Virus record (IMG/VR): IMGVR_UViG_3300035242_000035
Span: 17,073-81,072 of that record
Length of the DNA stretch: 64,000 nt
Strand: one strand, 5' to 3'
Source of the DNA: a virus
Each line of letters begins with the position of its first letter. The first letter of the stretch is position 1. The position numbers and the translations under genes are program-made. The notes beneath the pieces are model-generated. The model saw only the letters and a list, made by a program, of their open reading frames with translations, searched no databases and was not told where the DNA came from. This document shows, in pieces, positions 1-64,000 of the stretch.

Positions 1-183
1 GCCGTCTCGGACCTTGCCGGCCTTCTGCAGGTTGGGGGAGCGGCGCAGGGCGCGGGTGTAGTGCATCCGGCACAGCCTCCACGGCCCGCCGCCCTCATTC
101 ACGGGGCGCGGGTCCTGGTGGAAGCCTTCGCGGCCGCAGTACTTGCAGGTCCCCAGGCCAACCTCTCTCTTGGCTCTCGACAC
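1..183 (-). CDS. zinc-finger protein, 5' part only
   Basis: The first 61 codons are inside the window and the gene runs off the left edge. The GTG start is chosen because GGAGGGAGAG lies just upstream. Cysteines 13 and 16 (CKYC) and Cys38/His41 (CRMH) form a likely zinc site, an arrangement close to the N-terminus of the protein at 61238. It is the last visible member of the leftward early operon. A role in nucleic-acid binding is inferred only from the zinc motif. Confidence 0.6.
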   Translation of the reverse strand, partial: MSRAKREVGLGTCKYCGREGFHQDPRPVNEGGGPWRLCRMHYTRALRRSPNLQKAGKVRDG

Positions 184-209
184 GTTCTCTCCCTCCGATT
201 GGCGACCGC

Positions 210-503
210 TCAGATCGCCGACTTGATCGACTTCAGGTCCACGCCTTCCGACTCCAGCAGGGCCGCGAGCTGAGCGGCGGTGGCCTCTGCCGCGGCGGCG
301 CGCTCGAGCGCCAACTCCAGGGCGTCGGCCGGCTCGTGGCCGCGCGTGGGCTGCGTCTTGCCCCAGACGCGCCAAGCCCGCCGCTGGGCCGCAGCCGCCC
401 GCCGGTACTTGGCGACGGCCTGGATCAGCGGGTGCGTCGTCGGGAGCGTCAGGGCGTTGGCCGGGATGGTGATGTTCAGCTTCGGTTCGGTGCGGTCGGT
501 CAT
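210..503 (-). CDS. hypothetical protein, 97 aa
   Basis: Not recognised. The N-terminal half contains a short basic stretch (KYRRAAAAQRRAW) and the second half is an Ala/Glu-rich helix likely to be coiled. The ATG lies three bases after the stop of the upstream gene at 507, with only a weak GGGAC-like ribosome site, so translation is probably coupled. It ends 27 bases before the next leftward gene. Supported mainly by its tight position in the operon. Confidence 0.5.
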   Translation of the reverse strand: MTDRTEPKLNITIPANALTLPTTHPLIQAVAKYRRAAAAQRRAWRVWGKTQPTRGHEPADALELALERAAAAEATAAQLAALLESEGVDLKSIKSAI

Positions 504-506
504 GGC

Positions 507-2198
507 TCAGTCCCAGCGGTCCAGCTGGTAGAACATCTCGCCAAGCTCACCGGTGACGCGGAGCGTGCAGTCCCACCCTTCCCCGTCCCGCCTGAGCAGC
601 AGGCCGCAGGCGGTCGCCTCCTCCTTGCCAGCGATGGCCGCCTGCCGGCTGTAGGCCTCCAGCGTGGCGCGGACCTGGTGGAACTCGGACTTCAGCATCT
701 CCGGGAAGAGCCCGCCTCCGCGCCCGGCGGCGTAGTTCAGGTCCCGCGCCCCCTCGAGCAGCAGGAAGACCCTCTGGCCGTGATGGGCGTGGCGGTCTTC
801 GCCCGACCACATGTTGGGGCCCAGCGCGACCGCAGCGACGGCCACCCACCCGCCGGGCCGGAGGTTCCACCGAGACGCGTGGGAGCCACTGGCATACACG
901 TACCAGGAGAAGGGGTTGCGCTGCTCCGGGTTGTCCCACTGGAGGATCGGCGGTGCGCCGGAGTCGGCCGCGGTCAGGAGCGCGGCGTAGCTGCCAGCGA
1001 ATGGCGCGAGCAGTTCGATCTTCTTCGCGTCGGGCAACACGGTTCGGCGAAACTTCTCCCAGGTGATCGGCGTGGGCGGCTGCCTGACGCTGGTGGCCAC
1101 CGCTCCGCGCCCCTTCGCGGCCAGGTGGCCGAACACGCTGCCGGGATGGGGAGACTTGGGGGCATGGCCATGGCTCGGGCGCCAGAGCGCCTGGACCTCC
1201 TCGAGCTTCGCGAACCTGCGGCTGAGGGACGGCGCGATCCCCATCTCGGCGACGAGTTTCTCCGCAGCGGCGATGTTACCGGCGCTCGGGGCAGCCTGGG
1301 GGCGTTGGTAGAGCAGCGGGTTCATCTTGGAGTAGAAGCGCTCCTTGATCACCTCGAACGGGAGCCCGGCCTTCACGTCCTCCAACAGGGCGCCGATCAT
1401 CCCAGATCGGACGTGGCAGAAGCCGGTCGGGGCCTTCGCCACGGCCCGCCAGGTCAGGTTGGCCGCCCGGTCGCCGCCGTGCGCTGCACCTGGAACGCGC
1501 CCAGGGACGAACGTGAGCGTGGAACCTGGCACCAGCGCCCGCGCTTCGTGCAGGTCCAACAACCAACGGGCCATCCCCTCGCACTTCTCGCTCCTGTAGA
1601 GATTGCCGCTGACCAGGAGTTGAAGCGCGGCGCGCACGGTCTCGGCCGGGAACTCCGCAAGGCCGCGGCACAACATCCCGAACTCCTCGGACTTCTGGGC
1701 GGCCAGCTGGTCGGCGCGCTCGGCTGAGCCCACCAGGACAGATGTGACCGCGGACATGTGGCGCCAGGTTCCACGCTTACTCTCGTTCTGGGGCACACCC
1801 CAAGTGCGCTCACTGGTGAAGAAGACGCTGGAGATCGTCGCGCGCCGGACCATGCGCTGGAGCTCCTCCACCGCACGGTCTAGGCCGGCGCCGACGCCAG
1901 CCGGCGCCCAGAACAGCGGGACCAGGAGCCCGTCGTCGGCCACCGTGACCAGCCCGCCATAGCGCTCGACGAACCGGCGGCAGGCCCGGCAGTTGTAGTG
2001 CTGACGCTCCGGTTCGTCCAGGGCGCCCAGGAAAGCGTCAAACAGCCGTGGCGCCGCGTCGGTCTGGAACAGCGCGGCGCCGGCGCCCGTGGCTGCCAGC
2101 GCCCGCTCGCGAAGGGCTACCAGCAGCCGCCCGTACCCGTCCTCGTCGTGGTGGTGGGCCTTGACTCCTCCGGTCTCGCTCGAAATCGTCGTCTCCAC
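507..2198 (-). CDS. large conserved phage protein of unknown function, 563 aa
   Basis: The GTG start at 2198 is preferred over a longer open frame because AAAAGGAGAGGAC, the ribosome box used by many genes here, lies directly upstream. The protein begins with a His-rich patch (HHHDED), has a Cys pair (NCRAC, residues 69-73) followed by a segment typical of a conserved family seen in phages of GC-rich hosts (GGLVTVADDG, then a WGVPQNE stretch), and has a soluble alpha/beta C-terminal half. No catalytic motif is recognised. Its place beside the recombination genes suggests an early role, but I cannot assign one. It is by far the largest gene of this distal operon. Confidence 0.75.
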   Translation of the reverse strand: METTISSETGGVKAHHHDEDGYGRLLVALRERALAATGAGAALFQTDAAPRLFDAFLGALDEPERQHYNCRACRRFVERYGGLVTVADDGLLVPLFWAPAGVGAGLDRAVEELQRMVRRATISSVFFTSERTWGVPQNESKRGTWRHMSAVTSVLVGSAERADQLAAQKSEEFGMLCRGLAEFPAETVRAALQLLVSGNLYRSEKCEGMARWLLDLHEARALVPGSTLTFVPGRVPGAAHGGDRAANLTWRAVAKAPTGFCHVRSGMIGALLEDVKAGLPFEVIKERFYSKMNPLLYQRPQAAPSAGNIAAAEKLVAEMGIAPSLSRRFAKLEEVQALWRPSHGHAPKSPHPGSVFGHLAAKGRGAVATSVRQPPTPITWEKFRRTVLPDAKKIELLAPFAGSYAALLTAADSGAPPILQWDNPEQRNPFSWYVYASGSHASRWNLRPGGWVAVAAVALGPNMWSGEDRHAHHGQRVFLLLEGARDLNYAAGRGGGLFPEMLKSEFHQVRATLEAYSRQAAIAGKEEATACGLLLRRDGEGWDCTLRVTGELGEMFYQLDRWD

Positions 2199-2348
2199 GT
2201 CCTCTCCTTTTCGGTGGTGCCGCGCCCGGAGGAACAAGCACCGCCGCCGGCCGGGGCCCCGGCGTCAGTCTGCGCCGAGGCGCCTTTATGCGGCCTCGTC
2301 GCCCTTACTTTCCGGTCAGGATCTTCACTCCTGCACAGCCGTCGAAAC

Positions 2349-2531
2349 TCAGCTCTCGTTCCTCTTCCGCAGCGCGGCGGCACGCTCGCGGCGCTTCGTC
2401 ACGATCGGCTCTTGGCTGTGCGGCATGTTCCGCCCGCCGAGTTTCCGGGTCTCCTCCTTCCCAAACCCCTCTTGTCTCGAGACTGCTCCGCACTTCGGAC
2501 ACGTCACCTTGCCGTCTGCCCGTGAGGACAT
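2349..2531 (-). CDS. small CPKCG zinc-ribbon protein, 60 aa
   Basis: The ATG is preceded by AAAAAGGAGAGGGGCG, an excellent ribosome site. The protein has one CPKCG knuckle (residues 11-15) and a very basic C-terminus (TKRRERAAALRKRNES). It is the first gene after the promoter at 2586-2613, with a leader of about 50 bases. About 150 bases without a convincing gene separate it from the next leftward start at 2198. Function unknown; a small nucleic-acid-binding accessory protein is the simplest guess. Confidence 0.65.
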   Translation of the reverse strand: MSSRADGKVTCPKCGAVSRQEGFGKEETRKLGGRNMPHSQEPIVTKRRERAAALRKRNES

Positions 2532-2585
2532 CGCCCCTCTCCTTTTTCTCGGCGGCCGGTGAGACCCGGTCGACCGATGGACCGA

Positions 2586-2613
2586 ACAATACGCACTCGG
2601 ATTCCGATTGCAA
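2586..2613 (-). promoter_or_regulatory. operator-type promoter, copy 1 of 3
   Basis: Read leftward: TTGCAA (2613-2608), a 16-base spacer, then TATTGT (2591-2586). The spacer holds the dyad TCGGA-A-TCCGA followed by GTGCG. The same layout occurs at 19918-19945 (+) and 25611-25638 (-). It lies between the HNH gene and the zinc-ribbon gene at 2531 and would start a distal leftward transcript. The dyad between the two boxes suggests a repressor or activator site. Confidence 0.7.
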
Positions 2614-2624
2614 GCAGAAATGGA

Positions 2625-3209
2625 TCAGGACCCCGATGCGCCGCCCGGCAGCCCCGCGCGCGTCTTTACAAACTCTGCTCTCGCCTTGGCCTTCTCCGCC
2701 TCTGGCGCGAACCCCTCCTCTTGAAGCCACCACGCGATGAAGCTCCACCAGAAGGCCGCGCTCGGTCGGTTGTTGGTGAATCCGATGTGGCACGCACGAC
2801 ACCAGGCGGCGCATGTGCGGACGGATTCCAGGAGACGACCGCGACCTCTTCCGAAGAGGTGAGACAATTCCGCTGGCGCGTTGTCGCACCGGCTGCCACC
2901 GCCCACCCCGAACCATAGCGGGCCCGGACCTTCACATCGGCCATTGGCGCGCTCGAACACACCTATCCGGATGGCAGCGCGACGGTCGCGGGCGCTCGCC
3001 CTCCTGGTCTTCACGGAGGACACTCGTTCCGCTCGCGTCGGCTTCGGGAGCGTCGTTGTGACCCTGACGGCGACACGGCCGCGGCGGCCAGCGAGTTGGA
3101 CCAGAGCCCCGGCCACCTCGCGCTCATCGCTCGCAGAAAGGCGCCCGCTCTCCTTGGCGATGCGGGCCGCCTCGGTGAGGGCGCCCAGCGCGCGCCGCGA
3201 CAGCCTCAC
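2625..3209 (-). CDS. HNH-fold endonuclease-like protein, 194 aa
   Basis: The GTG start at 3209 overlaps the ERF stop codon (GTGA), so translation is coupled. Residues 80-150 look like an HNH/zinc fold: RIGVFERANGRCEG begins the fold, LSHLFGRG supplies the likely first His, and CAAWCRACH a Cys cluster. The N-terminus is a helical segment with a run of Arg and Ala. HNH proteins beside recombination genes can be homing enzymes or recombination nucleases; the sequence does not decide. An internal promoter lies just after its end. Confidence 0.6.
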   Translation of the reverse strand: MRLSRRALGALTEAARIAKESGRLSASDEREVAGALVQLAGRRGRVAVRVTTTLPKPTRAERVSSVKTRRASARDRRAAIRIGVFERANGRCEGPGPLWFGVGGGSRCDNAPAELSHLFGRGRGRLLESVRTCAAWCRACHIGFTNNRPSAAFWWSFIAWWLQEEGFAPEAEKAKARAEFVKTRAGLPGGASGS

Positions 3210-4096
3210 GAGCTCTTGCCCTGGCTCGCGGTGATCCGGCGCTCCACCTCGGCGCCGAGCACCTCCAGGCACCTGTTCACCGCCGGAACCCAATCCGCCT
3301 TGGGGCTGTCGGCGACGGCCTTCCGGCCCTCCTCGAGCGCCTCAGTGACCGCCTCGTCGCTGAGCTGGACGATGGGCTTGCCCTTGTGCTTCCCGAAGAG
3401 AACGGTGGTCGGTGGTTTCGGGACGGGGTTGGCGTCGGTCCCTTTCCGCGCGGCAGCCTGGGCGGCCTGCTCGCGGGCCCGCTCCAGGTTGCTCTGTCGG
3501 CGCTCACCGTCCCAGGCGTTGCCGTCGTCGTCCTCGTCGTCCCCAGCGGCGACGCCGACCATCGCCGACAGCGCGTACCTGCGTGCATAGGTGAACGCAG
3601 CACCGATCGCCTGGATCCAGGTCTGCTTGTTGCCCAACTTGCTGACCACCCTCTCCATGGGGACCGTCAGCACGTCGAGCACCCACTGCCCGCTCGAGTG
3701 GGTCAAGAGGGTCGTCACGGTGACGCGCCCCTCCACGTCCGAGAGGTAGGAGATCTCGTGGGCGCGCTGGATGACCGCCAGCCCGTTCTTCGAGAGCGGC
3801 TCCCGGCAGGCGTCGATCACGGACGCGAGCGTGGCGTAGCGGGACCGCAGCTGGTCATTCTCCCGGTCCTTGGCGGCGTGGCGCATCTCGCCCTGTGCGG
3901 CGGCGAGCGCGGCGGCGAGCTGGTCGATCTCGACGGATTGGTGCTGAGCTCGCGCCTGCCCGTCCACGCGCTGCTGCTTGGCCCCCTCGGCGACGCGGGC
4001 GGCCGTCTCCTCCAGCAACTGCGCCACGTCGGGCAACCCGTAAAGACGCGCGCGCTTGGCGGCGTCAAGGAACTCCCTCGGTTCGATCTTGCTCAT
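3206..4096 (-). CDS. erf: ERF-family single-strand annealing recombinase
   Basis: The ATG at 4096 follows GGAAAGGAGAGGCAC; the open frame extends further upstream but lacks a comparable site. Residues 1-80 are a helical/coiled extension. The ERF core spans about 86-190, starting at RYATLASVIDACREPL and containing the family signature FTYARRYALSAMVG (168-181) followed by an acidic GDDEDDDG patch. ERF proteins (P22 Erf type) form rings and anneal complementary single strands, usually together with a 5'-3' exonuclease; the YqaJ-type nuclease next door fits that role. The C-terminal third is a linker plus a short domain with TVLFGKHKGKP, often seen appended to such proteins. Confidence 0.9.
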   Translation of the reverse strand: MSKIEPREFLDAAKRARLYGLPDVAQLLEETAARVAEGAKQQRVDGQARAQHQSVEIDQLAAALAAAQGEMRHAAKDRENDQLRSRYATLASVIDACREPLSKNGLAVIQRAHEISYLSDVEGRVTVTTLLTHSSGQWVLDVLTVPMERVVSKLGNKQTWIQAIGAAFTYARRYALSAMVGVAAGDDEDDDGNAWDGERRQSNLERAREQAAQAAARKGTDANPVPKPPTTVLFGKHKGKPIVQLSDEAVTEALEEGRKAVADSPKADWVPAVNRCLEVLGAEVERRITASQGKSS

Positions 4097-4148
4097 GTGC
4101 CTCTCCTTTCCACTGCGTGAAATTCGTAGGACCGAAACATCTCCGGGG

Positions 4149-5264
4149 CTACGTCCCATCGGTCAGCACCTTTCGCGCCACGTCGGGCAGCGCCTCGGCG
4201 AGTTGGTCCTCCAGTTTCTCGCGGCTCCACGGCTTGTGCAGGCGCCTGTGGCCCTTGGTGACCACCGTGTTCCCGTCCACCGCGGCACGGAAGACGCGCC
4301 CGGCCACGCCCATCTGCTCGTCCGTCGGCCCGTTCGGGCAGAGTGCGCCGAGCATCCCCTGCAGCACGTCGCGCGCCGCCTTCTCCCACTTCGTGTTCGT
4401 GCTGCCCCTGGTCCGCTTCCAGGTGACCACCCCGCGCGCGGTCTCCAGCCCCTCGGCCTCGCCGATTGCGGAGGTGATGACGTTCTTCTCCTTGGCCACT
4501 TCCTCCTCCAAGCGCTTGCCGACCAGTTCCAGCATGCGCAGGCGCTCCACAGAGGCGGCGAGTTGGGGGTCCGCGACCTTGAGAATCGAGCCGGGCGTGT
4601 GCTCTGGGTAGTACGTCTTGAGGAAGTTGGCGTAAGAGGCGCTCGCGTCCGGCGGGGGCGGGCGGCGAGTCAGCACGTGGTCGGTCCAGAACCGCGCCCC
4701 GAGCTCCACCAGCGCGTTGAAGTACTGGTCGTCGAACGGCACCGTGTAGATCCAGAATACCGAGCGGTCGAACAGCACGGCCACGTCGCACAGCCCGACG
4801 CCGGACACGCCCATCTCCCAGGTGACCTGCGCGAGTTCGTCCTGCGGTAGGCCGGTCGGGTCTTCGTCCGGGTCTCGGTAGTGCTCCAGCAGGCGCCACG
4901 AATGGTTCTTCACCTGCAGGAGCCGCTCGATGCTGCCCCAGTCCTCCGTCTCCAGGCGCGGCTGCGGGCCGGAGTGGACGCAGCGGTCCGGAGTCGCCAG
5001 CGCGAAGGCGTGGCGTCCGCTCCGGATCGTCCCGGGGTTGGTCAGGTAGATGCGGCCGGTCCGGCGGGAGTACACCTCGGCGATGGGCGCCTCGAACAGG
5101 TCCCCCAGCTCCATCTGCAGGGTCTGCTCCTTCTCCCAGCCGAGCACCTTGCTCGCGTAAATGTGCGCGGGCGAGGTCCACCTGGACAGCCCCGCGATGG
5201 CCGCGATCTCGCTCGCGCCGATGCCGGACCGCCTCAGCTCCAACTGCTCCCTGGTCAGCGGCAC
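4149..5264 (-). CDS. YqaJ/lambda-exonuclease-type recombinase nuclease
   Basis: The GTG at 5264, preceded by GAGGAGGGCGAC, is chosen because the family N-terminus (RRSGIGASEIAAIAG) begins 11 residues later. Further motifs: GDLFEAPIAEVY (54-65), ATPD (90-93) and LLQVKN (115-120), then the QVTWEMGVSG helix. In the PD-(D/E)XK fold these supply the metal ligands; the usual Glu of the ExK motif reads Gln here (QVK). The family digests one strand of double-stranded ends and feeds the ssDNA to annealing proteins, here the ERF protein downstream. Its 5' end overlaps the DUF4326-like gene by 10 bases. Confidence 0.85.
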   Translation of the reverse strand: MPLTREQLELRRSGIGASEIAAIAGLSRWTSPAHIYASKVLGWEKEQTLQMELGDLFEAPIAEVYSRRTGRIYLTNPGTIRSGRHAFALATPDRCVHSGPQPRLETEDWGSIERLLQVKNHSWRLLEHYRDPDEDPTGLPQDELAQVTWEMGVSGVGLCDVAVLFDRSVFWIYTVPFDDQYFNALVELGARFWTDHVLTRRPPPPDASASYANFLKTYYPEHTPGSILKVADPQLAASVERLRMLELVGKRLEEEVAKEKNVITSAIGEAEGLETARGVVTWKRTRGSTNTKWEKAARDVLQGMLGALCPNGPTDEQMGVAGRVFRAAVDGNTVVTKGHRRLHKPWSREKLEDQLAEALPDVARKVLTDGT

Positions 5265-5590
5265 GTCGCCCTCCTCCCCGGTGCTGGCTCCACGCCGCAC
5301 CCGGTGAGTCGGTCGACCTCCTCGGCGAGGATCCAGGCGTGGCAGGCGACCGCATCGGGCGGACACGCGCAGAGGAGCCGTTTGCCAGCCAGGCCGAAGA
5401 GGTGATCCGTGAACCACGGCCCCGTGCGCTCGATGCTGCGGCGTAGCCACTCTCGGTAGAGATCGAGGGCGCGCCAGCCGTACCGCTGCACGGTGTACGG
5501 GTTGCCCCAGGGGCCGGGCCGCGTGACGAGGACGTCCCGCTCTTCCGGTTCCCCTCGGCTGCGCAGACTGGCGACTTGGATTGGGGACAT
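5255..5590 (-). CDS. DUF4326-like protein, 111 aa
   Basis: The ATG at 5590 shares its A with the preceding stop (TGATG). The family pattern is clear: VLVTRPGPWGNPYTV, a helix ending in YREWLRR, then LAGKRLLCACPPDAVACHAW with three Cys and a His that could bind metal. DUF4326 proteins are widespread in phages and bacteria; their biochemical role is unestablished. The gene lies immediately upstream of the recombinase nuclease. Confidence 0.7.
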   Translation of the reverse strand: MSPIQVASLRSRGEPEERDVLVTRPGPWGNPYTVQRYGWRALDLYREWLRRSIERTGPWFTDHLFGLAGKRLLCACPPDAVACHAWILAEEVDRLTGCGVEPAPGRRATCR

Positions 5591-5808
5591 CACCGACCCT
5601 CGGTCTTGGCGATGGCGGCGCCTGCGACGGTGAGGAGCTGTCTCCGCGTGAGCGCCGGCCTGCCGACGTTCGGATCGAGCCCGAGCCCGCGGTGAATGGT
5701 CCGCAGCGCCTTCAACGCCTGGGGCGCCGCATCTGCTCGGCGCACGACCTCCGGCGTGGCCTCGGCGAGGAGGGCGCGGGCCTGCTCGCAGTTAACGTAA
5801 TGCCCCAC
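5590..5808 (-). CDS. hypothetical protein, 72 aa
   Basis: A GTG start overlaps the preceding small gene by 17 bases, with GAGG upstream. The sequence is a single helical domain rich in Ala, Arg and Leu with no motif I recognise. Its stop is fused to the start of the DUF4326-like gene (TGATG). Coding status rests on the unbroken overlap chain. Confidence 0.5.
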   Translation of the reverse strand: MGHYVNCEQARALLAEATPEVVRRADAAPQALKALRTIHRGLGLDPNVGRPALTRRQLLTVAGAAIAKTEGR

Positions 5809-5935
5809 CGCGCTCGCCTCTTCGGAATACCTCCGCCAGTAACACGGAGCCGCGGCGCCGTGTGTGGCACAGTTCCTCGTGTACAGCGCTTGCCGCGAAC
5901 TCGCGCAACCGCTCGACGATGCCCTTGGTGCTCAT
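5792..5935 (-). CDS. small hypothetical protein, 47 aa
   Basis: The ATG overlaps the stop of the upstream gene (ATGA at 5932-5935). The 47-residue product starts MSTKGIVERLREFAASAV, an amphipathic helix, and ends in an Arg/Gly-rich tail. It is too short for a family assignment; the ATGA overlap on one side and a gene overlap on the other are the main support. Confidence 0.45.
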   Translation of the reverse strand: MSTKGIVERLREFAASAVHEELCHTRRRGSVLLAEVFRRGERGGALR

Positions 5936-6159
5936 GACCGCCTCCACCTGGAAATCTCCTCTGGCCACATGGTCAGAGCGTCTCTCCGCTCGAACCCCTC
6001 CACCCACACGACGTACATGCCGCTGTCGCGTAGGTACGAGACGATCACCCCCAACTTGCCGACGAGCGCTTGGGGGGTTCTCGACGCCGTCTCTGGCACC
6101 AACCGCAGCAAGTCGCCGTCGAAGCCGTCGCACCAGAACCGCTCGGGCGTGGCGTTCAT
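5932..6159 (-). CDS. hypothetical protein, 75 aa
   Basis: Starts at an ATGA overlap with the repeat-protein gene. Contains an alpha/beta pattern (LVGKLGVIVSYLRDSGMYVVWVEG) suggesting a small folded domain, and a Trp/Arg-rich C-terminus. Not recognised. Translation is likely coupled to both neighbours. Confidence 0.55.
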   Translation of the reverse strand: MNATPERFWCDGFDGDLLRLVPETASRTPQALVGKLGVIVSYLRDSGMYVVWVEGFERRDALTMWPEEISRWRRS

Positions 6160-7016
6160 CCCCCAACTCCGGCGCCGGTCCCTGTCGCGCCCTCGGCGAT
6201 CATTCGGTCTAGTAGGTCGAGCGCCGACCGCTGGAGGCGCTCGACGGTGCCCGCGAGGGCTTGCTCGGCCGCGCTCCAGGCCGCGCTCTCGGCCGCGCTC
6301 TCGGCCGCGCTCCTGGCCGCGCTCTCGGCCGCGCTCCAGGCCGCGCTCTCGGCCGCGCTCTCGGCCGCGCTCCTGGCCGCGCTCTCGGCCGCGCTCCAGG
6401 CCGCGCTCTCGGCCGCGCTCCTGGCCGCGCTCTCGGCCGCGCTCCAGGCCGCGCTCTCGGCCGCGCTCTCGGCCGCGCTCCAGGCCGCGCTCTCGGCCGC
6501 GCTCCTGGCCGCGCTCTCGGCCGCGCTCCAGGCCGCGCTCCAGGCCGCGCTCTCGGCCGCGCTCTCGGCCGCGCTCAACGGGCCCTGAGCGTCCCCCGTG
6601 GTGGCGATGTCCACGATCTGCGCCAGCGAGCGGAGCGCGGCGGCCTCATTGTACAGATTCGCCAGCTCGAGCCAGGTGGGCGCGAAGGTGCGGACGTACC
6701 AGTCGATCGCGAGGTACGCCCGCCGCTTCTCGACCTCCGCCGGCGCTGCCGTGCCGACGAGCCGGAGCACGTACGGCTTGAGCCACTGGCGTCGCTCGTC
6801 GTCCAGGCTGTCGTTCCAGTCGCGCAGGAAGGCGCCAATGGACTCGCTCGCGCACCGCGGATGGTCGCTGTGCGGCTCGCGAGCGACGAAGGCCACCGCT
6901 TCCATCACGCAGCACCCGTCCTCTGGCGAACGGTGGGATCCGTGCGCGAGAGTGAGCCGCGCAAGGAACGTCTCTATCTCGGCCCGCCGCTCGGGGCCGA
7001 CGTCTGGCGCGCTCAT
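6156..7016 (-). CDS. conserved protein with a 26-unit SAAx tandem-repeat domain
   Basis: The ATG at 7016 overlaps the stop of the preceding small gene (ATGA). Residues 1-145 form a conserved domain of unknown role recognised from bacteria and phages (GCCVMEAVAFVA, then a WNDSLDD stretch and QWLKPYVLRLVGT). Residues 148-251 are 26 perfect four-residue units SAAE, SAAW or SAAR, encoded by a 12-base repeat, forming a very long Ala-rich helix. A short helical tail (QALAGTVERLQRSALDLLDRM) closes the protein. Similar Ala/Trp/Glu repeats occur in proteins labelled as putative immunity proteins, but no function is shown. The repeat number is probably variable through slippage. Confidence 0.8.
   Translation of the reverse strand: MSAPDVGPERRAEIETFLARLTLAHGSHRSPEDGCCVMEAVAFVAREPHSDHPRCASESIGAFLRDWNDSLDDERRQWLKPYVLRLVGTAAPAEVEKRRAYLAIDWYVRTFAPTWLELANLYNEAAALRSLAQIVDIATTGDAQGPLSAAESAAESAAWSAAWSAAESAARSAAESAAWSAAESAAESAAWSAAESAARSAAESAAWSAAESAARSAAESAAESAAWSAAESAARSAAESAAESAAWSAAEQALAGTVERLQRSALDLLDRMIAEGATGTGAGVGG
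6264..6575. repeat. 26 tandem copies of a 12-base coding repeat
   Basis: The plus strand reads CTC, CCA or CCT followed by GGCCGCGCT, 26 times without interruption (312 bases). On the minus strand each unit encodes SAAE, SAAW or SAAR. Only the first codon of each unit varies, so the backbone is nearly perfect at the DNA level, implying recent expansion or gene-conversion-like homogenisation. It lies inside the gene at 6156-7016 and keeps frame. Confidence 0.95.
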
Positions 7017-7171
7017 CGCCCGCCTCGCGGCAGCCAGCCCGCGCCGGAGCCGATCATCTCGGTGAGCGCGCCGTCTGGGAGTTGGACGCTGGGGTTCCTG
7101 CGCCAGCGCGTACTGGGGACCACGGCGGAGAACGCCTCGAAGCCCACAGCCCTGGGCACGAGAATCAACAT
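7013..7171 (-). CDS. small hypothetical protein, 52 aa
   Basis: The ATG follows GAAAGGAGAGGAACCAAC, a textbook copy of the shared ribosome box, and its stop overlaps the next start (ATGA). The product has a hydrophobic N-terminus (MLILVPRAVGFEAFSAVV) that is too interrupted for a confident membrane segment. Not recognised. Confidence 0.6.
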   Translation of the reverse strand: MLILVPRAVGFEAFSAVVPSTRWRRNPSVQLPDGALTEMIGSGAGWLPRGGR

Positions 7172-7200
7172 GTTGGTTCCTCTCCTTTCGACAGCAGGAC

Positions 7201-7404
7201 TCAAGCGCTTGGAGACGTGCCCCGATCCCGCGCCTCCAACGCCTCTCCAAGGAGTACGCGCACAACGTCGGAGACCGTCGTCTTCATTCGCGGTCGGCTC
7301 TCCTTTTCCTTCCTCAACTCCGCGTCGAGCCGTATACGGATGTCGTCTGGCAACTTGACGGAGATGAGGTATCCGAATTCGCCGGTGAATTTCTTTTTCG
7401 CCAT
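7201..7404 (-). CDS. ribbon-helix-helix DNA-binding regulator, 67 aa
   Basis: After a basic start (MAKKKFTG), the strand YLISVKLPDDI is followed by helix one (RIRLDAELRKEKE) and helix two (TTVSDVVRVLLGEAL), the typical Arc/CopG-type order and length. Such proteins bind DNA as dimers through the paired strand. It is the first gene of the leftward early operon and faces a divergent promoter region holding a perfect dyad (CTGTCAA/TTGACAG), so autoregulation of both early directions is a reasonable inference. The longer upstream reading frame is ignored because it crosses that region. Confidence 0.7.
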   Translation of the reverse strand: MAKKKFTGEFGYLISVKLPDDIRIRLDAELRKEKESRPRMKTTVSDVVRVLLGEALEARDRGTSPSA

Positions 7405-7411
7405 GCGCTGG

Positions 7412-7485
7412 GTATCGCACGGGTCTGTCTCTGCTGTCAACGCCCGTATACCCGTCTTGACAGACGCCTGCCTGCCGTGTGAGAC
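7412..7485. promoter_or_regulatory. divergent early promoters sharing a dyad
   Basis: TTGACA occurs on both strands: 7457-7462 rightward and 7440-7435 leftward. They are the ends of a perfect inverted repeat, CTGTCAA (7434-7440) and TTGACAG (7457-7463), with the palindrome GTATAC between. Leftward, 17 bases separate TTGACA from CGATAC; rightward, 17 bases separate it from TGAGAC, a poor -10. The rightward transcript would start close to the ATG at 7498, leaving almost no leader. Confidence 0.5.
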
Positions 7486-7497
7486 AGTGGGCAATCC

Positions 7498-8415
7498 ATG
7501 CCGACCCGCATGCTCCACGAGTCGCTGCTCACCTCGCCGTCCCTCAAGGTCTGCAGCGCGCGTGCTCAGGACGCCTTCCACCGCTTCATCCTGCTGGCGG
7601 ACGATTTCGGCTGCTTCGAGGTTTCGCCGCGCCTGCTGATCGGGCGCGGCTGGCCCTACCGCAACGACGTCTCCGAGGAAGATGTTCTGGGGTGGTTGGA
7701 AGAGTATGGGCACGCGCGCTCGCCGGAAGATCCCGGCGCGGTGCCGATGGCCATCTTTTGGGTGGACGGAGGTAGGCGCTGGGGCCACCTAACCGGATGG
7801 TTCGGCCCGCACGGTCAGCGTAGGCGCGAGGAGTACAGCACCTCCAACCCGAAGGGGTCCAGACGCAAGACCCCGAGGCCTCCAGCTAACCTATTGGAAC
7901 GACTTCCCGCGGATTTCCCGCGAGACGGCCCGCGGGAAACTACCGGGAAATTCGGTTTCCCGCCGCTGCAGTCGCAGTCGCAGTCGCAGTCGCAGTCGCA
8001 GTCGCAGTCGCAGTCGCAGTTAGAAGATCTACGTCATGGTGTCCTCTTCCCCGAACTGCAACCCCCAAAGCGGGAGCGCAAGGAAAGCGAGGCCGAAGAG
8101 TGGTTTGAGGTGTGCGTTGAGGGCGAAAGGCGAGTGAAACTGCTCGAGGAAAACGGGGGGGACTTCGAAGTTGCGCCCCTACGTGCAGCCGAACGAGGTC
8201 TTACTGCGCCTTACATCAACGCCCAGGTGAAACGCCTCCGCGAGTGGGCGAAGCTGCCACTTTTTGGCGAAACCAAGGGACAGGTCGCCATGACTGCCGT
8301 CTGGTGTGCGTATCTTGACGACCCGGCGAACGCTGGGCGCGATCCGGCCTACAGCTTTCGTTACTTCTGCAGCGAGAACGTCTTCCAGAAGTACCTCGGG
8401 AGGGTGGCCGCATGA
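7498..8415 (+). CDS. phage replication initiator/helicase-loader-like protein
   Basis: The N-terminal 110 residues match a common phage replication-protein domain of winged-helix type: MPTRMLHESLLTS, FHRFILLADDFGCFEV, then GRGWPYRNDV. A low-complexity linker with eight Gln-Ser pairs (about 158-174) precedes a C-terminal helical domain. It is immediately followed by a DnaB-like helicase gene (ATGA overlap), as expected for an initiator or loader. No good ribosome site precedes the ATG, and the nearest promoter would give a nearly leaderless message. Exact mechanism (origin binding or loading) is inferred from position. Confidence 0.65.
   Translation: MPTRMLHESLLTSPSLKVCSARAQDAFHRFILLADDFGCFEVSPRLLIGRGWPYRNDVSEEDVLGWLEEYGHARSPEDPGAVPMAIFWVDGGRRWGHLTGWFGPHGQRRREEYSTSNPKGSRRKTPRPPANLLERLPADFPRDGPRETTGKFGFPPLQSQSQSQSQSQSQSQSQLEDLRHGVLFPELQPPKRERKESEAEEWFEVCVEGERRVKLLEENGGDFEVAPLRAAERGLTAPYINAQVKRLREWAKLPLFGETKGQVAMTAVWCAYLDDPANAGRDPAYSFRYFCSENVFQKYLGRVAA
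7969..8019 (+). repeat. hexamer repeat (CAGTCG)x8 encoding a Gln-Ser linker
   Basis: Eight perfect CAGTCG units plus a terminal CAG lie in frame inside the replication protein and encode alternating Gln and Ser between its two domains. Perfect hexamers keep frame when they change in number, so linker length can vary by slippage. Confidence 0.95.
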
Positions 8416-9920
8416 CGCCAGCTGCTGCCGAGTGGTTGATCATCGGCGCGGTGCTCGACGCCGAAGCGATGAAGATCTCACCGCGCGAGTTGGTTGAGGC
8501 GTCCGGGCTCTGTGGTGCGGACTTTTCGGACCCGCGCACTCGGTCCACCTGGCTGTCGATCACCAGCCTCGCGGAGCACAAGCGGCCGGTGTCGGCGTCC
8601 ACCGTCTTCATGGCGGCGCGCGCCGCCGGTCAGTTGGCCGAGCACGACCTGGCCACGCTGCAGACGCTGCAGGCGCGGAACGCCGTGACGCGAGAGCAGT
8701 TCAAACAGCTCGCAGAGACCTTCCGCCACGCCGCGCGTGGACAGCAGGTCGCCCAGCGACTGCGCCAGATGGCCGATGACCTCGAGCAAAGGCGAGTCAG
8801 TCCGTCGACCATCTCAGGGAGCCTTGAGGGGCTCGCCGCCAACCTCACCTCGCAGTGGGCGCCCGATCACCGCGGTGACGAAGATCTCCACGAGGTGCTC
8901 GGTGAGTGGGACCACGCCGGACAACCAGGCGGCAGGCCGTTGGTCGTCCCGACCGGCATCGAAGCGCTAGACGCTGGAGATCTGAAGTTCAGGGGGTGGG
9001 CGCCGAACCTCAATTTGGTCATCGGCCAGCCGTCGGTTGGTAAGTCGGCCGTGGAGGCGGCCTGCATCATCGCGGCGCTCCGGGCGGGCCGGAGGCCGGG
9101 CATCTTTGGGATCGAGGACGGCACCAAGTGGCTCACTCGCCGGTTCATCGCGGCGGAGTTGGGGATCGCGGTGGCCGATGTCGGGACCGTGCCGTACACG
9201 GAGGAGCAGGCGGGCCGGATTCAAGGGAAGGGCCAAGAGTGGTCGGAGTTGCTACGAAACCTGATCACCTTCAAGTCGAGCCACGTCAACGCGGACGAGC
9301 TCATCCGCAGGTCCGTCCACTGGATTCGAAACGAGGGCGTGACGGAAATTTGGGTTGACCACCTCGGGCAGATTTCACACCGCCGCCAATACGGTGAGGA
9401 CACCAGGCACGCGATCGGACGCACCCTGCTCAACATCCGCGCTGCTGGCGAGCGTTACCAGACGCCCATGATCGTCTTGGCCCACACGTCGCGACCAGAC
9501 CCAAAGGACAGAGAGGAGCGGCCACCGCTCATGACGGAGATCGCCGAGTCCGCGATCGCTGAGCGGTCGGCATACAAGATCATCGGGCTGTGGCGAAAGA
9601 ACGGCGAGATGCGAGCCACCATTTTGAAGAACAAGGACGGCAGGCGAGACGTCACGGTGGGCCTAAACGTGTTCCATGACGCGGCATTGGTGGACGCCGC
9701 GGGTGGCGAGGTCGTGGATCTTGGCAAGGAACGAGGCGCCGAGAGAGCCGCGCGGGAGGCGGAGCGCGAGGAGAGGCTCAAAAAGGTCCGGGCCCAGCGA
9801 TTCGAGGAGACGCAGGAGCGAAAGCGCAAGGCGGCCCGTGAGCGCGCTCGCGAGGGTCGCCTCTTCGACGAAACGGAAGAGAAGAGCTCTGCGCCAGCCA
9901 AGACGGAGGCGAAGGCGTGA
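8412..9920 (+). CDS. dnaB: DnaB-like replicative helicase
   Basis: A 502-residue protein starting at an ATGA overlap. Residues 1-150 are a helical DnaB-type N-terminal domain; the RecA-like core has Walker A GQPSVGKS (205-212), a Walker B strand EIWVDHLG (312-319), LAHTSRPDP (356-364) corresponding to the sensor region, and SAIAERSAYKIIGLWR near the end. Family SF4 helicases unwind DNA at the fork and are loaded by initiator proteins such as the one upstream. The last 65 residues are a highly charged Arg/Glu helix not typical of DnaB, perhaps a partner-binding tail. Confidence 0.85.
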   Translation: MTPAAAEWLIIGAVLDAEAMKISPRELVEASGLCGADFSDPRTRSTWLSITSLAEHKRPVSASTVFMAARAAGQLAEHDLATLQTLQARNAVTREQFKQLAETFRHAARGQQVAQRLRQMADDLEQRRVSPSTISGSLEGLAANLTSQWAPDHRGDEDLHEVLGEWDHAGQPGGRPLVVPTGIEALDAGDLKFRGWAPNLNLVIGQPSVGKSAVEAACIIAALRAGRRPGIFGIEDGTKWLTRRFIAAELGIAVADVGTVPYTEEQAGRIQGKGQEWSELLRNLITFKSSHVNADELIRRSVHWIRNEGVTEIWVDHLGQISHRRQYGEDTRHAIGRTLLNIRAAGERYQTPMIVLAHTSRPDPKDREERPPLMTEIAESAIAERSAYKIIGLWRKNGEMRATILKNKDGRRDVTVGLNVFHDAALVDAAGGEVVDLGKERGAERAAREAEREERLKKVRAQRFEETQERKRKAARERAREGRLFDETEEKSSAPAKTEAKA

Positions 9921-10297
9921 CCACATCGACGGTGCTCAGGAAAGCGCGGCGCCTGTTCGAGGCTGGGTGGAATGAATCGTCATGGGGGTCCTCTGGTATA
10001 CGCACGTGGTCCGTCAAGGTGTCGATCGATGCTTGCGCCACCGACCCAGGGCATCTCGCCGCAGCGTCCCGCCTGCTAGAGCACGTCGCCCTGCCAGACA
10101 AAGCCCCCTCCGATGCGGTAATCGCGGCCCACATCGAGGGGCGCGTGACGGACGAGAACGTTGCGAGCCCGACCGAAGTCCCAGGGGCCGGCTCGCGCTT
10201 GCGTGATTGGCTGGAGTCGCCGGACCGAAGGCTGACGGAAGTGATCGCGGTGTTCGACGCGGCGACCCTTCGAGCAAAAATGCTGGAGGGCGATTGA
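9917..10297 (+). CDS. hypothetical protein, 126 aa (DUF6197-like)
   Basis: The GTG overlaps the helicase stop (GTGA). The pattern LRKARRLFEAGWNES, a central ACATD region and a closing RLRDWLESPDRRLTEVIAVFDAAT resembles DUF6197 proteins of actinobacteria and phages, a family without known function. The match is by eye and partial. Likely cotranscribed and translationally coupled to the helicase. Confidence 0.55.
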   Translation: MTTSTVLRKARRLFEAGWNESSWGSSGIRTWSVKVSIDACATDPGHLAAASRLLEHVALPDKAPSDAVIAAHIEGRVTDENVASPTEVPGAGSRLRDWLESPDRRLTEVIAVFDAATLRAKMLEGD

Positions 10298-10401
10298 CGC
10301 CGCTCACCCTCGCGCGCCTACCGCACGCTGGGCTGATCCGCCGTCGCGGCGGCGCGCGCCGGCCGGAGGACATCGGCTGCTCGGTGCCGGAGGGCGAATA
10401 G
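10294..10401 (+). CDS. possible small protein, 35 aa
   Basis: A TTG codon overlaps the previous stop (TTGA) with GGAGGGCGA just before it, and the frame runs 35 codons to TAG. The product is basic and not recognised. Offered only because it fills the gap in the same coupling style as its neighbours. Confidence 0.25.
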   Translation: MTPLTLARLPHAGLIRRRGGARRPEDIGCSVPEGE

Positions 10402-10441
10402 GCAGCGGAGTGATTTTGCGGGATCGGAAAGGAGAAGTGGC

Positions 10442-11437
10442 ATGGGTAAGGATTCGAGCATCGAGTGGCTGGGCGAAGGCGGCATCACGTCGAGCCCGTG
10501 GGAGGGTTGCACGCACGCGCACGTCGGGTGCAAGGCGCCCGGCGTCGTGGCGAGTTGCTACGCTGAGGTGCTGAACCGGCGTTGGCGCGGCGGCGAGAAC
10601 TGGGGCAAGGGCGCCCCGCGTCGCGTCGCGAAGGGCTTCTGGACCGAGGTGCCAAGGCACGCCCGCGCGCTCGCGAGGCAAGGCAAGCGCGGCTCGCTGT
10701 TCATGAGCATCTGCGACCCGCTCGATGCCGAGGTGTGGAATCTCGACCCGAAGGACAACCGCGACGGGCGCGCGGACCGCAACACCGCGCGCGACATGAT
10801 CCAGATTATTAGAGAGTCAATCGAGAGGTGTGGTGACTGCGGACGCTCGCTACGAGCCGGCAACGAATCCTGCCAAGGCACCGCTTGTACGCCTCGCCTG
10901 CGCGGCGGGCTGACCCCGCTCCTGCTCACCAAGCGCCCTGAGAACGCGCATCTTGTCCCCGAGGACGTGCGGCGTCATACCTGGCTCATCTACAGCGCCA
11001 GCGACCGGGCGAGCCTAAGGATGGGCATCGACGCCCTGCTGCGCGCGGAGGGGTTCGCCGGCCTCGGATTGAGCCTGGAGCCGTTGCTCGGCCCGGTCGA
11101 CATCCAATTGTTCCTGCATGCCGACTGGTGCAAACTGCAGGACGCTGGCTACTGCGACTGCGGGGGCCCCGAGCGGAGGCGGATAGATCGGGTCGGCTGG
11201 GTGATCATCGGCGGCGAGAGTGGTGCCGGCGCGCGCCCGTACGACCTCGCCTGGCCGCGCTCGATCATCGCGCAGTGCCGCACCGCTGGCGTGCCGGTGT
11301 TTCACAAGCAGGCCGGCGCGAACCCCCTCTTCGAATACGGCGAGCGGTACTTCGTCCAAGACGCGAAGGGCGGTGACCCGTCCGAGTGGCCACTGGACCT
11401 CAAGGTTCGTGAATTCCCGGAGGGGCTGCGCCGATGA
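10442..11437 (+). CDS. DUF5131 (phage Gp37/Gp68-type) protein
   Basis: Preceded by GGAAAGGAGAAGTGGC. The N-terminus has the family hallmarks: SSIEWLGEGGITSSPWEGC, then VASCYAEVLNRRW. Conserved Cys residues near the start and a radical-enzyme-like layout are typical of DUF5131, whose activity is unproven. An extra Cys cluster (CGDCGRSL, then CQGTAC) is inserted about residue 129-147, plus CDCGG near 239, suggesting an added zinc or metal site. WVIIGGESGAGARPYDL near the C-terminus is another family motif. Phages often carry it near methylases and replication genes, as here. Confidence 0.85.
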   Translation: MGKDSSIEWLGEGGITSSPWEGCTHAHVGCKAPGVVASCYAEVLNRRWRGGENWGKGAPRRVAKGFWTEVPRHARALARQGKRGSLFMSICDPLDAEVWNLDPKDNRDGRADRNTARDMIQIIRESIERCGDCGRSLRAGNESCQGTACTPRLRGGLTPLLLTKRPENAHLVPEDVRRHTWLIYSASDRASLRMGIDALLRAEGFAGLGLSLEPLLGPVDIQLFLHADWCKLQDAGYCDCGGPERRRIDRVGWVIIGGESGAGARPYDLAWPRSIIAQCRTAGVPVFHKQAGANPLFEYGERYFVQDAKGGDPSEWPLDLKVREFPEGLRR

Positions 11438-11541
11438 GCGCGCTCGTGATGGTCGGCCGCATGGCCGCGAACGCGAGGCGCGCCAAGCGCGACTGTCCGC
11501 GCCGGAAGGCGGTCGGGAGCAAGCGCTTCGGAGGCTCCTAG
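11434..11541 (+). CDS. small basic protein, 35 aa
   Basis: ATGA overlap with the DUF5131 gene; 35 residues rich in Arg, Lys and Ala (MAANARRAKRDCPRRKAVG), ending immediately before the next GTG start. No family recognised. Support comes from the perfectly contiguous start-stop packing. Confidence 0.4.
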   Translation: MSALVMVGRMAANARRAKRDCPRRKAVGSKRFGGS

Positions 11542-11757
11542 GTGCGCGGGACGTGTTTATGCGGGCGCGATGCAGAACAGCGCTGCACGCGCTGCGGTCG
11601 GCGGCTCTGCGTCCGGCACTACGCGCTCTCACTGGTTTCTCGTGACAGAGGCGCCGGAGCAGTCCCGGCCTGCATGCCCGTCTGTGACGCGGGCTTTTGG
11701 AGCGACCCCAGCTCCGTGATGGAGTGGATGTCAGACAGCGAAAGGAGAGGCACGTGA
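11542..11757 (+). CDS. small zinc-finger protein, 71 aa
   Basis: GTG start right after the previous stop, with GGAGGCTCCTAG upstream. The product has CLCG, then CTRCGRRLCVRHY, a Cys-rich treble-clef-like zinc site, and two more Cys further on (ACMPVC). Its last codons contain the shared AAAGGAGAGG box for the RuvC-like gene and its stop overlaps that start (GTGA). Probably nucleic-acid or protein binding. Confidence 0.6.
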   Translation: MRGTCLCGRDAEQRCTRCGRRLCVRHYALSLVSRDRGAGAVPACMPVCDAGFWSDPSSVMEWMSDSERRGT

Positions 11758-12380
11758 GCAACAGGACCAAGGCGGAGCAGGAGGAGCGCCGGCGCTGGTG
11801 GGAGCGGAAGCCGCTGCCGGTGGCGGTGCTGGGGGTGGATCCCGGGGAGCGCGCCGGAGCGGCACTGCACCTGCCAAAGGCGGGGGTGCTGTGGTCGCGG
11901 CAGGTGGAGACCAACACCCGACAGCTCGAGCAGGCGCTGGAGCAGGCGCTGCGCGACGCCTGGACGGCCGGATGCTCGCGACTCCTGATGGTGATCGAGG
12001 AGTGGGGCCGAGGCGGGAAGATGGGGATCGACCAGTGGCTCGGCCTCGGGGCCGCGCTCGGGGCCTGGCGCCGCACCGCCGCTCTGCTGGTGGCGGAGTG
12101 CGGCGACCCGTGGGCGCAGCTGCTCACCAAGACGCGCTCCACCGTCAGGGTTCCGATGGTGACCTGGCGGTCCCATATGTTCGAGGTGTTCGGAGCATAC
12201 GCTGGCGGCAAGTACCGGCCCTTCAAGTCGGCGGACTGGAAGGAGCAGGCGGTCCGGCGATGCGCCGAACTCTTCCCCGCCATGACGTTCGACGGCCCCG
12301 ACGCCGCGGAGGCGGCGCTCATTGCCTACTACGGCGCGCGATCAGACGAGGCCGGGAAGGTGGTCGGGGCGTCGTGGTGA
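11754..12380 (+). CDS. RuvC-like Holliday junction resolvase
   Basis: The GTG at 11754 follows AAAGGAGAGGCAC. The RNase H-like fold is evident: VAVLGVDPG with Asp28, LLMVIEEWG with Glu82/83, and DGPDAAEAALIAYYG with Asp180/183 at the C-terminal end, the acidic set that binds two metals in RuvC enzymes. Phage RuvC-like resolvases cut four-way junctions and branched DNA before packaging or during recombination. It sits in a coupled run with ASCH-like and DUF1643 genes. Length (208 aa) is near that of RuvC. Confidence 0.8.
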   Translation: MSNRTKAEQEERRRWWERKPLPVAVLGVDPGERAGAALHLPKAGVLWSRQVETNTRQLEQALEQALRDAWTAGCSRLLMVIEEWGRGGKMGIDQWLGLGAALGAWRRTAALLVAECGDPWAQLLTKTRSTVRVPMVTWRSHMFEVFGAYAGGKYRPFKSADWKEQAVRRCAELFPAMTFDGPDAAEAALIAYYGARSDEAGKVVGASW

Positions 12381-13054
12381 CCAGACCGCGGGAGTGGGCG
12401 CGGATCTGCACCGACAAGGTGGCGCTCAACATTCGTACCGGCGCCCAGCTGCAGGACCGCAGGCCACTGGCGATCCGCGTCGGCCGCGGCAAGGCGCCAG
12501 TGCCGCCTGATTGGGAGGTGTGGATCGAGGAGGGCGAGGTCCGCGCGCAGCCGCCCGGCGGCAAGGCGGTCCGCGTCGGGCCCGCTCCCAAAGTCGGCGA
12601 GCTGATCTGGGTGCGCGAGTGCTGGCGGACCGAAGAGACCCCGGACGGGACCGATGGGATCCGCTTCCGCGCGGACGACGCCTTCCATCCAATCACAGCA
12701 ACGAGAGAGTCGGCAGACCGCTGGATGGGCCTCCACCGGTGCGACGGCGAGACGACGGTCCGCCCATGGCGCCCGAGCATCCACATGCCGCGCTGGGCCT
12801 GCCGGACCGAACGGCGGATCGCCCGCGTGTGGGTCGAGCACGCGCAGGACATCTCGGAGGACGACGCGGCGGCCGAGGGCCTGGAGCCATGCCGGATCCA
12901 GCATGCCCGCGGTCTAGGGCTGTTCCGCGACGCCTTCGCCCACCTTCTGGACGAGCTCTACCCCGGATCATGGCCGAGAAACGACTGGCTCTTGGCCGTC
13001 GCTCTCGAGGTGGCACCCGAGCACGCGAAGGCCGAGGAAGGAAGACGGCGATGA
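12377..13054 (+). CDS. ASCH/PUA-like conserved phage protein
   Basis: GTG start overlapping the resolvase stop (GTGA). Conserved blocks include VGELIWVRECWRTE, RPSIHMPRWACR and VEHAQDISEDDAAAEGLE, which match a family frequent in phages and related to ASCH/PUA RNA-binding folds. Its function is not established; a nucleic-acid-binding or base-modification-linked role is inferred from the fold. 225 aa. Confidence 0.65.
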   Translation: MTRPREWARICTDKVALNIRTGAQLQDRRPLAIRVGRGKAPVPPDWEVWIEEGEVRAQPPGGKAVRVGPAPKVGELIWVRECWRTEETPDGTDGIRFRADDAFHPITATRESADRWMGLHRCDGETTVRPWRPSIHMPRWACRTERRIARVWVEHAQDISEDDAAAEGLEPCRIQHARGLGLFRDAFAHLLDELYPGSWPRNDWLLAVALEVAPEHAKAEEGRRR

Positions 13055-13632
13055 CCCAACTGGATCTCATTGGCGCAGGGATGTCACGGCGTCCGCGACG
13101 CGTGACGGGCTTCCCGGAGTTCATCGGCTTTGGCCAGGACGAAGAGGGCCCGTATCGCTATCGCCTTTGGCGCATCTGGGACGCGACCCGTCTCCCGGTG
13201 TGCTTCGCAATGCTGAACCCGAGCACTGCCGACGACGTAGAGCCTGATCCAACCGTTCGCCGATGCCTGGATTTTGCCATCCGTTGGGGCGCTGGTGGAC
13301 TCCTGGTGGTGAACGCTTTCGCCTGGCGCTCGACGGATCGAGAGGTTCTCTTCACGCTCAATGATCCCATCGGGCCGAGGAACATCGCCGCGCTAACGTG
13401 GGGCGCGCTGAACGCCTCCATGGTGGTCGCCGGATGGGGGACTGGCGGGGCGCTTCTCTCTGGTGGCGACCGCGCACTCCACCAGCTGACCTATCACGCC
13501 GACGTGTATGCGCTGCGCGAGACGAAGGGCGGCTTCCCTGAACACCCACTCTACGTTCCCAAGGTCACTGTCCCCATCCGATTCGCGCGCCGGCGACCCC
13601 GAGCGCCGCGCCGCGCCTGGGAGGCCACGTGA
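13051..13632 (+). CDS. DUF1643 protein
   Basis: ATGA overlap with the previous gene. Strong family motifs: RLPVCFAMLNPSTADD, DPTVRRCLDFA, GGLLVVNAFAWRSTD and VVAGWGTGG, then ALRETKGGFPEHPLYVP. DUF1643 proteins are common in phages and near restriction or modification genes, but no activity is known. The Asn-Pro-Ser-Thr-Ala-Asp core suggests an enzyme. The N-terminal 25 residues are an extra basic extension. Confidence 0.85.
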   Translation: MTQLDLIGAGMSRRPRRVTGFPEFIGFGQDEEGPYRYRLWRIWDATRLPVCFAMLNPSTADDVEPDPTVRRCLDFAIRWGAGGLLVVNAFAWRSTDREVLFTLNDPIGPRNIAALTWGALNASMVVAGWGTGGALLSGGDRALHQLTYHADVYALRETKGGFPEHPLYVPKVTVPIRFARRRPRAPRRAWEAT

Positions 13633-13710
13633 CCCACTCGCGCCCCAGCGGCCGATTGCGCATCCTGCCCAGTCCGTGAGAAAGATGCTGCCCAGGAAAG
13701 GAGACCCCAG

Positions 13711-14414
13711 GTGAACGAGCATTCCAGGCGTATCGTCCACTCCAGCGAGGTGCAGAACTACGGGACGCCGCGTGACTTCTTCGCGTGGCTTCAGGCCGCC
13801 TTCGCGATGCAGGTGGACGCGTTCGCCGAGGACTGGAACGCCAAACTCCCGCGCTACTGGACCGTGAAGGACGACGGCTTCCGGATGCCGTGGGACGGGC
13901 TGAGGGTCTTCTACAACCCCGAGTACAACTCCACGTTGGACGCCGTGAACAAGGCCCGCGACCAGGCGGAACGCTTCGGCACATTGTCCGTGGGGCTCGT
14001 CGCCGCGCGCACGTCGAGCCACTCCGGGCGCGGGAAGGGCGGCTTCTGGGACCGCGTGAAAGCCAACTCCGGCCCGATGCGGCGGAGCTATTACCACGCG
14101 ACGCCAGGAGGGGCGGCGGACGTGCTGTGGATCTGCTGGCGCGGGCTGACCACGGGCATCTACTTCCACGATGACCGGCTTATCTTCGACCATCAGGCAA
14201 AGGACACCATCCAGGCGCCATGGTCATCTTCGCGCCGCCGGTCGGCGCGCCCATGCCGAAGCCACCGCCCACACGCGTGCCGCGGAAGCTCATCGTCCAG
14301 ATGGACGCCGAGGGCAGGGGCTATAGCCAGCGGCCGCTCCTCTCTGACGGGCAGCCGTGGGGGCGTGGGCCGCAAATGCCGGCGAGGATTATCGGAGGTG
14401 CTGTCGCCGCCTAA
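13711..14414 (+). pseudogene. Dam-type phage N6-adenine methylase, frame broken near 14218
   Basis: GTG start after AGGAAAGGAGACCCCAG. Residues 10-165 match phage DNA N-6-adenine methylases: YGTPRDFFAWLQ, the FYNPEYN motif (the DPPY-like catalytic NPPY position, here NPEY), LSVGLVAARTSS and IYFHDDRLIFD. At about 14218 the similarity leaves this frame: the expected final strand, MVIFAPPVG, is in another frame (14220-14414). One missing base near QAP would join them. Without repair the original frame stays open far too long, over the next gene. Either a sequencing slip, a real inactivation, or recoding. The Pro of the motif is also replaced by Glu, so activity is doubtful. Confidence 0.6.
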
Positions 14415-14455
14415 ATCTCAGGCGCGATGGCCCGGAGGCGGCCCCGTGTTTTGGT

Positions 14456-14479
14456 CCTCGTCCGCGCACACGGACGAGG
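14456..14479. other. 9-bp hairpin in the gap after the Dam-type gene
   Basis: CCTCGTCCG and CGGACGAGG pair perfectly around a six-base loop. There is no T-run on either side, so it is not a classical terminator. Just to its right, on the minus strand, is an orphan copy of the shared ribosome box (AAAGGAGAGG) with no credible gene behind it. Confidence 0.5.
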
Positions 14480-14575
14480 CACCTCTCCTTTCCCACGGGG
14501 CAGCCTCCTCTTTCAGAGCAGCACCGCGCCGGCATGACGCCGGTGCGGAACGAGCAGAACGGGAGGGTGAAGCAG

Positions 14576-14854
14576 ATGGCCAAGAGCCGAGGCAAGAGGC
14601 AGATGGAGATTCCCGGCACCGAGCAGAAGCAGATCAAAGAGGTGACCGACGCGGCCGAGGTCTACGAGGCGGTCCGGGACAAGCGAATGGCGCTCACCGA
14701 GAAGGAGACCGCGGCCATGGCGACGCTGGTCGAGGTGATGACCAAGCACAAGATCACCGCCTACAAGGACTCCAATGCCGTCCCGCCGCTGGTGGTGGTC
14801 GTGCAACCCGGCAAGGTGAAGGCCAAGGTCTCTAGGATCAAGGAAGACGAGTAG
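14576..14854 (+). CDS. conserved small phage protein, 92 aa
   Basis: ATG at 14576 preceded by GGGAGGGTGAAGCAG. The N-terminus (MAKSRGKRQMEIPGTEQ) and the pattern ALTEKETAAMATLVEVMTKHKITAY, followed by a Lys-rich beta tail, belong to a small protein family repeatedly found in phage replication regions. Function unknown. An in-frame ATG further upstream (14534) is less likely. Confidence 0.65.
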   Translation: MAKSRGKRQMEIPGTEQKQIKEVTDAAEVYEAVRDKRMALTEKETAAMATLVEVMTKHKITAYKDSNAVPPLVVVVQPGKVKAKVSRIKEDE

Positions 14855-14923
14855 GGCGGGGCTTGCCGGCCAGGCCTCCGGTCTGGCATCTTGGCGGCGT
14901 CGGAAAGGAGAGGTACCCAAACC

Positions 14924-14968
14924 ATGATGGTGTCCAGCCTCTGCGCACCCGCGAGGTGCGCTCGATGA
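14924..14968 (+). CDS. 14-codon leader peptide coupled to the C5 methylase
   Basis: The shared box GGAAAGGAGAGG is followed by ATGATG and a 14-codon frame (MMVSSLCAPARCAR) whose stop overlaps the methylase start (ATGA at 14965-14968). The methylase has no strong ribosome site of its own, so translation of this peptide probably delivers ribosomes to it. Confidence 0.45.
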   Translation: MMVSSLCAPARCAR

Positions 14969-17151
14969 GTGATCACGTCTTCACCGCACTGTTCCCGTTC
15001 TGCGGCCTCGGAGCTGGCGCTCGCGGCTTCATCGAAGCGATGGCCCATCTCGGCACGGACTCGGCTCGGTTCCTCAACCTCGGCGGGATCGACGTCGACG
15101 CGGAGAGTTGCTCCGACTTCGAGAGGTTGGCCGGCGGCCCAGCGCTCCGGGCCGACCTGCACTCGCTCACGCCGGCCGAGCTCATCGCCTGGCTGGTGGC
15201 GCAGCACGGGAGGAAGATCGCGGAGAGAAGGCCCGACGCCGTATTTCTGTCTCCGCCATGCAAAGGCATGAGCAGATTGCTCGGGACGAAGGCGGCAAGG
15301 GCCGAGAAGTATCAGCGCCTCAACGGCCTCGTGTGCGAGGGGCTGTTCCTCGTCCTGGAGACGTGGCCGGACGCCAGGCCGCCGCTGATCGTGCTGGAGA
15401 ACGTGCCGGGCATCGTCCAGCGCGGGGCCGAACTACTCGACCGCGCGCGGCGGATGCTGTCCGGGTACGGGTACGTCTTCAACGCGGCCACCCACGACTG
15501 CGGCGAGATCGGCGGGCTCGCCCAGCACCGCAAGCGCTTCCTGTTGGTGGCGCGCGACCCGCGCCAGGTGCCGGCGTTCGTCTACCAACCGCCGAAGAAG
15601 CGGGTGCGCGGGTGTGGCGAGGTGCTCGGCGAGCTCGCGCTCCCCGGCGACCCGGAGGCCGGACCGCTCCACCGGCTCCCGCTGATCGATTGGGTGAATT
15701 GGGTGCGGCTGGCGCTGATCCCCCCGGGCGGAGACTGGCGGGACCTCCCCCGCACCGTCCAACTCGCTGCCGACAACCCTAACCGTCACGAGGCGAAGCT
15801 GCGGGTCGAGGACTTCTCCCAGCCCGCGCATGCGGTGACGGGCGCCACGCGGCCGAACTCCGGCGCGCCCTCTGTTGCGGACCCGAGGGTGCTGGGCTTG
15901 AACTTGAGCCCCAACGCCCACAACAACCTCTATGTCGTGGGCGCGTGGGAGGAACCAGCGAAGACGGTGATAGGCGCTACCCGCCCGGGCAGCGGCGCTG
16001 CCGCTGTCGCGGATCCCCACCTAGAGAAACTCCAGCCGGGGCTCACGGCCACCAATGCGGGGACCTGGAAGGGTCGGCCGGGCTTCATGGGCGTGCTCGA
16101 CTGGCGGGAGCCGTCTCGGACGGTGGTCGGTCGCTCCTCTGTCAGCGGGGGTCATGCCAGCGCGGCCGTCGCCGAGCCGTTCGGCCACGTGAACCTGGTG
16201 CTCGGATGGGACCAACCGTCTGGCACGGTCACCCACGCCCCAGCGCCCAGCTCGGGTGGCGGCGCCGTCGCTGACCCGCGTGTGCCCGGGCTGGAGATCT
16301 CCGACTCATCCCGTGGCGGCGCGCTGGGGGTGATTGGTTGGGCCGAACCGGCACCCACCATCACCGGGAGCATGGAGCCCGCGCGCAGCAACACGCCGGG
16401 CTCAGTGGCGGACCCACGCTTCCGCGGCAGCCTGGGCGTGACGGCCTGGCAGGCGCCTGCTCGAACCGTCACCGGCGAGAGCTACCCGAGCAATGGGGCC
16501 GCCTCGGTCGCTGACCCGCGTCTGGTCTCGCCTGTTCAGCCAGGCCAAGCCCGTCGCGAGGTGATCGGCCGGCACCGGGTGCTCGACTGGCGGCACCCGT
16601 CCCCGGTGGTCGCCGGCCCCGGCAGCAACGGCGCGCAGAACATCGCCGACGTGAGGGCCGAGGCGCTCGTGCTCGGCTGCTCCCCGCGAGCCGGCGTGTA
16701 CGGCGTGCTGTCCTGGGAGCAGGCCGCGGCCACGGTGATCGGCGAGGCCCGGGTGGACAACGGCCGGTACGCGGTCGCCGACCCTCGGCCCGGCGATCCC
16801 GGTTGGCGCCCGCCGGAGGGGGTAATCCCGGTCATCATCTCACCGTGGGGCTGCTGGCACCGGCCGCTGACGACGCTGGAGCTGGCGGCGCTGCAGGGGC
16901 TCCCGGCGACGCTCAACGGCAAGCCGCTGGAACTAGCTGGCCGGGCAGTGTCCAGGTGGCGCGAGCGCATCGGCAACGCCGTGCCGGTCCAGGCCGGGAC
17001 CGCGATCGCCGTGAGCCTGCTGAAGGCGCTGCTCGCCTCCGCGGTCGGCCACTGGTCCATCCTCTTCGGGCCGGGCGGCGCCGCGGTGTGGGTCCGGGAT
17101 GACGGGCGGGACGAGCACGAGGTGGGCCCTTCGGAGGGGGTGTCTCCATGA
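14965..17151 (+). CDS. DNA cytosine C5-methyltransferase with eight repeats in the target domain
   Basis: 728 residues, about twice the usual length. C5 motifs are in order: I (ALFPFCGLGAGARGF, 8-22), IV (LSPPCKGMSR, 95-104, catalytic Cys99), VI (VLENVPGI, 143-150), VIII (LAQHRKRFLLVARD, 185-198), and near the end X (GNAVPVQAG, 670-678). Between VIII and the end lie eight repeats at about 283, 328, 379, 414, 458, 494, 541 and 583, each reading roughly W-x-x-P-x-x-TVxG followed by a Gly/Ser stretch and VADPR. That region normally holds the target-recognition domain, so several specificities may be encoded. Catalytic motifs look intact. It probably protects phage DNA from host restriction. Confidence 0.85.
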   Translation: MSDHVFTALFPFCGLGAGARGFIEAMAHLGTDSARFLNLGGIDVDAESCSDFERLAGGPALRADLHSLTPAELIAWLVAQHGRKIAERRPDAVFLSPPCKGMSRLLGTKAARAEKYQRLNGLVCEGLFLVLETWPDARPPLIVLENVPGIVQRGAELLDRARRMLSGYGYVFNAATHDCGEIGGLAQHRKRFLLVARDPRQVPAFVYQPPKKRVRGCGEVLGELALPGDPEAGPLHRLPLIDWVNWVRLALIPPGGDWRDLPRTVQLAADNPNRHEAKLRVEDFSQPAHAVTGATRPNSGAPSVADPRVLGLNLSPNAHNNLYVVGAWEEPAKTVIGATRPGSGAAAVADPHLEKLQPGLTATNAGTWKGRPGFMGVLDWREPSRTVVGRSSVSGGHASAAVAEPFGHVNLVLGWDQPSGTVTHAPAPSSGGGAVADPRVPGLEISDSSRGGALGVIGWAEPAPTITGSMEPARSNTPGSVADPRFRGSLGVTAWQAPARTVTGESYPSNGAASVADPRLVSPVQPGQARREVIGRHRVLDWRHPSPVVAGPGSNGAQNIADVRAEALVLGCSPRAGVYGVLSWEQAAATVIGEARVDNGRYAVADPRPGDPGWRPPEGVIPVIISPWGCWHRPLTTLELAALQGLPATLNGKPLELAGRAVSRWRERIGNAVPVQAGTAIAVSLLKALLASAVGHWSILFGPGGAAVWVRDDGRDEHEVGPSEGVSP

Positions 17152-19412
17152 CCGCGGGATACGAGGCGTTCCTGTCCGGAAAGGCCCCGGCCTTCAGGCC
17201 CTCCGGTTTTGAGCCCAAGGCGGTGAGTCGCATGCTCAAGGCCTGGCAGGCGTCCATCGTCCGCCGCGGGTGCCGCCTCGGGCGGATGGCCGCCTTCGCG
17301 GACTGTGGCCTCGGCAAGGGGCCGATCGCGCTGGAGTGGGCGCGCCAGGTGGAGGCGAGCGCCGGGGCGCCGGTGCTGATCCTCGCCCCGCTCGCGGTGG
17401 CCCAGCAGTTCGTCACCGAGGCCCAGAAATTCGGGCTCCCCTGCAGTTACGCCAGGAACCAGGCGGAGGCGTCCGGCCCGGTGGTGGCGACCAACTACGA
17501 GCGTCTGGGCGAGTTCGACCCCGGCCGCTTCTCAGGGGTGGTGCTGGACGAGTCGAGCATCCTCAAGAACTACTCCGGCAAGACGAAGCGCGTCCTGGTC
17601 GAGGCCTTCCGCACGACGCCGCACCGCCTGGCGTGCACCGCGACCCCGGCCCCCAACGACGTGATCGAACTCGGGAACCACGCCGAGTTCCTCGGCGTGA
17701 TGCCGAGCGCCGAGATGCTAGCCCGGTGGTTCATCAACGATACGATGGAGGCCGGCAAGTACCGCCTCAAGCGCCACGCCGAGCGGGACTTCTGGCTGTG
17801 GGTCGCCGGGTGGGCCGTCACCATGGGCACGCCGGGGGACCTGCTGGACGAGGCCGGCCAGCCGTACCCGGACGACGGCTACCAGCTGCCGCCCCTCGAG
17901 GTGGTCCACCACGTCGCGGCGGCGCCCGACCGGAAGGCCCCGCCCGGCTCCCTGTTCGAGCACGTCACGCTCCACGCCACCACGCTCCACGCCGCCCTGA
18001 GGGAAAGTACGCCGCAGCGGGCAGAGCTCGCCGCGGAACTCGTGAAGGCCGAGCCGGACGAGGCCTGGGTAGTGTGGGTCGCCACCAACTACGAGGAGGA
18101 GGCGATCACCGAGCGACTGCCGGACGCAGTGGCGGTGCGTGGCGACATGGACCAGGAGGAGAAGCGGCGGCGGCTCGTGGACTTCGGAGAGGGGCGGGTC
18201 CGCGTCCTGGTCACCAAGGCGGGGATCGCCGGGTACGGCCTGAATTGGCAGCACTGCGCGAGGCACGTTCACCTGGCCAGCTCGTTCAGCTTCGAGGACT
18301 GGTATCAGGAGGCCCGGCGCAGCTACAGGTACGGCCAGACGCGCGCCGTCCGCGCGCACGTCGTGTGCGCCAGCGGCGAGGAGCGCATCCCGGAGGTCAT
18401 CGCCGCGAAGCAGGCGGCCCACGCGGACCAGCGCCGCCGGGCGGTGGAGGCCCAGCGCAGCCTTCAGCTCGCGGAACTCGACGGCCCGCGCGCCGAGGTC
18501 GGACCCGCCTACGTCAAGTCGGAGTCCAGCGAGGGTTGGAAGCTCCACCTCGGGGACTGCGTGGAGGCGGCGCGGCGGGTTCAGGACTCGTCCGTCGGGC
18601 TGCACCTGTTCTCCCCGCCGTTCTCCAACCTGTACGTGTACTCGGCGAGCCTGCGCGACATGGGGAACTGCCGAGACGACGCCGAGTTCTTCCGGCACTT
18701 CGGATACCTCCTGCCCGAACTGTTGCGCACCCTGAAGCCCGGGCGGCTGTGCGTGATCCACTGCAAGGACCTGCCGCAGTACCGCGGCGAGGCCGGCGCC
18801 CTCGGGCTGCGCGACTTCCCGGGCGAGCTCACCCGCCGGATGCTAGAGGTCCGCGGCGCTGACGGGGAACGGTTCGCCTACCACTCCAAGGTCACCATCT
18901 GGAAGTCACCTGTCTTGGAGATGCAGAAAACCAAGAGCTACGGCCTGCTCTACAAGACCCTCCGCGAGAACGGGTCCTTCTCGCGCCAGGGGCTGCCGGA
19001 CTACCTGGTGGTGTTTCGCAAGTCCGCGCCCGGCGACGGGTGCGACGACCCGGTGAAGCACACGCCGGAGGACTACCCGCTCGAGCTGTGGCAGCGCGTG
19101 GCCTCGCCGGTGTGGTCGGACATCCGGCAGACACGCGTCCTCAACGTCGAGGCGGCCAGGGCCGACGACGACGAGAAGCACCTGGCGCCGCTGCAGCTCG
19201 ACGTGGTGGAGCGCTGCGTTCGCCTCTGGACGAACCCCGGGGACCTCGTGTTCTCGCCCTTCGCCGGCGTCGGCAGCGAGGGCGTCGGGGCGCTCAAGTT
19301 GGGCAGGCTGTTCGAGGGGGCGGAGATCAAGCCCGAGTACTTCGAGCGGGCCTGCCGGAACCTGCGGTCCGCCGGCGCGCAGCTAGACCTGCTGACCGAG
19401 GAGGCGTCGTGA
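17148..19412 (+). CDS. fused SF2 helicase and amino-DNA-methylase
   Basis: 754 residues starting at an ATGA overlap with the C5 methylase. Residues 1-450 are an SF2 helicase: CGLGKG (53-58, Walker A), VVLDES (131-136, DEAD-box position), CTATPAPND (163-171), and a C-terminal motor half with QEARRSYRYGQTR. Residues 460-754 are a beta-class amino methylase: LFSPPFSNL (about 486, the catalytic SPPF) and FSPFAGVGSEG (about 702, SAM-binding). The Walker A lacks the usual Thr/Ser after GK (GKG), so ATPase activity is uncertain. SPPF motifs are typical of N4-cytosine or N6-adenine methylation. Such fusions are known in phages; the pairing with a C5 methylase suggests layered protection. Confidence 0.85.
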   Translation: MTAGYEAFLSGKAPAFRPSGFEPKAVSRMLKAWQASIVRRGCRLGRMAAFADCGLGKGPIALEWARQVEASAGAPVLILAPLAVAQQFVTEAQKFGLPCSYARNQAEASGPVVATNYERLGEFDPGRFSGVVLDESSILKNYSGKTKRVLVEAFRTTPHRLACTATPAPNDVIELGNHAEFLGVMPSAEMLARWFINDTMEAGKYRLKRHAERDFWLWVAGWAVTMGTPGDLLDEAGQPYPDDGYQLPPLEVVHHVAAAPDRKAPPGSLFEHVTLHATTLHAALRESTPQRAELAAELVKAEPDEAWVVWVATNYEEEAITERLPDAVAVRGDMDQEEKRRRLVDFGEGRVRVLVTKAGIAGYGLNWQHCARHVHLASSFSFEDWYQEARRSYRYGQTRAVRAHVVCASGEERIPEVIAAKQAAHADQRRRAVEAQRSLQLAELDGPRAEVGPAYVKSESSEGWKLHLGDCVEAARRVQDSSVGLHLFSPPFSNLYVYSASLRDMGNCRDDAEFFRHFGYLLPELLRTLKPGRLCVIHCKDLPQYRGEAGALGLRDFPGELTRRMLEVRGADGERFAYHSKVTIWKSPVLEMQKTKSYGLLYKTLRENGSFSRQGLPDYLVVFRKSAPGDGCDDPVKHTPEDYPLELWQRVASPVWSDIRQTRVLNVEAARADDDEKHLAPLQLDVVERCVRLWTNPGDLVFSPFAGVGSEGVGALKLGRLFEGAEIKPEYFERACRNLRSAGAQLDLLTEEAS

Positions 19413-19914
19413 AACGTCGGGGGGCGGCGCGGTCGCGGACAAGTCCGTCGAGTGGGCGGAGCGTCAGATCGGCTGGCCAGAGGCCGATCGCCAGCCCGGC
19501 AACACCGAGGCCACGCACCTGGTGCCGGACTGGTTCTGGACCGGGTGGACGGGGGCGGAAGTCGGCCTGGACAACCTGATCGCCACATTCCTCCAGGCGC
19601 CGTCCGGGATGCCGGTCCCGGTCGTGACGGACTGCCCGCGGTGCAAGCTGCGGCACGTTGACCGCGGCGCTTGGATGACCCGTCGCCACTCCACTCACAT
19701 CTGCGACGGGTGCTACCTCCAGTGGAAGGTGGAGGGGCGCGGCAAGTTCACGGTCGGGGTCGCCGACTACTGCGCGGGCTCCGGCGTCCCGACCCGCAGG
19801 GCGGACGACGGCGTTGGGGGGTGCGTGACGTGCGCCGCGATCTTCGCCCCGCTGGCTAACGGCGGCCCGGCGCCGGAGCACGTCGCCGGGCAGGGACTGA
19901 CGCAGCCTCCGTAG
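19409..19914 (+). CDS. Cys-rich zinc protein, start probably frame-broken at a G6 run
   Basis: The well-supported part is 19522-19914, with CPRCKLRHV, HICDGCYLQW and GGCVTCAAIF giving six Cys in CxxC pairs, likely zinc ribbons. That frame has no ribosome site or start at 19522 beyond a bare GTG, but stays open upstream to the GTG at 19409 (overlapping the previous stop) if one G is added to the run at 19419-19424. The upstream part then reads plausibly (DKSVEWAERQIGWPEADR). So the gene either has an assembly slip or a slippage site. Function unknown. Confidence 0.5.
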
Positions 19915-19917
19915 TTC

Positions 19918-19945
19918 TTGCAAACGGAGTCCGACTGCGTATACT
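19918..19945 (+). promoter_or_regulatory. operator-type promoter, copy 2 of 3
   Basis: TTGCAA (19918-19923), 16-base spacer with CGGAGTCCG and then ACTGCG, and TATACT (19940-19945). Transcription would start near 19952, leaving a short leader that carries the AAAGGAGAGG box for the ATG at 19968. Same architecture as 2586-2613 and 25611-25638 on the other strand. Confidence 0.75.
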
Positions 19946-19967
19946 TGACAGCGAAAGGAGAGGACCG

Positions 19968-20228
19968 ATGCCGCTCGACGCCACGAAGCAGGTCACCACC
20001 TCGTCTGTGGAGGTGCCGCCGAATTCGATCTGGGTGAAGCTGGTGACCGTCAACGCCAAGGATCTTCACCGGGTGGAGGAGGCGATCAAGAACGCCGTGG
20101 GCGCCAGCGCCGAGGTGGACCGGGCCTGCCGCCGCAACATGAGCCCCAAGGCCGTGGGTGCGCGGCTGGCCATCGCCGACGCCGCCGCGCGCGGCTTGGT
20201 GAAGGTGCTGGCCGAGGTCCTGGCGTAG
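19968..20228 (+). CDS. hypothetical protein, 86 aa
   Basis: GCGAAAGGAGAGGACCG precedes the ATG and promoter copy 2 lies directly upstream, so this is the first gene of a transcription unit. A beta-rich N-terminal part (SIWVKLVTVNAKDLHRVEEA) is followed by Ala-rich helices. No family recognised. Confidence 0.65.
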   Translation: MPLDATKQVTTSSVEVPPNSIWVKLVTVNAKDLHRVEEAIKNAVGASAEVDRACRRNMSPKAVGARLAIADAAARGLVKVLAEVLA

Positions 20229-20231
20229 AAA

Positions 20232-20510
20232 ATGGGTCGCTCGAAACAGAAGGAGGCGTGGGCGATCCGCTACTGGCGCTGGCGTCCCGACGTGAATCGC
20301 GAGGACGGCACCGCGGATCTCGTCGATCAACAACAGGAGGTCTGGCGACGGTTTCCATCCGAGGCGATGGCGCGCGCCATGGGTCCGCGGATCGTCTCCC
20401 GAGACCCGGACGTGACGAGTCCGGGGCTGTTCGACTTGATGCGCGGAACGCCAGACCGGCATTCCATGGATGGCTGGGATTGGCAGATCACTGAGGAGGT
20501 GCGGCCGTGA
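20232..20510 (+). CDS. hypothetical protein, 92 aa
   Basis: Begins four bases after the previous stop. Trp/Arg-rich N-terminus (WAIRYWRWRPDVNRED) and an acidic end. Not recognised. The stop overlaps the next start (GTGA). Confidence 0.5.
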   Translation: MGRSKQKEAWAIRYWRWRPDVNREDGTADLVDQQQEVWRRFPSEAMARAMGPRIVSRDPDVTSPGLFDLMRGTPDRHSMDGWDWQITEEVRP

Positions 20511-21052
20511 TGATGGGCGCTGACGACAGGAAGCAGGGCGAGGCCGCAGTTTTCGTGGACCACGCGGGCGTGGCAGAGCGCCTAGCTGAACTGCTGGAAA
20601 CGGAGGCCGGCCCGCGCGCATCCGTGATCCTCGGGGCCCTGCGCGCCAAACACACCCACCCCGCGCCCGTGGGGCTGGCGGCGAGGATGCGCTCGGCCCT
20701 GGCGGGCGTCCCTCTTATGAGGGGGCCCGCGTCTCAACTGGTTTGCCTGGGCTGTGGCGCGGTGGGTGACGCGGAGTGCGCTGTCAGATGTTGGGCTGAC
20801 CGAGTTGATGCCGTCCTGACCGAGGACGCCACCCCCGCCGCCGTCGCCGTGCTGGACCGGGCGGCGGAGGAGAACAGGCGGCTACGGGAGGCGCTCAGCA
20901 AGGCCGTCGACGCACTGATGACGGTCGGCAACCAGCTCGATCTTGTTCCTTCGGCGACCGACGCCGTCGTAGCGGTTCGAGAGGCCGCGACGCGCTACTT
21001 TGAGTTGTGGTCCGAAGACGCTAAGGCCCTACTTTTCAGAGAGACGCCATGA
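20507..21052 (+). CDS. hypothetical protein with a Cys pair, 181 aa
   Basis: GTG (or the ATG three bases on) overlapping the preceding stop. Residues 80-90 contain CLGCG, and another Cys follows at AECAVRCW, possibly a zinc site. The second half is a long helix (LDRAAEENRRLREALSKAVDAL) with coiled-coil character. Function unknown. Confidence 0.55.
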   Translation: MMMGADDRKQGEAAVFVDHAGVAERLAELLETEAGPRASVILGALRAKHTHPAPVGLAARMRSALAGVPLMRGPASQLVCLGCGAVGDAECAVRCWADRVDAVLTEDATPAAVAVLDRAAEENRRLREALSKAVDALMTVGNQLDLVPSATDAVVAVREAATRYFELWSEDAKALLFRETP

Positions 21053-21114
21053 CCGAGGCCGAGGTGCTCGCCAAGGTGGACGCGCTGCTTCGGACGCGGG
21101 CGTCCCGTCCCTGA
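21049..21114 (+). CDS. possible 21-aa peptide
   Basis: ATGA overlap with the previous gene, then 21 codons (MTEAEVLAKVDALLRTRASRP) to TGA, forming one amphipathic helix. Supported only by the overlap; it may be a real small gene or the remnant of a longer one. Confidence 0.3.
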   Translation: MTEAEVLAKVDALLRTRASRP

Positions 21115-21158
21115 GCGTTACCTCGTAGTAGCATCGCAGTCCGAAAGGAGAGGTGCCC

Positions 21159-21581
21159 ATGGACGACGTGAACGCAGGCCCCGCCGCAGGTGCAGACCCG
21201 GACGAGAAGGCCGACACCGCCATATACGTGGAGGTCCGAAACGAGCGGGTGAAGTTGACCCGCCAGCAGGAGGAAGTGCTGCGCCTGGTGGTCGCAGGCA
21301 AGGAGAACGCGGTGATCGCGCAGTTGTTGGGCGCGACCGCGAAGCGGAAGTCCATCGCAGGGGTGGTGAACAAGCTCTCCCACCTGCTCGGCGTGGAGAC
21401 CCGCGTCGACCTGGCCAGCCGTGGGCGGGAGGTGCTGGGGCTGAGCGCGGCCGGCGAGCTCCGGCAGGCCGGAGAGGTGGCGAAGGCGGCGATCCGTCGC
21501 GGGACCGCTGAGGCCATGCAGACGGCGCTCAAGACGGTCGCCCATCTCGCCGACGACGCAGCCGCCAGGGGCGCGGAGTAG
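21159..21581 (+). CDS. LuxR/GerE-type HTH regulator, 140 aa
   Basis: Starts at the ATG after CGAAAGGAGAGGTGCCC. Residues 25-90 fit a LuxR-type helix-turn-helix: KLTRQQEEVLRLVVAGKENAVIAQLLG, then SIAGVVNKLSHLLGVETRVDL. There is no receiver or autoinducer domain, so it is a stand-alone DNA-binding module with a helical Ala-rich tail. It could control one of the two repeated promoter classes seen in this window; that link is speculation. Confidence 0.65.
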   Translation: MDDVNAGPAAGADPDEKADTAIYVEVRNERVKLTRQQEEVLRLVVAGKENAVIAQLLGATAKRKSIAGVVNKLSHLLGVETRVDLASRGREVLGLSAAGELRQAGEVAKAAIRRGTAEAMQTALKTVAHLADDAAARGAE

Positions 21582-21628
21582 ACGAGCCGTGACCGCCGGG
21601 ACCTCGGCAGCAGCATGGCCACGGCGCT

Positions 21629-21700
21629 CACAACTGGAGTACAGATGTCGCACCACCAACCTAAAATCGGACGGCGAAGATCAGGCGTTTACGCGGATGC
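21629..21700 (+). promoter_or_regulatory. three-copy leader element, copy A
   Basis: Part of a 255-base stretch (21582-21836) in which I see no gene. Closely matches 27810-27880: shared blocks are TGGAGTACA, ATGTCGCACC, ACCTAAAAT and GGACGGCGAA followed by ATCA. The core also matches 58713-58671 on the minus strand. It lies about 140 bases upstream of the gene at 21837, same orientation as the other copies relative to their genes. Confidence 0.65.
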
Positions 21701-21836
21701 GCCGCCTGCCAGTCAGTGCACACCGCCGACGCCGAGCAGACGCGCCCGTAGTGGTGGCCACTCGCGGGGGAGCCGCCGATCTCCCGCTACCAGCGTAACG
21801 CCGGGTCCGCTCCGGCAGAAGAAGAGGCACCACCCA

Positions 21837-22649
21837 ATGACCGAAGGAACCAGTGCAGCGCCTTTCCCCTCGACGATGATTGGCCGCGCCTACGCCCTTG
21901 CTCGCGCCCACGGGCACGAGTGGGCGACCATCCTCACGGCTGAGGAGGTGGCCGCGTGCGGCACCGACGTCGGCAGGATCCTGACGTTGGTCCACCAGCG
22001 CCAGCGTGAGTTGGAGCACAGCTCCGATGGCCCCGGCGGGATCGAGTGCCCCTTGGTCGGTCCGCAGGGCGTCGATCACGTCACCTGCACGGGGCGCACC
22101 TCGTGGGTCGTCCGGTGGGACGGGTCTGTTGAGGTGAAGCGGTTCGAGGAGGGGGAGGGAGCCTCCACTGAGCCGCTCGCGACGATGGGGGTGGAATCCT
22201 GGGGGCGTTACGCGCACGAGGGGCCGGGCGGCAAGCCCATGGCGAGGATCTCGATCCACTCCGCAGAGTGCAGTCAGGTCGACTTGGCCCGCCTGGTGGA
22301 GTGCGCCTCGGCGGTCGGCGCGGTTCCCCATCTGGACGGGTACTGGCACGACTGGCTCGGGCTGGTTCCCCCTCCCGGGATGCTCCCCGCCCTCGACTCG
22401 CTCGACGTCGCACAGCGAGAGCACGGGCCCGCTGGCAGTAAGCCTTTGCAGCCAGGAGAGAGGGTCCTGTCGACGGGCCGCGGCAGTATCCACGGGTGGT
22501 ATCACCGCACGAGCGAGCCGTTCCTGGTGGACGGGAGCGCCACCGTCGTTAGGCTGGATGGCTGGGCGGACGCCCTCCTGGACACCGGCTTCACCGTGTC
22601 GCTGGACTCGGTCCGTCGCCCAGAGGCCACCGCGGCCGAGGTGGCGTGA
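21837..22649 (+). CDS. hypothetical protein, 270 aa
   Basis: The ATG at 21837 is chosen because the upstream open frame crosses the repeated non-coding element; AAGAAGAGGCACCACCCA precedes it. Mixed alpha/beta, soluble, no recognised motif; Trp-rich centre (TSWVVRWDGSVEV). First gene of a coupled run of five small unknowns. Confidence 0.6.
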   Translation: MTEGTSAAPFPSTMIGRAYALARAHGHEWATILTAEEVAACGTDVGRILTLVHQRQRELEHSSDGPGGIECPLVGPQGVDHVTCTGRTSWVVRWDGSVEVKRFEEGEGASTEPLATMGVESWGRYAHEGPGGKPMARISIHSAECSQVDLARLVECASAVGAVPHLDGYWHDWLGLVPPPGMLPALDSLDVAQREHGPAGSKPLQPGERVLSTGRGSIHGWYHRTSEPFLVDGSATVVRLDGWADALLDTGFTVSLDSVRRPEATAAEVA

Positions 22650-22987
22650 TGGCCGCCCACGAGTCCGGCGACCCAGCGGAGGAGGAGCGCTTCCTCCGCT
22701 TCTACGCCCTGCCCCCGAACCCGACCGAGGTTGACCTGGAGTCCTCACTCGTCGATTGGCGCAGGTTGGGGATGTCCGAGACCTTCGTGGAGTCGCTGGT
22801 CGCGAGGTTGGAGGTGGTTCGACTCCAGCGCCCCGTGGCCAGCCACATCGTCAGTACCGAGGCCCGGTACGTCGAGGCCGACGACGCGTGGGAGTACCGG
22901 CGCCGGTGCTCGTGCGGGAACCGCGGCGCTTGGCTCCGCGACCAGAAGAAGATCGCACCGTGCCCTCGCGCAGGAGGCGCGAGATGA
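22646..22987 (+). CDS. hypothetical protein, 113 aa, paralogue of 29632
   Basis: GTGATG start overlapping the previous stop. The block EERFLRFYALPPNPTEVDLE, then ESLVARLEVVRL resembles residues 28-80 of the protein at 29632 (REARFRSFYGLPGERPL), so the two are likely paralogues. The C-terminus has CSCGNRGAW and a later Cys, possibly zinc binding. Function unknown. Confidence 0.55.
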   Translation: MMAAHESGDPAEEERFLRFYALPPNPTEVDLESSLVDWRRLGMSETFVESLVARLEVVRLQRPVASHIVSTEARYVEADDAWEYRRRCSCGNRGAWLRDQKKIAPCPRAGGAR

Positions 22988-23262
22988 GCGCCATGGGGAT
23001 TGAGAAGGGTTGGCGAGCGGTCTACACGGCGCAGCGCGGGTGGGCCTGGATTGAGGACGCGACCGGGCGCCGGGTCGCTGACTACGTGCCGGAGGACGTT
23101 GCCCCGGCGATAGAGTCCTTGCCGGACCTGCTGGAGGCGTTGCGCGATGCGGACACCGTGCTGATGATGGCCGACCGCTCGAATGCCTGGCGCTGCGAGA
23201 GGGACCGTTGCCGCGAGCGCATCGCCACCGCCCTCGGCAAGGCGGAGAGGGTCCGTCCGTGA
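22984..23262 (+). CDS. hypothetical protein, 92 aa
   Basis: ATGA overlap with the previous gene. Starts MSAMGIEKGWRAVYTAQRGW and continues as a small alpha/beta domain ending in an Arg/Cys-rich helix (RCERDRCRERIATALG). Not recognised; supported by overlaps at both ends. Confidence 0.5.
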   Translation: MSAMGIEKGWRAVYTAQRGWAWIEDATGRRVADYVPEDVAPAIESLPDLLEALRDADTVLMMADRSNAWRCERDRCRERIATALGKAERVRP

Positions 23263-23477
23263 CGATCATCTCCGCCCTTCAGGACACAGGCGAGATCCAA
23301 CCAGCGCCGCTCCTCCCGCCCCACCGGACTGCGGCCGTGTACGCCGCGATCTGGCGACTCCTCCACGAGGAGGCTGCGCAGTGGTCTCCGCTCGACGTCG
23401 CCGTCCGCCGCTTTCTCGGCTTGTCCCGCGACCCGGCTCAGACCCACGAGCCGAAGCGCCAGCGAGGAACCAGGTGA
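23259..23477 (+). CDS. hypothetical protein, 72 aa
   Basis: GTGA overlap at the start and again at the end. Helical, with a Trp-containing middle (AAIWRLLHEEAAQWSPLD) and a basic tail. No family recognised. Confidence 0.5.
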   Translation: MTIISALQDTGEIQPAPLLPPHRTAAVYAAIWRLLHEEAAQWSPLDVAVRRFLGLSRDPAQTHEPKRQRGTR

Positions 23478-23680
23478 CCGCGGACGTCTCAAGAGCGGCG
23501 CGCCTGGAGGCGGAGCGCCAAGCAGAGGTCGAGGTGCTGAGGGACGCCCTGGCCCGCCACCTCGCCGCGATCACGCGGGACCTGGCGCGCGGCGTCACCG
23601 TCATCCTCACGCCGACCTCGGGGCTCGGCCGCCTGCTGGTGGAGGCCTCCGACCGGCTGGCGGACCTGGGCGAGGAGTGA
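23474..23680 (+). CDS. hypothetical helical protein, 68 aa
   Basis: GTGA overlap with the previous gene. Almost entirely one long helix (RLEAERQAEVEVLRDALARH) followed by a short hydrophobic strand (GVTVILTPTSG). Likely coiled coil. Function unknown. Confidence 0.45.
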   Translation: MTADVSRAARLEAERQAEVEVLRDALARHLAAITRDLARGVTVILTPTSGLGRLLVEASDRLADLGEE

Positions 23681-23713
23681 CCTTCCACAACCAACGAAAA
23701 GGAGTGAGTACCC

Positions 23714-24454
23714 GTGAATCGCGTTCTCGCAATCGCCCTCGTCGTTCTGTCCGCTCTTCCGCCGGTGTCGCTGCCGCGCTTCGTCGACCCTCTGGGGTAC
23801 GACCGGACGGGGCTGTTGGCCAAGCAGATACAGAAGACGGAGGAGGAGATGTCGCGCCAGGCCCCAGAGCTCTACAGGCGCCTCGTCTCGTCGGAGAAGG
23901 ACCGCCGGTGCTTTTGGTTGGCCTACGCCGTGCTCACCTCCGGCCGCATGGTGGATGTCGCCTACCGCGGCGTCGCTCGCGGGACGGCGCCGGAGGGAAG
24001 CATCAAGCTGGCCGAGGAGAACCGCACCAGGGTGGCGCTCGAGGCCGAACGGCTGGGCTGCACGGGCCCCAAGCTCCCAGACGGTGGTTACCCGGACTCC
24101 ACGGGTTCGAAGACGCTGGACGATGCCCTCCGATATCTGGAGGACAGGATCGGGTCGAAGACCAGCGAGGGCTACCACCGCGCGCTGGATCCAGAGGAGC
24201 GCGCAATGGTGTCGGCCCACTTTCACGCATGGCAGTCGTCGATCCCCGGGAGAGTCCAGGCCGGTATGTACGCAGCGAATGGGATAGGGCCTGCCGTGCC
24301 GCCCGGCACCGATATCCCGACCGAGCACGCGGTGTTGGTCGCCGCGGCTACCGCAGCTGCGCTACTCGGGCCCGAGGCGGTCCCGCTCCTGCTGCGCCTC
24401 GTGGCCCCGGCCGCCGCGACTGCCCCGGCGATTCTCCAGGGCGCATCTCGCTGA
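23714..24454 (+). CDS. secreted or membrane-anchored hypothetical protein, 246 aa
   Basis: GTG start after AAAAGGAGTGAGTACCC. The N-terminus has a signal-peptide profile (MNRVLAIALVVLSALPPVS) and the C-terminus a hydrophobic Ala/Leu segment (about 200-240) that may span the membrane. The middle is helical with single Cys residues. Last gene of the rightward operon, facing a convergent leftward unit. Possible roles are lysis or superinfection exclusion; none can be shown. Confidence 0.6.
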   Translation: MNRVLAIALVVLSALPPVSLPRFVDPLGYDRTGLLAKQIQKTEEEMSRQAPELYRRLVSSEKDRRCFWLAYAVLTSGRMVDVAYRGVARGTAPEGSIKLAEENRTRVALEAERLGCTGPKLPDGGYPDSTGSKTLDDALRYLEDRIGSKTSEGYHRALDPEERAMVSAHFHAWQSSIPGRVQAGMYAANGIGPAVPPGTDIPTEHAVLVAAATAAALLGPEAVPLLLRLVAPAAATAPAILQGASR

Positions 24455-24518
24455 CCACGGAGCCCTATTCGGTCGTGAACTCGCGCGCGGCGACAGAGCC
24501 CGCTGCGCGCCGAGACGT

Positions 24519-24764
24519 TCATGACCCAGCGACAGTCTTCACGGCGCGCGGGTGGTCCGGCTGCACGAAGGCGAGGTCCATCGGATCCGGCGGATAGAGC
24601 GGCAAAACCTCCACGCCGGAGCCGATGTTCACCCCCCTCGGGTACTCAGCAGCGGCGCGCTCGGCGCCCTCGCGGCCGTAGGGGCCCAGGCAGTACGACA
24701 CGGCCTCGCCGTACTCGACGGCGTGCACGCGCACGACGTAGAGCGTCTCCTCGTTGGGGTCCAT
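24519..24764 (-). CDS. hypothetical protein, 81 aa
   Basis: ATG at 24764 with GAGAGGTGCCTGG upstream. Residues suggest a small alpha/beta domain (TLYVVRVHAVEYGEAVSYCL). Its 5' part overlaps the end of the upstream leftward frame by 119 bases in another register, which is unusual here. Not recognised. Confidence 0.5.
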   Translation of the reverse strand: MDPNEETLYVVRVHAVEYGEAVSYCLGPYGREGAERAAAEYPRGVNIGSGVEVLPLYPPDPMDLAFVQPDHPRAVKTVAGS

Positions 24765-25212
24765 CCAGGCACCTCTCATTTCCGATCTCGATTGAACGCC
24801 CCCGTATCGCCGGGAGCCACGCGGGGGATGATGGAGCTCGGCCCCATTCAGACAGCACCCACATGGAGTCCCGCGCGTGGTTGAGGTGTTCGCGAACCAC
24901 GTCAAGCGCTCGTGCGCGGACGTCATGGCTCACGTCACCGACGCCGCCGATCAGTTGGCCGAGGTCCCAGTTCGCCCACGCGTCCGGGTGGTCGAAGAGG
25001 TAGTTTCGGGCTGATCGGACGACATCCGCCGGGCTCATGTTGCGGACGAGCCGGACGCTGAAGCGCCCGTCGCCAAGGTCGGTCTGGGCGGCGAAGGCGG
25101 TGTCCTGCGCCAGCCACCCCGCGGGCAGCGCCTGCCGCACGTCCTCCACCGTCGCCGAGGAGTCGAACAGCGCACGTGGACCGACGTCGGAGTTGAGGTC
25201 GATGTGAACCAT
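24646..25212 (-). CDS. hypothetical protein, 188 aa, C-terminal end uncertain
   Basis: ATG two bases after the previous stop, with GAGGG upstream. The first 130 residues look like a folded protein (VHIDLNSDVGPRALFDSSAT, then a WDLGQLIGG stretch). The last 50 residues are Arg-rich and read like out-of-frame sequence over the next gene, so the true stop may have been lost by a frameshift near 24800. Confidence 0.5.
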   Translation of the reverse strand: MVHIDLNSDVGPRALFDSSATVEDVRQALPAGWLAQDTAFAAQTDLGDGRFSVRLVRNMSPADVVRSARNYLFDHPDAWANWDLGQLIGGVGDVSHDVRARALDVVREHLNHARDSMWVLSEWGRAPSSPAWLPAIRGRSIEIGNERCLDGPQRGDALRRARARRRVRRGRVVLPGPLRPRGRRARRC

Positions 25213-25214
25213 GA

Positions 25215-25550
25215 TCAGCGACCCTCAGCCTTAGCGCGAGCGTTCCGGGCCATCTCCACCAGCCGGTTCCAGGCCGGACTACCGATCTCGTCGTCGAAAT
25301 CCACCAGCGCGACCGTCACATCGTAGGTGTCCGGTGCGGCGGCGATGAGGCGGGCGTTGGCCTCGCTATCGCGCTCGGCTCTGAGCCCGCACGCACCTGG
25401 CGCCTCCCTCCACGTCTGCGGACGACTCGCCGTGTTGGCGGGCCAGAGAATGGATTCGATCAGCGCGCCCGGCGCGACCGGATGCAAGGCCCTCAGCCTC
25501 TTCATGTCTGGATTCCAGCCCCACGGGCCTGGCGTGTGCTTCGCGTCCAC
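25215..25550 (-). CDS. conserved phage protein with HTPGPW motif, 111 aa
   Basis: GTG at 25550 after AAAAGGAGAGGTTCGCAC, the shared box. The N-terminus KHTPGPWGW and the later EANARLIAAAPD are hallmarks of a very common small phage protein family of unknown function. A shorter paralogue is at 57452-57643 (RHTPGPWLW). Promoter copy 3 lies just upstream, making this the first gene of a short leftward unit. Confidence 0.8.
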   Translation of the reverse strand: MDAKHTPGPWGWNPDMKRLRALHPVAPGALIESILWPANTASRPQTWREAPGACGLRAERDSEANARLIAAAPDTYDVTVALVDFDDEIGSPAWNRLVEMARNARAKAEGR

Positions 25551-25610
25551 GTGCGAACCTCTCCTTTTCCTGCGGTCGACGCCAGAGCGACACCGGCCGA
25601 AGCGGGAGCA

Positions 25611-25638
25611 ATAATACGCAATCGGAGTCCGATTGCAA
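25611..25638 (-). promoter_or_regulatory. operator-type promoter, copy 3 of 3
   Basis: Leftward: TTGCAA (25638-25633), 16-base spacer containing TCGGACTCCGA and TTGCG, and TATTAT (25616-25611). The predicted start lies about 55 bases before the GTG at 25550. The best -10 match of the three copies. Confidence 0.75.
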
Positions 25639-25751
25639 GTCCAAACGCCTAGAGACGCGCACCGGGCGCGCCTCCGGGTATGCTGGGCCGACCATGCACA
25701 GCCAGCTCACCAACCGGCACGGCCACTTCGGGCCGAGCGCGGGAGATCGCC

Positions 25752-26222
25752 GTGGGTAATGGGACCAAGATGGCTTCATTCTGGCGTGGATTCCTCAGCG
25801 CCTTCGACCTGCTCGGCAGCCTCTTCCGACCGACGTGGTCCCTCAGGGCCCGCGCGATCCGGGCGATGCCCGACGCCCAGGCGCTTGCCTCCGATTGGCG
25901 CGCCATCGGCCGCGACTTCTCGGCGGTGATGCCCAGGCCCGGCGACCTAGCGGTGGAGATCGACGATGGCCTCACGGCCAGGGTCTCACCGGAAATCGCC
26001 GGACCGGACCGGGTGAGATTCGCGCTGCCTTCCGTCGACCTGCTGCGCCCCGGCTTCTCGCACTTCCGCAGCGACGGCTGGCCCTACTGCCCGCGGTGCG
26101 ACAAGGACGAGGTCTACACCCTCGCCGGTGCGGCGAAAGGTCGCGCGCCGATCCTCGACGACCTGGCGCAGGACGCCACCTGTAATGGATGCGGCTGGTG
26201 CCTCGCGGTGCACGATGGGTAG
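25752..26222 (+). CDS. hypothetical protein with C-terminal zinc ribbon, 156 aa
   Basis: GTG at 25752 with GGGAGATCGCC upstream; the ATG at 25770 is an alternative. The C-terminus carries YCPRCDKDEVY and CNGCGWCLAVH, a clear two-CxxC zinc ribbon. The N-terminus is hydrophobic and aromatic (FWRGFLSAFDLLGSLF), possibly membrane-associated. A 21-codon frame at 25694-25759 runs into its start and could be a leader. Function unknown. Confidence 0.6.
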   Translation: MGNGTKMASFWRGFLSAFDLLGSLFRPTWSLRARAIRAMPDAQALASDWRAIGRDFSAVMPRPGDLAVEIDDGLTARVSPEIAGPDRVRFALPSVDLLRPGFSHFRSDGWPYCPRCDKDEVYTLAGAAKGRAPILDDLAQDATCNGCGWCLAVHDG

Positions 26223-26835
26223 AGGGCCGAGCGTCGAGTCCCTCGCCGCGAAGTTCACCGACGCGGCGTCGCGCCTGCGCGCGGCCGTGACCGCCTCCGA
26301 GTTTCGCCGGCACGTCAACGCCGTGTTGGGCACCGTACCCAAAAGCCCTAGAGGGGCCGAGCTTCGGCTGACGGCGGAGGTCCAGGAGGAGGTGTGCGAC
26401 CTCATTCGCATGGGGTGCACCTGGGAGGAGGCGGCCGCGGGCGTCGGCCTGGACGATAAGACGCTCCTGCGCTGGCAGTCCCTCGGGAGGCGGGCAAGTG
26501 GCGGAATTTACCGCGATTTCTTCGATGCCGTGGCCCAGGCCAGGAAGGGGAAGAAGCCCTGGTGGCTCCAGCAACTCCTCAGGGCCGGGAAGACGGACCC
26601 GGCCACCCTGCGCTGGCTCGGGGAGCGCGTCCTCAGGGAGGAGTTGCGCCCACCTCGAGTGGACGTGGAGGTAAACCAGGAACTGGAGCGGTTCGTGGGG
26701 CGGCTCAAGCGGAAGCTGCCGCCGGAGGTCTTCGAACTCGTCCTGGTCGCAGCCACGGAGGACGACGAGCCGGAGTCCCGGGACGCCGACGGGCTGCCGT
26801 CGGTTGCGGTCGAACCCGAGAAGGTGGAAACGTAG
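26215..26835 (+). CDS. terminase small subunit-like HTH protein
   Basis: The ATG lies inside the end of the previous gene (8-base overlap). Residues 60-85 form a helix-turn-helix (EVCDLIRMGCTWEEAAAGVG, DDKTLLRWQS), followed by YRDFFDAVAQARK and LRWLGERVL, the layout of many phage terminase small subunits that recognise the packaging site. The C-terminal 60 residues are acidic. A second protein of the same style is at 27202, while TerL is 6 kb away, so which one serves packaging is uncertain. Confidence 0.55.
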   Translation: MGRGPSVESLAAKFTDAASRLRAAVTASEFRRHVNAVLGTVPKSPRGAELRLTAEVQEEVCDLIRMGCTWEEAAAGVGLDDKTLLRWQSLGRRASGGIYRDFFDAVAQARKGKKPWWLQQLLRAGKTDPATLRWLGERVLREELRPPRVDVEVNQELERFVGRLKRKLPPEVFELVLVAATEDDEPESRDADGLPSVAVEPEKVET

Positions 26836-26884
26836 GTCAAGACCCAGTAGCGGGCCCACGCGCTACCGCGAGGAGGTTTAGAGG

Positions 26885-27169
26885 ATGGCTCGGTTCATCG
26901 CATGGCTTCGATACGTAATTACTCCGCGCAGTTACCCAGACCGCTGGCAGGATCGGCTTTTCCGGGGCCACGTTCATTGGGGGCCCATCACCATCTACGG
27001 CGCCAACGCGATGCACTGGGCCGTGAATGTGTGGTTCCGCGGCGCGTACTGGTGCTTCCATCCCACCACGCGGACGTTCGGTGGGAAGTGGCGGTGGTAC
27101 TTCTACGTGAGCCCCGATGGAACGCCCGCCAGAGCGACCTTCGCCCTGGGAGACGCGAGGGGTTCTTGA
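26885..27169 (+). CDS. hypothetical aromatic-rich protein, 94 aa
   Basis: Preceded by GCGAGGAGGTTTAGAGG. Many Trp, Tyr and Phe residues (MHWAVNVWFRGAYWCFHP, then WRWYFYVS) suggest a compact beta-sheet protein. Recognised only as a type of small phage protein without known role. It lies between the two terminase-small-like genes. Confidence 0.6.
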   Translation: MARFIAWLRYVITPRSYPDRWQDRLFRGHVHWGPITIYGANAMHWAVNVWFRGAYWCFHPTTRTFGGKWRWYFYVSPDGTPARATFALGDARGS

Positions 27170-27201
27170 GGCCCCATCGCGTTCACCGGGCGGCATGAGG
27201 G

Positions 27202-27753
27202 ATGGCCAGCCGGCTGTCAAAGCTGCTAGGCGACGAGCTCGCACGACTCCGCGCCGCGCGGGCTCAGGCGCCTGGAGTCGCCCTCGAGCCGGTAGCGGAG
27301 CTGACGGACGAGGTGGTGGCGAGGCTGGCAGCCATCGTCCGCACGGGGGCCCCGAGGGCCACGGCAGCCGCCGCGATTGGCCTGAGGCCAGATCTGCTGA
27401 CGACGTGGCGCGCGACTGGGCGAGAGGACGCGGCGGCTGGGCGGCACGACACCCCCCACGCCAGGCTCGTTCATGCGCTGACCGTCGCGGCGGCCGAGGC
27501 GAAGGTGCTGTACTGGCAGCAGCTGCAGCGGGGGGCGGCCACCGGGCGGGACGAGGACGTGAGGGCGGCCCGGCTGGCGTTGGCGGCGCTGAACCAGCGG
27601 CGAGCGCGGGATTACGCGGACCCGAGAGGGGTCGGGCAGGACGCGGGCAGCGCTGGCCAGGATGGGGACGACGAGTTGGTGGTCAAGGTGGTGTTGGAGG
27701 CCCGAGCGCAGCACTCGGACGGCGGTGACAACACCCAGGGTGACAGCGAATGA
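27202..27753 (+). CDS. second terminase small subunit-like HTH protein
   Basis: 183 aa. A helix-turn-helix region (RTGAPRATAAAAIGLRPDLL, TTWRATG) is followed by helices (ARLVHALTVAAAEAKVLYW) and RRARDYADPR, a common tail pattern in small terminases. The last 40 residues are Gly/Asp-rich. It ends next to the leader element copy B. A regulatory HTH protein is the alternative. Confidence 0.5.
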   Translation: MASRLSKLLGDELARLRAARAQAPGVALEPVAELTDEVVARLAAIVRTGAPRATAAAAIGLRPDLLTTWRATGREDAAAGRHDTPHARLVHALTVAAAEAKVLYWQQLQRGAATGRDEDVRAARLALAALNQRRARDYADPRGVGQDAGSAGQDGDDELVVKVVLEARAQHSDGGDNTQGDSE

Positions 27754-27845
27754 GGATCGCTGTGGACTCGGAGTGCGTGTTTAGGCGGCAGGACGGCCTC
27801 CCAGGCAATCACAAGTGGAGTACATATGTCGCACCCACCACCTAA
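27750..27845 (+). CDS. possible 31-aa peptide overlapping leader element B
   Basis: ATGA overlap with the previous gene; the frame (MRIAVDSECVFRRQDGLPG, then NHKWSTYVAPTT) stops inside element copy B. The equivalent stretch of copy A has the same ending codons but no start, and DNA conservation continues beyond the stop, so the peptide is probably incidental. No other gene is seen up to 28002. Confidence 0.25.
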   Translation: MRIAVDSECVFRRQDGLPGNHKWSTYVAPTT

Positions 27846-27885
27846 AATAGGACGGCGAAAATCAAGTACTTGCGCGGTGGCGTCC
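27810..27885 (+). promoter_or_regulatory. three-copy leader element, copy B
   Basis: Aligns with 21629-21700 over about 60 bases. A GGACG...CGTCC pair (27850-27854 and 27881-27885) could close a hairpin with a 26-base interior; copy C has the same pair and spacing. It lies about 120 bases upstream of the gene at 28003, in the same direction. Confidence 0.65.
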
Positions 27886-28002
27886 GAAGTCAGGACGAAT
27901 CGTCTCGTGCAAGGCTGCGCAAGCTATCGATTTTGCTGGTGACGAAAGTGGCACGAGTGGTGCTTTGTCTTTGGCTCGCAGAAGCCAATCATGGAGGCCC
28001 CG

Positions 28003-28416
28003 ATGACCCGCCAGGACGCAGCCCAGAGGATCACCGAGAAGCTGAACGCGGAGGGGTACGAGGCGAAGGCGTGGAACGGTGGCGCGAAGGTCCGCGTCTA
28101 CGTCTCCTACGAGGGCAAAGAGCGCGGGTTCGTCGAGGTCGGCAGCGACCGGAAGTCCACCGAGAAGGGCTGCTCGACGATCCAGGGGGTCCAGGGCTCC
28201 GTGTCGCGGCACGTCTGCGGTCTGTTCGGCAAGTACGAGGAGTTCACCGACGCGCCCGCAGTTGAGCAGACCTTCCACGGCGTGCCGGCGTGGAAGCTGA
28301 AGAAACTTGCGCGCGAGGGTCTGATCTCGATCTCCGGCCTGACCGAGGACCAGATCGTCGAGGCCGTGCGCCTCGGGGTGATCTCCGAGTCCGACGCGAT
28401 GAACCGCGACTGCTAG
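28003..28416 (+). CDS. hypothetical protein, 137 aa
   Basis: The ATG at 28003 has GGAGGCCCCG in front; an upstream in-frame ATG at 27991 would hide that site. A beta-rich first half (KVRVYVSYEGKERGFVEVG) is followed by LKKLAREGLISISGLTEDQI, a small helical domain. Not recognised. First gene after element copy B. Confidence 0.65.
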   Translation: MTRQDAAQRITEKLNAEGYEAKAWNGGAKVRVYVSYEGKERGFVEVGSDRKSTEKGCSTIQGVQGSVSRHVCGLFGKYEEFTDAPAVEQTFHGVPAWKLKKLAREGLISISGLTEDQIVEAVRLGVISESDAMNRDC

Positions 28417-28460
28417 CCGTGATGCCGAAAGGCGATCCTGCCGGAAAAGGAGCTTTAAAA

Positions 28461-29183
28461 ATGCTGCGACAGATCAAGAACGCCGATATGCAACCGGACG
28501 TGCCGCACCGCGGCTATCTGGAGACGTACGCCTACTACCCGGGGATGATGCCGGGGCTCGACGAGGGCGAACTCCTCGCCTGCGTGTCGCCGGGATCGCC
28601 TTACGACGCGTCCGCCTGGCTTCGCGGTCCAGAGGAAGAGGTGCTCGCCGAGCTGGAGCGCCGCGTTTTCGACCAGTGGCCCCGGGATCAGGTTGGCGCC
28701 TCGTTCGCCAAGCGGCTCGTCAGAGACCTTCGCGAGTACCGGGTCGTCGCGATGGTGCTCCGCCGCCTCGGTTGGGTCGCGCTCGTCAGGTTGTACGAAC
28801 CGGCGCAGCGCGAGACGGATCGTCTTGCCCGAGCGATGCTCCTTTCCTGGATCCGTGCGGAGTTGTTCGCCTTCGCGCCTGGGTGCGGCACACCCGACGT
28901 CAAGGAGAAACTGCTCAAGGGCGTGACGGTCGGGTACGCACCGGGACGCGCGCCCGCGAACGGCGCGGCCCTGGCTCATCTCGTGTACCGCGACGAGGGC
29001 GGGGCGTGGCGACTGAGCGCCAGCGAAGGGGGCGCGAGCTACCACGGCCCGGTCTTCCTCGAGGATGGGGAGGCGCGTCGGGAGGCGGCCCACCTCTACG
29101 GCGCCGGGATGGCACCGAACAGGTATCCGCGCGGCGCAACGGCGCCTCCGGAACGGGCCGCCCCGATCCTGATCGCCGGATGA
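28461..29183 (+). CDS. hypothetical protein, 240 aa
   Basis: AAAAGGAGCTTTAAAA precedes the ATG; an in-frame ATG at 28422 would add 13 residues. Mostly helical in the middle (VAMVLRRLGWVALVRLYEPA), ending Pro/Ala-rich. No motif recognised. Confidence 0.6.
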   Translation: MLRQIKNADMQPDVPHRGYLETYAYYPGMMPGLDEGELLACVSPGSPYDASAWLRGPEEEVLAELERRVFDQWPRDQVGASFAKRLVRDLREYRVVAMVLRRLGWVALVRLYEPAQRETDRLARAMLLSWIRAELFAFAPGCGTPDVKEKLLKGVTVGYAPGRAPANGAALAHLVYRDEGGAWRLSASEGGASYHGPVFLEDGEARREAAHLYGAGMAPNRYPRGATAPPERAAPILIAG

Positions 29184-29248
29184 CGCCGCCCTGTCCGTGA
29201 GCGGGAGGACTCAGTAACCACAAACCAAAAGAGAGGAGATTTCCGGAA

Positions 29249-29635
29249 ATGGGAACGAATCTGGTACCCGGGCGCTCGAGGGACCGCGAGGCCGTCCAGG
29301 CCGACCTCGAGAGGAAGAAGGGCGAGGTTGAGGCCGCTTACGCGGCGGTGAAGAGCGCGGAGGCGCTGCACGAGATGGTCCGACGCGAGGCCGCCACGCT
29401 GGGCGACGAGCTGCGCGCACTGGAGTTCGCTCCGAACGCGACCGTGACGCACGACGTGTTCGAGCCGTTCTCGATGAATGACGAGGAGGTCCACTACCGG
29501 CTCAGAAAAGGAGAACGGGTGCAGGCGTCGCGGTCTCCCCAGCGAGTCGCAGTGACGCGCGCCGACGGTCGGACCTTCGAGGTCTACTCTGGCTTCGTCG
29601 AATTCGACGCGGGAGACCAGGAGCCTGACCGATGA
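29249..29635 (+). CDS. hypothetical coiled-coil protein, 128 aa
   Basis: Preceded by AGAGAGGAGATTTCCGGAA. Residues 10-60 are a charged helix (AVQADLERKKGEVEAAYAAV) with coiled-coil character, followed by a beta-rich domain (TFEVYSGFVEFDAG). Stop overlaps the next start (ATGA). Function unknown. Confidence 0.6.
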   Translation: MGTNLVPGRSRDREAVQADLERKKGEVEAAYAAVKSAEALHEMVRREAATLGDELRALEFAPNATVTHDVFEPFSMNDEEVHYRLRKGERVQASRSPQRVAVTRADGRTFEVYSGFVEFDAGDQEPDR

Positions 29636-30054
29636 GCGCACACCTTGAGGACATCGGGACGGTCGTTCTCACCCCAGAAGAGCGGCGTCTGGACGACTTC
29701 GACTCGCCGGCCGCGCGCGAGGCCCGCTTCCGCTCGTTCTACGGCCTCCCTGGCGAACGACCGCTCACGGAGCACGACCTCGAGATCGCTCTCGGCGTGG
29801 CGCGTGGTGAGGAAGACGGCGCGGCCCGCGAACGGCTCGTCGCCGAGGTGGTGCAGCGCCTGGAGTTGATGCGGTCGTCCGGCCGCCTGGAGCGGTTGGC
29901 CTCGGACGCATCAGACCTCTGCGTCCTCACCGCGGTCGCTGAGTTCGACCGGGACTGGAGCGAGGAGCAGCACCGCCGGGCCGTCGCGCTGGTGGGCCGG
30001 ATCCAGACAACCCTCATGTTATTGGCGGGCCAGTTCGTGCGGGTGCCGCTATGA
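29632..30054 (+). CDS. hypothetical protein, 140 aa, paralogue of 22646
   Basis: ATGA overlap. The region AREARFRSFYGLPGERPLTE, then LVAEVVQRLELMRS parallels the first 55 residues of the protein at 22646. The C-terminal helix (HRRAVALVGRIQTTLMLLAG) is hydrophobic. Function unknown; a duplicated early accessory gene. Confidence 0.6.
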   Translation: MSAHLEDIGTVVLTPEERRLDDFDSPAAREARFRSFYGLPGERPLTEHDLEIALGVARGEEDGAARERLVAEVVQRLELMRSSGRLERLASDASDLCVLTAVAEFDRDWSEEQHRRAVALVGRIQTTLMLLAGQFVRVPL

Positions 30055-30275
30055 GGGCTCCTAGTCCTTGGCGCACCACGCGCGCCCCCACGCCGAAGAA
30101 GTGGGCGGTCCGCGTCGACGGCAAGGTCGTGCAGGAGATCGAGGTGCTCGGCGCCAGCAACGCGGCGTCGGAGTACTTCCGGGCGGAAGCGAAGGCTGGT
30201 CGCTACCCGCCACGATGTAAGGTCGGCCAGATGGTGTTCCGCAACAGCCTCCACGCCGCCGCCGAGGGACGATGA
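30051..30275 (+). CDS. hypothetical protein, 74 aa
   Basis: ATGA overlap at the start and stop overlap at the end. A compact alpha/beta pattern (KKWAVRVDGKVVQEIEVLGA) and a short helix. Not recognised. Confidence 0.55.
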   Translation: MRAPSPWRTTRAPTPKKWAVRVDGKVVQEIEVLGASNAASEYFRAEAKAGRYPPRCKVGQMVFRNSLHAAAEGR

Positions 30276-30610
30276 TGCTGCGTGAGGCCCTCCGCCGGTT
30301 GTGGTGGCGCCTGACTGGTGCGGAGCGAGCGCCGGACGGGGATTCCTGCGAGGCCCTCGAGCTGTTCGCCGACGGAGAGTTGCCTCCGGAAGCCGCCGAG
30401 GACTTCCGAGGACACCTGGTGGCATGCGCGCGCTGTCAGCAGGGACTCCTGGACCACCTCCAACTCGAAGCCTTGGCGGAGCGCGCCACCCGCCTGTTGC
30501 GCGAGGTGGCGATGCCGGTGCACTGTGCTCAGTGCGGCGAGGCCGTGAAATGCGGGGGCTGCGGCACGCCGGTCTTCGTACAGGACGTGGCAGGGAAGAG
30601 GGCGTCTTGA
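30272..30610 (+). CDS. zf-HC2 anti-sigma-like zinc protein, 112 aa
   Basis: Residues 25-65 match the putative zinc-finger domain of anti-sigma factors: SCEALELFADGELPPEAAED, HLVACARCQQG, with the HxxxCxxC order intact. A second Cys cluster (HCAQCGEAVKCGGCG) lies near the C-terminus. There is no membrane segment, unlike most host anti-sigma factors, so a soluble phage protein that binds host transcription factors is possible. No sigma factor is seen nearby; the role is inferred from the domain alone. Confidence 0.55.
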   Translation: MMLREALRRLWWRLTGAERAPDGDSCEALELFADGELPPEAAEDFRGHLVACARCQQGLLDHLQLEALAERATRLLREVAMPVHCAQCGEAVKCGGCGTPVFVQDVAGKRAS

Positions 30611-30861
30611 CCGCAGAGCACGAACAGCGCGAGGCCGAATGCTCGACGGCCATCGCCATCGTCCGCGCCCCGAACGGCGAGGCTGGCTCCTCGGACGATG
30701 CGGTCCAGACGTTGACCTCGGGGGAGATGCCGCTGCGAGCAGCTCGAGCCTGGGCGCAGCGGGCCTGCGAGGCGCTCGGGGCGCGAGGTGCGACGTGGAC
30801 TATCACCGAAATTCACGAGGTCGAGGCGCTGCGGGAGAGCGAGGGCCCGGCTCATGGGTGA
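30607..30861 (+). CDS. hypothetical protein, 84 aa, TTG start
   Basis: A TTG overlaps the previous stop (TTGA), the same coupling style as its neighbours. Helical centre (MPLRAARAWAQRACEALGA) and a closing strand (TWTITEIHEVEAL). Not recognised. Confidence 0.5.
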   Translation: MTAEHEQREAECSTAIAIVRAPNGEAGSSDDAVQTLTSGEMPLRAARAWAQRACEALGARGATWTITEIHEVEALRESEGPAHG

Positions 30862-31417
30862 CCAGGACAAGGAGGCGCGAAGACCCAAGGAGCGGCGGAT
30901 CCGGGCAGTGGCCCGCGGAGCCGAATCGTCGGATCAGTCCTGTAAATCTCTGATTTCGCAGCACTCAGCCGCGGCGCCGAAACGTCAGGAGTCGGGGCGC
31001 GCGCGGACGGACGCGGGCAAACACAGCCCGGCCGACCCGGTGCCTCTCGACGTCCCGGAGCACGCTCAGAAGGCGTTGCTCCAGAATCCCGCCGCTGTCC
31101 GCCTCTTGGCGATGGCGCGCGCCGGCCGCCGGTTGGTCGTCCACACCCCGCGCAAGGACGGGGAGGCCGCGATGCTGCGCAGGCTGACCGCCGTCCTGAC
31201 CCTGGAGAAGCTCGCCGCGGACCCCAACGGAAGAGCGACCAGGAAACCGGACGTGGCCTGGCTGGTGGGCGTAACGGACCTCGGCGGGGTGGTGGTCTGC
31301 GGGCCCTCCCGAGCGCACGGCTGGTCCAGCGCGAAGCCGTGGGCGCTCAGGGCCGGGGCGGAGTTCTGGCTGGGCGTGATGGACGAGCTCTGCGGCGACG
31401 CGAAAGGAGAGGTGTGA
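30854..31417 (+). CDS. hypothetical protein, 187 aa
   Basis: ATG at 30854 within the end of the previous gene. The first 70 residues are charged and low-complexity; the rest looks folded (ALLQNPAAVRLLAMARAGRR, then PDVAWLVGVTDLGGVVVCGP). Ends TGATG with the next gene. Not recognised. Confidence 0.55.
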   Translation: MGDQDKEARRPKERRIRAVARGAESSDQSCKSLISQHSAAAPKRQESGRARTDAGKHSPADPVPLDVPEHAQKALLQNPAAVRLLAMARAGRRLVVHTPRKDGEAAMLRRLTAVLTLEKLAADPNGRATRKPDVAWLVGVTDLGGVVVCGPSRAHGWSSAKPWALRAGAEFWLGVMDELCGDAKGEV

Positions 31418-31803
31418 TGCAGGACGAGAAGAACTCGACGGGGGTGGCGGGCCTGATCCTTCGATGCGTCCATGGCAGTGCGATCCGCGACGGCGCGGGC
31501 GAGGCCCTAGAACCTCCGTGCGGCTGTCGTGCTGATGGGTGGTTGACCGTCGCCAGACCACCAAAGAAGTCCGAGCGCCTATGTGGCGCTGATGTGCGCT
31601 GCCCTGTGGACCGGGGCCGGCTCGCAGACGTAGCGCCCGATTACCAGTTCCTCCCGGACGACGCGACGCAGTACGACGATACCGGCGTCCACCTCCAGGC
31701 CCACTGCGAGAGGGGTTGCCTGCTCCATATCCACGTGACGCCGACAAGCTTTCGCGTCGAAGCGTGGGGCAAAGGTCTCGAGTTCGCCGGGCGGGGCGCA
31801 TGA
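31417..31803 (+). CDS. hypothetical Cys-rich protein, 128 aa
   Basis: TGATG start with AAAGGAGAGGTGTG upstream. Seven Cys residues (CVHGS, CGCRADGW, LCGADVRCP, CERGCLLH) could bind metal. Function unknown. Confidence 0.55.
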   Translation: MQDEKNSTGVAGLILRCVHGSAIRDGAGEALEPPCGCRADGWLTVARPPKKSERLCGADVRCPVDRGRLADVAPDYQFLPDDATQYDDTGVHLQAHCERGCLLHIHVTPTSFRVEAWGKGLEFAGRGA

Positions 31804-32252
31804 GGCGACTCAAGACGGCGTCCGGACGGATCCGCGAGCGCGTGTGGCTGGAACATTTCGACGTAGAGGAGCCAGCGACGTCCCGATACCTCCTCCCATA
31901 CGGCACCTACGTCTACGCCTGCGCGCAGTGGGAGGCGGAGTCGGTTCGCGTAGAGCAGCAGCGCTTCGATGCTTGGGCCCTGGAGAGGCTCGAGATGCTC
32001 TTGCTAGGGCCGCAGTGGGTGCTCGACCCGCCGCCGCGCGTGGAGACGTGGGACTACGCCCTGGTCGTCCTGGGCGGCGTATACCGACCCGTCCACCGGA
32101 CGTTACTGAACGAGGCGCGGAACGCTGGTGCCAGGGTGGTGCTGCCGCCTGAACCGAGACCGACCATCCGGCAACTTCTGACGGAGAAGATCGCGACGCT
32201 CGAAGACGAATGGGGACTCCCGGCGGAGGTTGCTGGAAGTCGCCAGACGTAG
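31800..32252 (+). CDS. hypothetical protein, 150 aa
   Basis: ATGA overlap. Mixed alpha/beta with a Trp/Tyr-rich centre (YGTYVYACAQWEAESVRVEQ) and a hydrophobic strand (DYALVVLGGVYRPVH). No family recognised. Confidence 0.55.
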   Translation: MRRLKTASGRIRERVWLEHFDVEEPATSRYLLPYGTYVYACAQWEAESVRVEQQRFDAWALERLEMLLLGPQWVLDPPPRVETWDYALVVLGGVYRPVHRTLLNEARNAGARVVLPPEPRPTIRQLLTEKIATLEDEWGLPAEVAGSRQT

Positions 32253-32266
32253 GTAGGGTATCGGGC

Positions 32267-33043
32267 ATGAACCCCACCACGCCCGTTTCGATGCTCGCGC
32301 AGATGGTCCGCACCGGCGCCAAGCCCACGCTCCCGGAGGCCGGAAGCTTCCTGGGCCGGACTGCGCGCGCCCCCGGCGTGTACCCGCTCGGGGACGGGAG
32401 ATCGGAGATCGTCGGCGCGGACGGGAAGACGGTAGGCGTGGTGAGCGACGAACAGATGTACGGCGACGAGGATACGGCCGCCGAGGCGCGGGACTTCATC
32501 GGCAACCGGCGAGCGCCGGGCGTCTACCAGGAGCGGTCGGGTGGGGTGGAGGTGGTGGGACAGGACGATGGTCCCTCGCTGTTCATGCCCGAGGAGGCGC
32601 TCTACGGAAAGGGCGATGAGGATGGTGATGAGGGTGTCGATGCGGCGACCATGGCGCGGATGATGATTCGCGGCGGCGGAGGGTCGCCTGCTCGCGAGCA
32701 GCCGCAGGCCAGCATGGCCTCGCTCATCAGGGGAAAAGACGGTCCCGTGAATCTCGCCAGCGCTGGTGAACCGGGCCCCGCGGCGGCGAACCAGCGCCGC
32801 GCTCCAGGCGTTTACCCGCTCGGCGGCGGCATGTCTGAGGTGGTCGGCGCGGACGGGGTGGCGCGGATCATCTCCGACGAGCAGCTCTACGGCGGGCAGG
32901 AGCGGACAGGCGACACCTCCGACCAGGCGCGCCGGGCCATCGCCCTCGGCTGGGAGCAGCAGATGGTTCCCAAACCGGCCAACGTGTCGAACCCCGAGAC
33001 GCTGGCCACGCTTATCCGCGGCATCCCCGGGCGCGGACGCTGA
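32267..33043 (+). CDS. hypothetical protein with three internal 33-residue repeats
   Basis: 258 aa. Three units begin RAPGVY at about residues 34, 82 and 177, continue with a (S/V)E(I/V)VG-D core and end in (E/D)E(Q/A)(M/L)YG. Unit 2 is the most diverged. Spacers are acidic or Gly-rich. The upstream ribosome site is weak. Repeats of this kind suggest a binding module; its place just before the terminase gene suggests a late or packaging-associated protein, but this is inference. Confidence 0.65.
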   Translation: MNPTTPVSMLAQMVRTGAKPTLPEAGSFLGRTARAPGVYPLGDGRSEIVGADGKTVGVVSDEQMYGDEDTAAEARDFIGNRRAPGVYQERSGGVEVVGQDDGPSLFMPEEALYGKGDEDGDEGVDAATMARMMIRGGGGSPAREQPQASMASLIRGKDGPVNLASAGEPGPAAANQRRAPGVYPLGGGMSEVVGADGVARIISDEQLYGGQERTGDTSDQARRAIALGWEQQMVPKPANVSNPETLATLIRGIPGRGR

Positions 33044-33061
33044 AGCAGCGCGGAGTGTCCA

Positions 33062-33265
33062 ATGACGCAGCCGACGAACGCCGCACCCAGGACGATCACG
33101 GTCCACGTCCACCCGAGCATGTGGACCGAGATCCTGAGCTGGCTAGGCCGCAAGCACGGCCTCGCCCGTGCCCCAGCGGACAATGAGGTGCTGGTCTGGC
33201 GGTGGCCCATCATCACCGTCCAGGCGGTACCGATGATCAGGCCCCCGATCTGGGGAGTTACGTGA
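33062..33265 (+). CDS. hypothetical protein, 67 aa
   Basis: Starts 19 bases after the previous gene without a strong ribosome site. Beta-rich (RTITVHVHPSMWTEILSWLG, then VLVWRWPIITVQAV). Not recognised. A 14-codon frame (33262-33306) overlaps its stop and may couple it to TerL. Confidence 0.5.
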   Translation: MTQPTNAAPRTITVHVHPSMWTEILSWLGRKHGLARAPADNEVLVWRWPIITVQAVPMIRPPIWGVT

Positions 33266-33328
33266 GCTCAAACAACGCCTTGTTGGCGCGGCTGAAGCGC
33301 GACTGACGCGAGCAGGACGAACGTCCTC

Positions 33329-34732
33329 GTGGAAGTCGTCCTCCCCAACCTCTTCGTCCCCCGCTGGTACCAGAGCCAGTTCATGGCCTGGTTCGATCAT
33401 GGCGGTCGGCGGAGCATCGAGGTGTGGCACCGACGCTCGGGCAAGGACTTCACCGCCATGCACCAGACCTGCAAGATGGCGCACCGCAGGCGCGGGCTGT
33501 ACTGGCACATCTTCCCCACCGAGGCGCAGGGCCGGAAGGCCATCTGGCAGGGCTTCACCAAGGACGGGCAGCGGCTGATGGAGCTCGTCTTCCCGAAGGC
33601 GATCCGCCGCTCACCCCGGGAGTGGACGCCCAACGCCCAGATGGTGGTGGAGCTCAAGTGCGGCTCTATCTGGAGGCTCACGGGCTCGGACCGCATCGAG
33701 AACGTGGGAGCTGGCCCGGCCGGGGTGGTGTTCTCGGAGTTCGCGCTCGCGAAGCCGGGGGGCTGGGACTACATCCGCCCGATGCTCCGCGAGAGCGACG
33801 GCTGGGCCACCTTCCTCACGACGCCCCGCGGGAAGAACCACGCCTGGAGCCTGTGGGAGAAGGCCGGCGGGCTGGCGGACTGGCGGCGCCAGCTACTGGG
33901 GTTGCGCGACACCGGGGCCTACCCCTACGAGGAGACCCTGGCAAAGGAGCGGGCCGAGGGTATGGCCGATGAACTCATCGACCAGGAGTACAACTGCTCC
34001 TGGACGGCGGCGCTGGTGGGCTCGTACTACAGCTCGCTGCTCCGCGAGCTTGAGGAGCGCGGCGGACTGCGCGAGTTCCAGCACCCGAAGGACGAGATAT
34101 TCACCACCTGGGACCTCGGGCACGGGGACTCCACGGCGATCTGGTGGTGGCGGCTGGCCGAGCCGCGTGGGAGCGGGGTGGAGTTCATCGACCACTACGA
34201 GTCCCACTCGAAACCGATGTCCCACTACTTCCAGAAGGTGCGCGAGCGACCGTGGATGGTGAAGAAGCACTGGCTGCCCCACGACGCGCGGGCGAAGACG
34301 CTTCAGACCGGGCGGAGCATCCTCGACATGGCGCTGGCCGAGTGGGGTCCGCACGCGGTGGAGATTGTCCCAGAGATTGGCGTGCAGGACGGCATCCAAG
34401 CCCTGCGCAAGCTGCTCCAACAGAAGGGGACGAGGTTCCACCCGCGGTGCTCGAGGACGGAGGACCCGTCGGACTCCGACGGGGTGGAGTGCCTGCGCGC
34501 TTATCGCAAGAAGTGGGACGAGGTGCGGAAGTGCTTCTCGGCGGAGCCGATCCACGACTGGAGTTCTGATTCCGCCGACGGGGCCCGCTATACGGCGGTG
34601 GTCGAGCAGATCACCGATTCGATGACGAAGCCCGTGCCTCCCCGGCCGCCGCCGCGGCCCGCGTCCTCCGCCACGCTGGAGGAGTTGCACGGGGAACGCG
34701 AGCGGTGGGCGAAGGACCGCGGAAGGTTGTAG
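33329..34732 (+). CDS. terL: terminase large subunit
   Basis: 467 aa. ATPase motifs: Walker A-like WHRRSGKD (33-40), Walker B VVFSE (133-137, Ser in place of the usual Asp before Glu), and coupling motif TTPRGKNH (164-171). The nuclease half begins FTTWDLGHGDSTAIW with Asp262, and a later acidic pair lies in DWSSDSADGARY. This is the motor that cuts and pumps DNA into the procapsid through the portal. It is followed by tRNA-like sequence, then GroES, RyR and portal genes. GTG start, with only a weak ribosome site. Confidence 0.9.
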   Translation: MEVVLPNLFVPRWYQSQFMAWFDHGGRRSIEVWHRRSGKDFTAMHQTCKMAHRRRGLYWHIFPTEAQGRKAIWQGFTKDGQRLMELVFPKAIRRSPREWTPNAQMVVELKCGSIWRLTGSDRIENVGAGPAGVVFSEFALAKPGGWDYIRPMLRESDGWATFLTTPRGKNHAWSLWEKAGGLADWRRQLLGLRDTGAYPYEETLAKERAEGMADELIDQEYNCSWTAALVGSYYSSLLRELEERGGLREFQHPKDEIFTTWDLGHGDSTAIWWWRLAEPRGSGVEFIDHYESHSKPMSHYFQKVRERPWMVKKHWLPHDARAKTLQTGRSILDMALAEWGPHAVEIVPEIGVQDGIQALRKLLQQKGTRFHPRCSRTEDPSDSDGVECLRAYRKKWDEVRKCFSAEPIHDWSSDSADGARYTAVVEQITDSMTKPVPPRPPPRPASSATLEELHGERERWAKDRGRL

Positions 34733-34796
34733 GAGTTGCGAAGTGGGCCGAGCGCTGGCAGTGTTGGTGATGCCGTACCGAAAAGGAGAGGGCTCG

Positions 34797-35101
34797 TGAA
34801 CGTGTTGATGATGCAGGACGCGATGCGCAAGGCCGGCGACGTGGTGTCAGTCAGAGAAGCGCGCCGATTTATGCTGTCGGCCTCGGCCGCCGCTCCGACG
34901 AGCGCCCGTTCCGTTCGCGGCAAAGGTGGCGCCCAGTGGGTGGCGCACCGCGCTCTGAACGCGGGGGTTGTCGGTTCGATCCCGACCCTCGGAGCTGAAG
35001 GTGGCCTGGCGATGGAAGACGCTGACCCCTTGAAGGTCGAGCGGTCGGGTTCGAGTCCCGGACGGGCCGAGAGGAGAAGTCATGGTGGAAGTCACTCGTA
35101 G
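34797..35101 (+). CDS. doubtful 100-aa frame over tRNA-like sequence
   Basis: CGAAAAGGAGAGGGCTC precedes this GTG, so a gene start is well supported (VNVLMMQDAMRKAGDVVSVR). Beyond about residue 40 the frame runs through two tRNA-like segments, and the translation there (VAHRALNAGVVGSIPT) is the kind produced when tRNA genes are read as protein. The real product may be shorter, or a gene was overwritten by the tRNA-like insertion. Confidence 0.35.
34920..34994 (+). tRNA. tRNA-Gln(CUG)-like sequence with defective 5' acceptor
   Basis: D stem GCGC/GCGC, anticodon stem CCGCG/CGCGG around loop CTCTGAA (anticodon CTG, 34955-34957), variable GGGTT, T stem GTCGG/CCGAC around TTCGATC, and 3' acceptor CCTCGGA plus G all fit. 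The adjacent 5' acceptor (GCAAAGG) pairs only at four of seven positions. A perfect first part, TCCGA, occurs 26 bases further upstream (34894-34898); removing those 26 bases would give TCCGAGG. Either a pseudo-tRNA, a displaced 5' strand, or the tRNA-derived part of an attachment site. Confidence 0.5.
35000..35070 (+). tRNA. degenerate tRNA-like sequence, anticodon TTG
   Basis: An anticodon-type arm TGACC/GGTCG around CCTTGAA (anticodon TTG, Gln) and a T arm TCGGG/CCCGG around TTCGAGT are present, with 3' acceptor-like ACGGGCC. No D stem pairs, the residue before the anticodon is C instead of T, and the 5' acceptor is missing. Probably a decayed tRNA in tandem with the one upstream. Confidence 0.3.
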
Positions 35102-35462
35102 CGCAACGTGGACGTGTGGGAAGTGTGGCGCGAAGACGACGACCGGCCTCTCGGCCGCGAGCCAGGACGTCGCCATGCCGGTGACGCACAGCGGGCCAGT
35201 CAGTGGCGGTTCAGGCGACGCCCACCTGTGTCCGGAGTGCGCACCGGCGCTGGCCGAGTCGCTGCGCGTAGAGGAGATGAGCGCCGCCGCGGTGGACGTG
35301 CGAGGACTTCGAGATCGCGTCGACTGCGCGGAGGCAATCTGCGAGCAGCTGCGCGACCTGCTCGAAGCGGTCGAGGCGGGCGCGCGGGACGTCACCGAGA
35401 ACCAGATGGGGCGACTCCGCACCCTCCTCAAGAATTTCCGGCCTCGGCCTCCGGGCCCATGA
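35082..35462 (+). CDS. zinc-ribbon hypothetical protein, 126 aa
   Basis: GAGAGGAGAAGTC precedes the ATG. CGKCG (12-16) and CPEC (about 50-53) form a probable zinc ribbon; the rest is a long helix (RDRVDCAEAICEQLRDLLEA). It overlaps the doubtful frame at 34797. Function unknown. Confidence 0.65.
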   Translation: MVEVTRSATWTCGKCGAKTTTGLSAASQDVAMPVTHSGPVSGGSGDAHLCPECAPALAESLRVEEMSAAAVDVRGLRDRVDCAEAICEQLRDLLEAVEAGARDVTENQMGRLRTLLKNFRPRPPGP

Positions 35463-35489
35463 TTACAGGCCAGGAGGCTTGAACGCGTG

Positions 35490-35507
35490 GCCCCGGCCAG
35501 ACGGGGC
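35490..35507 (+). promoter_or_regulatory. duplicated leader hairpin, copy 1
   Basis: GCCCCG and CGGGGC pair around GCCAGA, within the longer shared block GCGTGGCCCCGG. Lies about 30 bases before the gene at 35536. The same hairpin with a different loop occurs at 35969-35986 before groES. It would form in the 5' leader of the message. Confidence 0.5.
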
Positions 35508-35535
35508 AACAACCCAAGCCAGAGAGGTAATCGCA

Positions 35536-35955
35536 ATGAACAAGACGGAACACGACGGATCCATCGGCGGTATCGGAGCACCGCGGACGTTCAGGCTGGA
35601 GCGGACCGAGGACAAGACCGGCGTCAGCGGCAACGGCCTGGTGGCGGAGGGCTGCGTTTTCTCGGACGGGACCACCGTCATCCGCTGGCGGACGCAGTAC
35701 CGCTCCACCACTGTGTACGCGTCGGCGAGGGAGGCGCAGGCCATCCACGGTCACGGCGGGGCGACGCTGATCAAGTACGACGGGTACGAGGGCGCGCTGG
35801 CGCTGGCCTGCTCGAACTGCGCGCACGCGATGGGTGACCACGTGGCGGACAACGCGGCAATCTGCATCGCCGGGGGCTGCTCGTGCTGCCTGATGGAGCA
35901 CCCGGAATTCCACGCGGTGGCCGGGCCCGAGACGCAGCGGTCCCAGGCCGCCTGA
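35536..35955 (+). CDS. conserved phage protein, 139 aa
   Basis: ATG at 35536 with AGAGAGGTAATCGCA upstream. The middle block [20 protein letters not shown] followed by [13 protein letters not shown] belongs to a conserved small phage protein family of unknown function. The C-terminus adds several Cys ([16 protein letters not shown]), probably a zinc site. Precedes groES. Confidence 0.65.
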
Positions 35956-35968
35956 TGATGTCCGCGTG

Positions 35969-35986
35969 GCCCCGGCGACACGGGGC
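35969..35986 (+). promoter_or_regulatory. duplicated leader hairpin, copy 2
   Basis: GCCCCG and CGGGGC around GCGACA, again inside GCGTGGCCCCGG, ending 24 bases before the groES start. Copy 1 is 479 bases upstream. The changed loop with an unchanged stem argues for a conserved structure. Confidence 0.5.
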
Positions 35987-36010
35987 GTTCAACCCCAACA
36001 GGAGGAGAGC

Positions 36011-36310
36011 ATGAACATCAGACCACTGCAGGACCGGATCCTTGTTCGGAGGACCCCGGAGAAGACCTCATCGCCCGGGGGGATCATTATCCCCGATGTC
36101 GTGAAGGAGAAGCCGCTCGAGGGCAAGGTGGTCGCGGTGGGCAATGGCAAGGTCCTCGAGGACGGCAAGGTGCGGCCGCTGGACATCAAGGCGGGCGACA
36201 CCGTGCTCTTCAGCAAGTACGCCGGCACCGAGATCAAGATCGAGGGCGAGGACCACCTCATCCTCCGCGAGGAAGACGTCCTCGGCGTGATCGAGGGAGG
36301 TGCGGCATGA
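36011..36310 (+). CDS. groES: phage-encoded GroES co-chaperonin
   Basis: 99 aa, full GroES length. ATG at 36011 with CAGGAGGAGAGC upstream. Family features: [13 protein letters not shown] at the start, mobile loop [20 protein letters not shown], and the closing block [17 protein letters not shown]. GroES caps GroEL for protein folding; phages such as T4 carry their own co-chaperonin for capsid folding. No GroEL gene is present, so it must use the host chaperonin. Placed directly before the RyR, portal and head genes, consistent with capsid assembly. Confidence 0.95.
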
Positions 36311-36837
36311 CGAACGAGCAGATCGCAAGGGTGTGCCACGAAGCCAATCGGGCCTACTGCGAGAGCATCGGCGACGCGAGCCAGAAGCCGTGGGACCAAG
36401 CCGAGGAGTGGCAGCGGAAGAGCGCGGTCGATGGCGTGGCCTTCGCCCGCGAGAACCCGAACGCGCCGGCCCGCGCCCAGCACGACTCCTGGATGGCGGA
36501 CAAACTCAGGGACGGCTGGAAGTACGGGCCGGTGAAGGACCCCGCGAAGAAGGAGCACCCGTGCCTGGTGTCCTACGGTGATCTGCCCGAGGAGCAGCGG
36601 CGCAAGGACAGGCTCTTCCAATCCTTGGTGAGGGCGCTGGCCACCGAGTCCGCCGCGAGCCCGGTTGACAAGAAGCCCATCCCCATCACCGGCGCGTGGC
36701 TGCGCCGCCAGGGCGACAAGGCCGAGATGCTCGTGGAGGTCGATGGGGAGTGGCGCCTCGTCGCCGTCGAGCCGCTCGACAGCCCGTTCAGCCACATCGC
36801 CGAGCCCTCGAACATCCTCAAGGCCCAGCGGGCGTGA
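36307..36837 (+). CDS. RyR-domain protein, 176 aa
   Basis: ATGA overlap with groES. The first 100 residues match the RyR repeat found in ryanodine receptors and in some bacterial and phage proteins: [45 protein letters not shown] and [18 protein letters not shown]. The remaining 70 residues form a beta domain ([20 protein letters not shown]). The prokaryotic role of the domain is not settled; it may bind nucleotides or proteins. Coupling to GroES suggests coordinated expression. Confidence 0.8.
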
Positions 36838-36847
36838 CGGTGGCGCT

Positions 36848-36880
36848 ATAGCGGGCGACTCAGCTACCGTCGCCCGCTAT
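36848..36880 (+). promoter_or_regulatory. 12-bp hairpin containing the portal start codon
   Basis: ATAGCGGGCGAC (36848-36859) and GTCGCCCGCTAT (36869-36880) are perfect complements around a nine-base loop. The portal ATG (36879-36881) begins inside the right arm and no ribosome site is visible before it. The structure could control portal translation or mark an RNA processing site. Confidence 0.7.
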
Positions 36881-38912
36881 GGCGGACCCCACGAGCGACA
36901 CCGAGCAGCCGGACGACTTCGAGGACACCCCGAGCGGGTGGGCGTCCCGTTGGAAGGCGGAGCTGGAGACCTCCGACAAGGAGCTCCAGTCCTGGCACAA
37001 GGCCGGCGAGGAAGTGGAGAAGCGATACCGCTGCGAGGACGTGCTCCCGAAGGAGGACGAGCCAGCGCGATGGGAGCTCTTCACCGCCAACGTGGAGAAC
37101 CAGCGCCGGCAACTCTACGCCCAGGTGCCGAAGGTGACCGTCTCGCGACGCTTCATGGACGCGGACGACGACGACGCGCGGGTGGCGGCGGTCATGATGG
37201 AGCGCCTGCTCAACACCGACATCGAGCGGGCCTCCGACACCTTCGCCCAGGCGCTTGGACACGCGGTGGACGACCGGCTGCTGCCTGGGCTGGGGGCCAA
37301 GCGCGTCCGGTACGAGACCGGGCCGATCCAGGTGCTGCCGGGGAAACCGGCGATGACGAGGGTGGACCCGGCGACGGGCGCGGTGGTGGAGATCGCCCCG
37401 GCCGTGCCGGACGTTGAGACCAAGCCGCTCGAGGACGCATGCGTCGACTACGTGCACTGGCGGGATTTCCGCTGGAGCCCGTGCCGCACCTGGGAGGAGG
37501 TGCGCTGGGTCGCCTTCGGGTGCGACATGTCCAGGCGCCAGCTGGTGAAGCGGTTTGGCGAGGAGATCGGCCGCGCCGTGCCGCTGAAGAACCGCCGGCC
37601 GGGCTCGGAGGACGGGCCGACCGCCCAGCCGTGGGGCCGCGCGCGGGTGTGGGAGGTGTGGAGCAAGGAGGACGACCGGCAGGTGTTCTGGTGGGCGGAG
37701 GGCTACCCCACCATCCTGGACCGGAAGCAGGACCCGCTAGGGCTGGAGAACTTCTTCCCGTGCTGCCAGCCGCTGCTCTCGCTGGCCACCTCGAGCACGC
37801 TGGTGCCGCGGCCGCCGTACGTGCTGGCGCAGGACCTGTACCGGGAGATCAACAACCTGACCGGCCGCATCCGCGAGCTCCAGGAGAGCGTCGTCGTCCG
37901 CGGCGTCTACGACAAGGCGTTCCAGGAGCTCGGGACGTTGCTCAGCGGCGGGAAGTCGGGGGAGCTCATCCCCGTGGAGATGTGGGCGAAGTTCATGGAG
38001 CGCGGCGGCTTCGCGGGGGCGTTCCAGATGCTCCCGCTGGCCGACATGGTGGCGGCGATGGACAAGCTCCGCGACCTCCGCTCCGAGGACGTGGCGATGC
38101 TGATGCAGGTGACCGGGGACTCGGACCTGGTGCGCGGGCAGCAGTTGGAGAACGGGACGCCAGGCGAGGCGGCGGTCAAGGCGCGCTTCGCGTCCCTGCG
38201 CGGACAGAGCCTGCAGGACAAGGTGGCGGAGTTCGCCGCCGGGACGCTGCGGCTCAGGGCGGAGATCATCTCGAAGCACTTCGACGTGGCCACCATCGTG
38301 GCGCGGTCCAACATCCTGATGACCACCGACGCCCCGCGGGCAGAGCGCGCCGCCAGGCTCATCAAGGAGCGGCTGTTCTGGCTGCGCATCGAAGTGAAGC
38401 CCGAGGCCGTGGGGATGGCGGACTTCGCGGCCATCAAGAGCGAGCGCCTGGAGGTGGTGCAGGCCATCGGGGAGTTCGTCCAGGCCACGCTGCCCGTCGC
38501 CCAGACGATGCCTGGCTCGATGCCCTTCCTGCTGAAGGTTCTCCGGTGGGCGGTGGCCTCGCTCAAGGGTTCGCAGGAGATTGAGGGCGTCATCGACTCC
38601 GCGGTGGACGCCGCGACCGAGCAGGCGAAGCAGCCCCAGCAGGCGCAGGGCGGTCCTCCTCCCGACATGTCGAAACTCATGGCCGAGCAGGCCAAGCAGC
38701 GGACGGTGCAGGCGAAGTCCCAGGCCGACCTGGCGAAGGTCGACGCGGAACTCCGGGCGGACTTGGCGCGGTCGCAGGCAGACGTCCAGGCCGAGGAAGC
38801 GAAGCAACGGGCCCAGACGGTGTGGAACGCGGTGGAGGAGCGGAACAGGAAGTTGGCGGCGACGGAGGTGCCGGTGCGCCCGCCGCCCGCTGCGCCGTTC
38901 GGCGGGCTCTGA
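36879..38912 (+). CDS. P22-like portal protein
   Basis: 677 aa, of the size of podovirus portals. Family features: an N-terminal helical part (ASRWKAELETSDKELQSW), RRFMDADDDDARVAAVM, the central FFPCCQPLLSLATSSTLVPR and LVPRPPYVLAQDLYREINNL, a crown/clip segment with RGQQLENGTPGEA, and a C-terminal coiled coil of Gln, Lys and Ala (about 600-650). Portals form the dodecameric ring at one capsid vertex through which TerL pumps DNA. Its start codon lies in a hairpin. Followed by accessory genes before the scaffold. Confidence 0.85.
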   Translation: MADPTSDTEQPDDFEDTPSGWASRWKAELETSDKELQSWHKAGEEVEKRYRCEDVLPKEDEPARWELFTANVENQRRQLYAQVPKVTVSRRFMDADDDDARVAAVMMERLLNTDIERASDTFAQALGHAVDDRLLPGLGAKRVRYETGPIQVLPGKPAMTRVDPATGAVVEIAPAVPDVETKPLEDACVDYVHWRDFRWSPCRTWEEVRWVAFGCDMSRRQLVKRFGEEIGRAVPLKNRRPGSEDGPTAQPWGRARVWEVWSKEDDRQVFWWAEGYPTILDRKQDPLGLENFFPCCQPLLSLATSSTLVPRPPYVLAQDLYREINNLTGRIRELQESVVVRGVYDKAFQELGTLLSGGKSGELIPVEMWAKFMERGGFAGAFQMLPLADMVAAMDKLRDLRSEDVAMLMQVTGDSDLVRGQQLENGTPGEAAVKARFASLRGQSLQDKVAEFAAGTLRLRAEIISKHFDVATIVARSNILMTTDAPRAERAARLIKERLFWLRIEVKPEAVGMADFAAIKSERLEVVQAIGEFVQATLPVAQTMPGSMPFLLKVLRWAVASLKGSQEIEGVIDSAVDAATEQAKQPQQAQGGPPPDMSKLMAEQAKQRTVQAKSQADLAKVDAELRADLARSQADVQAEEAKQRAQTVWNAVEERNRKLAATEVPVRPPPAAPFGGL

Positions 38913-38956
38913 TCCACGCCGCAGCGGCTTGACGGCGCGGCGCACCCGTGGGCATC

Positions 38957-38983
38957 GTCGCCGGTGAAGCGCTGGCCGGCGAC
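38957..38983 (+). other. 8-bp hairpin after the portal gene
   Basis: GTCGCCGG and CCGGCGAC around an 11-base loop, in the 103-base gap before 39016. No T-run follows. Could stabilise the portal message or act in the next gene's leader, which carries GGAAAGGAGAGG at its end. Confidence 0.45.
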
Positions 38984-39015
38984 CTCACTCACGGCCTGGA
39001 AAGGAGAGGACGCCG

Positions 39016-39915
39016 ATGGCGACGCACGAGATTTCGGACTCGGACCTGCAGTCGTTGGTGGAGGTCCGGGACCTGGTGGAGCGGATCATCGGGAGCCGGG
39101 CTATGACTTCGGGAATGGGGTTGCCGGGCGGCGGTGACGTTGAGCGCCTGGGCGCCGCGGTCCAGAAGTTGGTCGAGTTGAAGCTGGCGATCTTGCCGAA
39201 TCCATCACCGCCCTGCGCGTCCGCTTCACCCCAGCCGATCCCGGACATCATGATCGAACGGCGCAGCAACCATCCCGTTCTGGCCCACATGACTACAGAT
39301 CGGCCCGACGAGGACTTCATCGCCTCCGTGACCGCCACTCCGGTGGCGACCTACGGGGCGATCTACGAAACCGGCCGCAACGAGTACGAGGCGTTCGGCC
39401 GCCTCCTGATGCGCAGGATTCTGCAGGTCCGCGTATGCGCTCCAGGTGCCCCGACGTGCATCCTCGACGTGACGGCCGCGCACTCGCCGACCCCGCCCCG
39501 CGCTCCTGCGAGCCGTGAATCGATGTCTCGCGTGAGCGTGCCACTCACCTGCTCGCGGTGCAGTATCTTGATCACAGACTCTCTGACAGCCGCCTTTGTC
39601 AACGATGGCCAGATCACCGGCGTGGTCTGCAACAAGTGCCAGCCGTCCTCGATGCAGGCCGCTATCGATCGACTCAACCGTGCGGCCAACGCTCCACCGC
39701 CAGACAAGCGCCCGCTCAGCGAACGGTTTCGGGTCGGGTGGAACGTCCGCTTCACCAAGGAGACCGAGTTGTTCGAGGTGGGCGACGTTGTGGAGGTCCG
39801 CGGCCACGACGACGGTCTGGTGGTTGTGCCGCGGCCGGGCTACCTGGGTTCGACGACGACGGTCGAACCGGACTGCATCGAGATGATCCCGCTGCCGGCG
39901 AAGTCGGACGAGTAG
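39016..39915 (+). CDS. hypothetical protein with zinc-type Cys pairs, 299 aa
   Basis: Strong site GGAAAGGAGAGGACGCCG. N-terminal helical part (HEISDSDLQSLVEVRDLVER), central Pro-rich linker, then TCSRCSILI and VVCNKCQPS, and a C-terminal beta domain with GDVVEVRGHDDGLVVVP. Possibly two fused units. Function unknown. Confidence 0.6.
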   Translation: MATHEISDSDLQSLVEVRDLVERIIGSRAMTSGMGLPGGGDVERLGAAVQKLVELKLAILPNPSPPCASASPQPIPDIMIERRSNHPVLAHMTTDRPDEDFIASVTATPVATYGAIYETGRNEYEAFGRLLMRRILQVRVCAPGAPTCILDVTAAHSPTPPRAPASRESMSRVSVPLTCSRCSILITDSLTAAFVNDGQITGVVCNKCQPSSMQAAIDRLNRAANAPPPDKRPLSERFRVGWNVRFTKETELFEVGDVVEVRGHDDGLVVVPRPGYLGSTTTVEPDCIEMIPLPAKSDE

Positions 39916-39922
39916 CTGCTCC

Positions 39923-40135
39923 GTGGAGCTCACCCTCGCCCAACTCCGAGCCATCATGCCGCGCCTGCCCGAGGCGGCGGCTGCGGAGTACCTGCCGCAC
40001 CTCGACGGGGCGATGCGGGAGTTCCAGATCTCGCACGAGCCCACCAAGATCGCCCCGCCGAGGGTCTCGCTTGCGGTTGTGCGTCCCGCCTCTTCCCCGG
40101 GGCCAGCGACTCGCAAGCCTCCGTCCGCTTCTTGA
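39923..40135 (+). pseudogene. truncated GH19-type endolysin N-terminus
   Basis: The first 45 residues (LTLAQLRAIMPRLP, then YLPHLDGAMREFQIS) match the start of family-19 chitinase-like phage endolysins, which normally continue with a catalytic domain of about 150 residues. Here the frame diverges after EFQIS and stops at codon 71. No continuation is found in other frames nearby. No other lysozyme-like gene is seen in the window. Confidence 0.5.
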
Positions 40136-40215
40136 CGCGCGGTTTCCATGGCCGGTACGGTTCCGCCAGCCCAACAGCGGGCCAGGCCAACCTCCACCAG
40201 AAAGGGCCGCCACCC

Positions 40216-41358
40216 ATGAAGCGCATCCTCGCCTACTCCACCCTCCTCTTCGGCCTGGCCCTCGCTCCGCCCCTTCTCGCGGCGAGCGCCAACGGCAAGA
40301 GCGGATCCATCACCGTCCTCAACGCCAACGTCTCCTCCGGTACCGCCACCACCGGCAGTTCGGTGGCCGTCGAGACCTACCTGTCCGCCGGGCAGAACAT
40401 GTACACGGGCTCGGAGGCCCGGACCAACGTGGTGGCGATCCAGGTGACCGGCACCTTCACCGCGACGCTGACCTTCCAGGCGTCCTATGACCTCGGCTCC
40501 ACCTGGGTGAGCTTCCCGGTGGTGGTGGCGCCCATCCCCACCACCAACATCACCGGGACCGGGGTGACGACCACCACCGGTACCGGCAAGTGGTACGCGA
40601 ACACGGCCGGGGCTACCAACTTCCGCGTCACCTGCACGGCCTACACGTCGGGCACCGCCACGGTGGTCCTAGAGAAGAGCACCGGCTCCCAACTCGTCAC
40701 CATCCAGGGCATGCCGACGATCACCACTGCCGGCGGGGCCGCGGACGGTGCGGCGGTGTCCGGCAACCCGACGCTCATCGCGGGCCAGGATGGCACCCTC
40801 GCCCAGTCTCTGAAGACGGACAGCACCGGGCGACTGGAGGTGATCGGCGGCGCGGCGGACGACGCGGCCATCGCCGGCAATCCTGTGCCCGTGGGCGTGA
40901 AGGCCATCGCCGACGCAGCCCAGCCCTCGGCCGTCACCGCTGGCGACGTGGCCTACGCGGTCTCCACGCTCGAGCGCATCCCCATCGTCACCACGCGGCA
41001 CCCCAACGCCTTCAACTGCCGGGTGGCTACGAGCACCGCCACGACGCTCACGGCGGTGGGCGGTTCCTGTGCGGCCCCTGGTGCGGGGCTCAGCCTCTAC
41101 ATCTCCGACATCTCGTTCGCCTCGTCGGTCGACGGGGACGTGACGACGGCCGACGCCTACATGACGATCAAGTCCGGGACCGGCGGAACCTGCGGGAGCG
41201 GCACCGCCGTCCTCTGGGGGCTGGGTAGCCTCGCCAAGACCTCGGTGGCGCAGCAGTTCCGCCAGCCCATCAAAGTCGCCGCGAACAGCGAGATCTGCTG
41301 GATTCACAGCGTCGCTGGGAGCAAGACCCTGAACGTCCAAGGGTACATCGCCCCGTGA
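40216..41358 (+). CDS. virion-type surface protein with signal peptide, 380 aa
   Basis: The ATG at 40216 is preferred because MKRILAYSTLLFGLALAPPL reads as a signal peptide ending LLAAS. The body is Thr/Ser/Gly-rich and beta-like; the last 100 residues (LSLYISDISFAS, AVLWGLGSLAKTSVA, NVQGYIAP) match a C-terminal module found in predicted virion proteins of several phages. A cleavable signal on such a protein is unusual, so it may be exported to the cell surface rather than packaged. Confidence 0.6.
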   Translation: MKRILAYSTLLFGLALAPPLLAASANGKSGSITVLNANVSSGTATTGSSVAVETYLSAGQNMYTGSEARTNVVAIQVTGTFTATLTFQASYDLGSTWVSFPVVVAPIPTTNITGTGVTTTTGTGKWYANTAGATNFRVTCTAYTSGTATVVLEKSTGSQLVTIQGMPTITTAGGAADGAAVSGNPTLIAGQDGTLAQSLKTDSTGRLEVIGGAADDAAIAGNPVPVGVKAIADAAQPSAVTAGDVAYAVSTLERIPIVTTRHPNAFNCRVATSTATTLTAVGGSCAAPGAGLSLYISDISFASSVDGDVTTADAYMTIKSGTGGTCGSGTAVLWGLGSLAKTSVAQQFRQPIKVAANSEICWIHSVAGSKTLNVQGYIAP

Positions 41359-41594
41359 TCTGCATCCTGCTGATCGCCCTGCTTGCGGCCCCACCCACCG
41401 CGAGCGAGCCCTCCTGCCCGTCGCCGCAGATATATCGGTGTGACGCCGCAGGAGTCTGCCGGTGCTTCTACCCGGCGCCAGATGGTGGGCCGGCCTGTCG
41501 GCCGTCGGACGAGACGCGGTGCCAGCCGCCGCCGCCCGAGAAGCCGAGGTGCGCCACGTGCAAGCCGGGCGTCTCCGGGGCCGCCGGTGGTTGA
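41355..41594 (+). CDS. small secreted Cys-rich protein, 79 aa
   Basis: GTGA overlap with the previous gene. A short signal peptide (ICILLIALLAAPPTAS) is followed by eight Cys in about 50 residues (PSCPSPQIYRCDAAGVCRC, later CRPSDETRC, CATC), suggesting disulphides in the periplasm. Could be a lysis spanin-like or conversion protein; undecided. Confidence 0.6.
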   Translation: MICILLIALLAAPPTASEPSCPSPQIYRCDAAGVCRCFYPAPDGGPACRPSDETRCQPPPPEKPRCATCKPGVSGAAGG

Positions 41595-41874
41595 GGAACT
41601 GCGACAGCTGGTCGCGAGCCTGGCGGGATCTCTCCGCCGGGCCGCGCAGTACGATGAGCTGACGCTGATCGGCGGCGGTGACGCGCCGTGCCGGGACCAG
41701 GACCCCACCCATTGCGCCGGACACCGTGGACGGTCGCCTACGTGCGCGCAGAACATTGCCCTGCTCGAACTCGCCGACGAGGTGCTCCGCGACAGCGCCG
41801 GACCGGCGGCAGCGTCGCTGGATGAGGCACTCGTTGCGCTGGCTGAGGCTCAAGGTGATGGCGGTGGCGCATGA
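41587..41874 (+). CDS. hypothetical protein, 95 aa
   Basis: GTG at 41587 overlapping the previous stop by eight bases. Helical (VEELRQLVASLAGSLRRAAQ) with three Cys in the middle and an Ala-rich acidic tail. Stop overlaps the next ATG. Not recognised. Confidence 0.5.
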   Translation: MVEELRQLVASLAGSLRRAAQYDELTLIGGGDAPCRDQDPTHCAGHRGRSPTCAQNIALLELADEVLRDSAGPAAASLDEALVALAEAQGDGGGA

Positions 41875-42143
41875 TCGACGACGAGAACCAAGCAGCCCAT
41901 CGTCGCATCTGGTTCGATGCCCTCCCTGACGGAGCCCGGGCGCTGTACTGCGGCACGGTGTTGTTCCGCCGCACCCACGAGCCAGCGATAGAGGTGGCGA
42001 GGTCGCCGGCGGCCGAGTGGCGCGATCTGTCCCGAGCCGAGGCGCTGGACTTGTTCGAGATGGCGCTGCACGACCACGAGCGAGGCGGCCGGCATGTCGC
42101 GCCTTCTAAGATGGACTCATCGCAGCCCGCTGGATCACGATGA
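41871..42143 (+). CDS. hypothetical protein, 90 aa
   Basis: ATGA overlaps at both ends. Small alpha/beta protein (RIWFDALPDGARALYCGTVL, then EALDLFEMALHDHERG). No family recognised. Confidence 0.5.
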   Translation: MIDDENQAAHRRIWFDALPDGARALYCGTVLFRRTHEPAIEVARSPAAEWRDLSRAEALDLFEMALHDHERGGRHVAPSKMDSSQPAGSR

Positions 42144-42796
42144 CGCTCGAAGCCGCTGCTCGCATCCTGAGGTCGATCACGTTCGGCTGGCCCCTGAAGG
42201 CATGGGGGCTCTGGCTGCAGGTCGAGCCGCGCCCCACAGACGGGATGTTGATGGCGACGATTCACGCCCAGGTTCCGCACCGAGACACGGGCGTGCCAAA
42301 CCTAAGCTTCACCCGAATCGTCCTCCAGGAGTTGGAACTGGTCTGCGCTCGCGATGACGCCGCGCTGGCAGCGTCGCTGGTCGAGCGGGTCCGCATGGCC
42401 GTCCGCAACTGGCTGACACACGAACTGGATGAGTCGTTGCTCGTGTCCGGGCGCCGGGTATTCGACCCTCACCCGGCGCCCCGCCTGCCGCCGGCGAGCG
42501 CTCAATGGCGAGGCGCGGAGGTCCGTCCGATCGATGACCACGCTCTTCGTGGGCGAGCCGAGGCTGTCGGCCGAGCGTTCGCGGCAGTGCGCCGCGCGCG
42601 CGATTGCGGTGGAGGGGGTGTCGAGTTGGTAGTCGACCGACCCGGTCCCGGCGTGTCCTGGCATTTAGAGGTCGAGCCTTGGGCCGCCGAGGCGGCAGTG
42701 GAAACGATCCTGATTCGCCGTGGAGAGGACCCGTGCGCTGCGGCCGCCCGCCTGCTCGCAGCCGAAGGACGAATTGGCCAGCCGTTCACGCGATAG
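42140..42796 (+). CDS. hypothetical protein, 218 aa
   Basis: ATGA overlap with the preceding gene. Two similar-looking halves, each a beta-hairpin plus helix (GLWLQVEPRPTDGMLMATIH; VSWHLEVEPWAAEAAVETIL), hint at an internal duplication. Function unknown. Last of the accessory genes between portal and scaffold-associated genes. Confidence 0.55.
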   Translation: MTLEAAARILRSITFGWPLKAWGLWLQVEPRPTDGMLMATIHAQVPHRDTGVPNLSFTRIVLQELELVCARDDAALAASLVERVRMAVRNWLTHELDESLLVSGRRVFDPHPAPRLPPASAQWRGAEVRPIDDHALRGRAEAVGRAFAAVRRARDCGGGGVELVVDRPGPGVSWHLEVEPWAAEAAVETILIRRGEDPCAAAARLLAAEGRIGQPFTR

Positions 42797-42815
42797 ACCT
42801 TCGGGAGGACCGAGC

Positions 42816-43379
42816 ATGCCGGATGATTTCGACCTGGACCGAGACGCGGAGGCCGCAGCTCGCGAGGCGCTCACCGAGGCCTTGGGCTCGGCGCCCTCCG
42901 CTGCGGCACAGGCGGTAGGCATCGGGTCAGGCATCGGCGCCGCGCCGGCGGTGAGCGCGACCGATGTGAGTCTTCCCAAACGCTTGGGGCAGGGGACGGC
43001 CGATCCAGAGCAGCCGCAGTCGGGGCCACGGCAGCGGGGCATCCGAAGGTGGGTCTACACCTCCGGCGGCCAGCCGCTTCCCGGGCCGGTGGAAGTCGCC
43101 GAGGACTGGGACGCCGTCGGGCGCGACGCCCCGCGCACCTCCGAGGAGGAGATCTACGGCCACCTCACGGCCACCGACGGCACCCCCTTGGACACGCGCC
43201 GTAAGCACCGGCAGTACATGGAGCGGCACGGGCTCACCATGGAGTCCGACTTTAAGGAGACCTGGGCCAAGAAGGCGAATGAACGCGAGCGCGCGTTCAC
43301 CGACAACAGGTACGACCGGGAGCGCCGGATCGAGCACCTGAAGCGCGCGGTCGACCAGGCCGGGAAGCGGCGCCGATGA
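42816..43379 (+). CDS. conserved podovirus head-region protein, 187 aa
   Basis: ATG at 42816 with GGGAGGACCGAGC before it. The C-terminal half contains EEIYGHLTATDGTPLDTRRK and HRQYMERHGLTMESDFKETW, a block strongly conserved in podovirus genes next to the scaffold. The N-terminus is low-complexity. Likely involved in head assembly by position; biochemical role unknown. Confidence 0.7.
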   Translation: MPDDFDLDRDAEAAAREALTEALGSAPSAAAQAVGIGSGIGAAPAVSATDVSLPKRLGQGTADPEQPQSGPRQRGIRRWVYTSGGQPLPGPVEVAEDWDAVGRDAPRTSEEEIYGHLTATDGTPLDTRRKHRQYMERHGLTMESDFKETWAKKANERERAFTDNRYDRERRIEHLKRAVDQAGKRRR

Positions 43380-43483
43380 CCTTGGGCGATCCCACGGTCG
43401 ATCCACCGCGGGCGTGGTGGCTGGCCACGACCCGCCGCCAGGCGGCCATCAGATTCGCCGCGCAGTACCCATCGCCGATGTAA
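43376..43483 (+). CDS. small conserved phage protein, 35 aa
   Basis: ATGA overlap with the previous gene; 35 codons ending in TAA. The sequence DPPRAWWLATTRRQAAIRFA followed by QYPSPM resembles small phage proteins found beside the scaffold gene. Too short for the usual length filters but probably real. Confidence 0.5.
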   Translation: MTLGDPTVDPPRAWWLATTRRQAAIRFAAQYPSPM

Positions 43484-43500
43484 CAGCGAAAGGTGGTTCC

Positions 43501-43728
43501 ATGGCCGTGGTTCTGAGTGAAGAGCAGTGGCGGCGGTTCGACGATCTGGATCGGCGGTTGGTCCGTGCGGAGCGCTCGATTCAGCGAGGGCTGGACGAGC
43601 ATATGTACGGGATGTCGGCAGAGCGTCGCGTGGCCAATCTCAGAGCCTCGGTTCTCGGAATCCAAAACCAGGAACCGAGCATCACCGGGTTGTCTGCATG
43701 GCTGCCGCCGGCAGGCAAGACCGTGTAG
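43501..43728 (+). CDS. hypothetical protein, 75 aa
   Basis: GCGAAAGGTGGTTCC precedes the ATG. Helical N-terminal half (EEQWRRFDDLDRRLVRAERS) and an unremarkable remainder. Lies immediately before the scaffold gene. Not recognised. Confidence 0.55.
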   Translation: MAVVLSEEQWRRFDDLDRRLVRAERSIQRGLDEHMYGMSAERRVANLRASVLGIQNQEPSITGLSAWLPPAGKTV

Positions 43729-43786
43729 GATTCTAGACTCAGCACACCCCAGCGCCGCACACCAGGCACTGATGAAGGAGACCACG

Positions 43787-45061
43787 ATGCCGACCGAACA
43801 GCCCGCCTCGAAGGGCCCGTCGATCAGGGAGAGCCTGTCGAAGGTGGTGGATGCCGCCGGGCCCGCGCCCGAGCCGACGCCGACCCCAGCCAGTGCGACC
43901 CCCGGCGAGCCCGCCCGCCCCGAGGGCAAGGCCGGGCCCATCGTCGAGAAGAAGCCCGTCCTGAAGCCGGTGGACCGCGGCCCAGACGGGAAGTTCCTCC
44001 GGAAGGACGACGCCGCGCCGACAGGAGAGGTGCCGCAGCCCGACGCTGCCGCCGCCGCGCCAGGCGCTCCGGCGCAGCCCGCCCAGGCCCAGGGAGCACC
44101 TGCCGACGGGAAGCCCGCCACCGAGGGAGAGGTCAAGCCGAAGTCGCGGGCCCCGGCGAGTTGGCGCGCAGGCGCCAAGGAGGCGTGGGAGAAGGTGCCC
44201 CCAGAGGCCCAGGCGGAGATCCTCCGCCGGGAGGGGGAGGTCCGCGAGGCGCTCTCCAAGGCCGCGGCGACCGAGCGTCGGGCCCAGGAGACCGATGCCG
44301 CGCTGGACGAGCTCCGCCAGGCCGCGAAGCCGTACCAGGCGCTGCTCCAGGCCGAGGGCGGAAGCCTGGCCAAGGCGTTCGGTGGCTACCTCGGGACGGT
44401 CCACGCGCTCACCAATGGTACCCCGGCGACCCGCGCGGCCATCGGGGCGGATATGATCCACCGATTCGGCATCAACGTGGAGCTGCTCGCCGATGCCCTG
44501 GAGGGGAAGGCGGCCCAACCCTCCCAGACGCAACCGCAGCCCGCGCCCGCCGGCCAGCAGGCGCCCAACCCAGCGGACTTCCGCGACCCTCGGGTGGACG
44601 AGATACTGGCCCACGCCCAGCAGAACCGACGCTCCCAGGTCGAGCAGTTGGCGGCGACTCAGGCCGCCGAGTGGAGTGCGTTCGAGAGCGACCCACAGAA
44701 CGAGTTCCTCGAGCAGATCGAGCCGGGGCAGGGCGCGGCACCGGGCTCCGTGCGCTGGTACATGGCGGAGCTCATCGAGATGCACGATCGGGAGAATGCG
44801 GCCCGGGTGCGCCGCCGGCAGCCCCCCCTTGCGCTGTCCATGAAGGACATCTACTCTCGCGCCTGCCTGCTCAACCCGGAGGTCCGGGAGGCGCTCAGGC
44901 AGCGGGAGGAAGCCCAGCGAGCCGTGACCGCGAACGCGGCCACACGACAAGCCCAGGCAGCTTCCTCGTCCGTGCGGACAGAGCCGACCAGCAGCCCCGC
45001 GCCGAAGCCGCAGGGCCTGAGGGCGCAGCTCCTGGCCGCCGCGAGCGCCCACGGCCTCTGA
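43787..45061 (+). CDS. capsid scaffolding protein
   Basis: 424 aa directly before the coat gene. ATG at 43787 with GAAGGAGACCACG upstream. Pro/Ala-rich flexible N-terminus (about 1-125), a helical central domain (SWRAGAKEAWEKVPPEAQAE; REGEVREALSKAAATERRAQ) and a Gln-rich linker, then RVDEILAHAQQNRRSQVEQL, typical of P22-like and related podovirus scaffolds. Scaffolds guide coat assembly and leave the procapsid before or during packaging. Confidence 0.8.
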   Translation: MPTEQPASKGPSIRESLSKVVDAAGPAPEPTPTPASATPGEPARPEGKAGPIVEKKPVLKPVDRGPDGKFLRKDDAAPTGEVPQPDAAAAAPGAPAQPAQAQGAPADGKPATEGEVKPKSRAPASWRAGAKEAWEKVPPEAQAEILRREGEVREALSKAAATERRAQETDAALDELRQAAKPYQALLQAEGGSLAKAFGGYLGTVHALTNGTPATRAAIGADMIHRFGINVELLADALEGKAAQPSQTQPQPAPAGQQAPNPADFRDPRVDEILAHAQQNRRSQVEQLAATQAAEWSAFESDPQNEFLEQIEPGQGAAPGSVRWYMAELIEMHDRENAARVRRRQPPLALSMKDIYSRACLLNPEVREALRQREEAQRAVTANAATRQAQAASSSVRTEPTSSPAPKPQGLRAQLLAAASAHGL

Positions 45062-45107
45062 GCGTCGAGCGGACCCGGTGTAGGGCCGGGAGCGGCGAAC
45101 GGCCATC

Positions 45108-45157
45108 CTCGGTCGTCCACGCGCTGAAAGCCCCAGCGCAGTGGACCCACGACCGAG
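45108..45157 (+). promoter_or_regulatory. long leader hairpin before the coat gene
   Basis: CTCGGTCGT (45108-45116) pairs with ACGACCGAG (45149-45157); inside, CCAC-GCGCT pairs with AGCGC-A-GTGG around a nine-base loop. The ribosome site AAGGAG begins immediately after the stem. A stable 5' structure here could protect the coat message or follow RNA processing. Confidence 0.6.
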
Positions 45158-45172
45158 AAGGAGCCGACGCCG

Positions 45173-46147
45173 ATGCCGGCCAACGCCAACTACAGCGAGA
45201 TCCTCGCGACCACCATCGAGTCGCGCAGCGGAGAGCTCGCCGACAACACCACGAAGAACAACGTCCTCTTCTCCCGCCTCAACTCGAAGGGAAACATCAA
45301 GTCGTTCTCCGGCGGGCACAAAGTCACCGAGGAGCTCGACTGGCAGGAGAACCCGAACTTCCAGTGGTACAGCGGCGCCGAGACGCTCGCGATGGCCCAG
45401 GGGGACGTGCTCACCGCCGCCGAGTTCGCGATCAAGCAGTGCGCCATCGCGGTGGTGATGACTGGGCTCGAGGGGCTGCAGAACTCCGGGCGGGAGCAGA
45501 TCATCGACCTGCTCGAGGGCCGGCTCGCCAACGCCGAGCGGACCATGATGAACCGCATGGCGCAGTCGGTGTATGGCGACGGCACCAGCTACGGCGGGCG
45601 CGAAATCACCGGCCTGGGCGCGGCGGTGGTGAGCGACCCCACCACGGGCACCTACGGCGGTATCGACCGCTCCGTCTCCGCCAACAGCTTCTGGCGCAAC
45701 AAGACCACCGGGGCCATCGGCGTCCAGACGGCGGCGACCATCCAGGGGGCCATGACCTCCCTGTATGTCGCCTGCAGCCGTGGCGCGGACAAGCCGGACC
45801 TCATCATCTTCGACAACACCCTCTACACCGCCTTCGCCAACTCGCTGCAGGTGCTCCAGCGCTTCACGGAGACCCGACAGGCGGAGCTGGGGTTCGAGTC
45901 CATCAAGTTCATGGGCGCCGACGTGGTGCTGGATGGCGGGGTCGGCGGCTACCAGGCCTCCGGCGTGGGGCACTTCCTGACCACCAAGTACATCCGGCTG
46001 CGGCCGCACTCGCGGCGCAACATGGTGCCGCTCTCGCCCAACAAGCGGTGGGCGCTGAACCAGGACGTCGAGGCGCAGTTCATCGCCTGGGCCGGCAACC
46101 TGACCACCTCCATCAGCTTCGTGCAGGGCTACTTCAACGGCAACTAG
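45173..46147 (+). CDS. major capsid protein
   Basis: 324 aa following the scaffold gene. Start fixed by AAGGAGCCGACGCCG. The N-terminus NYSEILATTIESRSGELADN, then KGNIKSFSGGHKVTEELDW, and the C-terminal SPNKRWALNQDVEAQFIAW belong to a well-spread family of podovirus and siphovirus coat proteins with the HK97 fold. Expected to be the most abundant virion protein; codon choice is strongly C-ending, in keeping with high expression. Confidence 0.88.
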   Translation: MPANANYSEILATTIESRSGELADNTTKNNVLFSRLNSKGNIKSFSGGHKVTEELDWQENPNFQWYSGAETLAMAQGDVLTAAEFAIKQCAIAVVMTGLEGLQNSGREQIIDLLEGRLANAERTMMNRMAQSVYGDGTSYGGREITGLGAAVVSDPTTGTYGGIDRSVSANSFWRNKTTGAIGVQTAATIQGAMTSLYVACSRGADKPDLIIFDNTLYTAFANSLQVLQRFTETRQAELGFESIKFMGADVVLDGGVGGYQASGVGHFLTTKYIRLRPHSRRNMVPLSPNKRWALNQDVEAQFIAWAGNLTTSISFVQGYFNGN

Positions 46148-46189
46148 GCCGGGCCTCGGGCACCGGAGAAAGAGAACGAGGGCACGACA

Positions 46190-46699
46190 ATGGCCTACAC
46201 GACCAACTGGAAGATCACCTCGCCGCTGGCGGGAACCCAGCCCATCGACCAGACCTCCACCACCAAGAACCAGGTGCTCGGCACCCGCGTCCAGGGCGTG
46301 GAGCTCGGGAACGACAACGGCATCGGGGAGTTCATCTACCTCAAGGGGGTGGCCAACACCGCGGCCGGCTCCTGGGTCACCTACAACCAGGACGACCACA
46401 CCACCGCGCTCCTGGCAGCGAACGCCATCGGGCCGGTGGCCATCGCGATGTCGGCGAACGTGGCCAGCCAGTACGGCTGGTACCAGGTCTTCGGCAAGGC
46501 GGTGGGCAAGTGCCTCGCCGCCTTCGCTGACGACGGCAACGTCTACGCCACCGCCACCGACGGGAGCGTGGACGACGCCGTGGTGGCCGGGGACCGGGTG
46601 AAGAACGCGAAGGGGGCGAGCGCCATCGATACGCCGGCCACCGGCCAGGCGGAGTTCGAGATCTCGTATCCCCTGATGGACGATGGGCTTTCGCAGTGA
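46190..46699 (+). CDS. capsid decoration/cement-like protein, 169 aa
   Basis: Starts 42 bases after the coat gene. Begins with a family pattern (KITSPLAGTQPIDQTSTTKN, LGTRVQGVELGNDNGIGEFI) typical of a beta-rich protein encoded right after the coat in many phages. Such proteins usually decorate or cement the head. Assignment rests on position and pattern. Confidence 0.65.
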   Translation: MAYTTNWKITSPLAGTQPIDQTSTTKNQVLGTRVQGVELGNDNGIGEFIYLKGVANTAAGSWVTYNQDDHTTALLAANAIGPVAIAMSANVASQYGWYQVFGKAVGKCLAAFADDGNVYATATDGSVDDAVVAGDRVKNAKGASAIDTPATGQAEFEISYPLMDDGLSQ

Positions 46700-46708
46700 T
46701 TCATGATT

Positions 46709-46758
46709 CTCCTTGGGTGGGGCGATGCGGTCTGGCACTCTCCGCTCCACCCAAGGAG
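46709..46758 (+). promoter_or_regulatory. hairpin sequestering the HNH gene ribosome site
   Basis: CTCCTTGGGTGG (46709-46720) and CCACCCAAGGAG (46747-46758) are perfect complements, and inside them GCGG pairs with CCGC. The right arm contains the AAGGAG that serves the ATG at 46766, so the site is buried when the hairpin forms. Similar hairpins limit expression of homing endonucleases in T4-like phages. Confidence 0.75.
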
Positions 46759-46765
46759 GTTGTGC

Positions 46766-47302
46766 ATGCGTCAACGCGGGTGTCTTGCTCGCGAACTTGC
46801 CGCGCAGCGATGTGTGGCACGAGCCGTCCCGTTTGAGCAGCGCCTGGTCAAGAACGAGGTCACCGGCTGTCTGGAATGGTCCGGGGCTCGTGACCGGGAC
46901 GGATACGGCACCCTTCGCGCAGGGAGACGTGACCACAAAGCGCACCGGGTTGCTTTTGAGAAGGCGTTTGGTCCGATCCCGGCCGCCCGGGTTGTTTGTC
47001 ACCACTGCGACAACCCACCGTGCTGCAACCCGGAACATCTCTTTCTTGGCACGCCCGCGGAGAACAACCACGACCGCAACGCGAAGGGACGGCAGGCGCG
47101 AGGCGAGAGAAATGCGAACGCCAAGATCGCGGACGAAGACGTGCGGATGATTCGCAAGATGCTTGCTGAGGGCATGACTCAGGCTGCCGTCGGACGCGTA
47201 TTCGGCGTCCACCAGACGTGCATTTCACGGATACATTCGAGGACCGGGTGGGCGCACGTTCCTGACGACGTGGGTGGCAACCAAAACCAGAAGCAGGCGT
47301 AA
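46766..47302 (+). CDS. HNH homing endonuclease inserted in the head operon
   Basis: 178 aa. CLEWSGARDRDGYGTLR starts the domain; AHRVAFEKAFGPIP, VVCHHCDNPPCCNPEHLFLG is a complete HNH/zinc core with His, Asn and His present. The C-terminus has a helix-turn-helix (IRKMLAEGMTQAAVGRVFG, then ISRIH), typical of freestanding homing endonucleases that cut and spread into related phages. It separates the decoration-like gene from the next structural gene. Its perfect ribosome site is locked in a hairpin. Confidence 0.88.
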   Translation: MRQRGCLARELAAQRCVARAVPFEQRLVKNEVTGCLEWSGARDRDGYGTLRAGRRDHKAHRVAFEKAFGPIPAARVVCHHCDNPPCCNPEHLFLGTPAENNHDRNAKGRQARGERNANAKIADEDVRMIRKMLAEGMTQAAVGRVFGVHQTCISRIHSRTGWAHVPDDVGGNQNQKQA

Positions 47303-47319
47303 CGACAGGAGGAGCGGAC

Positions 47320-48303
47320 ATGCAGGTGGCGGACGCGGAGTACTACGATTTCATGCTGGGCACCCCGGAGGCCCACGGACTGGGAGTGGCCTCGCAGATG
47401 GGCCCGGCGGCGGCGGCGGACGCGAAGCTCAACGTCCGCTTCTACGAGAAGTCGCGCGAGGCGGTGATGTGCTCGGACTGCGCGGCGGCCCAGCGCGCGC
47501 CGGCGCCCCAGGGGCTCGACGGGCTGCTGCTCGCGGCCCAGATGCAGCTGCCGCAGGCGCCGAAGGTGGCCCCGCGGACCCCGGGCGAGGGTTGTTGCTC
47601 CACCAACGCCGGCCGCCCCATCTACAAGGGGGTGGTGTACGTCTCCATCCGCAACCCCGGGGACAAGGACACCATCGTGGACCGCGAGGCCCGCGTGGAC
47701 CCGAAGAAGCTGCTCCCTGACGGCGGCCCCGGCGACGTGGACGCCCGGCGCTTCCCGCGGCAGTGGGCGGCTTTCAGGTCGAAGCGGGACCAGGCGACCG
47801 CCGCTGGCACCCCGCTGATGGTGCTGGTGCACGTCACGCCGCCCATCCTCACCGCCGACCAGGTGGAGGAGATGCGGCACCTCCCCGGGAGCCCCATTCA
47901 CACCGTGGAGCAGCTGGCTGGTTTGCCGGACACCGTGTGCGATGGTTTCCGGGGCTTCAAGGCGCTCCGCGACCGCGCCAGCGAGTACCTGGCGCGGACC
48001 CGCGCCGAGGCCCCGCTGGCGATGGTGCAGGCGATGCGCGAGCAGGAGCGCCAGCGGGCCGAGCAGCTCGAGGCCGCCCTCGCGCAGCAGGGCGAGCGGA
48101 TGAAGCAGCAGGACATGCAGATCCAGGCGCTGATGGACGAGGTGCGGAGCATGGGCGCCCGGGCCGCGCCCAGCGTCCCGCCCGCGGCGACGCCGTTCAC
48201 CACCGAGCCCGTCCAGGCCGCGCTGATGGCCGAGCCCGCGGGTGGGCCGGTGATCGCGGTCGTCGACAAGCCGAGCAAGGGCGGGAAGGGCGGTGCCCGA
48301 TGA
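47320..48303 (+). CDS. conserved podovirus structural-region protein, 327 aa
   Basis: GGAGGAGCGGAC precedes the ATG. The block RPIYKGVVYVSIRNPGDKDT, then ARRFPRQWAAFRSKRDQ, GTPL and IHTVEQLAGLPDTV matches proteins encoded after the coat gene in many podoviruses. The C-terminal 90 residues are a Gln/Glu coiled coil. Probably a minor head or assembly protein; biochemical function unknown. Confidence 0.7.
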   Translation: MQVADAEYYDFMLGTPEAHGLGVASQMGPAAAADAKLNVRFYEKSREAVMCSDCAAAQRAPAPQGLDGLLLAAQMQLPQAPKVAPRTPGEGCCSTNAGRPIYKGVVYVSIRNPGDKDTIVDREARVDPKKLLPDGGPGDVDARRFPRQWAAFRSKRDQATAAGTPLMVLVHVTPPILTADQVEEMRHLPGSPIHTVEQLAGLPDTVCDGFRGFKALRDRASEYLARTRAEAPLAMVQAMREQERQRAEQLEAALAQQGERMKQQDMQIQALMDEVRSMGARAAPSVPPAATPFTTEPVQAALMAEPAGGPVIAVVDKPSKGGKGGAR

Positions 48304-48842
48304 AGGCGCGCTTCGAGCTGCGGCTGATCACCAAGGCTGACGGTAACGCCGAGTTGGTGGAGCACGTGGCGCTGCAAGCCGACTCGCACAACGAGGTGGT
48401 GCGGCCGGCCACGGACGACGACAGGCATCGCTGGCGGGCGGAGTACGAGGCGTTCAAGGCAGGCGGTGCCGAGGCGGAGGACGCGTCCGGCACCCTCGCG
48501 GAGCGGGACGAGGCCCTGAAGAAGGTGGCCGAGCTTGCCGCCGCGCTCGAGGAGGCGGCTCGGACCAACGCCGACCTCAAGATGAAGTTGGAGGGCATGG
48601 CGGCGCTGGCCGACCGTGACCGCGCCGCGAAGGAGTCCCTCGCCGAGGCGCTGGAAGAGGCGGTCCGCCGCGCGTCCGCCGCGGAGGCCTCGGCTGCCGA
48701 GCTCCAGCAGGCCCTGGCGGCCCGTCAGGACGAGGTGAAGCAGGGCGAGCCCGCCGCGTCCGAGACGGTGCCGGTCGGCGATGACCCCGCCCAGCCCGAG
48801 GGCGTCGCCGACAAGCACAAGCGCCGGTCCAAGAGGGAGTAG
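48300..48842 (+). CDS. coiled-coil hypothetical protein, 180 aa
   Basis: ATGA overlap. A short beta part (KARFELRLITKADGNAELVE) and then about 100 residues of Ala/Glu/Lys coiled coil (ERDEALKKVAELAAALEEAA). Acidic tail. Sits between two structural genes, so it may be a virion or assembly protein; not recognised. Confidence 0.6.
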   Translation: MKARFELRLITKADGNAELVEHVALQADSHNEVVRPATDDDRHRWRAEYEAFKAGGAEAEDASGTLAERDEALKKVAELAAALEEAARTNADLKMKLEGMAALADRDRAAKESLAEALEEAVRRASAAEASAAELQQALAARQDEVKQGEPAASETVPVGDDPAQPEGVADKHKRRSKRE

Positions 48843-48845
48843 TCC

Positions 48846-49577
48846 GTGCCGGTCCCGTTCTCGGCCACCGCGGGCGCGATCCTCAACCGCGCCTGCACCC
48901 AACTGGGATTGTCCACCGCGGCGGACCCGTACGCCTCGACGGACGCCACCATCGTCCAGCTCCGCGACCTCTTCGTCTCGTTGGGCAAGGATTTGGTGAA
49001 GGAGCACGCCTGGAGCCAACTCACCCGGCCGGCCGTCTATACCACGACGGCGGGACTCCCTCTCTACTCCTTGCCCCCGAGCTTCGACCGCCACATCCCC
49101 CAGACGGTGTGGGACCGAAGCAACGACGTGCGCCCAGGTCCCATCGGTGGGCCGGAGTTCCAGCGCCTCAAGGCGTGGGGGCTCTCCACGGCCGGCTACA
49201 TCTTCGTGCGCTTCACGGCCCAGGGGGTCTCCCTCTACCCGGACTCCGGCACGCCGGGCGGCGTGGAGTTCGCCTTCGAGTACGTCTCCTCGTACTGGGT
49301 GGCGGCCACGGGCCTCCCGACCCTCGGCACCAAGGAGGCCCCGACGCTCTCCAGCGATGTGCCTCTGTACGACGAGGAGCTCCTGGTCAAGGGGCTGAAG
49401 CTCTACTGGCGGCGCGAGAAGGGCTTCGACGCCGTGGAGGCGGAGCGCGCCTACAACTCGCGGTTGGAGAAGCTGCGCTCGGCGGACGCGCCCGGCGGTG
49501 TCCTCAGCATGAACCGCCGGGAGAACACGCAGTTGCTCGGTGAGCACAACATCCCGCCCACCGGGTGGGGGACCTGA
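48846..49577 (+). CDS. tail adaptor / head-tail connector (P22 gp4-like)
   Basis: GTG at 48846 with GGGAGTAGTCC before it. 243 aa with family landmarks: AGAILNRACTQLGL, LPLYSLPPSFDRHIPQTVWD, GPEFQRLKAWG, FEYVSSYWVA and LVKGLKLYWRREKGFD. Proteins of this family bind the portal and begin the short tail in podoviruses. Position after the head genes and before the tail hub agrees. Confidence 0.75.
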   Translation: MPVPFSATAGAILNRACTQLGLSTAADPYASTDATIVQLRDLFVSLGKDLVKEHAWSQLTRPAVYTTTAGLPLYSLPPSFDRHIPQTVWDRSNDVRPGPIGGPEFQRLKAWGLSTAGYIFVRFTAQGVSLYPDSGTPGGVEFAFEYVSSYWVAATGLPTLGTKEAPTLSSDVPLYDEELLVKGLKLYWRREKGFDAVEAERAYNSRLEKLRSADAPGGVLSMNRRENTQLLGEHNIPPTGWGT

Positions 49578-49582
49578 CGGCG

Positions 49583-51376
49583 ATGTCATCCCGGTCTGCT
49601 CCCATCCGCTTCCCGGCGCCGGTCGCGGGGATGAACGCCGTCACCCCGCCGGACGAGCTCGCCCCGCTCGAGGCCCTGCGCCTGGTGAACGTGGTGGGCG
49701 GCGAGATGGGCTGCCAGACGCGGCTCGGGTGGCGGGAGTGGTGCACTGGGCTGGCCGGTCTCGCCTCGAACGAGGTGCGATCGGTCATCCCCTTCACGGG
49801 CACCCGGACCGACGGCTCCTCCAACAAACTCTTCGCGGCCACCCAGGTGGGCATCTACGACTGCACCACCCAGGGTGTCCTCGGCGCGCCGCTGGTGTCG
49901 TTCGTGACGACCATCGGGGACGCCGGGTACGTTGCCTCGGTGGCCGTGACCACCCAGGCCGGCGGTTTCCTGATGGCCTGCGACGAGGCGAACGGGCTCT
50001 ACCGCTACTCGGAGCCCGCCGTCGCCTGGACGAGGGTGCCGGCCGGGACGACGGTCGCCTGGGCCAACGCCACCGCCTATCAGGTGGGTGACCGCGTGGT
50101 GAACGGCGGCAACGTCTACGTCTGCGACACGGCCGGGACCAGCGCGGTGGCGCCGGCGACCGGGCCGTCCGGGACGGGCGCCAACATCGTGGACGGCTCG
50201 ACGCGCTGGGACTACGTGTCGGCCTCCGTCACCGGGGCGATTGGCCCGTCGCTGGCGGACCAGCGCGCCGGGCTGTCCCTGGACCCGGCCAACCTCGTCT
50301 TCGCCGCCGTGTGGAAGTCCAGGGTGTGGCTGGTGGAGCGGAACACCACCCGGGCCTGGTACCTGGAGGCGGGCGCGGTGGCCGGGACGGCCAACAGCTT
50401 CGACTTCGGGGCCAAGATGAGCAAAGGCGGCGCGCTCGTCGGGCTGTGGAACTGGAGCTACGACAACAGCGGCGGGATGGAGACGCTCCTCGTCGGCGTG
50501 TCGTCGGCCGGGGACGTCGTCATCTACCAGGGCACGGACCCGGCCTCCGCGAGCACCTTCGGGATCAAGGGGTGCTGGTCCGTCGGTGGGCTCCCGAAGG
50601 GGCGGCGGATCGCCACCGACTTCGGAGGGGAGATGCTCCTGCTCTCCACCCTGGGTAGCGTTCCACTCTCCAAGCTCGTCGTCGGCGCCGAGGGCGGCGA
50701 GCAGTACCAAACTCAGCGGATCCAGCCCATCTTCAACCAGGCCGTGGCCTACTCCGGCCATCTGCTCGGGTGGTCGATGGTGCTCCACCCGAACGACAAC
50801 ACGTTGTTGGTGCTCGTACCGGCGCCGGGCGGGCAGGAGCCGTACCAGTTGGCGATGAGCTTCGCGACCAAGGGCTGGTCCGTGTACGAGGACTTGCCGA
50901 TGTTCAGCGCGGCCGTCTGGCAGGGGCTGCTCTACTTCGGGACGACCGACGGTCGGGTGTGCGTGAACGACGGAGCGCTGGACGCGCGGTTGCTCTCCAA
51001 CCCCAACAGCTACAGCCCCATCACGTGGAAGGTGCTCACGGGGTTCCGCTCGCTCGGGCAGTCCAACCATAAGCACCCGGTGCTCGCCCGCGTGTCGCTG
51101 AAGACGGGCTCCATCCTGCCGGTGGTGCAGGTGACCGCGCGCTACGACTTCGACACCACCGAGCCGGACGCGCCCGTGGGGCTCCCCGGTGGCTCCGGGT
51201 GGGACGTGGACCGCTGGGACGTCGGGCTGTGGAGCGGCGAGCTCCCGCCGCAGCTACCGCAGCGTGGCGTGGTGGGGGTTGGCCGGGACGTGGCGCTCTG
51301 GCTGATGGGCAACGTCACCAGCAGGACCACGCTCATCGGGGTGGATCTCTACATGGAAAACGGGGGCGTGTGGTGA
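49583..51376 (+). CDS. tail hub / DNA stabilisation protein (P22 gp10-like)
   Basis: 597 aa, beta-rich throughout with repeated blade-like segments (IRFPAPVAGMNAVTPPDELA; FAATQVGIYDC; LVFAAVWKSRVWLVERNTTR; WQGLLYFGTTDGRVCVNDG), suggesting a beta-propeller. Such proteins close the portal channel in podovirus tails. ATG at 49583; an upstream GTG (49565) is possible but overlaps the previous gene. Followed by a GNAT-like gene in a coupled pair. Confidence 0.7.
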   Translation: MSSRSAPIRFPAPVAGMNAVTPPDELAPLEALRLVNVVGGEMGCQTRLGWREWCTGLAGLASNEVRSVIPFTGTRTDGSSNKLFAATQVGIYDCTTQGVLGAPLVSFVTTIGDAGYVASVAVTTQAGGFLMACDEANGLYRYSEPAVAWTRVPAGTTVAWANATAYQVGDRVVNGGNVYVCDTAGTSAVAPATGPSGTGANIVDGSTRWDYVSASVTGAIGPSLADQRAGLSLDPANLVFAAVWKSRVWLVERNTTRAWYLEAGAVAGTANSFDFGAKMSKGGALVGLWNWSYDNSGGMETLLVGVSSAGDVVIYQGTDPASASTFGIKGCWSVGGLPKGRRIATDFGGEMLLLSTLGSVPLSKLVVGAEGGEQYQTQRIQPIFNQAVAYSGHLLGWSMVLHPNDNTLLVLVPAPGGQEPYQLAMSFATKGWSVYEDLPMFSAAVWQGLLYFGTTDGRVCVNDGALDARLLSNPNSYSPITWKVLTGFRSLGQSNHKHPVLARVSLKTGSILPVVQVTARYDFDTTEPDAPVGLPGGSGWDVDRWDVGLWSGELPPQLPQRGVVGVGRDVALWLMGNVTSRTTLIGVDLYMENGGVW

Positions 51377-51843
51377 TCGTCACCGCCGCCAGCCCGGAGC
51401 ACGCGCTCTGGTTCTTCGAGCAGACCCGGTACCGCTTCGGCGGCGGCTGGCGTGGCATCGTCGCGCTCACCGCCGCCGGCCAGGTGCGCGGGATGGTCGG
51501 CTACGACGGCTGGACTGAGAACGCGGTGCAGATGCACGTGGCGCTGCCGGATCCCCGCGCGGCGCTCGCGCTCGTCCGGCCAGCCTTCTCCTACCCGTTC
51601 GAGGAGATCGGCGTGAAGGTGGCTTACGGCCTCACCCCGGCCGACAACCACCGCGGGCTCGCGCTGGCGAGCCGGCTCGGGTTCCGGCAGGTCTACCGCC
51701 TGCAGGACGGCTGGGCGGACGGGGTGGACCTCGTGCTCTCGGAGATGAGGCGGGAGGAGTGCCGGTGGCTGCTCCCGAAGCCGGGCGGCGGTAGGATGTT
51801 CCACGTGGAGCATGTCGCCGCCCCTGCGGCGGGAGGTGGGTAA
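51373..51843 (+). CDS. GNAT-fold phage protein, 156 aa
   Basis: GTGA overlap with the hub gene. The pattern VRGMVGYDGWTENAVQMHVA, PFEEIGVKVAYGLTPADNHR and LASRLGFRQVYRLQDGWADG is that of an acetyltransferase-like protein common in podovirus tail regions. The acetyl-CoA loop is not clearly conserved, so an enzymatic role is uncertain. REECRWL near the end is another family mark. Confidence 0.7.
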   Translation: MIVTAASPEHALWFFEQTRYRFGGGWRGIVALTAAGQVRGMVGYDGWTENAVQMHVALPDPRAALALVRPAFSYPFEEIGVKVAYGLTPADNHRGLALASRLGFRQVYRLQDGWADGVDLVLSEMRREECRWLLPKPGGGRMFHVEHVAAPAAGGG

Positions 51844-51845
51844 CC

Positions 51846-53087
51846 ATGAGCCAAGGACCGAAGCAGCAGCCCCCGCAGTACGGCGGCGCCGGCCAGGCGC
51901 AGCAGGGCCAGCCCAGACCGCGCTCGACCGTGTTCGGCGACGCCGCGGGCGTCCTCCCGTACCTCAACCCCTTCACGGCCCCGTGGGCGATCGGTGACAA
52001 GGTGTTCAACGGGGGGCGCGGGGTCGAGCGCGCGCAGGACTGGATCAACACCCAGGCCGACAGCATGGGGTTGGGCGGTCCCCCGCCGACACCGGACTAC
52101 GCCTCCGCGGCCGAGAAGACGGCCCAGGGCAACGCCGCCAACCTCGCGCAGCAGACCGCACAGAACCGGCCGGGGCAGTCCACGCCCTTCGCCTCCACCT
52201 CGTGGACGGTCGGGCCCGACGGCAAGCCACAGCAGACCACCGCGCTCGCAGGCGGGCTCGGGACAGCCGCCGGTAACCTGAGCCAGCAGATCGGCGGCAT
52301 GGGCGGGGTGGACTTCTCCAGCCTGCCGGCCCTCAACTACGGCGAGGAGGCGGGGAAGCGCGCCTACGAGACCACCTACGGCGAGTCCGCCCGACGGCTC
52401 GACCCGGCCTTCAACCAGCGCGAGGATGCGCTCCGGACGCGGCTGCTCAACCAGGGACTGGACCCCAACAGCCAGGCGGCGCGCGGGGCAATGTCGCAGC
52501 TGGGGCAGGAGCGGGAGGACGCCTACAGCGGCGCGCGCGCTCAAGCGTTCGGCCAGGGGCAGCAGGCCCAGCAGCAGGCATTCGGCCAGTCACTGGCGGC
52601 GCGCGGGCAAAGCCTCTCGGAGTTGATCCGCGGGCGGCAGATGCCATACGAGGAGCTCGCGAAGCTCCAGGGCCTGACGCAGATGCCAGACTTCCAGCGC
52701 GCCGGGCTCGCCGAGGGTCCGGACTACCTCCGCTCGCTCGGGATGCAGGACGCGGCCGACATGGGGCGTTACCAGGCGAACCAGCAGTTCTGGAGCGACC
52801 TCGCGGGCGGCGCCGGGCAGGCCGGCTCGCAGACCATCAGCTCGCTGCTGCCGCTCCTGCTCTCGGGTGGATCCGACGCGCGGATCAAGCGCGCCATCCG
52901 CCGGCTCAAGACCCACCTGCTCCCGGGCGTGCCGCTGGCCACCTGGGAGTACCTGGCGATCCCGGGCCGCCGGTGGCTCGGCGTCATCGCCCAGGACCTG
53001 GCGCGCGTGGCGCCGCACCTCGTCTTCCCCGGCGCGGACGGCGTGCTCCGCGTCCCCTTCCTCCCCATCGAGGTGACCCATGGCTGA
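51846..53087 (+). CDS. tail/ejection-region protein with S74-type chaperone-like end
   Basis: 413 aa. GGGAGGTGGGTAACC precedes the ATG. The middle is Gln/Ala-rich with repeated AFGQ segments, helical. The last 70 residues (SDARIKRAIRRLK, WEYLAIPGRRWLGVIAQDL, VFPGADGVLRVPF) match the intramolecular chaperone/peptidase S74 fold usually found at the end of tail spikes, where it trimerises and cleaves itself off. Here it sits on a protein that does not otherwise look like a spike. Confidence 0.65.
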   Translation: MSQGPKQQPPQYGGAGQAQQGQPRPRSTVFGDAAGVLPYLNPFTAPWAIGDKVFNGGRGVERAQDWINTQADSMGLGGPPPTPDYASAAEKTAQGNAANLAQQTAQNRPGQSTPFASTSWTVGPDGKPQQTTALAGGLGTAAGNLSQQIGGMGGVDFSSLPALNYGEEAGKRAYETTYGESARRLDPAFNQREDALRTRLLNQGLDPNSQAARGAMSQLGQEREDAYSGARAQAFGQGQQAQQQAFGQSLAARGQSLSELIRGRQMPYEELAKLQGLTQMPDFQRAGLAEGPDYLRSLGMQDAADMGRYQANQQFWSDLAGGAGQAGSQTISSLLPLLLSGGSDARIKRAIRRLKTHLLPGVPLATWEYLAIPGRRWLGVIAQDLARVAPHLVFPGADGVLRVPFLPIEVTHG

Positions 53088-53487
53088 GATGAACGGCGGC
53101 GACGCCGACATGCTGGCGTACATCCAAACGATGACGCCCGAGGAGTTGGACCGCCTGCTCGGGCTCGGCTCGTTCGGCCAGCGGGAGCAGCTGCTCGAGG
53201 AGGAGGCGGCCCGGGCTCAGGCGATGCAGCAGCCGCGCGGCACGCGGTACTCGACCGGCGGCGGCGCGCTGCTCGGGGCGGTGGGCGACGTGGCCGGGGC
53301 GCTGGGCGGCAGCATGTACGCGGACCTCATCCGCGGGAAGCGGAGCCAACTGCTCGACGAGACGGACCAGAGGCGGCGCTTGCTGGCCGAGGCCGCGAAG
53401 CGCGTGGCGGCCCGCGACGACTTCGCCAAGCAGATGAAGGGCGCTGGCGCGGGCGACATGGTGCCCGGGCCGTTCCGGCTCGGGTAG
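53080..53487 (+). CDS. hypothetical tail-region protein, 135 aa
   Basis: The ATG overlaps the previous gene by eight bases. Helical, with an acidic start, a short Gly/Ala segment (GGGALLGAVGDVAGALGGSM) and a basic helix. Possibly a virion or ejection component by position; not recognised. Confidence 0.55.
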   Translation: MAEMNGGDADMLAYIQTMTPEELDRLLGLGSFGQREQLLEEEAARAQAMQQPRGTRYSTGGGALLGAVGDVAGALGGSMYADLIRGKRSQLLDETDQRRRLLAEAAKRVAARDDFAKQMKGAGAGDMVPGPFRLG

Positions 53488-53512
53488 AGAGGTTGAAGGG
53501 GAGGGTACGGGC

Positions 53513-53869
53513 TTGAACGGGCACCTGGACGCGGCGTTGAAGGTGGGCGGTCTGCTGATCGCCGGGCTCGGCCTGGCCGGCGGGACCGTCATCGGCGCAG
53601 CGCGCCTCAGCGTCGCCGGCGTCGAGGCGAAGGTCGACGCGGAGAAGGAGCTCGTCCGCGAGCGGCTGCGCCACCTCGAGGACGCGCAGGTAGAGGACCG
53701 CCGGGTGCAACGCGAGACGCTCCATTCCGTGGACCGGAAGGTGGACGGGCTCGAGCGTGCGGTGGTGGAGACCAAGGAGAGCGTGGACCTGATGCGGCGC
53801 GTCTTGCTCCCGAGGGACACGCCGGCAGGGCCGACCCGGCGCGGGCCCGTGGCGAGGGACATCCCGTGA
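53513..53869 (+). CDS. single-membrane-span coiled-coil protein (holin/spanin-like), 118 aa
   Basis: TTG start with GGGAGGGTACGGGC upstream. Residues 9-33 are one membrane span (ALKVGGLLIAGLGLAGGTVI), followed by a 70-residue coiled coil (EAKVDAEKELVRERLRHLED). This layout fits an inner-membrane spanin or small holin. The next gene, overlapping by GTGA, encodes an exported protein, as in spanin pairs, but it has no lipobox. Confidence 0.5.
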   Translation: MNGHLDAALKVGGLLIAGLGLAGGTVIGAARLSVAGVEAKVDAEKELVRERLRHLEDAQVEDRRVQRETLHSVDRKVDGLERAVVETKESVDLMRRVLLPRDTPAGPTRRGPVARDIP

Positions 53870-54153
53870 CGTTGCTCGCTATCATCTGGGCGCTGACCTT
53901 CGGCGGCGCACCCGGCCCGTCTGGCGGAGCTCCGCGGCCGGTGCCGGACCCTCTGGCGAAGGTGTGCGGCAAGGACGCCGACTGCGGCCAGGGGCGAATC
54001 TGCCACTTCAACCCGGCGTGGGATCCGGCCCGGGCCTGCGTCGTCGGCTGCCGCCCCTCGAAGCCCAACTGCCCCCCGAAGTACACCTGCGTCCGCGACG
54101 ACGCCGGCTGGTACCGCTGCCGCGGACCTGACGGCACCCTCATGGGAGACTGA
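53866..54153 (+). CDS. secreted Cys-rich protein, 95 aa
   Basis: GTGA overlap. Signal-like start (LLAIIWALTFGGAPG), then eight Cys in about 55 residues (VCGKDADCGQGRIC, ACVVGCRPSKPNC, YTCVRDDAGWYRC), a spacing reminiscent of Dickkopf-like Cys-rich repeats frequent in myxobacterial secreted proteins. Could act with the membrane protein upstream in lysis or at the cell surface. Confidence 0.55.
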   Translation: MTLLAIIWALTFGGAPGPSGGAPRPVPDPLAKVCGKDADCGQGRICHFNPAWDPARACVVGCRPSKPNCPPKYTCVRDDAGWYRCRGPDGTLMGD

Positions 54154-54156
54154 GCG

Positions 54157-55164
54157 ATGGCCGAGCTGAACCTCTACGACTTGCTGGCGGGCGGGGAACC
54201 CTCGGCGCGGGAGCAGGCGGCGCTGATGGCGCAGCGGATCCGCGGACGGAGCGGCCTGGGCGAACTGGCGCTCCTGACCGGGGATCCGGTGCTGGGGCGG
54301 TTCGGCCAGGCGCTGACCCAACGAGGGGCCGGCGACCAGGAGTTGCTCGCGAATGCCCTCACCGGGCGCGCGCAACGCGAGTTCCAGGCCCGCGGCGAGA
54401 TGGACCCGGCCGGGGACGCGCTCCGGCAGGTCGGTCTCCGCCTCCGGGTCAACCTCCCGGCCGACATGCCCACCCGGAAGGCGAAGGAAGCGCTGGACTA
54501 CGCGGAGAAGGCGTACGCGGCCGAGCAGCGGGGCAACGAGTTGGCGCTCAACCGGGAGGCGATGCGCTCAGCGAAGGACGACGCGCGCCGGGAGACGCAG
54601 CAGCGCCAGCTCTCCGAGGAAGTCGGCAAGATGGGGGCCCCGAACTTCTACCAGAAGTACTCCGAGGCGAGGCCGATCATCGACACCAACAAGGACCTCC
54701 CCGGGGTGGGGCCACTGGCCGGCCACCTGCCAGACATGCTGGTGTCCCAGCAGGGGAAGGAACTTCGGCAGGCCGTGGGCCAGATGTTGGCCGAGTACCG
54801 GAAGGGCATCACGGGCGCGGGGATGTCCGACGCTGAGCGGGCAGAGTACGGGCACATCACGGGCCTGTTGGAGAAGGGCGACGAGGCCGCCTACCGCTCC
54901 GGCGTCGAGCGCCTGAAGCGCGCGATGGACGCGCGGATGCAGGCCGCGGCCGGGGGGTATCCGCAGGAGGTGGTCGAGTCCTACGGCGCGCGGGTTCCTG
55001 GCGTCGGCGCCGCTCTCCGCGGGCAGGCGGGCGCGGCCCCCGGCCCTGCGCAGGCAGGCAGTGGTCGTCCTCCCGGCACCAAGGTTTTCTACAGCGCCAA
55101 GACGAACAAGACGAAGCTCGTCTACCCGGACGGGCGCGAGGAGATCCGCGATGGCAAGCCCTGA
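54157..55164 (+). CDS. predicted ejection/internal virion protein, 335 aa
   Basis: Starts four bases after the previous gene. Helical, rich in Ala, Arg, Gln and Glu (LNREAMRSAKDDARRETQQR), no signal peptide; ends with a beta hairpin (KVFYSAKTNKTKLVYPDGRE). The next gene overlaps it. Position after the tail genes and before a large Gly/Ala-rich gene is where podoviruses encode internal proteins injected with DNA. No direct family match. Confidence 0.5.
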   Translation: MAELNLYDLLAGGEPSAREQAALMAQRIRGRSGLGELALLTGDPVLGRFGQALTQRGAGDQELLANALTGRAQREFQARGEMDPAGDALRQVGLRLRVNLPADMPTRKAKEALDYAEKAYAAEQRGNELALNREAMRSAKDDARRETQQRQLSEEVGKMGAPNFYQKYSEARPIIDTNKDLPGVGPLAGHLPDMLVSQQGKELRQAVGQMLAEYRKGITGAGMSDAERAEYGHITGLLEKGDEAAYRSGVERLKRAMDARMQAAAGGYPQEVVESYGARVPGVGAALRGQAGAAPGPAQAGSGRPPGTKVFYSAKTNKTKLVYPDGREEIRDGKP

Positions 55165-56752
55165 ACCAGACGACTGGGTGGAGGTTACGGGCGCGCCAGC
55201 GGATGCTGGTCCAGAGGACTGGGTGGAGACGGGTGCCTCCTCAAGCGCGCCGGGGCCGGGGGAGACCTTTGTGACGAAGGCGGCGCAGGTCCCGGCCTTC
55301 GGCCTCGTCGACGAGCTCGCCGGGGCGACCGGCGCGGGCGTCATGGCCGCCCAGGACGTGCTCCAGGGCAGGGCCCGGCCGGACGGCACCTTCGGCAAGG
55401 ACTACCGGAGCTTCCGCGACGCCGCGCGGACCCAAGAGAAGACCCAGGAGGCGGAGAACCCCGCGGCATCGGCAGCCGGAACGGGCGCCGGGTTGCTCCT
55501 CTCGCTGCTGGCCCCGGGGCCGAAGACGGCTCCGAGCATCGGCAGGTCCGTCGCCGAAGGGGCCCTCGCCGGGATCGGGTCCAGCGAGGGCGACCTCACC
55601 ACAGGACAGCCAGGTGATCTGCTCCGGGCTGGGCTCGACACCGCCCTGGGCGGGGCGCTCGGGGCAGCCGGGAACAAACTCGGCAAGGCGGCCGGCCGGG
55701 GGCTTGCGCGGCTCCGGGAGATGGCGGGCAAGAAGGTGGCCGCCGCGATCGGGAAGGCCACCGCCATGGCGGGCAGGGAGGAGGACGCCTTGGTCGCCAC
55801 CCTCCAAGGGAAGGCCGGCGCTGAAACCCAGAAGGGCAGCCGGATGCTGGAGAACCTCCGCCGCATCCCGGGAAGCGCATCGGTGTCCGAGACCCCCGAG
55901 ATGCTCCTGCGCGCGGCGGACGCCGCCGACCAGGAGGCCGCCCAGCTCGCCCAGAAGGCGCTCGCGTCCGGGGTGACAGAGGAGGTGGCGGACTCGGCGG
56001 GCAAGCTGATCACGCCGGGCTCGAAGCTCGACGCCGCCGCCAAGGCCTCGAACCAACTTGAGAAACTCCGGCGCACGGCCGCCGATCTCCGCCAGCGCGC
56101 CATGGGCGGCGGGGCCACGCAGGAGGGGCTGGAGGCCGCGCGCCAGGCCGCCATCGCCTCCCCGGAGGCCCAGGCGCTCGAACACAGCGTCCTCGGCAAC
56201 GTGCTCGAGGACTACCCGGGGCAGGCGGCCAAGGCGCAGGCGGCGCGCGCGGCGGCCGAGCTCGCGGCGAAGGGCCGGGACCAGGCGGTGGCGGGGCGAG
56301 CCCAGGAACTGCTCAGCCGCAAGACGGCGGCCCAGGCGCTACGGGCGAGGCTCCTGCGGTACGGCGCCCCCGCGCTCGGCAGCGTCGTCGGGAGCGTGCT
56401 CGGCGGCCCCGTCGGCAGCGCAGTGGGAGCCCTCGCCGGGGCCGGGACGCGACCCATGGTCCGCTCCTTCCTGCGGATGGCGGAGGACCCGGCGGTGGCG
56501 TCCCGGCTCTGGGGCGGGATCGGTCGCGCGGCGGAGGTTGCTCCAGCCGGCATCGACCGGCTCCTGCGGCTGGCTGGGCGCGGCGCGGCGGGGCCGCTCG
56601 TCGGGGGTGGCGCCGTCGGGGCCGAACCCAACGACCAGGAGGAGCCGGTCATCTGGGACGAGGTTCCGGTCGCCGAGCCTCCTCCCGCCCCGACGCCACC
56701 TCCATCCAAACGCGGAAACAAGCGTCTGCGCCAGCTCGCCGCCGGGCGCTGA
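55151..56752 (+). CDS. predicted ejection protein, Ala/Gly-rich, 533 aa
   Basis: ATG at 55151, overlapping the previous gene by 14 bases. Starts with a duplicated DDWVEVTGAP / EDWVETGASS, then membrane-active-looking Gly/Ala segments (ALGSVVGSVLGGPVGSAVGA) and helical repeats. Such composition is typical of podovirus injection proteins that form a channel in the cell envelope. The assignment is from composition and position. Confidence 0.55.
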   Translation: MASPEPDDWVEVTGAPADAGPEDWVETGASSSAPGPGETFVTKAAQVPAFGLVDELAGATGAGVMAAQDVLQGRARPDGTFGKDYRSFRDAARTQEKTQEAENPAASAAGTGAGLLLSLLAPGPKTAPSIGRSVAEGALAGIGSSEGDLTTGQPGDLLRAGLDTALGGALGAAGNKLGKAAGRGLARLREMAGKKVAAAIGKATAMAGREEDALVATLQGKAGAETQKGSRMLENLRRIPGSASVSETPEMLLRAADAADQEAAQLAQKALASGVTEEVADSAGKLITPGSKLDAAAKASNQLEKLRRTAADLRQRAMGGGATQEGLEAARQAAIASPEAQALEHSVLGNVLEDYPGQAAKAQAARAAAELAAKGRDQAVAGRAQELLSRKTAAQALRARLLRYGAPALGSVVGSVLGGPVGSAVGALAGAGTRPMVRSFLRMAEDPAVASRLWGGIGRAAEVAPAGIDRLLRLAGRGAAGPLVGGGAVGAEPNDQEEPVIWDEVPVAEPPPAPTPPPSKRGNKRLRQLAAGR

Positions 56753-56819
56753 CCGCTGATCGTTGAGCCCAGGCTGGATTTGGCGCACGCGGTGTCGGTA
56801 GTCTGATCCGCACGCGCCG

Positions 56820-57107
56820 ATGGCCACCCGAAACTCCCACCACGCCCTGAAGGCCGCGGGCCACGCCATCCGGCGCGCCCGGGAGCGCTACGGCGTCCAT
56901 CTCGGATTCGAGGAGTACATCCGGCTGTGCAAGCGGGTCGCGGGCGGGTACGGCCGGTTGGTGGGGCTGATGGCGGACGGCATGGAGGCGTGGATCATCG
57001 GCCATCACGAGAAGCGCATGCTGGCGGTGTTCGACCGCGAGTTGGGGCGGATCCGGACATTCCTGCCGGCTGGCACGGTGGTGACCTTGGTGGCCACGCC
57101 GCGCTAG
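56820..57107 (+). CDS. hypothetical protein, 95 aa
   Basis: Last rightward gene of the virion cluster; the ATG has no strong ribosome site. The pattern ERYGVHLGFEEYIRLCKRVA and a beta end (RTFLPAGTVVTLVATPR) suggest a small soluble domain, recognised only as a phage protein. Faces the leftward gene at 57132. Confidence 0.6.
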   Translation: MATRNSHHALKAAGHAIRRARERYGVHLGFEEYIRLCKRVAGGYGRLVGLMADGMEAWIIGHHEKRMLAVFDRELGRIRTFLPAGTVVTLVATPR

Positions 57108-57110
57108 GCC

Positions 57111-57137
57111 GGCCCCGCTTCTCGGTCGTGATCATGG
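57111..57137 (-). repeat. truncated second start copied from the adjacent gene
   Basis: On the minus strand an ATG (57135) overlaps the stop of the gene at 57132 (ATGA) and is followed by ATCACGACCGAGAAGCGGGG. The start of that gene at 57455 has nearly the same bases (ACCATCACGGCCGAGAAGCG). The copy is cut off after about nine codons at the edge of the rightward virion cluster, so it marks a recombination boundary. Confidence 0.55.
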
Positions 57138-57455
57138 CTTGCCCTCGACCAGCGCGAGCACCGCCGCCGCGTGGCAGAACTCGCACGCCTCACCCACGCC
57201 CCAGTGCCGCCCCACCACATCGCCCGGCCGCCCGGCCCAGCACGGGTTGAGCGGGTCGTTCAGGCACCGCTCGAACTTGGCCACAGCGCGACGCAGCGCA
57301 GCGACCATCAGCCGGGCCGCCGCAAACAACTGGGCATCGGGCAGTCCCGCCACGGCAGCGATCACGCAATCCCGGTCGTGAACGCGGTACATCCCGTCCT
57401 GGTGCTCGGCGACGCGCATCGGCACGAGGCCCCGCTTCTCGGCCGTGATGGTCAC
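57132..57455 (-). CDS. hypothetical protein, 107 aa
   Basis: GTG overlapping the upstream gene's stop (GTGA). His, Asp and Cys are scattered (RVHDRDCVIAAVAG; FERCLNDPLNPCWAG; EACEFCHAAAV), and the CEFCH end may bind zinc. Not recognised as a family. A short duplicate of its first codons follows its stop. Confidence 0.55.
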   Translation of the reverse strand: MTITAEKRGLVPMRVAEHQDGMYRVHDRDCVIAAVAGLPDAQLFAAARLMVAALRRAVAKFERCLNDPLNPCWAGRPGDVVGRHWGVGEACEFCHAAAVLALVEGKP

Positions 57456-57643
57456 GGTTGCCGGCCCTCGGCCTCGGCGACGATGGCGACGGCTGCCTCG
57501 TGCGCCTCAGCCAGCGCCCGGTAGTCCCCATCGAGCAGTTCGTAGCCAGCGTGATTGCCGTCCGCGTCGCGGAGTTCTCGCTTCAGAATCCAGACGCCCT
57601 CGTGCGACCAGAGCCACGGCCCCGGCGTGTGCCTCGTCTCCAT
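57452..57643 (-). CDS. HTPGPW-motif protein, 63 aa, paralogue of 25215
   Basis: ATG at 57643 with GAGGAGGACGCAC upstream; an earlier in-frame ATG lacks a ribosome site. RHTPGPWLWSHEGVW at the start and AEAHEAAVAIVAEAEG at the end are the small, common phage HTPGPW family, of unknown function. The paralogue at 25215 is longer. Confidence 0.7.
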   Translation of the reverse strand: METRHTPGPWLWSHEGVWILKRELRDADGNHAGYELLDGDYRALAEAHEAAVAIVAEAEGRQP

Positions 57644-57672
57644 GTGCGTCCTCCTCGGTTGCGTCGTCATCG

Positions 57673-57978
57673 TCACGGCTTCGCCTCGGTTTTACGGAGC
57701 GTCTGACAGCCGTCGCGGCACACCCAGAACATGTCCCCGGCCGCGTTGTTGGCCTGCTCCAGGTAGCAGGAGATCGTGTGCCGAGCGGCCCTTGCGCCGC
57801 CCGCGTGCGCCAGAAGCGCCTCGCCCAACTGCCGGGCCTGCGAGGCACTCAGCGTCGTCGTGGTCTCCTCGTCGCCGGTATCGATGGTGAGCCGCACTTC
57901 AACCGCCACGGGCCCCTCGACCGACCGCACCCTCACGACGTCGTCCGCCGCGATCGTCTCCACCTTGTCGACCTGCAT
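57673..57978 (-). CDS. hypothetical protein, 101 aa
   Basis: ATG after GGGAGGCCGATC. Beta-rich first half (VRVRSVEGPVAVEVRLTIDT), a helix (SASQARQLGEALLAHAGG), and a C-terminal Cys pattern (SCYLEQANN, VCRDGCQTL). Not recognised. Middle gene of the leftward unit that begins at 58579. Confidence 0.55.
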   Translation of the reverse strand: MQVDKVETIAADDVVRVRSVEGPVAVEVRLTIDTGDEETTTTLSASQARQLGEALLAHAGGARAARHTISCYLEQANNAAGDMFWVCRDGCQTLRKTEAKP

Positions 57979-58049
57979 GATCGGCCTCCCGAAACCACTG
58001 CGTTGTCCGTCGTCCTCGCTGGCAGCCCAACTCGCGCCGCCCTGCGCCG

Positions 58050-58289
58050 TTACGCCACCACCACGAACCGCTTGGGGGCGCCCTGAAGGATCCCGCCGCA
58101 GGCGAGAACCCGGCCGCCGTTGGCCACGGCGTACTCCGCCGCAGCGGCGTAGGTGCTGAACTCGTTCGCGCGCACCGTCCGGGGCGCGGGCGCCGACATC
58201 CGGCAGAAGGGCGTCAGCCCGCGAGCGGCGCGGACCGCGCACGCGGCGTTCCCACAGGTGCAGTCGGCCCTCGACGTGCTGTCGTTCAT
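58050..58289 (-). CDS. hypothetical Cys-containing protein, 79 aa
   Basis: ATGA overlap with the upstream gene. CTCGNAACAVRAARG and a Cys later (GLTPFC) form a possible zinc knuckle; the C-terminus is an alpha/beta segment (ANEFSTYAAAAEYAVANGGR). No family recognised. Confidence 0.5.
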   Translation of the reverse strand: MNDSTSRADCTCGNAACAVRAARGLTPFCRMSAPAPRTVRANEFSTYAAAAEYAVANGGRVLACGGILQGAPKRFVVVA

Positions 58290-58579
58290 GACGCCGACCT
58301 GTACGCGTGGGCCGCCTCGCGCAGGTCGAAGCCCCTGCGGAAGTGCTCGTTCACCCGGGTGCGCCGCGCCACGTCGTACACCCTGGCCGCATCGCCCTGC
58401 GTCATGACGACGCCGTTGAGCTCCAGCCGCCATCCGCCGCGCTGCGTGTAGCCGAGCTTGTATCCAGGCGCGGCTTCCGGAGCTCTGCGCTGAGCGACGA
58501 GGGCATAGCGCAGGACGTACTCCTTGTGGTCCACGCCGAGGTTGCCGACCGCATCGAACGCATTCCGGTTGATGGTCAT
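58286..58579 (-). CDS. hypothetical protein, 97 aa
   Basis: First gene of the leftward unit. Starts MTINRNAFDAVGNLGVDHKE; alpha/beta (GGWRLELNGVVMTQGDAARV) and an Arg-rich end. Leader element copy C lies about 100 bases upstream in the same orientation. Not recognised. Confidence 0.55.
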   Translation of the reverse strand: MTINRNAFDAVGNLGVDHKEYVLRYALVAQRRAPEAAPGYKLGYTQRGGWRLELNGVVMTQGDAARVYDVARRTRVNEHFRRGFDLREAAHAYRSAS

Positions 58580-58670
58580 GCCATCTCATACAGCATGCGT
58601 CATGCCACCGACCCGCCTCAACAACATCGCCAACTTGCGGAGACGCGCGCTGCGCCCGACCGTCCGCGTC

Positions 58671-58713
58671 TCGGACGCCTTCGCGCAAGTGCCTGATCTT
58701 CGCCGTCCTATTC
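58671..58713 (-). promoter_or_regulatory. three-copy leader element, copy C
   Basis: Read leftward: AATAGGACGGCGAAGATCAG, then GCACTTGCGCG and GGCGTCCGA. The core matches copies A and B; upstream similarity is weaker. The GGACG...CGTCC pair has the same 26-base interior as copy B. It lies in the 248-base stretch 58580-58827, where I see no gene on either strand. Confidence 0.6.
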
Positions 58714-58827
58714 GAGACCACGGGTGGAGCGTGCGTGCACCACTCGTCGCCGTCACGCTGGCGCGCGCGGGTGGCGAGCAGGTAGCCTCCGGGTGCCACA
58801 CCCACGCCCCAGCAAGGACACCCGCCC

Positions 58828-59751
58828 ATGCCCCGCGACTCCTCAGGAGCCATGACCCTCCCCTCAGGGAACCCGGTCGCCACCCTCACGCCCATCGACT
58901 CCGCGGTCCACAACAACACCATGGAGGATTTCCGGGCCGAGATACAGATGAGCTTGGACCGCGACGGACGCGGAGGAATGTCGGGCTCGCTGAAGCTGTC
59001 GGACGGAACGAGCGTGGCTGACCCAGGGGCGCAGTTCAGGTTGGACGCGGACACCGGGTTTTGGAGAGCTGGGGCGAACGACATGCGCGCGGTGGCGGGC
59101 GGAGTGTCGCTCCAGTCGTGGACCCCGACGTCGGTGGGCTTCGGGGTCAACGTGGCGGTGACCGGCAACATCACGGCGACGGGGAACGTCACGGCGACCG
59201 GCAACGTGGCTGCCGGCGGGAACCTGACGGCGACGGGGAACGGAGCGATCAACGGCAGCGCGTCCGTTGGTGGCGCACTGGATGTCTCCGGGACGGCATC
59301 CGCGGCGGTGCCGACGCTGGCCGGCCACCTCACGCGGAAGGACTACGTGGACGCCCTCGTTAAGGTGACCCCGCTTTTCTTTGGCATGGCTTACGTGACC
59401 CAGGCGTTCCCCAATGCGCTAACCGTTCCACCAGGGTGGGGTACTGCGCCGCTCGTCGCATCGAACGACAGCGCGCCGGCCATCATCATCACCGAGGCCT
59501 GCACGATCTCGAAGATGTACATCTCCGCGACGGCGAATACCTATGCAGCCGGGTTGACATTCACGGTGTACAAAAACGGCGTGGCCACGGCGTTGACGGC
59601 AACGCTGGCGGCAGGAGCCACCAGCGCGTCCGATACCACGCACTCGTTCACCGCTGTCGCGGGAGACAGGATCATGGTGCGCGTCGATGGGGCGGCCGCC
59701 GGCGCCACGCTCGCCGACACGAGCGTCTCTATGAAGTGCTCCTTCGGCTAA
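58828..59751 (+). CDS. tail fibre/spike protein, 307 aa
   Basis: The N-terminus (DSSGAMTLPSGNPVATLTPI, then VHNNTMEDFRAEIQMSLDRD, GRGGMSGSLKLSDGT) is a well-known start of podovirus and siphovirus tail fibres that binds the tail. It is followed by a glycine-rich repeat region (TGNITATGNVTATGNVAAGG) and a beta-rich C-terminal receptor-binding type domain (FTVYKNGVATALTATLAAGA). No chaperone domain at its end; the S74-like domain is on the protein at 51846. Stands alone as a rightward gene. Confidence 0.8.
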   Translation: MPRDSSGAMTLPSGNPVATLTPIDSAVHNNTMEDFRAEIQMSLDRDGRGGMSGSLKLSDGTSVADPGAQFRLDADTGFWRAGANDMRAVAGGVSLQSWTPTSVGFGVNVAVTGNITATGNVTATGNVAAGGNLTATGNGAINGSASVGGALDVSGTASAAVPTLAGHLTRKDYVDALVKVTPLFFGMAYVTQAFPNALTVPPGWGTAPLVASNDSAPAIIITEACTISKMYISATANTYAAGLTFTVYKNGVATALTATLAAGATSASDTTHSFTAVAGDRIMVRVDGAAAGATLADTSVSMKCSFG

Positions 59752-59768
59752 CGCTCGGAATGGTCGGG

Positions 59769-60254
59769 TCAGGGGTGAGAAGCACGCCAAGCCGCGTCCG
59801 CTAGCGCGAAGCCAGGAACATCCGCCCAACTTCGATGCTGACGTGAGCCGTTTTCTGTCACCCCCAACGCGCGCGCCTCAAAGAAATGGAGGGCTTCGTG
59901 AGCCAGCGAATGAAGCGAAGAGTCGGTGAGCACCCATCCGTTGTAGGGGTCGAAGGACCCGGTCATTTCAACGGCACTCTCGTACGGCGGGATCGAGAAC
60001 GATGCCGAGTGGACCCAAATGATGGCGTCTCCCCATGCTTCCGAGGACATCAGGGCCACGTGGGCCCGCTCCATCGTCTGAACCAGATCGAGCGCGGCTG
60101 ACTCTGTGTCTTCACAGGTGAAATCGACGCTGGCCTGCAATCGGATCTGGAAGACGAACACCGAAGGGCAGATACGGGCGGCCTCGAACGGCACCGGCGT
60201 TTGGTTGCAGGCAAACAAAACCGCCGCCAGCACTACTGGTGCGATGCATTTCAT
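59769..60254 (-). CDS. lipoprotein with HEALH zinc-peptidase-like motif, 161 aa
   Basis: ATG with CGGAGTCTGTC upstream. A lipoprotein signal (KCIAPVVLAAVLFAC) directs it to the envelope. SLHSLAHEALHFFEARALG contains an HExxH motif, the zinc site of many metallopeptidases, with a later His (RQHRSW) as a candidate third ligand. A predicted secreted peptidase-like lipoprotein is uncommon in phages. Roles could be surface modification or exclusion of other phages. No prodomain. Confidence 0.6.
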   Translation of the reverse strand: MKCIAPVVLAAVLFACNQTPVPFEAARICPSVFVFQIRLQASVDFTCEDTESAALDLVQTMERAHVALMSSEAWGDAIIWVHSASFSIPPYESAVEMTGSFDPYNGWVLTDSSLHSLAHEALHFFEARALGVTENGSRQHRSWADVPGFALADAAWRASHP

Positions 60255-60280
60255 GACAGACTCCGTTGTGAATGGTGGTG

Positions 60281-60315
60281 ATGAGCCCGGCCTGTTGCGA
60301 GCAGGCCGGGCTCAT
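60281..60315. terminator. 14-bp hairpin, possible bidirectional terminator
   Basis: ATGAGCCCGGCCTG and CAGGCCGGGCTCAT pair perfectly around TTGCGAG. It is the strongest stem in the window. No T-run follows in either direction, so intrinsic termination is only possible, not proven. It lies upstream of the leftward lipoprotein gene, before a rightward fragment. Confidence 0.5.
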
Positions 60316-60465
60316 ATGGTGGATGGGGTTGGAGTCGATTGGGCGGCCGGGACGAAGGCCGTGGGATCCGTGCAGATCACGGCATATACCGGCGCCGGGC
60401 TCTACAACATGGGCGCTGGCAATGCGGCTCGTGTTGGGGTGGCGATCTTCGGTCCGGGCGCCTAA
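60316..60465 (+). CDS. doubtful 49-aa fragment
   Basis: An ATG just after the hairpin opens a frame reading MVDGVGVDWAAGTKAVGSVQ and a Gly/Ala-rich beta-like end. It resembles a C-terminal piece of a virion protein, without a ribosome site. Its stop overlaps that of the convergent lipoprotein gene. Probably a remnant. Confidence 0.3.
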   Translation: MVDGVGVDWAAGTKAVGSVQITAYTGAGLYNMGAGNAARVGVAIFGPGA

Positions 60466-61064
60466 GGCACTCTAACCACGCACGCAATGCCGGCATCGAC
60501 GGCCGTGCATGCGTTGATCTGGGACACGCCCCTGAAAGGACAGCACCAGTTCCCCTGGAAACAGGGCCCTCCCTCATTGGCCACCTGCCCTACGGATCCG
60601 CCATCGGGTAACCGAATCGGCGAGCTCCAGCAGGTGCCTGGGTTAGGTTGGCAACGAAGTTCGCCGCCGCGCCCAGAGAGACAGGCCAGGCCCGGGCAGC
60701 ACCAGAGGTTATCGAGACACGTCGAGCCCACAGCCCCGGGGCCGGCGCCGCCAGGGGCGCAAGAGGGGGCGGTGGCGCAGATCGGGGAAGTGGCTCGCCC
60801 AAGTCCATCCATGCAAGTCCGATTGCCGGCACAGTGCGCCCCACCACAGCACGGCCCGAACTCGTACCCGCACGACAAACACAGCCCCGTCGCTGAATCC
60901 AGAACAAGGCCGGCGTGGCACGACCCGTCTGCGCAGGGGCTATCATAGTCACCGCCGCACTTGTCGCGCTCGCGCTCGCAGGCCAGGCTGATGCTCGCAA
61001 AGACAATCACCGACACGACGCGCGCCCATTTCTGCGCCATAGGCGTGGCTCCCGACTTCAGCAT
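60462..61064 (-). CDS. secreted Cys-rich lipoprotein, 200 aa
   Basis: ATG at 61064 with GAAAGGGAAGGAAC upstream; a second start at 61040 is possible. Signal segment ARVVSVIVFASISLAC with lipobox-like SLAC, then more than 20 Cys in repeated pairs (CCGGAHCAGNRTC; NLWCCPGLACLSG; NWCCPFRG). This resembles Cys-rich lipoproteins common in Myxococcota. Likely disulphide-bonded on the cell surface. Could alter the host surface during infection or lysogeny; inferred only. Confidence 0.65.
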   Translation of the reverse strand: MLKSGATPMAQKWARVVSVIVFASISLACERERDKCGGDYDSPCADGSCHAGLVLDSATGLCLSCGYEFGPCCGGAHCAGNRTCMDGLGRATSPICATAPSCAPGGAGPGAVGSTCLDNLWCCPGLACLSGRGGELRCQPNPGTCWSSPIRLPDGGSVGQVANEGGPCFQGNWCCPFRGVSQINACTAVDAGIACVVRVP

Positions 61065-61237
61065 GGATTTGTTCCTTCCCTTTCGCCACCGGCAATCCCG
61101 GGGGACGAGCGGAAGAATGCGCCAGATTTCCGGATAGCGCAAGAGGGGCAGAGTAAATGCCTCCAGATTTCCGGACTTCCGGGGTGAAATTAGACCCATT
61201 TCCACCAGCGGAGAAATCGGGCAGTCTTCATGCCACC

Positions 61238-61870
61238 ATGAGCGAACCCAGCGAGCCCAACATTTGCCGCGTCCCTGGCTGCGGCCGTCCCGTCCACGCG
61301 ACGGGGCTCTGCCGCACCCATTACGACAAGGGCGAGAAGTACAGGATCCGCGGCTACACCCCTCGGGGCTCAGAACGCGAGTTCTACGCCGGGATCAAAG
61401 TAGAGCCGGCCACCCTCCAGGCGCTTGAGGGCGCGGAGAAGCTGACCAGCCTGTCGCCATCCGTGGTGCTCGGACAAGTGGCGGACGGCTGGGCGCGGAA
61501 GGAAGTGTGGAACCCCCGGAAACACGTCCGGGCTGGCGCGGCGGTCGTGGCGTCACTCGCGCTGGCGGGGATGATGGGGTTCCACTGCGCACCGCACGCG
61601 GTGAGGCCCAGCGGGCCCGCGGCCGAGGTGGTGTCGAAGGCAATGCCGCCGGGGCCGCTGGAGGGGCAGGCCCGCCCGCCGTGCGAGGAGCCCACGGTCG
61701 AGAAAGTCGGTGGTTGCTGGGGCGCGGTGCGCTACCCGGATGGCAGACAGAAGCGCGGCTGTTTGGAGTCGAAGCTGATGTACGAGGACAAGGACGGCCT
61801 ATGCTGGCTTCCTGCCTGGGAGAAGCCGCCGCCGCGTATCCCCACGAGCATCGAGATGCACCCGCAGTAG
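61238..61870 (+). CDS. zinc-finger protein with a central membrane span, 210 aa
   Basis: ATG at 61238. N-terminal zinc motif (CRVPGCGRPVHATGLCRTHY) like that of the protein at 1-183, then a helical DNA-binding-like part, a hydrophobic span (AGAAVVASLALAGMMGF, about 108-124) and a periplasmic-type tail with three Cys. The cytoplasmic finger joined to a membrane span would suit a membrane-linked regulator. Function unknown. Confidence 0.6.
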   Translation: MSEPSEPNICRVPGCGRPVHATGLCRTHYDKGEKYRIRGYTPRGSEREFYAGIKVEPATLQALEGAEKLTSLSPSVVLGQVADGWARKEVWNPRKHVRAGAAVVASLALAGMMGFHCAPHAVRPSGPAAEVVSKAMPPGPLEGQARPPCEEPTVEKVGGCWGAVRYPDGRQKRGCLESKLMYEDKDGLCWLPAWEKPPPRIPTSIEMHPQ

Positions 61871-61903
61871 CGTCAACCCGTCCCACCGAAAGAAGAGGTC
61901 CCC

Positions 61904-62233
61904 ATGAATAGGCTCCCGTTCCTCCTCGTCATCTTGGGTTGCGGCTCCCTCACGCAGCTCGCCGTCAAGGAGGTCGACTCCAAGCGGGTCGAGGTGACGA
62001 ACCTCCAGTCCGGACCAGTGGTCTGCGGCCTCGCGCCAGAAGGCACATCCTGCGGATCACCGGGCGTTCTGCCTGGGGACATGGCCGAGAGGAAGTGCGT
62101 GCTCCCGGGGGAAGTGGTCATCCTTCCGCGCCTGCCAGGACGGATGCTGTGCTGCTCCGGCGTGCTGCGCTGTCCCGGACAAGACGGCCTCGGCCGTGGC
62201 CCCTCGGGCATGGGCTCGGCGGAGTCCTGGTAA
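61904..62233 (+). CDS. small lipoprotein, 109 aa
   Basis: AAGAAGAGGTCCCC precedes the ATG. Signal peptide and lipobox (LPFLLVILGCGS) followed by a beta-rich domain with further Cys (VVCGLAPEGTSCG; MLCCSGVLRC). Third envelope protein in this 2.5-kb stretch. A surface exclusion or conversion role is possible. Confidence 0.6.
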   Translation: MNRLPFLLVILGCGSLTQLAVKEVDSKRVEVTNLQSGPVVCGLAPEGTSCGSPGVLPGDMAERKCVLPGEVVILPRLPGRMLCCSGVLRCPGQDGLGRGPSGMGSAESW

Positions 62234-62282
62234 CGCCGTGGGGTTCCACGCGGTTGGAGGAGTGGTCGAAAGGAGAGGACCG

Positions 62283-63137
62283 ATGCAACGATTGACGGCG
62301 CGCGAGCGCTTCATGAGGAAGGTCGTGGTCGAGGTGGGCGAGCACTGGCGCTGGCTCGGGAAGGCCAAGAACGGCCGCGGGTGGTTTCGGTTCGCGAGCG
62401 GCGAGAGGCAGGTGCGCGAGGCGGACCGCGCAGCCTGAACGCTGTTCCGCGGGGACGTGCTGCCCGGCCACGTCGTCCGCTATTGCTCGGGCTGCGTCAA
62501 CCCGTGGCACGCTCGGCTCCAGCGGGCCGAGGAGTTCACTCAGGAGATTCGCCTCCCAGCCCCTCTGCGTGGCGAGGCCACCCCTCAGGCCAAACTCGAC
62601 GCGAAGACCGTCAGGCGCGTCGTTCGTCTATGGAACAGCGGGTGGACCGGGAGGCAAATCCGCGGGCGCATCGGGCCACGAGTGACCGTCCATGCCATCC
62701 AGGCGATCACCACCGGCCGGACTTGGCAGTGTCTCGACCTGGCGATCACCAGACAGCCACGGCGTGGGCGCTGGCGCACCGGCCACCAGGTGCTGACCGA
62801 CGTCGAGGTGATGATCGCGCGGCACCTCCACGCCTGCGGTTACGGCGTCCGCGAGTCCTGGCGCCGCTGCGGCACCAGGGCCGGCGAGGGTGCGACCACC
62901 CAGGCAATCAGCGGACGCACGTTCCGCCACCTGCCGCTGCCCGTGTACCCGAGGGAGGCGCTCGCGCTGCCTGGTAGCGCGGCCCTCGTCCGTGTGCGCC
63001 GTGCCGCTGACGTGTTCGTGGACCCCGAGGAGTACGCCCGCGCGCAGTTGCTCGACATCAGCGGCATCCCGGGCTCGGTGATCGACGACGTGGCCGGGAG
63101 CATGATCGAGCAGGAGCGCGAGAGGCGTGGTCGGTGA
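62283..63137 (+). pseudogene. HNH endonuclease gene with an in-frame TGA at 62436-62438
   Basis: GTCGAAAGGAGAGGACCG precedes the ATG. The 51 codons before TGA (FMRKVVVEVGEHWRWLGKAK) are the usual N-terminus of an HNH protein, and the same frame continues right after it with TLFRGDVLPGHVVRYCSGCV and NPWHARL, the rest of the HNH core. The expected residue at the stop is Trp (AAxTLFRG), so a TGG-to-TGA change explains it. The first catalytic His is also replaced (VVRYC). Two helix-turn-helix-like repeats follow (RQIRGRIGPRVTVHAIQAI; YGVRESWRRCGTRAGEGA). Probably inactive. Confidence 0.65.
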
Positions 63138-63783
63138 TGGACTACTACACCGGCCAGACCCGCGGCAGGCGCACCATCGCTCTCTGCAATGAGTTCGGGT
63201 TCGGCGAGACAACGCAGCCCTTTGATTCGTGGCCGCCACGCCGCTCGGTCTACCTGTGGGACAGCGGAGAATTCCACCGGTGGGTGCACGAGGTGCCGCT
63301 CGATGAGGCATGGGATACCAAGGTGCTACGTCACGCCTACCGGGCCATCGACCTCACCGGGCTCGGGCACCCTCCGGACCTGGTGGTCCTCCCCGACATC
63401 GTGGCCGGCGGCGAGGCGAGCTTGGTGCGGAGTTCGCGGTGGACGGCTCTCCTCCGGCGAACCGGGGGGGGCTGCTGCTCCCGGTGCAGGACGGCATGTC
63501 GTCGGAGCGGGTGTGGTCACAGGTCGAAGCGGATGGCCTCGCTGGGATCTTCGTCGGCGGGACCTTCGAGTGGAAGTGGGCGACATTGCCAAAGTGGGCG
63601 CGGGAGGCGCGCGATGCCGGCAGGCTCTGCCACGTCGGGCGCGTTGGCTCGCGACGCGACGTCTTCCGCGCCCAGGCAGCCGGGGCGACCTCGGCCGACT
63701 CCTGCCAGGGGCTCTGGTCGCACCACCAGCTGCGCAAGGTGCACCACGCACTGGCGCAGATGTCACTCCTGGCGGGGCCCTGA
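63137..63783 (+). pseudogene. DpdA/TGT-like gene with a frame break at a G8 run
   Basis: TGATG overlap with the HNH gene. Codons 1-109 contain SVYLWDSGEFHRW and PDLVVLPDIVAGGEASL. After the G8 run (63464-63471) the similarity continues in another frame with LLLPVQDGMS, GLAGIFVGGTFEWKWATL and HVGRVGSRRDVFRAQAAGA to the stop at 63783. One extra G rejoins the halves. These motifs match phage proteins related to tRNA-guanine transglycosylase (DpdA type), which insert 7-deazaguanine into DNA. No precursor synthesis genes are seen here. Either a sequence error or an inactive gene. Confidence 0.55.
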
Positions 63784-63820
63784 TATTCCAGCGCCTGCCC
63801 GGAGTGATGGTGGGCGGAGA

Positions 63821-64000
63821 TCATCTCCGTCTCGGGCCGCCGTGGACCTCCTCCGCGCGCACCCGGTTGCAGAAGTCCACCAGAGCAGCGGAGCTCTCAG
63901 GGCGGTCACGCCCGCCATACCATTGCCACCGGCGCAGCTCGGCGCTCATCGCCCAGGCCCACTGGTGCGCATCGCAGAACTCCTGCCGGAGCGGCGTGGG
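63821..64000 (-). CDS. hypothetical protein, C-terminal 59 residues
   Basis: The gene enters from the right edge. The reading EFCDAHQWAWAMSAELRRWQ, then WYGGRDRPESS and FCNRVRAEE has the feel of a genuine protein (aromatic-rich helix). Its stop lies 38 bases beyond the convergent DpdA-like gene. Family unknown; start not visible. Confidence 0.55.
   Translation of the reverse strand, partial: PTPLRQEFCDAHQWAWAMSAELRRWQWYGGRDRPESSAALVDFCNRVRAEEVHGGPRRR

Follow-up and report, generated by a model that had tools for sequence, protein, structure and literature searches.

The clearest finding of this analysis is that the region 63137–63783 (plus strand) of the window, i.e., the 64,000-nucleotide stretch of viral DNA that was analysed (bases 17073–81072 of an IMG/VR record of 81,072 bases), is a single gene of the PHROG 15826 family that is read in two frames, joined at a run of eight G (63464–63471). 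An ordinary slip mutation, or a slip of sequencing, is the most likely origin of this break, over a switch built into the gene. The preliminary description had given exactly these limits for a gene with its halves in different frames meeting at eight G, and both the coordinates and the single split gene were confirmed. The record comes from a tailed bacteriophage, with portal, terminase and tail genes matched in it. Its first 127 bases are identical to the last 127 (window 63874–64000); the assembly therefore probably forms a closed circle, in which the split gene would not lie at a true end. No other mononucleotide run of at least eight bases was found in the entire record. The presence of a G or C run of this length somewhere in the window is unsurprising (under a trinucleotide model, the mean was 1.54 such runs of at least eight bases per window, and 79 of 100 simulations contained one or more), and what matters is the position of the G8. 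Tandem repeats were also seen at 6264–6576 (26.1 copies of a 12-base unit) and at 7968–8020 (8.8 copies of a perfect 6-base unit).

The two halves of the gene matched consecutive stretches of the same profile. The front half (63137–63472, plus strand, beginning with the ATG at 63137) covers positions 3–102 of the 212 in PHROG 15826 (E 0.0035) and carries the motifs D-S-G and P-D, and the back half (63463–63783, plus strand, in the other frame and ending with the TGA at 63781–63783) covers positions 107–201 (E 8.7e-14), with the motifs Q-D-G, V-G-G, H-V-G-R-V and S-x-D. A reverse search from the side of PHROG 15826 recovered the identical two places. The junction was scanned with two profiles, which agree that the break is on or beside the run. 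With the first, built from 75 relatives' ORFs from 87 loci (identical ORFs and those shorter than 190 aa were dropped), the front half scored 42.5 bits, the back half 102.4 and a frame change on the run 156.6, the top score among the junctions tried. With the second, made from 25 sequences of the window copy's own branch of the family, the top score was 170.0 bits for a junction at 63457, closely followed by 169.9 for one on the run, and the entire back-half ORF from 63310 gave 92.8 bits and the front half 65.5. A codon-usage model blind to the family also found that the coding frame changes at 63425 with no stop close by, and the G+C content of third positions, each half taken in its own frame, was 0.84 and 0.88. 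The profiles point in opposite directions on whether the run has lost or gained bases, each with a margin of about 2 to 3 bits. The earlier proposal that one extra G restores the protein does fit, as one among several run lengths that do so. Reading from 63137 crosses the joined ends of the record and reaches 295 codons, without the motifs that follow the run. The possible starts for the back half alone (63484, 63496 and 63511) would leave out the front motifs, and both products would presumably be inactive.

The gene immediately upstream is also interrupted. It is an HNH-endonuclease-like gene (62283–63137, plus strand) that shares one base with the start of the TGT-like gene and matches PHROG 826 over residues 3–79 (E 3.1e-12, with the stop taken as X). 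Inside the HNH-like domain there is an in-frame TGA (62436–62438, plus strand), indicated by the PHROG 826 scores (47.6 bits with the stop read through, against 33.3 for the part before it) and flagged by the codon model as well. The alignment to the HNH protein of Shigella phage Buco spans this codon. A reading of TGA as tryptophan was ruled out, since among 17 clear genes that were checked 13 end in TGA and the other four in TAG.

The frame split is not conserved in the family. The relatives were taken from the best 80 of 299 confirmed viral loci, 50 genome loci and 80 of the 92 loci of a second viral scan (the two viral scans overlap, with some contigs in both). The gene is continuous in a single frame in 202 of 217 loci (173 of 187 distinct ORFs), compared to two frames in the window copy. 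Five of the 15 others begin at a contig edge (L048, L056, L088, L156 and L158), two represent a single contig, where the front half of the gene has been replaced (L022 and L157), three have no front half in frame (L122, L129 and L134) and one has an in-frame stop (L130). The halves were in different frames in the remaining four, L107, L143, L150 and L221, always at differing places and unlike the window copy. In L150 (2685–3354, on a phage contig of 98.9 kb), which has the motifs of the window copy's branch, the best junctions were in and beside a C8 run (2776–2783); in L221 (gene at 2201–3306) the break lies in or beside a (TC)8 repeat (2942–2957); in L143 it is near a TTTTGTTGTTGTT stretch and in L107 at no clear repeat. 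The linker between the two halves varies in length among the 40 relatives inspected.

Judged from its sequence, the protein shows no clear decay. Compared with its own branch at 19 motif positions, the window copy departs only at N43, where it has S, as do 2 of 172 relatives. When every well-conserved position of the branch is counted, 5 of 38 are changed in the window copy, the second highest of 26, and 6 of 40 in the uninterrupted relative L194. Decay by loss of invariant residues had been considered because the window copy differed at 3 of 18 near-invariant positions, versus at most one in each of 75 relatives. This was dropped: the set omitted short ORFs (e.g., L022) and most of the window copy's branch, and that branch (25 relatives) commonly has two of the changes, N to G at 171 and G to S at 189. 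A protein without clear decay indicates that the lesion is either young or a sequencing error, and it fits a very recent lesion and a base-calling or assembly error equally.

PHROG 15826 is a family of unknown function, and the designation of the gene as DpdA/TGT-like is reasonable, albeit not proven, given the predicted fold of one relative. Neither half matched Pfam or NCBIfam, and the Pfam TGT domain (PF01702) matched neither half (E up to 1) nor anything in the whole record; it matched 1 of the 50 members of set A3 (E 0.03). PADLOC matched 0 of 50 members (E up to 0.1), and a sequence search of solved structures gave six weak matches, with no TGT among them. The model predicted for L016 was a TIM barrel (mean pLDDT 94) for which ranks 1–18 in Foldseek were all TGT (E from 2.3e-6, TM 0.6); a second look with VIA put TGT (Z 15.3) in a tie with pyruvate kinase (Z 15.9). 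The preliminary assignment to a DpdA/TGT-like family is supported as a reasonable label. The near-invariant motifs of the family are D-N-G, P-D, Q-D-G, F-V-G-G, H-V-G-R-V and S-x-D, and two of the motif aspartates presumably correspond to the TGT catalytic pair.

Homologues of the back half were found in two Erythrobacter phages, in Arthrobacter phage Aoka and in 154 plasmid records, and those of the front half in the same two Erythrobacter phages (the plasmid records were searched with the back half only). The Aoka homologue, gp40, is annotated as a DpdA-like tRNA-guanine transglycosylase, and both halves of the window gene match its family in order. The window copy belongs to a distinct branch, 26 of 173 sequences, in which two otherwise near-invariant positions differ from the main branch: G or S follows H-x-G-R-V, and S follows the aspartate of S-x-D (e.g., L142, L149, L162 and L175). 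In three of the five plasmid loci viewed (L007, L008 and L009) a gene of the phosphoadenosine phosphosulfate reductase family adjoins the TGT-like gene or is close to it. No close relative at the DNA level was found in phage records or with either half, although near records were possibly omitted, and none was found via the portal protein or the HNH-like protein. Judging by the family, an intact member would exchange guanine for 7-deazaguanine. Phages with DpdA alone, which lack preQ0 genes, have been described (PMC6884629). A likeness to the phage DpdA and DpdA2 proteins of 7-deazaguanine DNA modification (PMC6884629) is suggested by the TGT-like fold predicted for L016. On the side of differences, QueC and PTPS, the preQ0 pathway genes sought, gave no match in the record, and the halves of the window gene gave none to Pfam TGT.

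Other modification genes were found in the record: Mom-like, C5-methylase, helicase-methylase fusion and Dam-like. The Mom-like protein (L003, 3071–3895 in record coordinates, minus strand) matched Pfam Mom with an E of 1.1e-18. The C5-methylase gene (window 14863–17151) contains some eight repeats of the VADPR type, counted by eye, in a long insert. The Dam-like gene (window 13711–14835) matched Pfam Dam only over positions 11–100 of 169 and has the motif NPEY, the usual one in Dam-like methylases being NPPY; the codon model places an apparent change of its frame near 14215. It is possibly a third interrupted gene, with less certainty than the other two. The codon-usage scan flagged 18 segments, from which those at 63425, 62436 and 14215 were examined; eight other inner stops were the ends of listed ORFs (e.g., 38910, 33041 and 61868), and further interrupted genes may lie among the remaining segments.

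A full protein could be produced from the two frames by programmed −1 ribosomal frameshifting or by transcriptional slippage at the run, the latter suggested in the preliminary description. The heptamer G-GGG-GGC does stand in the correct frame. However, a homopolymer of at least six bases at the position of the run was present in 0 of the first 80 distinct ORFs of relatives, and the RNA downstream of the run is less stable than its shuffled versions (z +1.32; equal or greater stability in 185 of 200). A stimulatory RNA fold was looked for without success, and Rfam gave no match (E up to 1) between 63000 and 64000. Together with the continuous frame of most of the relatives, this led us to reject programmed frameshifting, and slippage in transcription is not supported on the same evidence; we regard any such event as very improbable.

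The run could also act as a contingency tract by which a modification enzyme is alternately expressed and silenced among the phages of a population. In its favour, L150, with the same branch motifs, is broken at C8 and L221 in (TC)8. Among the loci with a repeat of at least eight units, three of four are frame-shifted (the window copy, L150 and L221, the exception being L075), versus 2 of 185 without one (L107 and L143); this association (Fisher p 3.6e-5) comes from hand-entered counts with a cut-off picked after the data were seen, and it is predicted by slippage and equally by error at repeats. On the other side, the position of the tract is different in each case, and repeats are sparser in the family regions (11 in 122,808 bases, 0.090 per kb) than in the flanks (162 in 1,115,188 bases, 0.145 per kb), i.e., there was no enrichment over the 188 of 217 loci compared after near-identical ones were dropped. 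L150 and L221 are represented by one contig each; searches for a further contig in which the repeat has a different length found nothing for either, nor was a second copy of the window gene found, although near records were possibly omitted from this search. At other G/C runs of at least eight bases, a change of phase was seen at 1 of only 4 testable runs, too few for a background rate, versus 283 of 1353 random sites. Phase-variable tracts are usually longer than eight bases. There is no sign of selection for a tract, and we consider phase variation of this gene unlikely; it is similarly doubtful that phages carrying this family use simple repeats (the G8, the C8 of L150 and the TC repeat of L221) as slip-prone switches of modification enzymes. 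According to a survey of frame transitions, type III methyltransferase genes are known to vary in phase through poly-C and poly-G tracts (PMC3711429). The window gene shares with those cases a break of frame at a G-run in a gene of the DNA modification type, and differs from them in having neither a demonstrated variation in run length nor a conserved tract. Among the literature titles searched, none dealt with a frame-shifted or phase-variable DpdA.

A sequencing or assembly error, with the gene whole and the run length wrong in the record, is a possible if less than probable explanation. The lesion is a single indel at the sole homopolymer of at least eight bases in 81 kb, the protein is otherwise without clear decay, and the identical 127-base ends of this IMG/VR record look like an assembly overlap. 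Against this, short-read assemblies seldom miscount runs of eight bases, and the adjoining HNH-like gene bears an independent nonsense lesion, which a homopolymer error would not produce (it makes no TGA) and which speaks for a cassette that is genuinely decaying at this locus. The frame-transition survey expects singletons validated by homology to be sequencing errors and not genuine indels (PMC3711429).

The explanation that we put slightly on the probable side is a real and fixed indel, produced by slippage at the G8, that has switched the gene off. In its favour are the junction placed on or beside the run by both profiles, the uninterrupted frame of 202 of 217 loci, the neighbour's TGA, which is a lesion of the substitution type, and the tendency of frame-shifted members to break at repeats; the lack of clear decay in the protein counts against it. 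The gene would be an ordinary accessory member of a family of phages and plasmids with a TGT-like fold, and slipped-strand mispairing during replication of the G-run, situated in what appears to be a loop of variable length, may have caused the indel. Translation from 63137 would then pass the run in the wrong frame and give the 295-codon product that lacks the second group of motifs, with a presumable loss of activity in this copy of the genome. The two-gene cassette of the HNH-like and TGT-like genes is most likely dispensable for this phage, which keeps other DNA modification genes, since the neighbour also carries a stop. The loss of the TGT-like gene may cost the phage little because the Mom-like, C5-methylase and helicase-methylase fusion genes are retained.

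A single contig without reads cannot tell mutation, switch and error apart. If the length of the run is invariant, this would be one more accessory phage gene with a frameshift. If it varies in the population, the run would represent a phage-borne on/off switch for a DNA modification gene.
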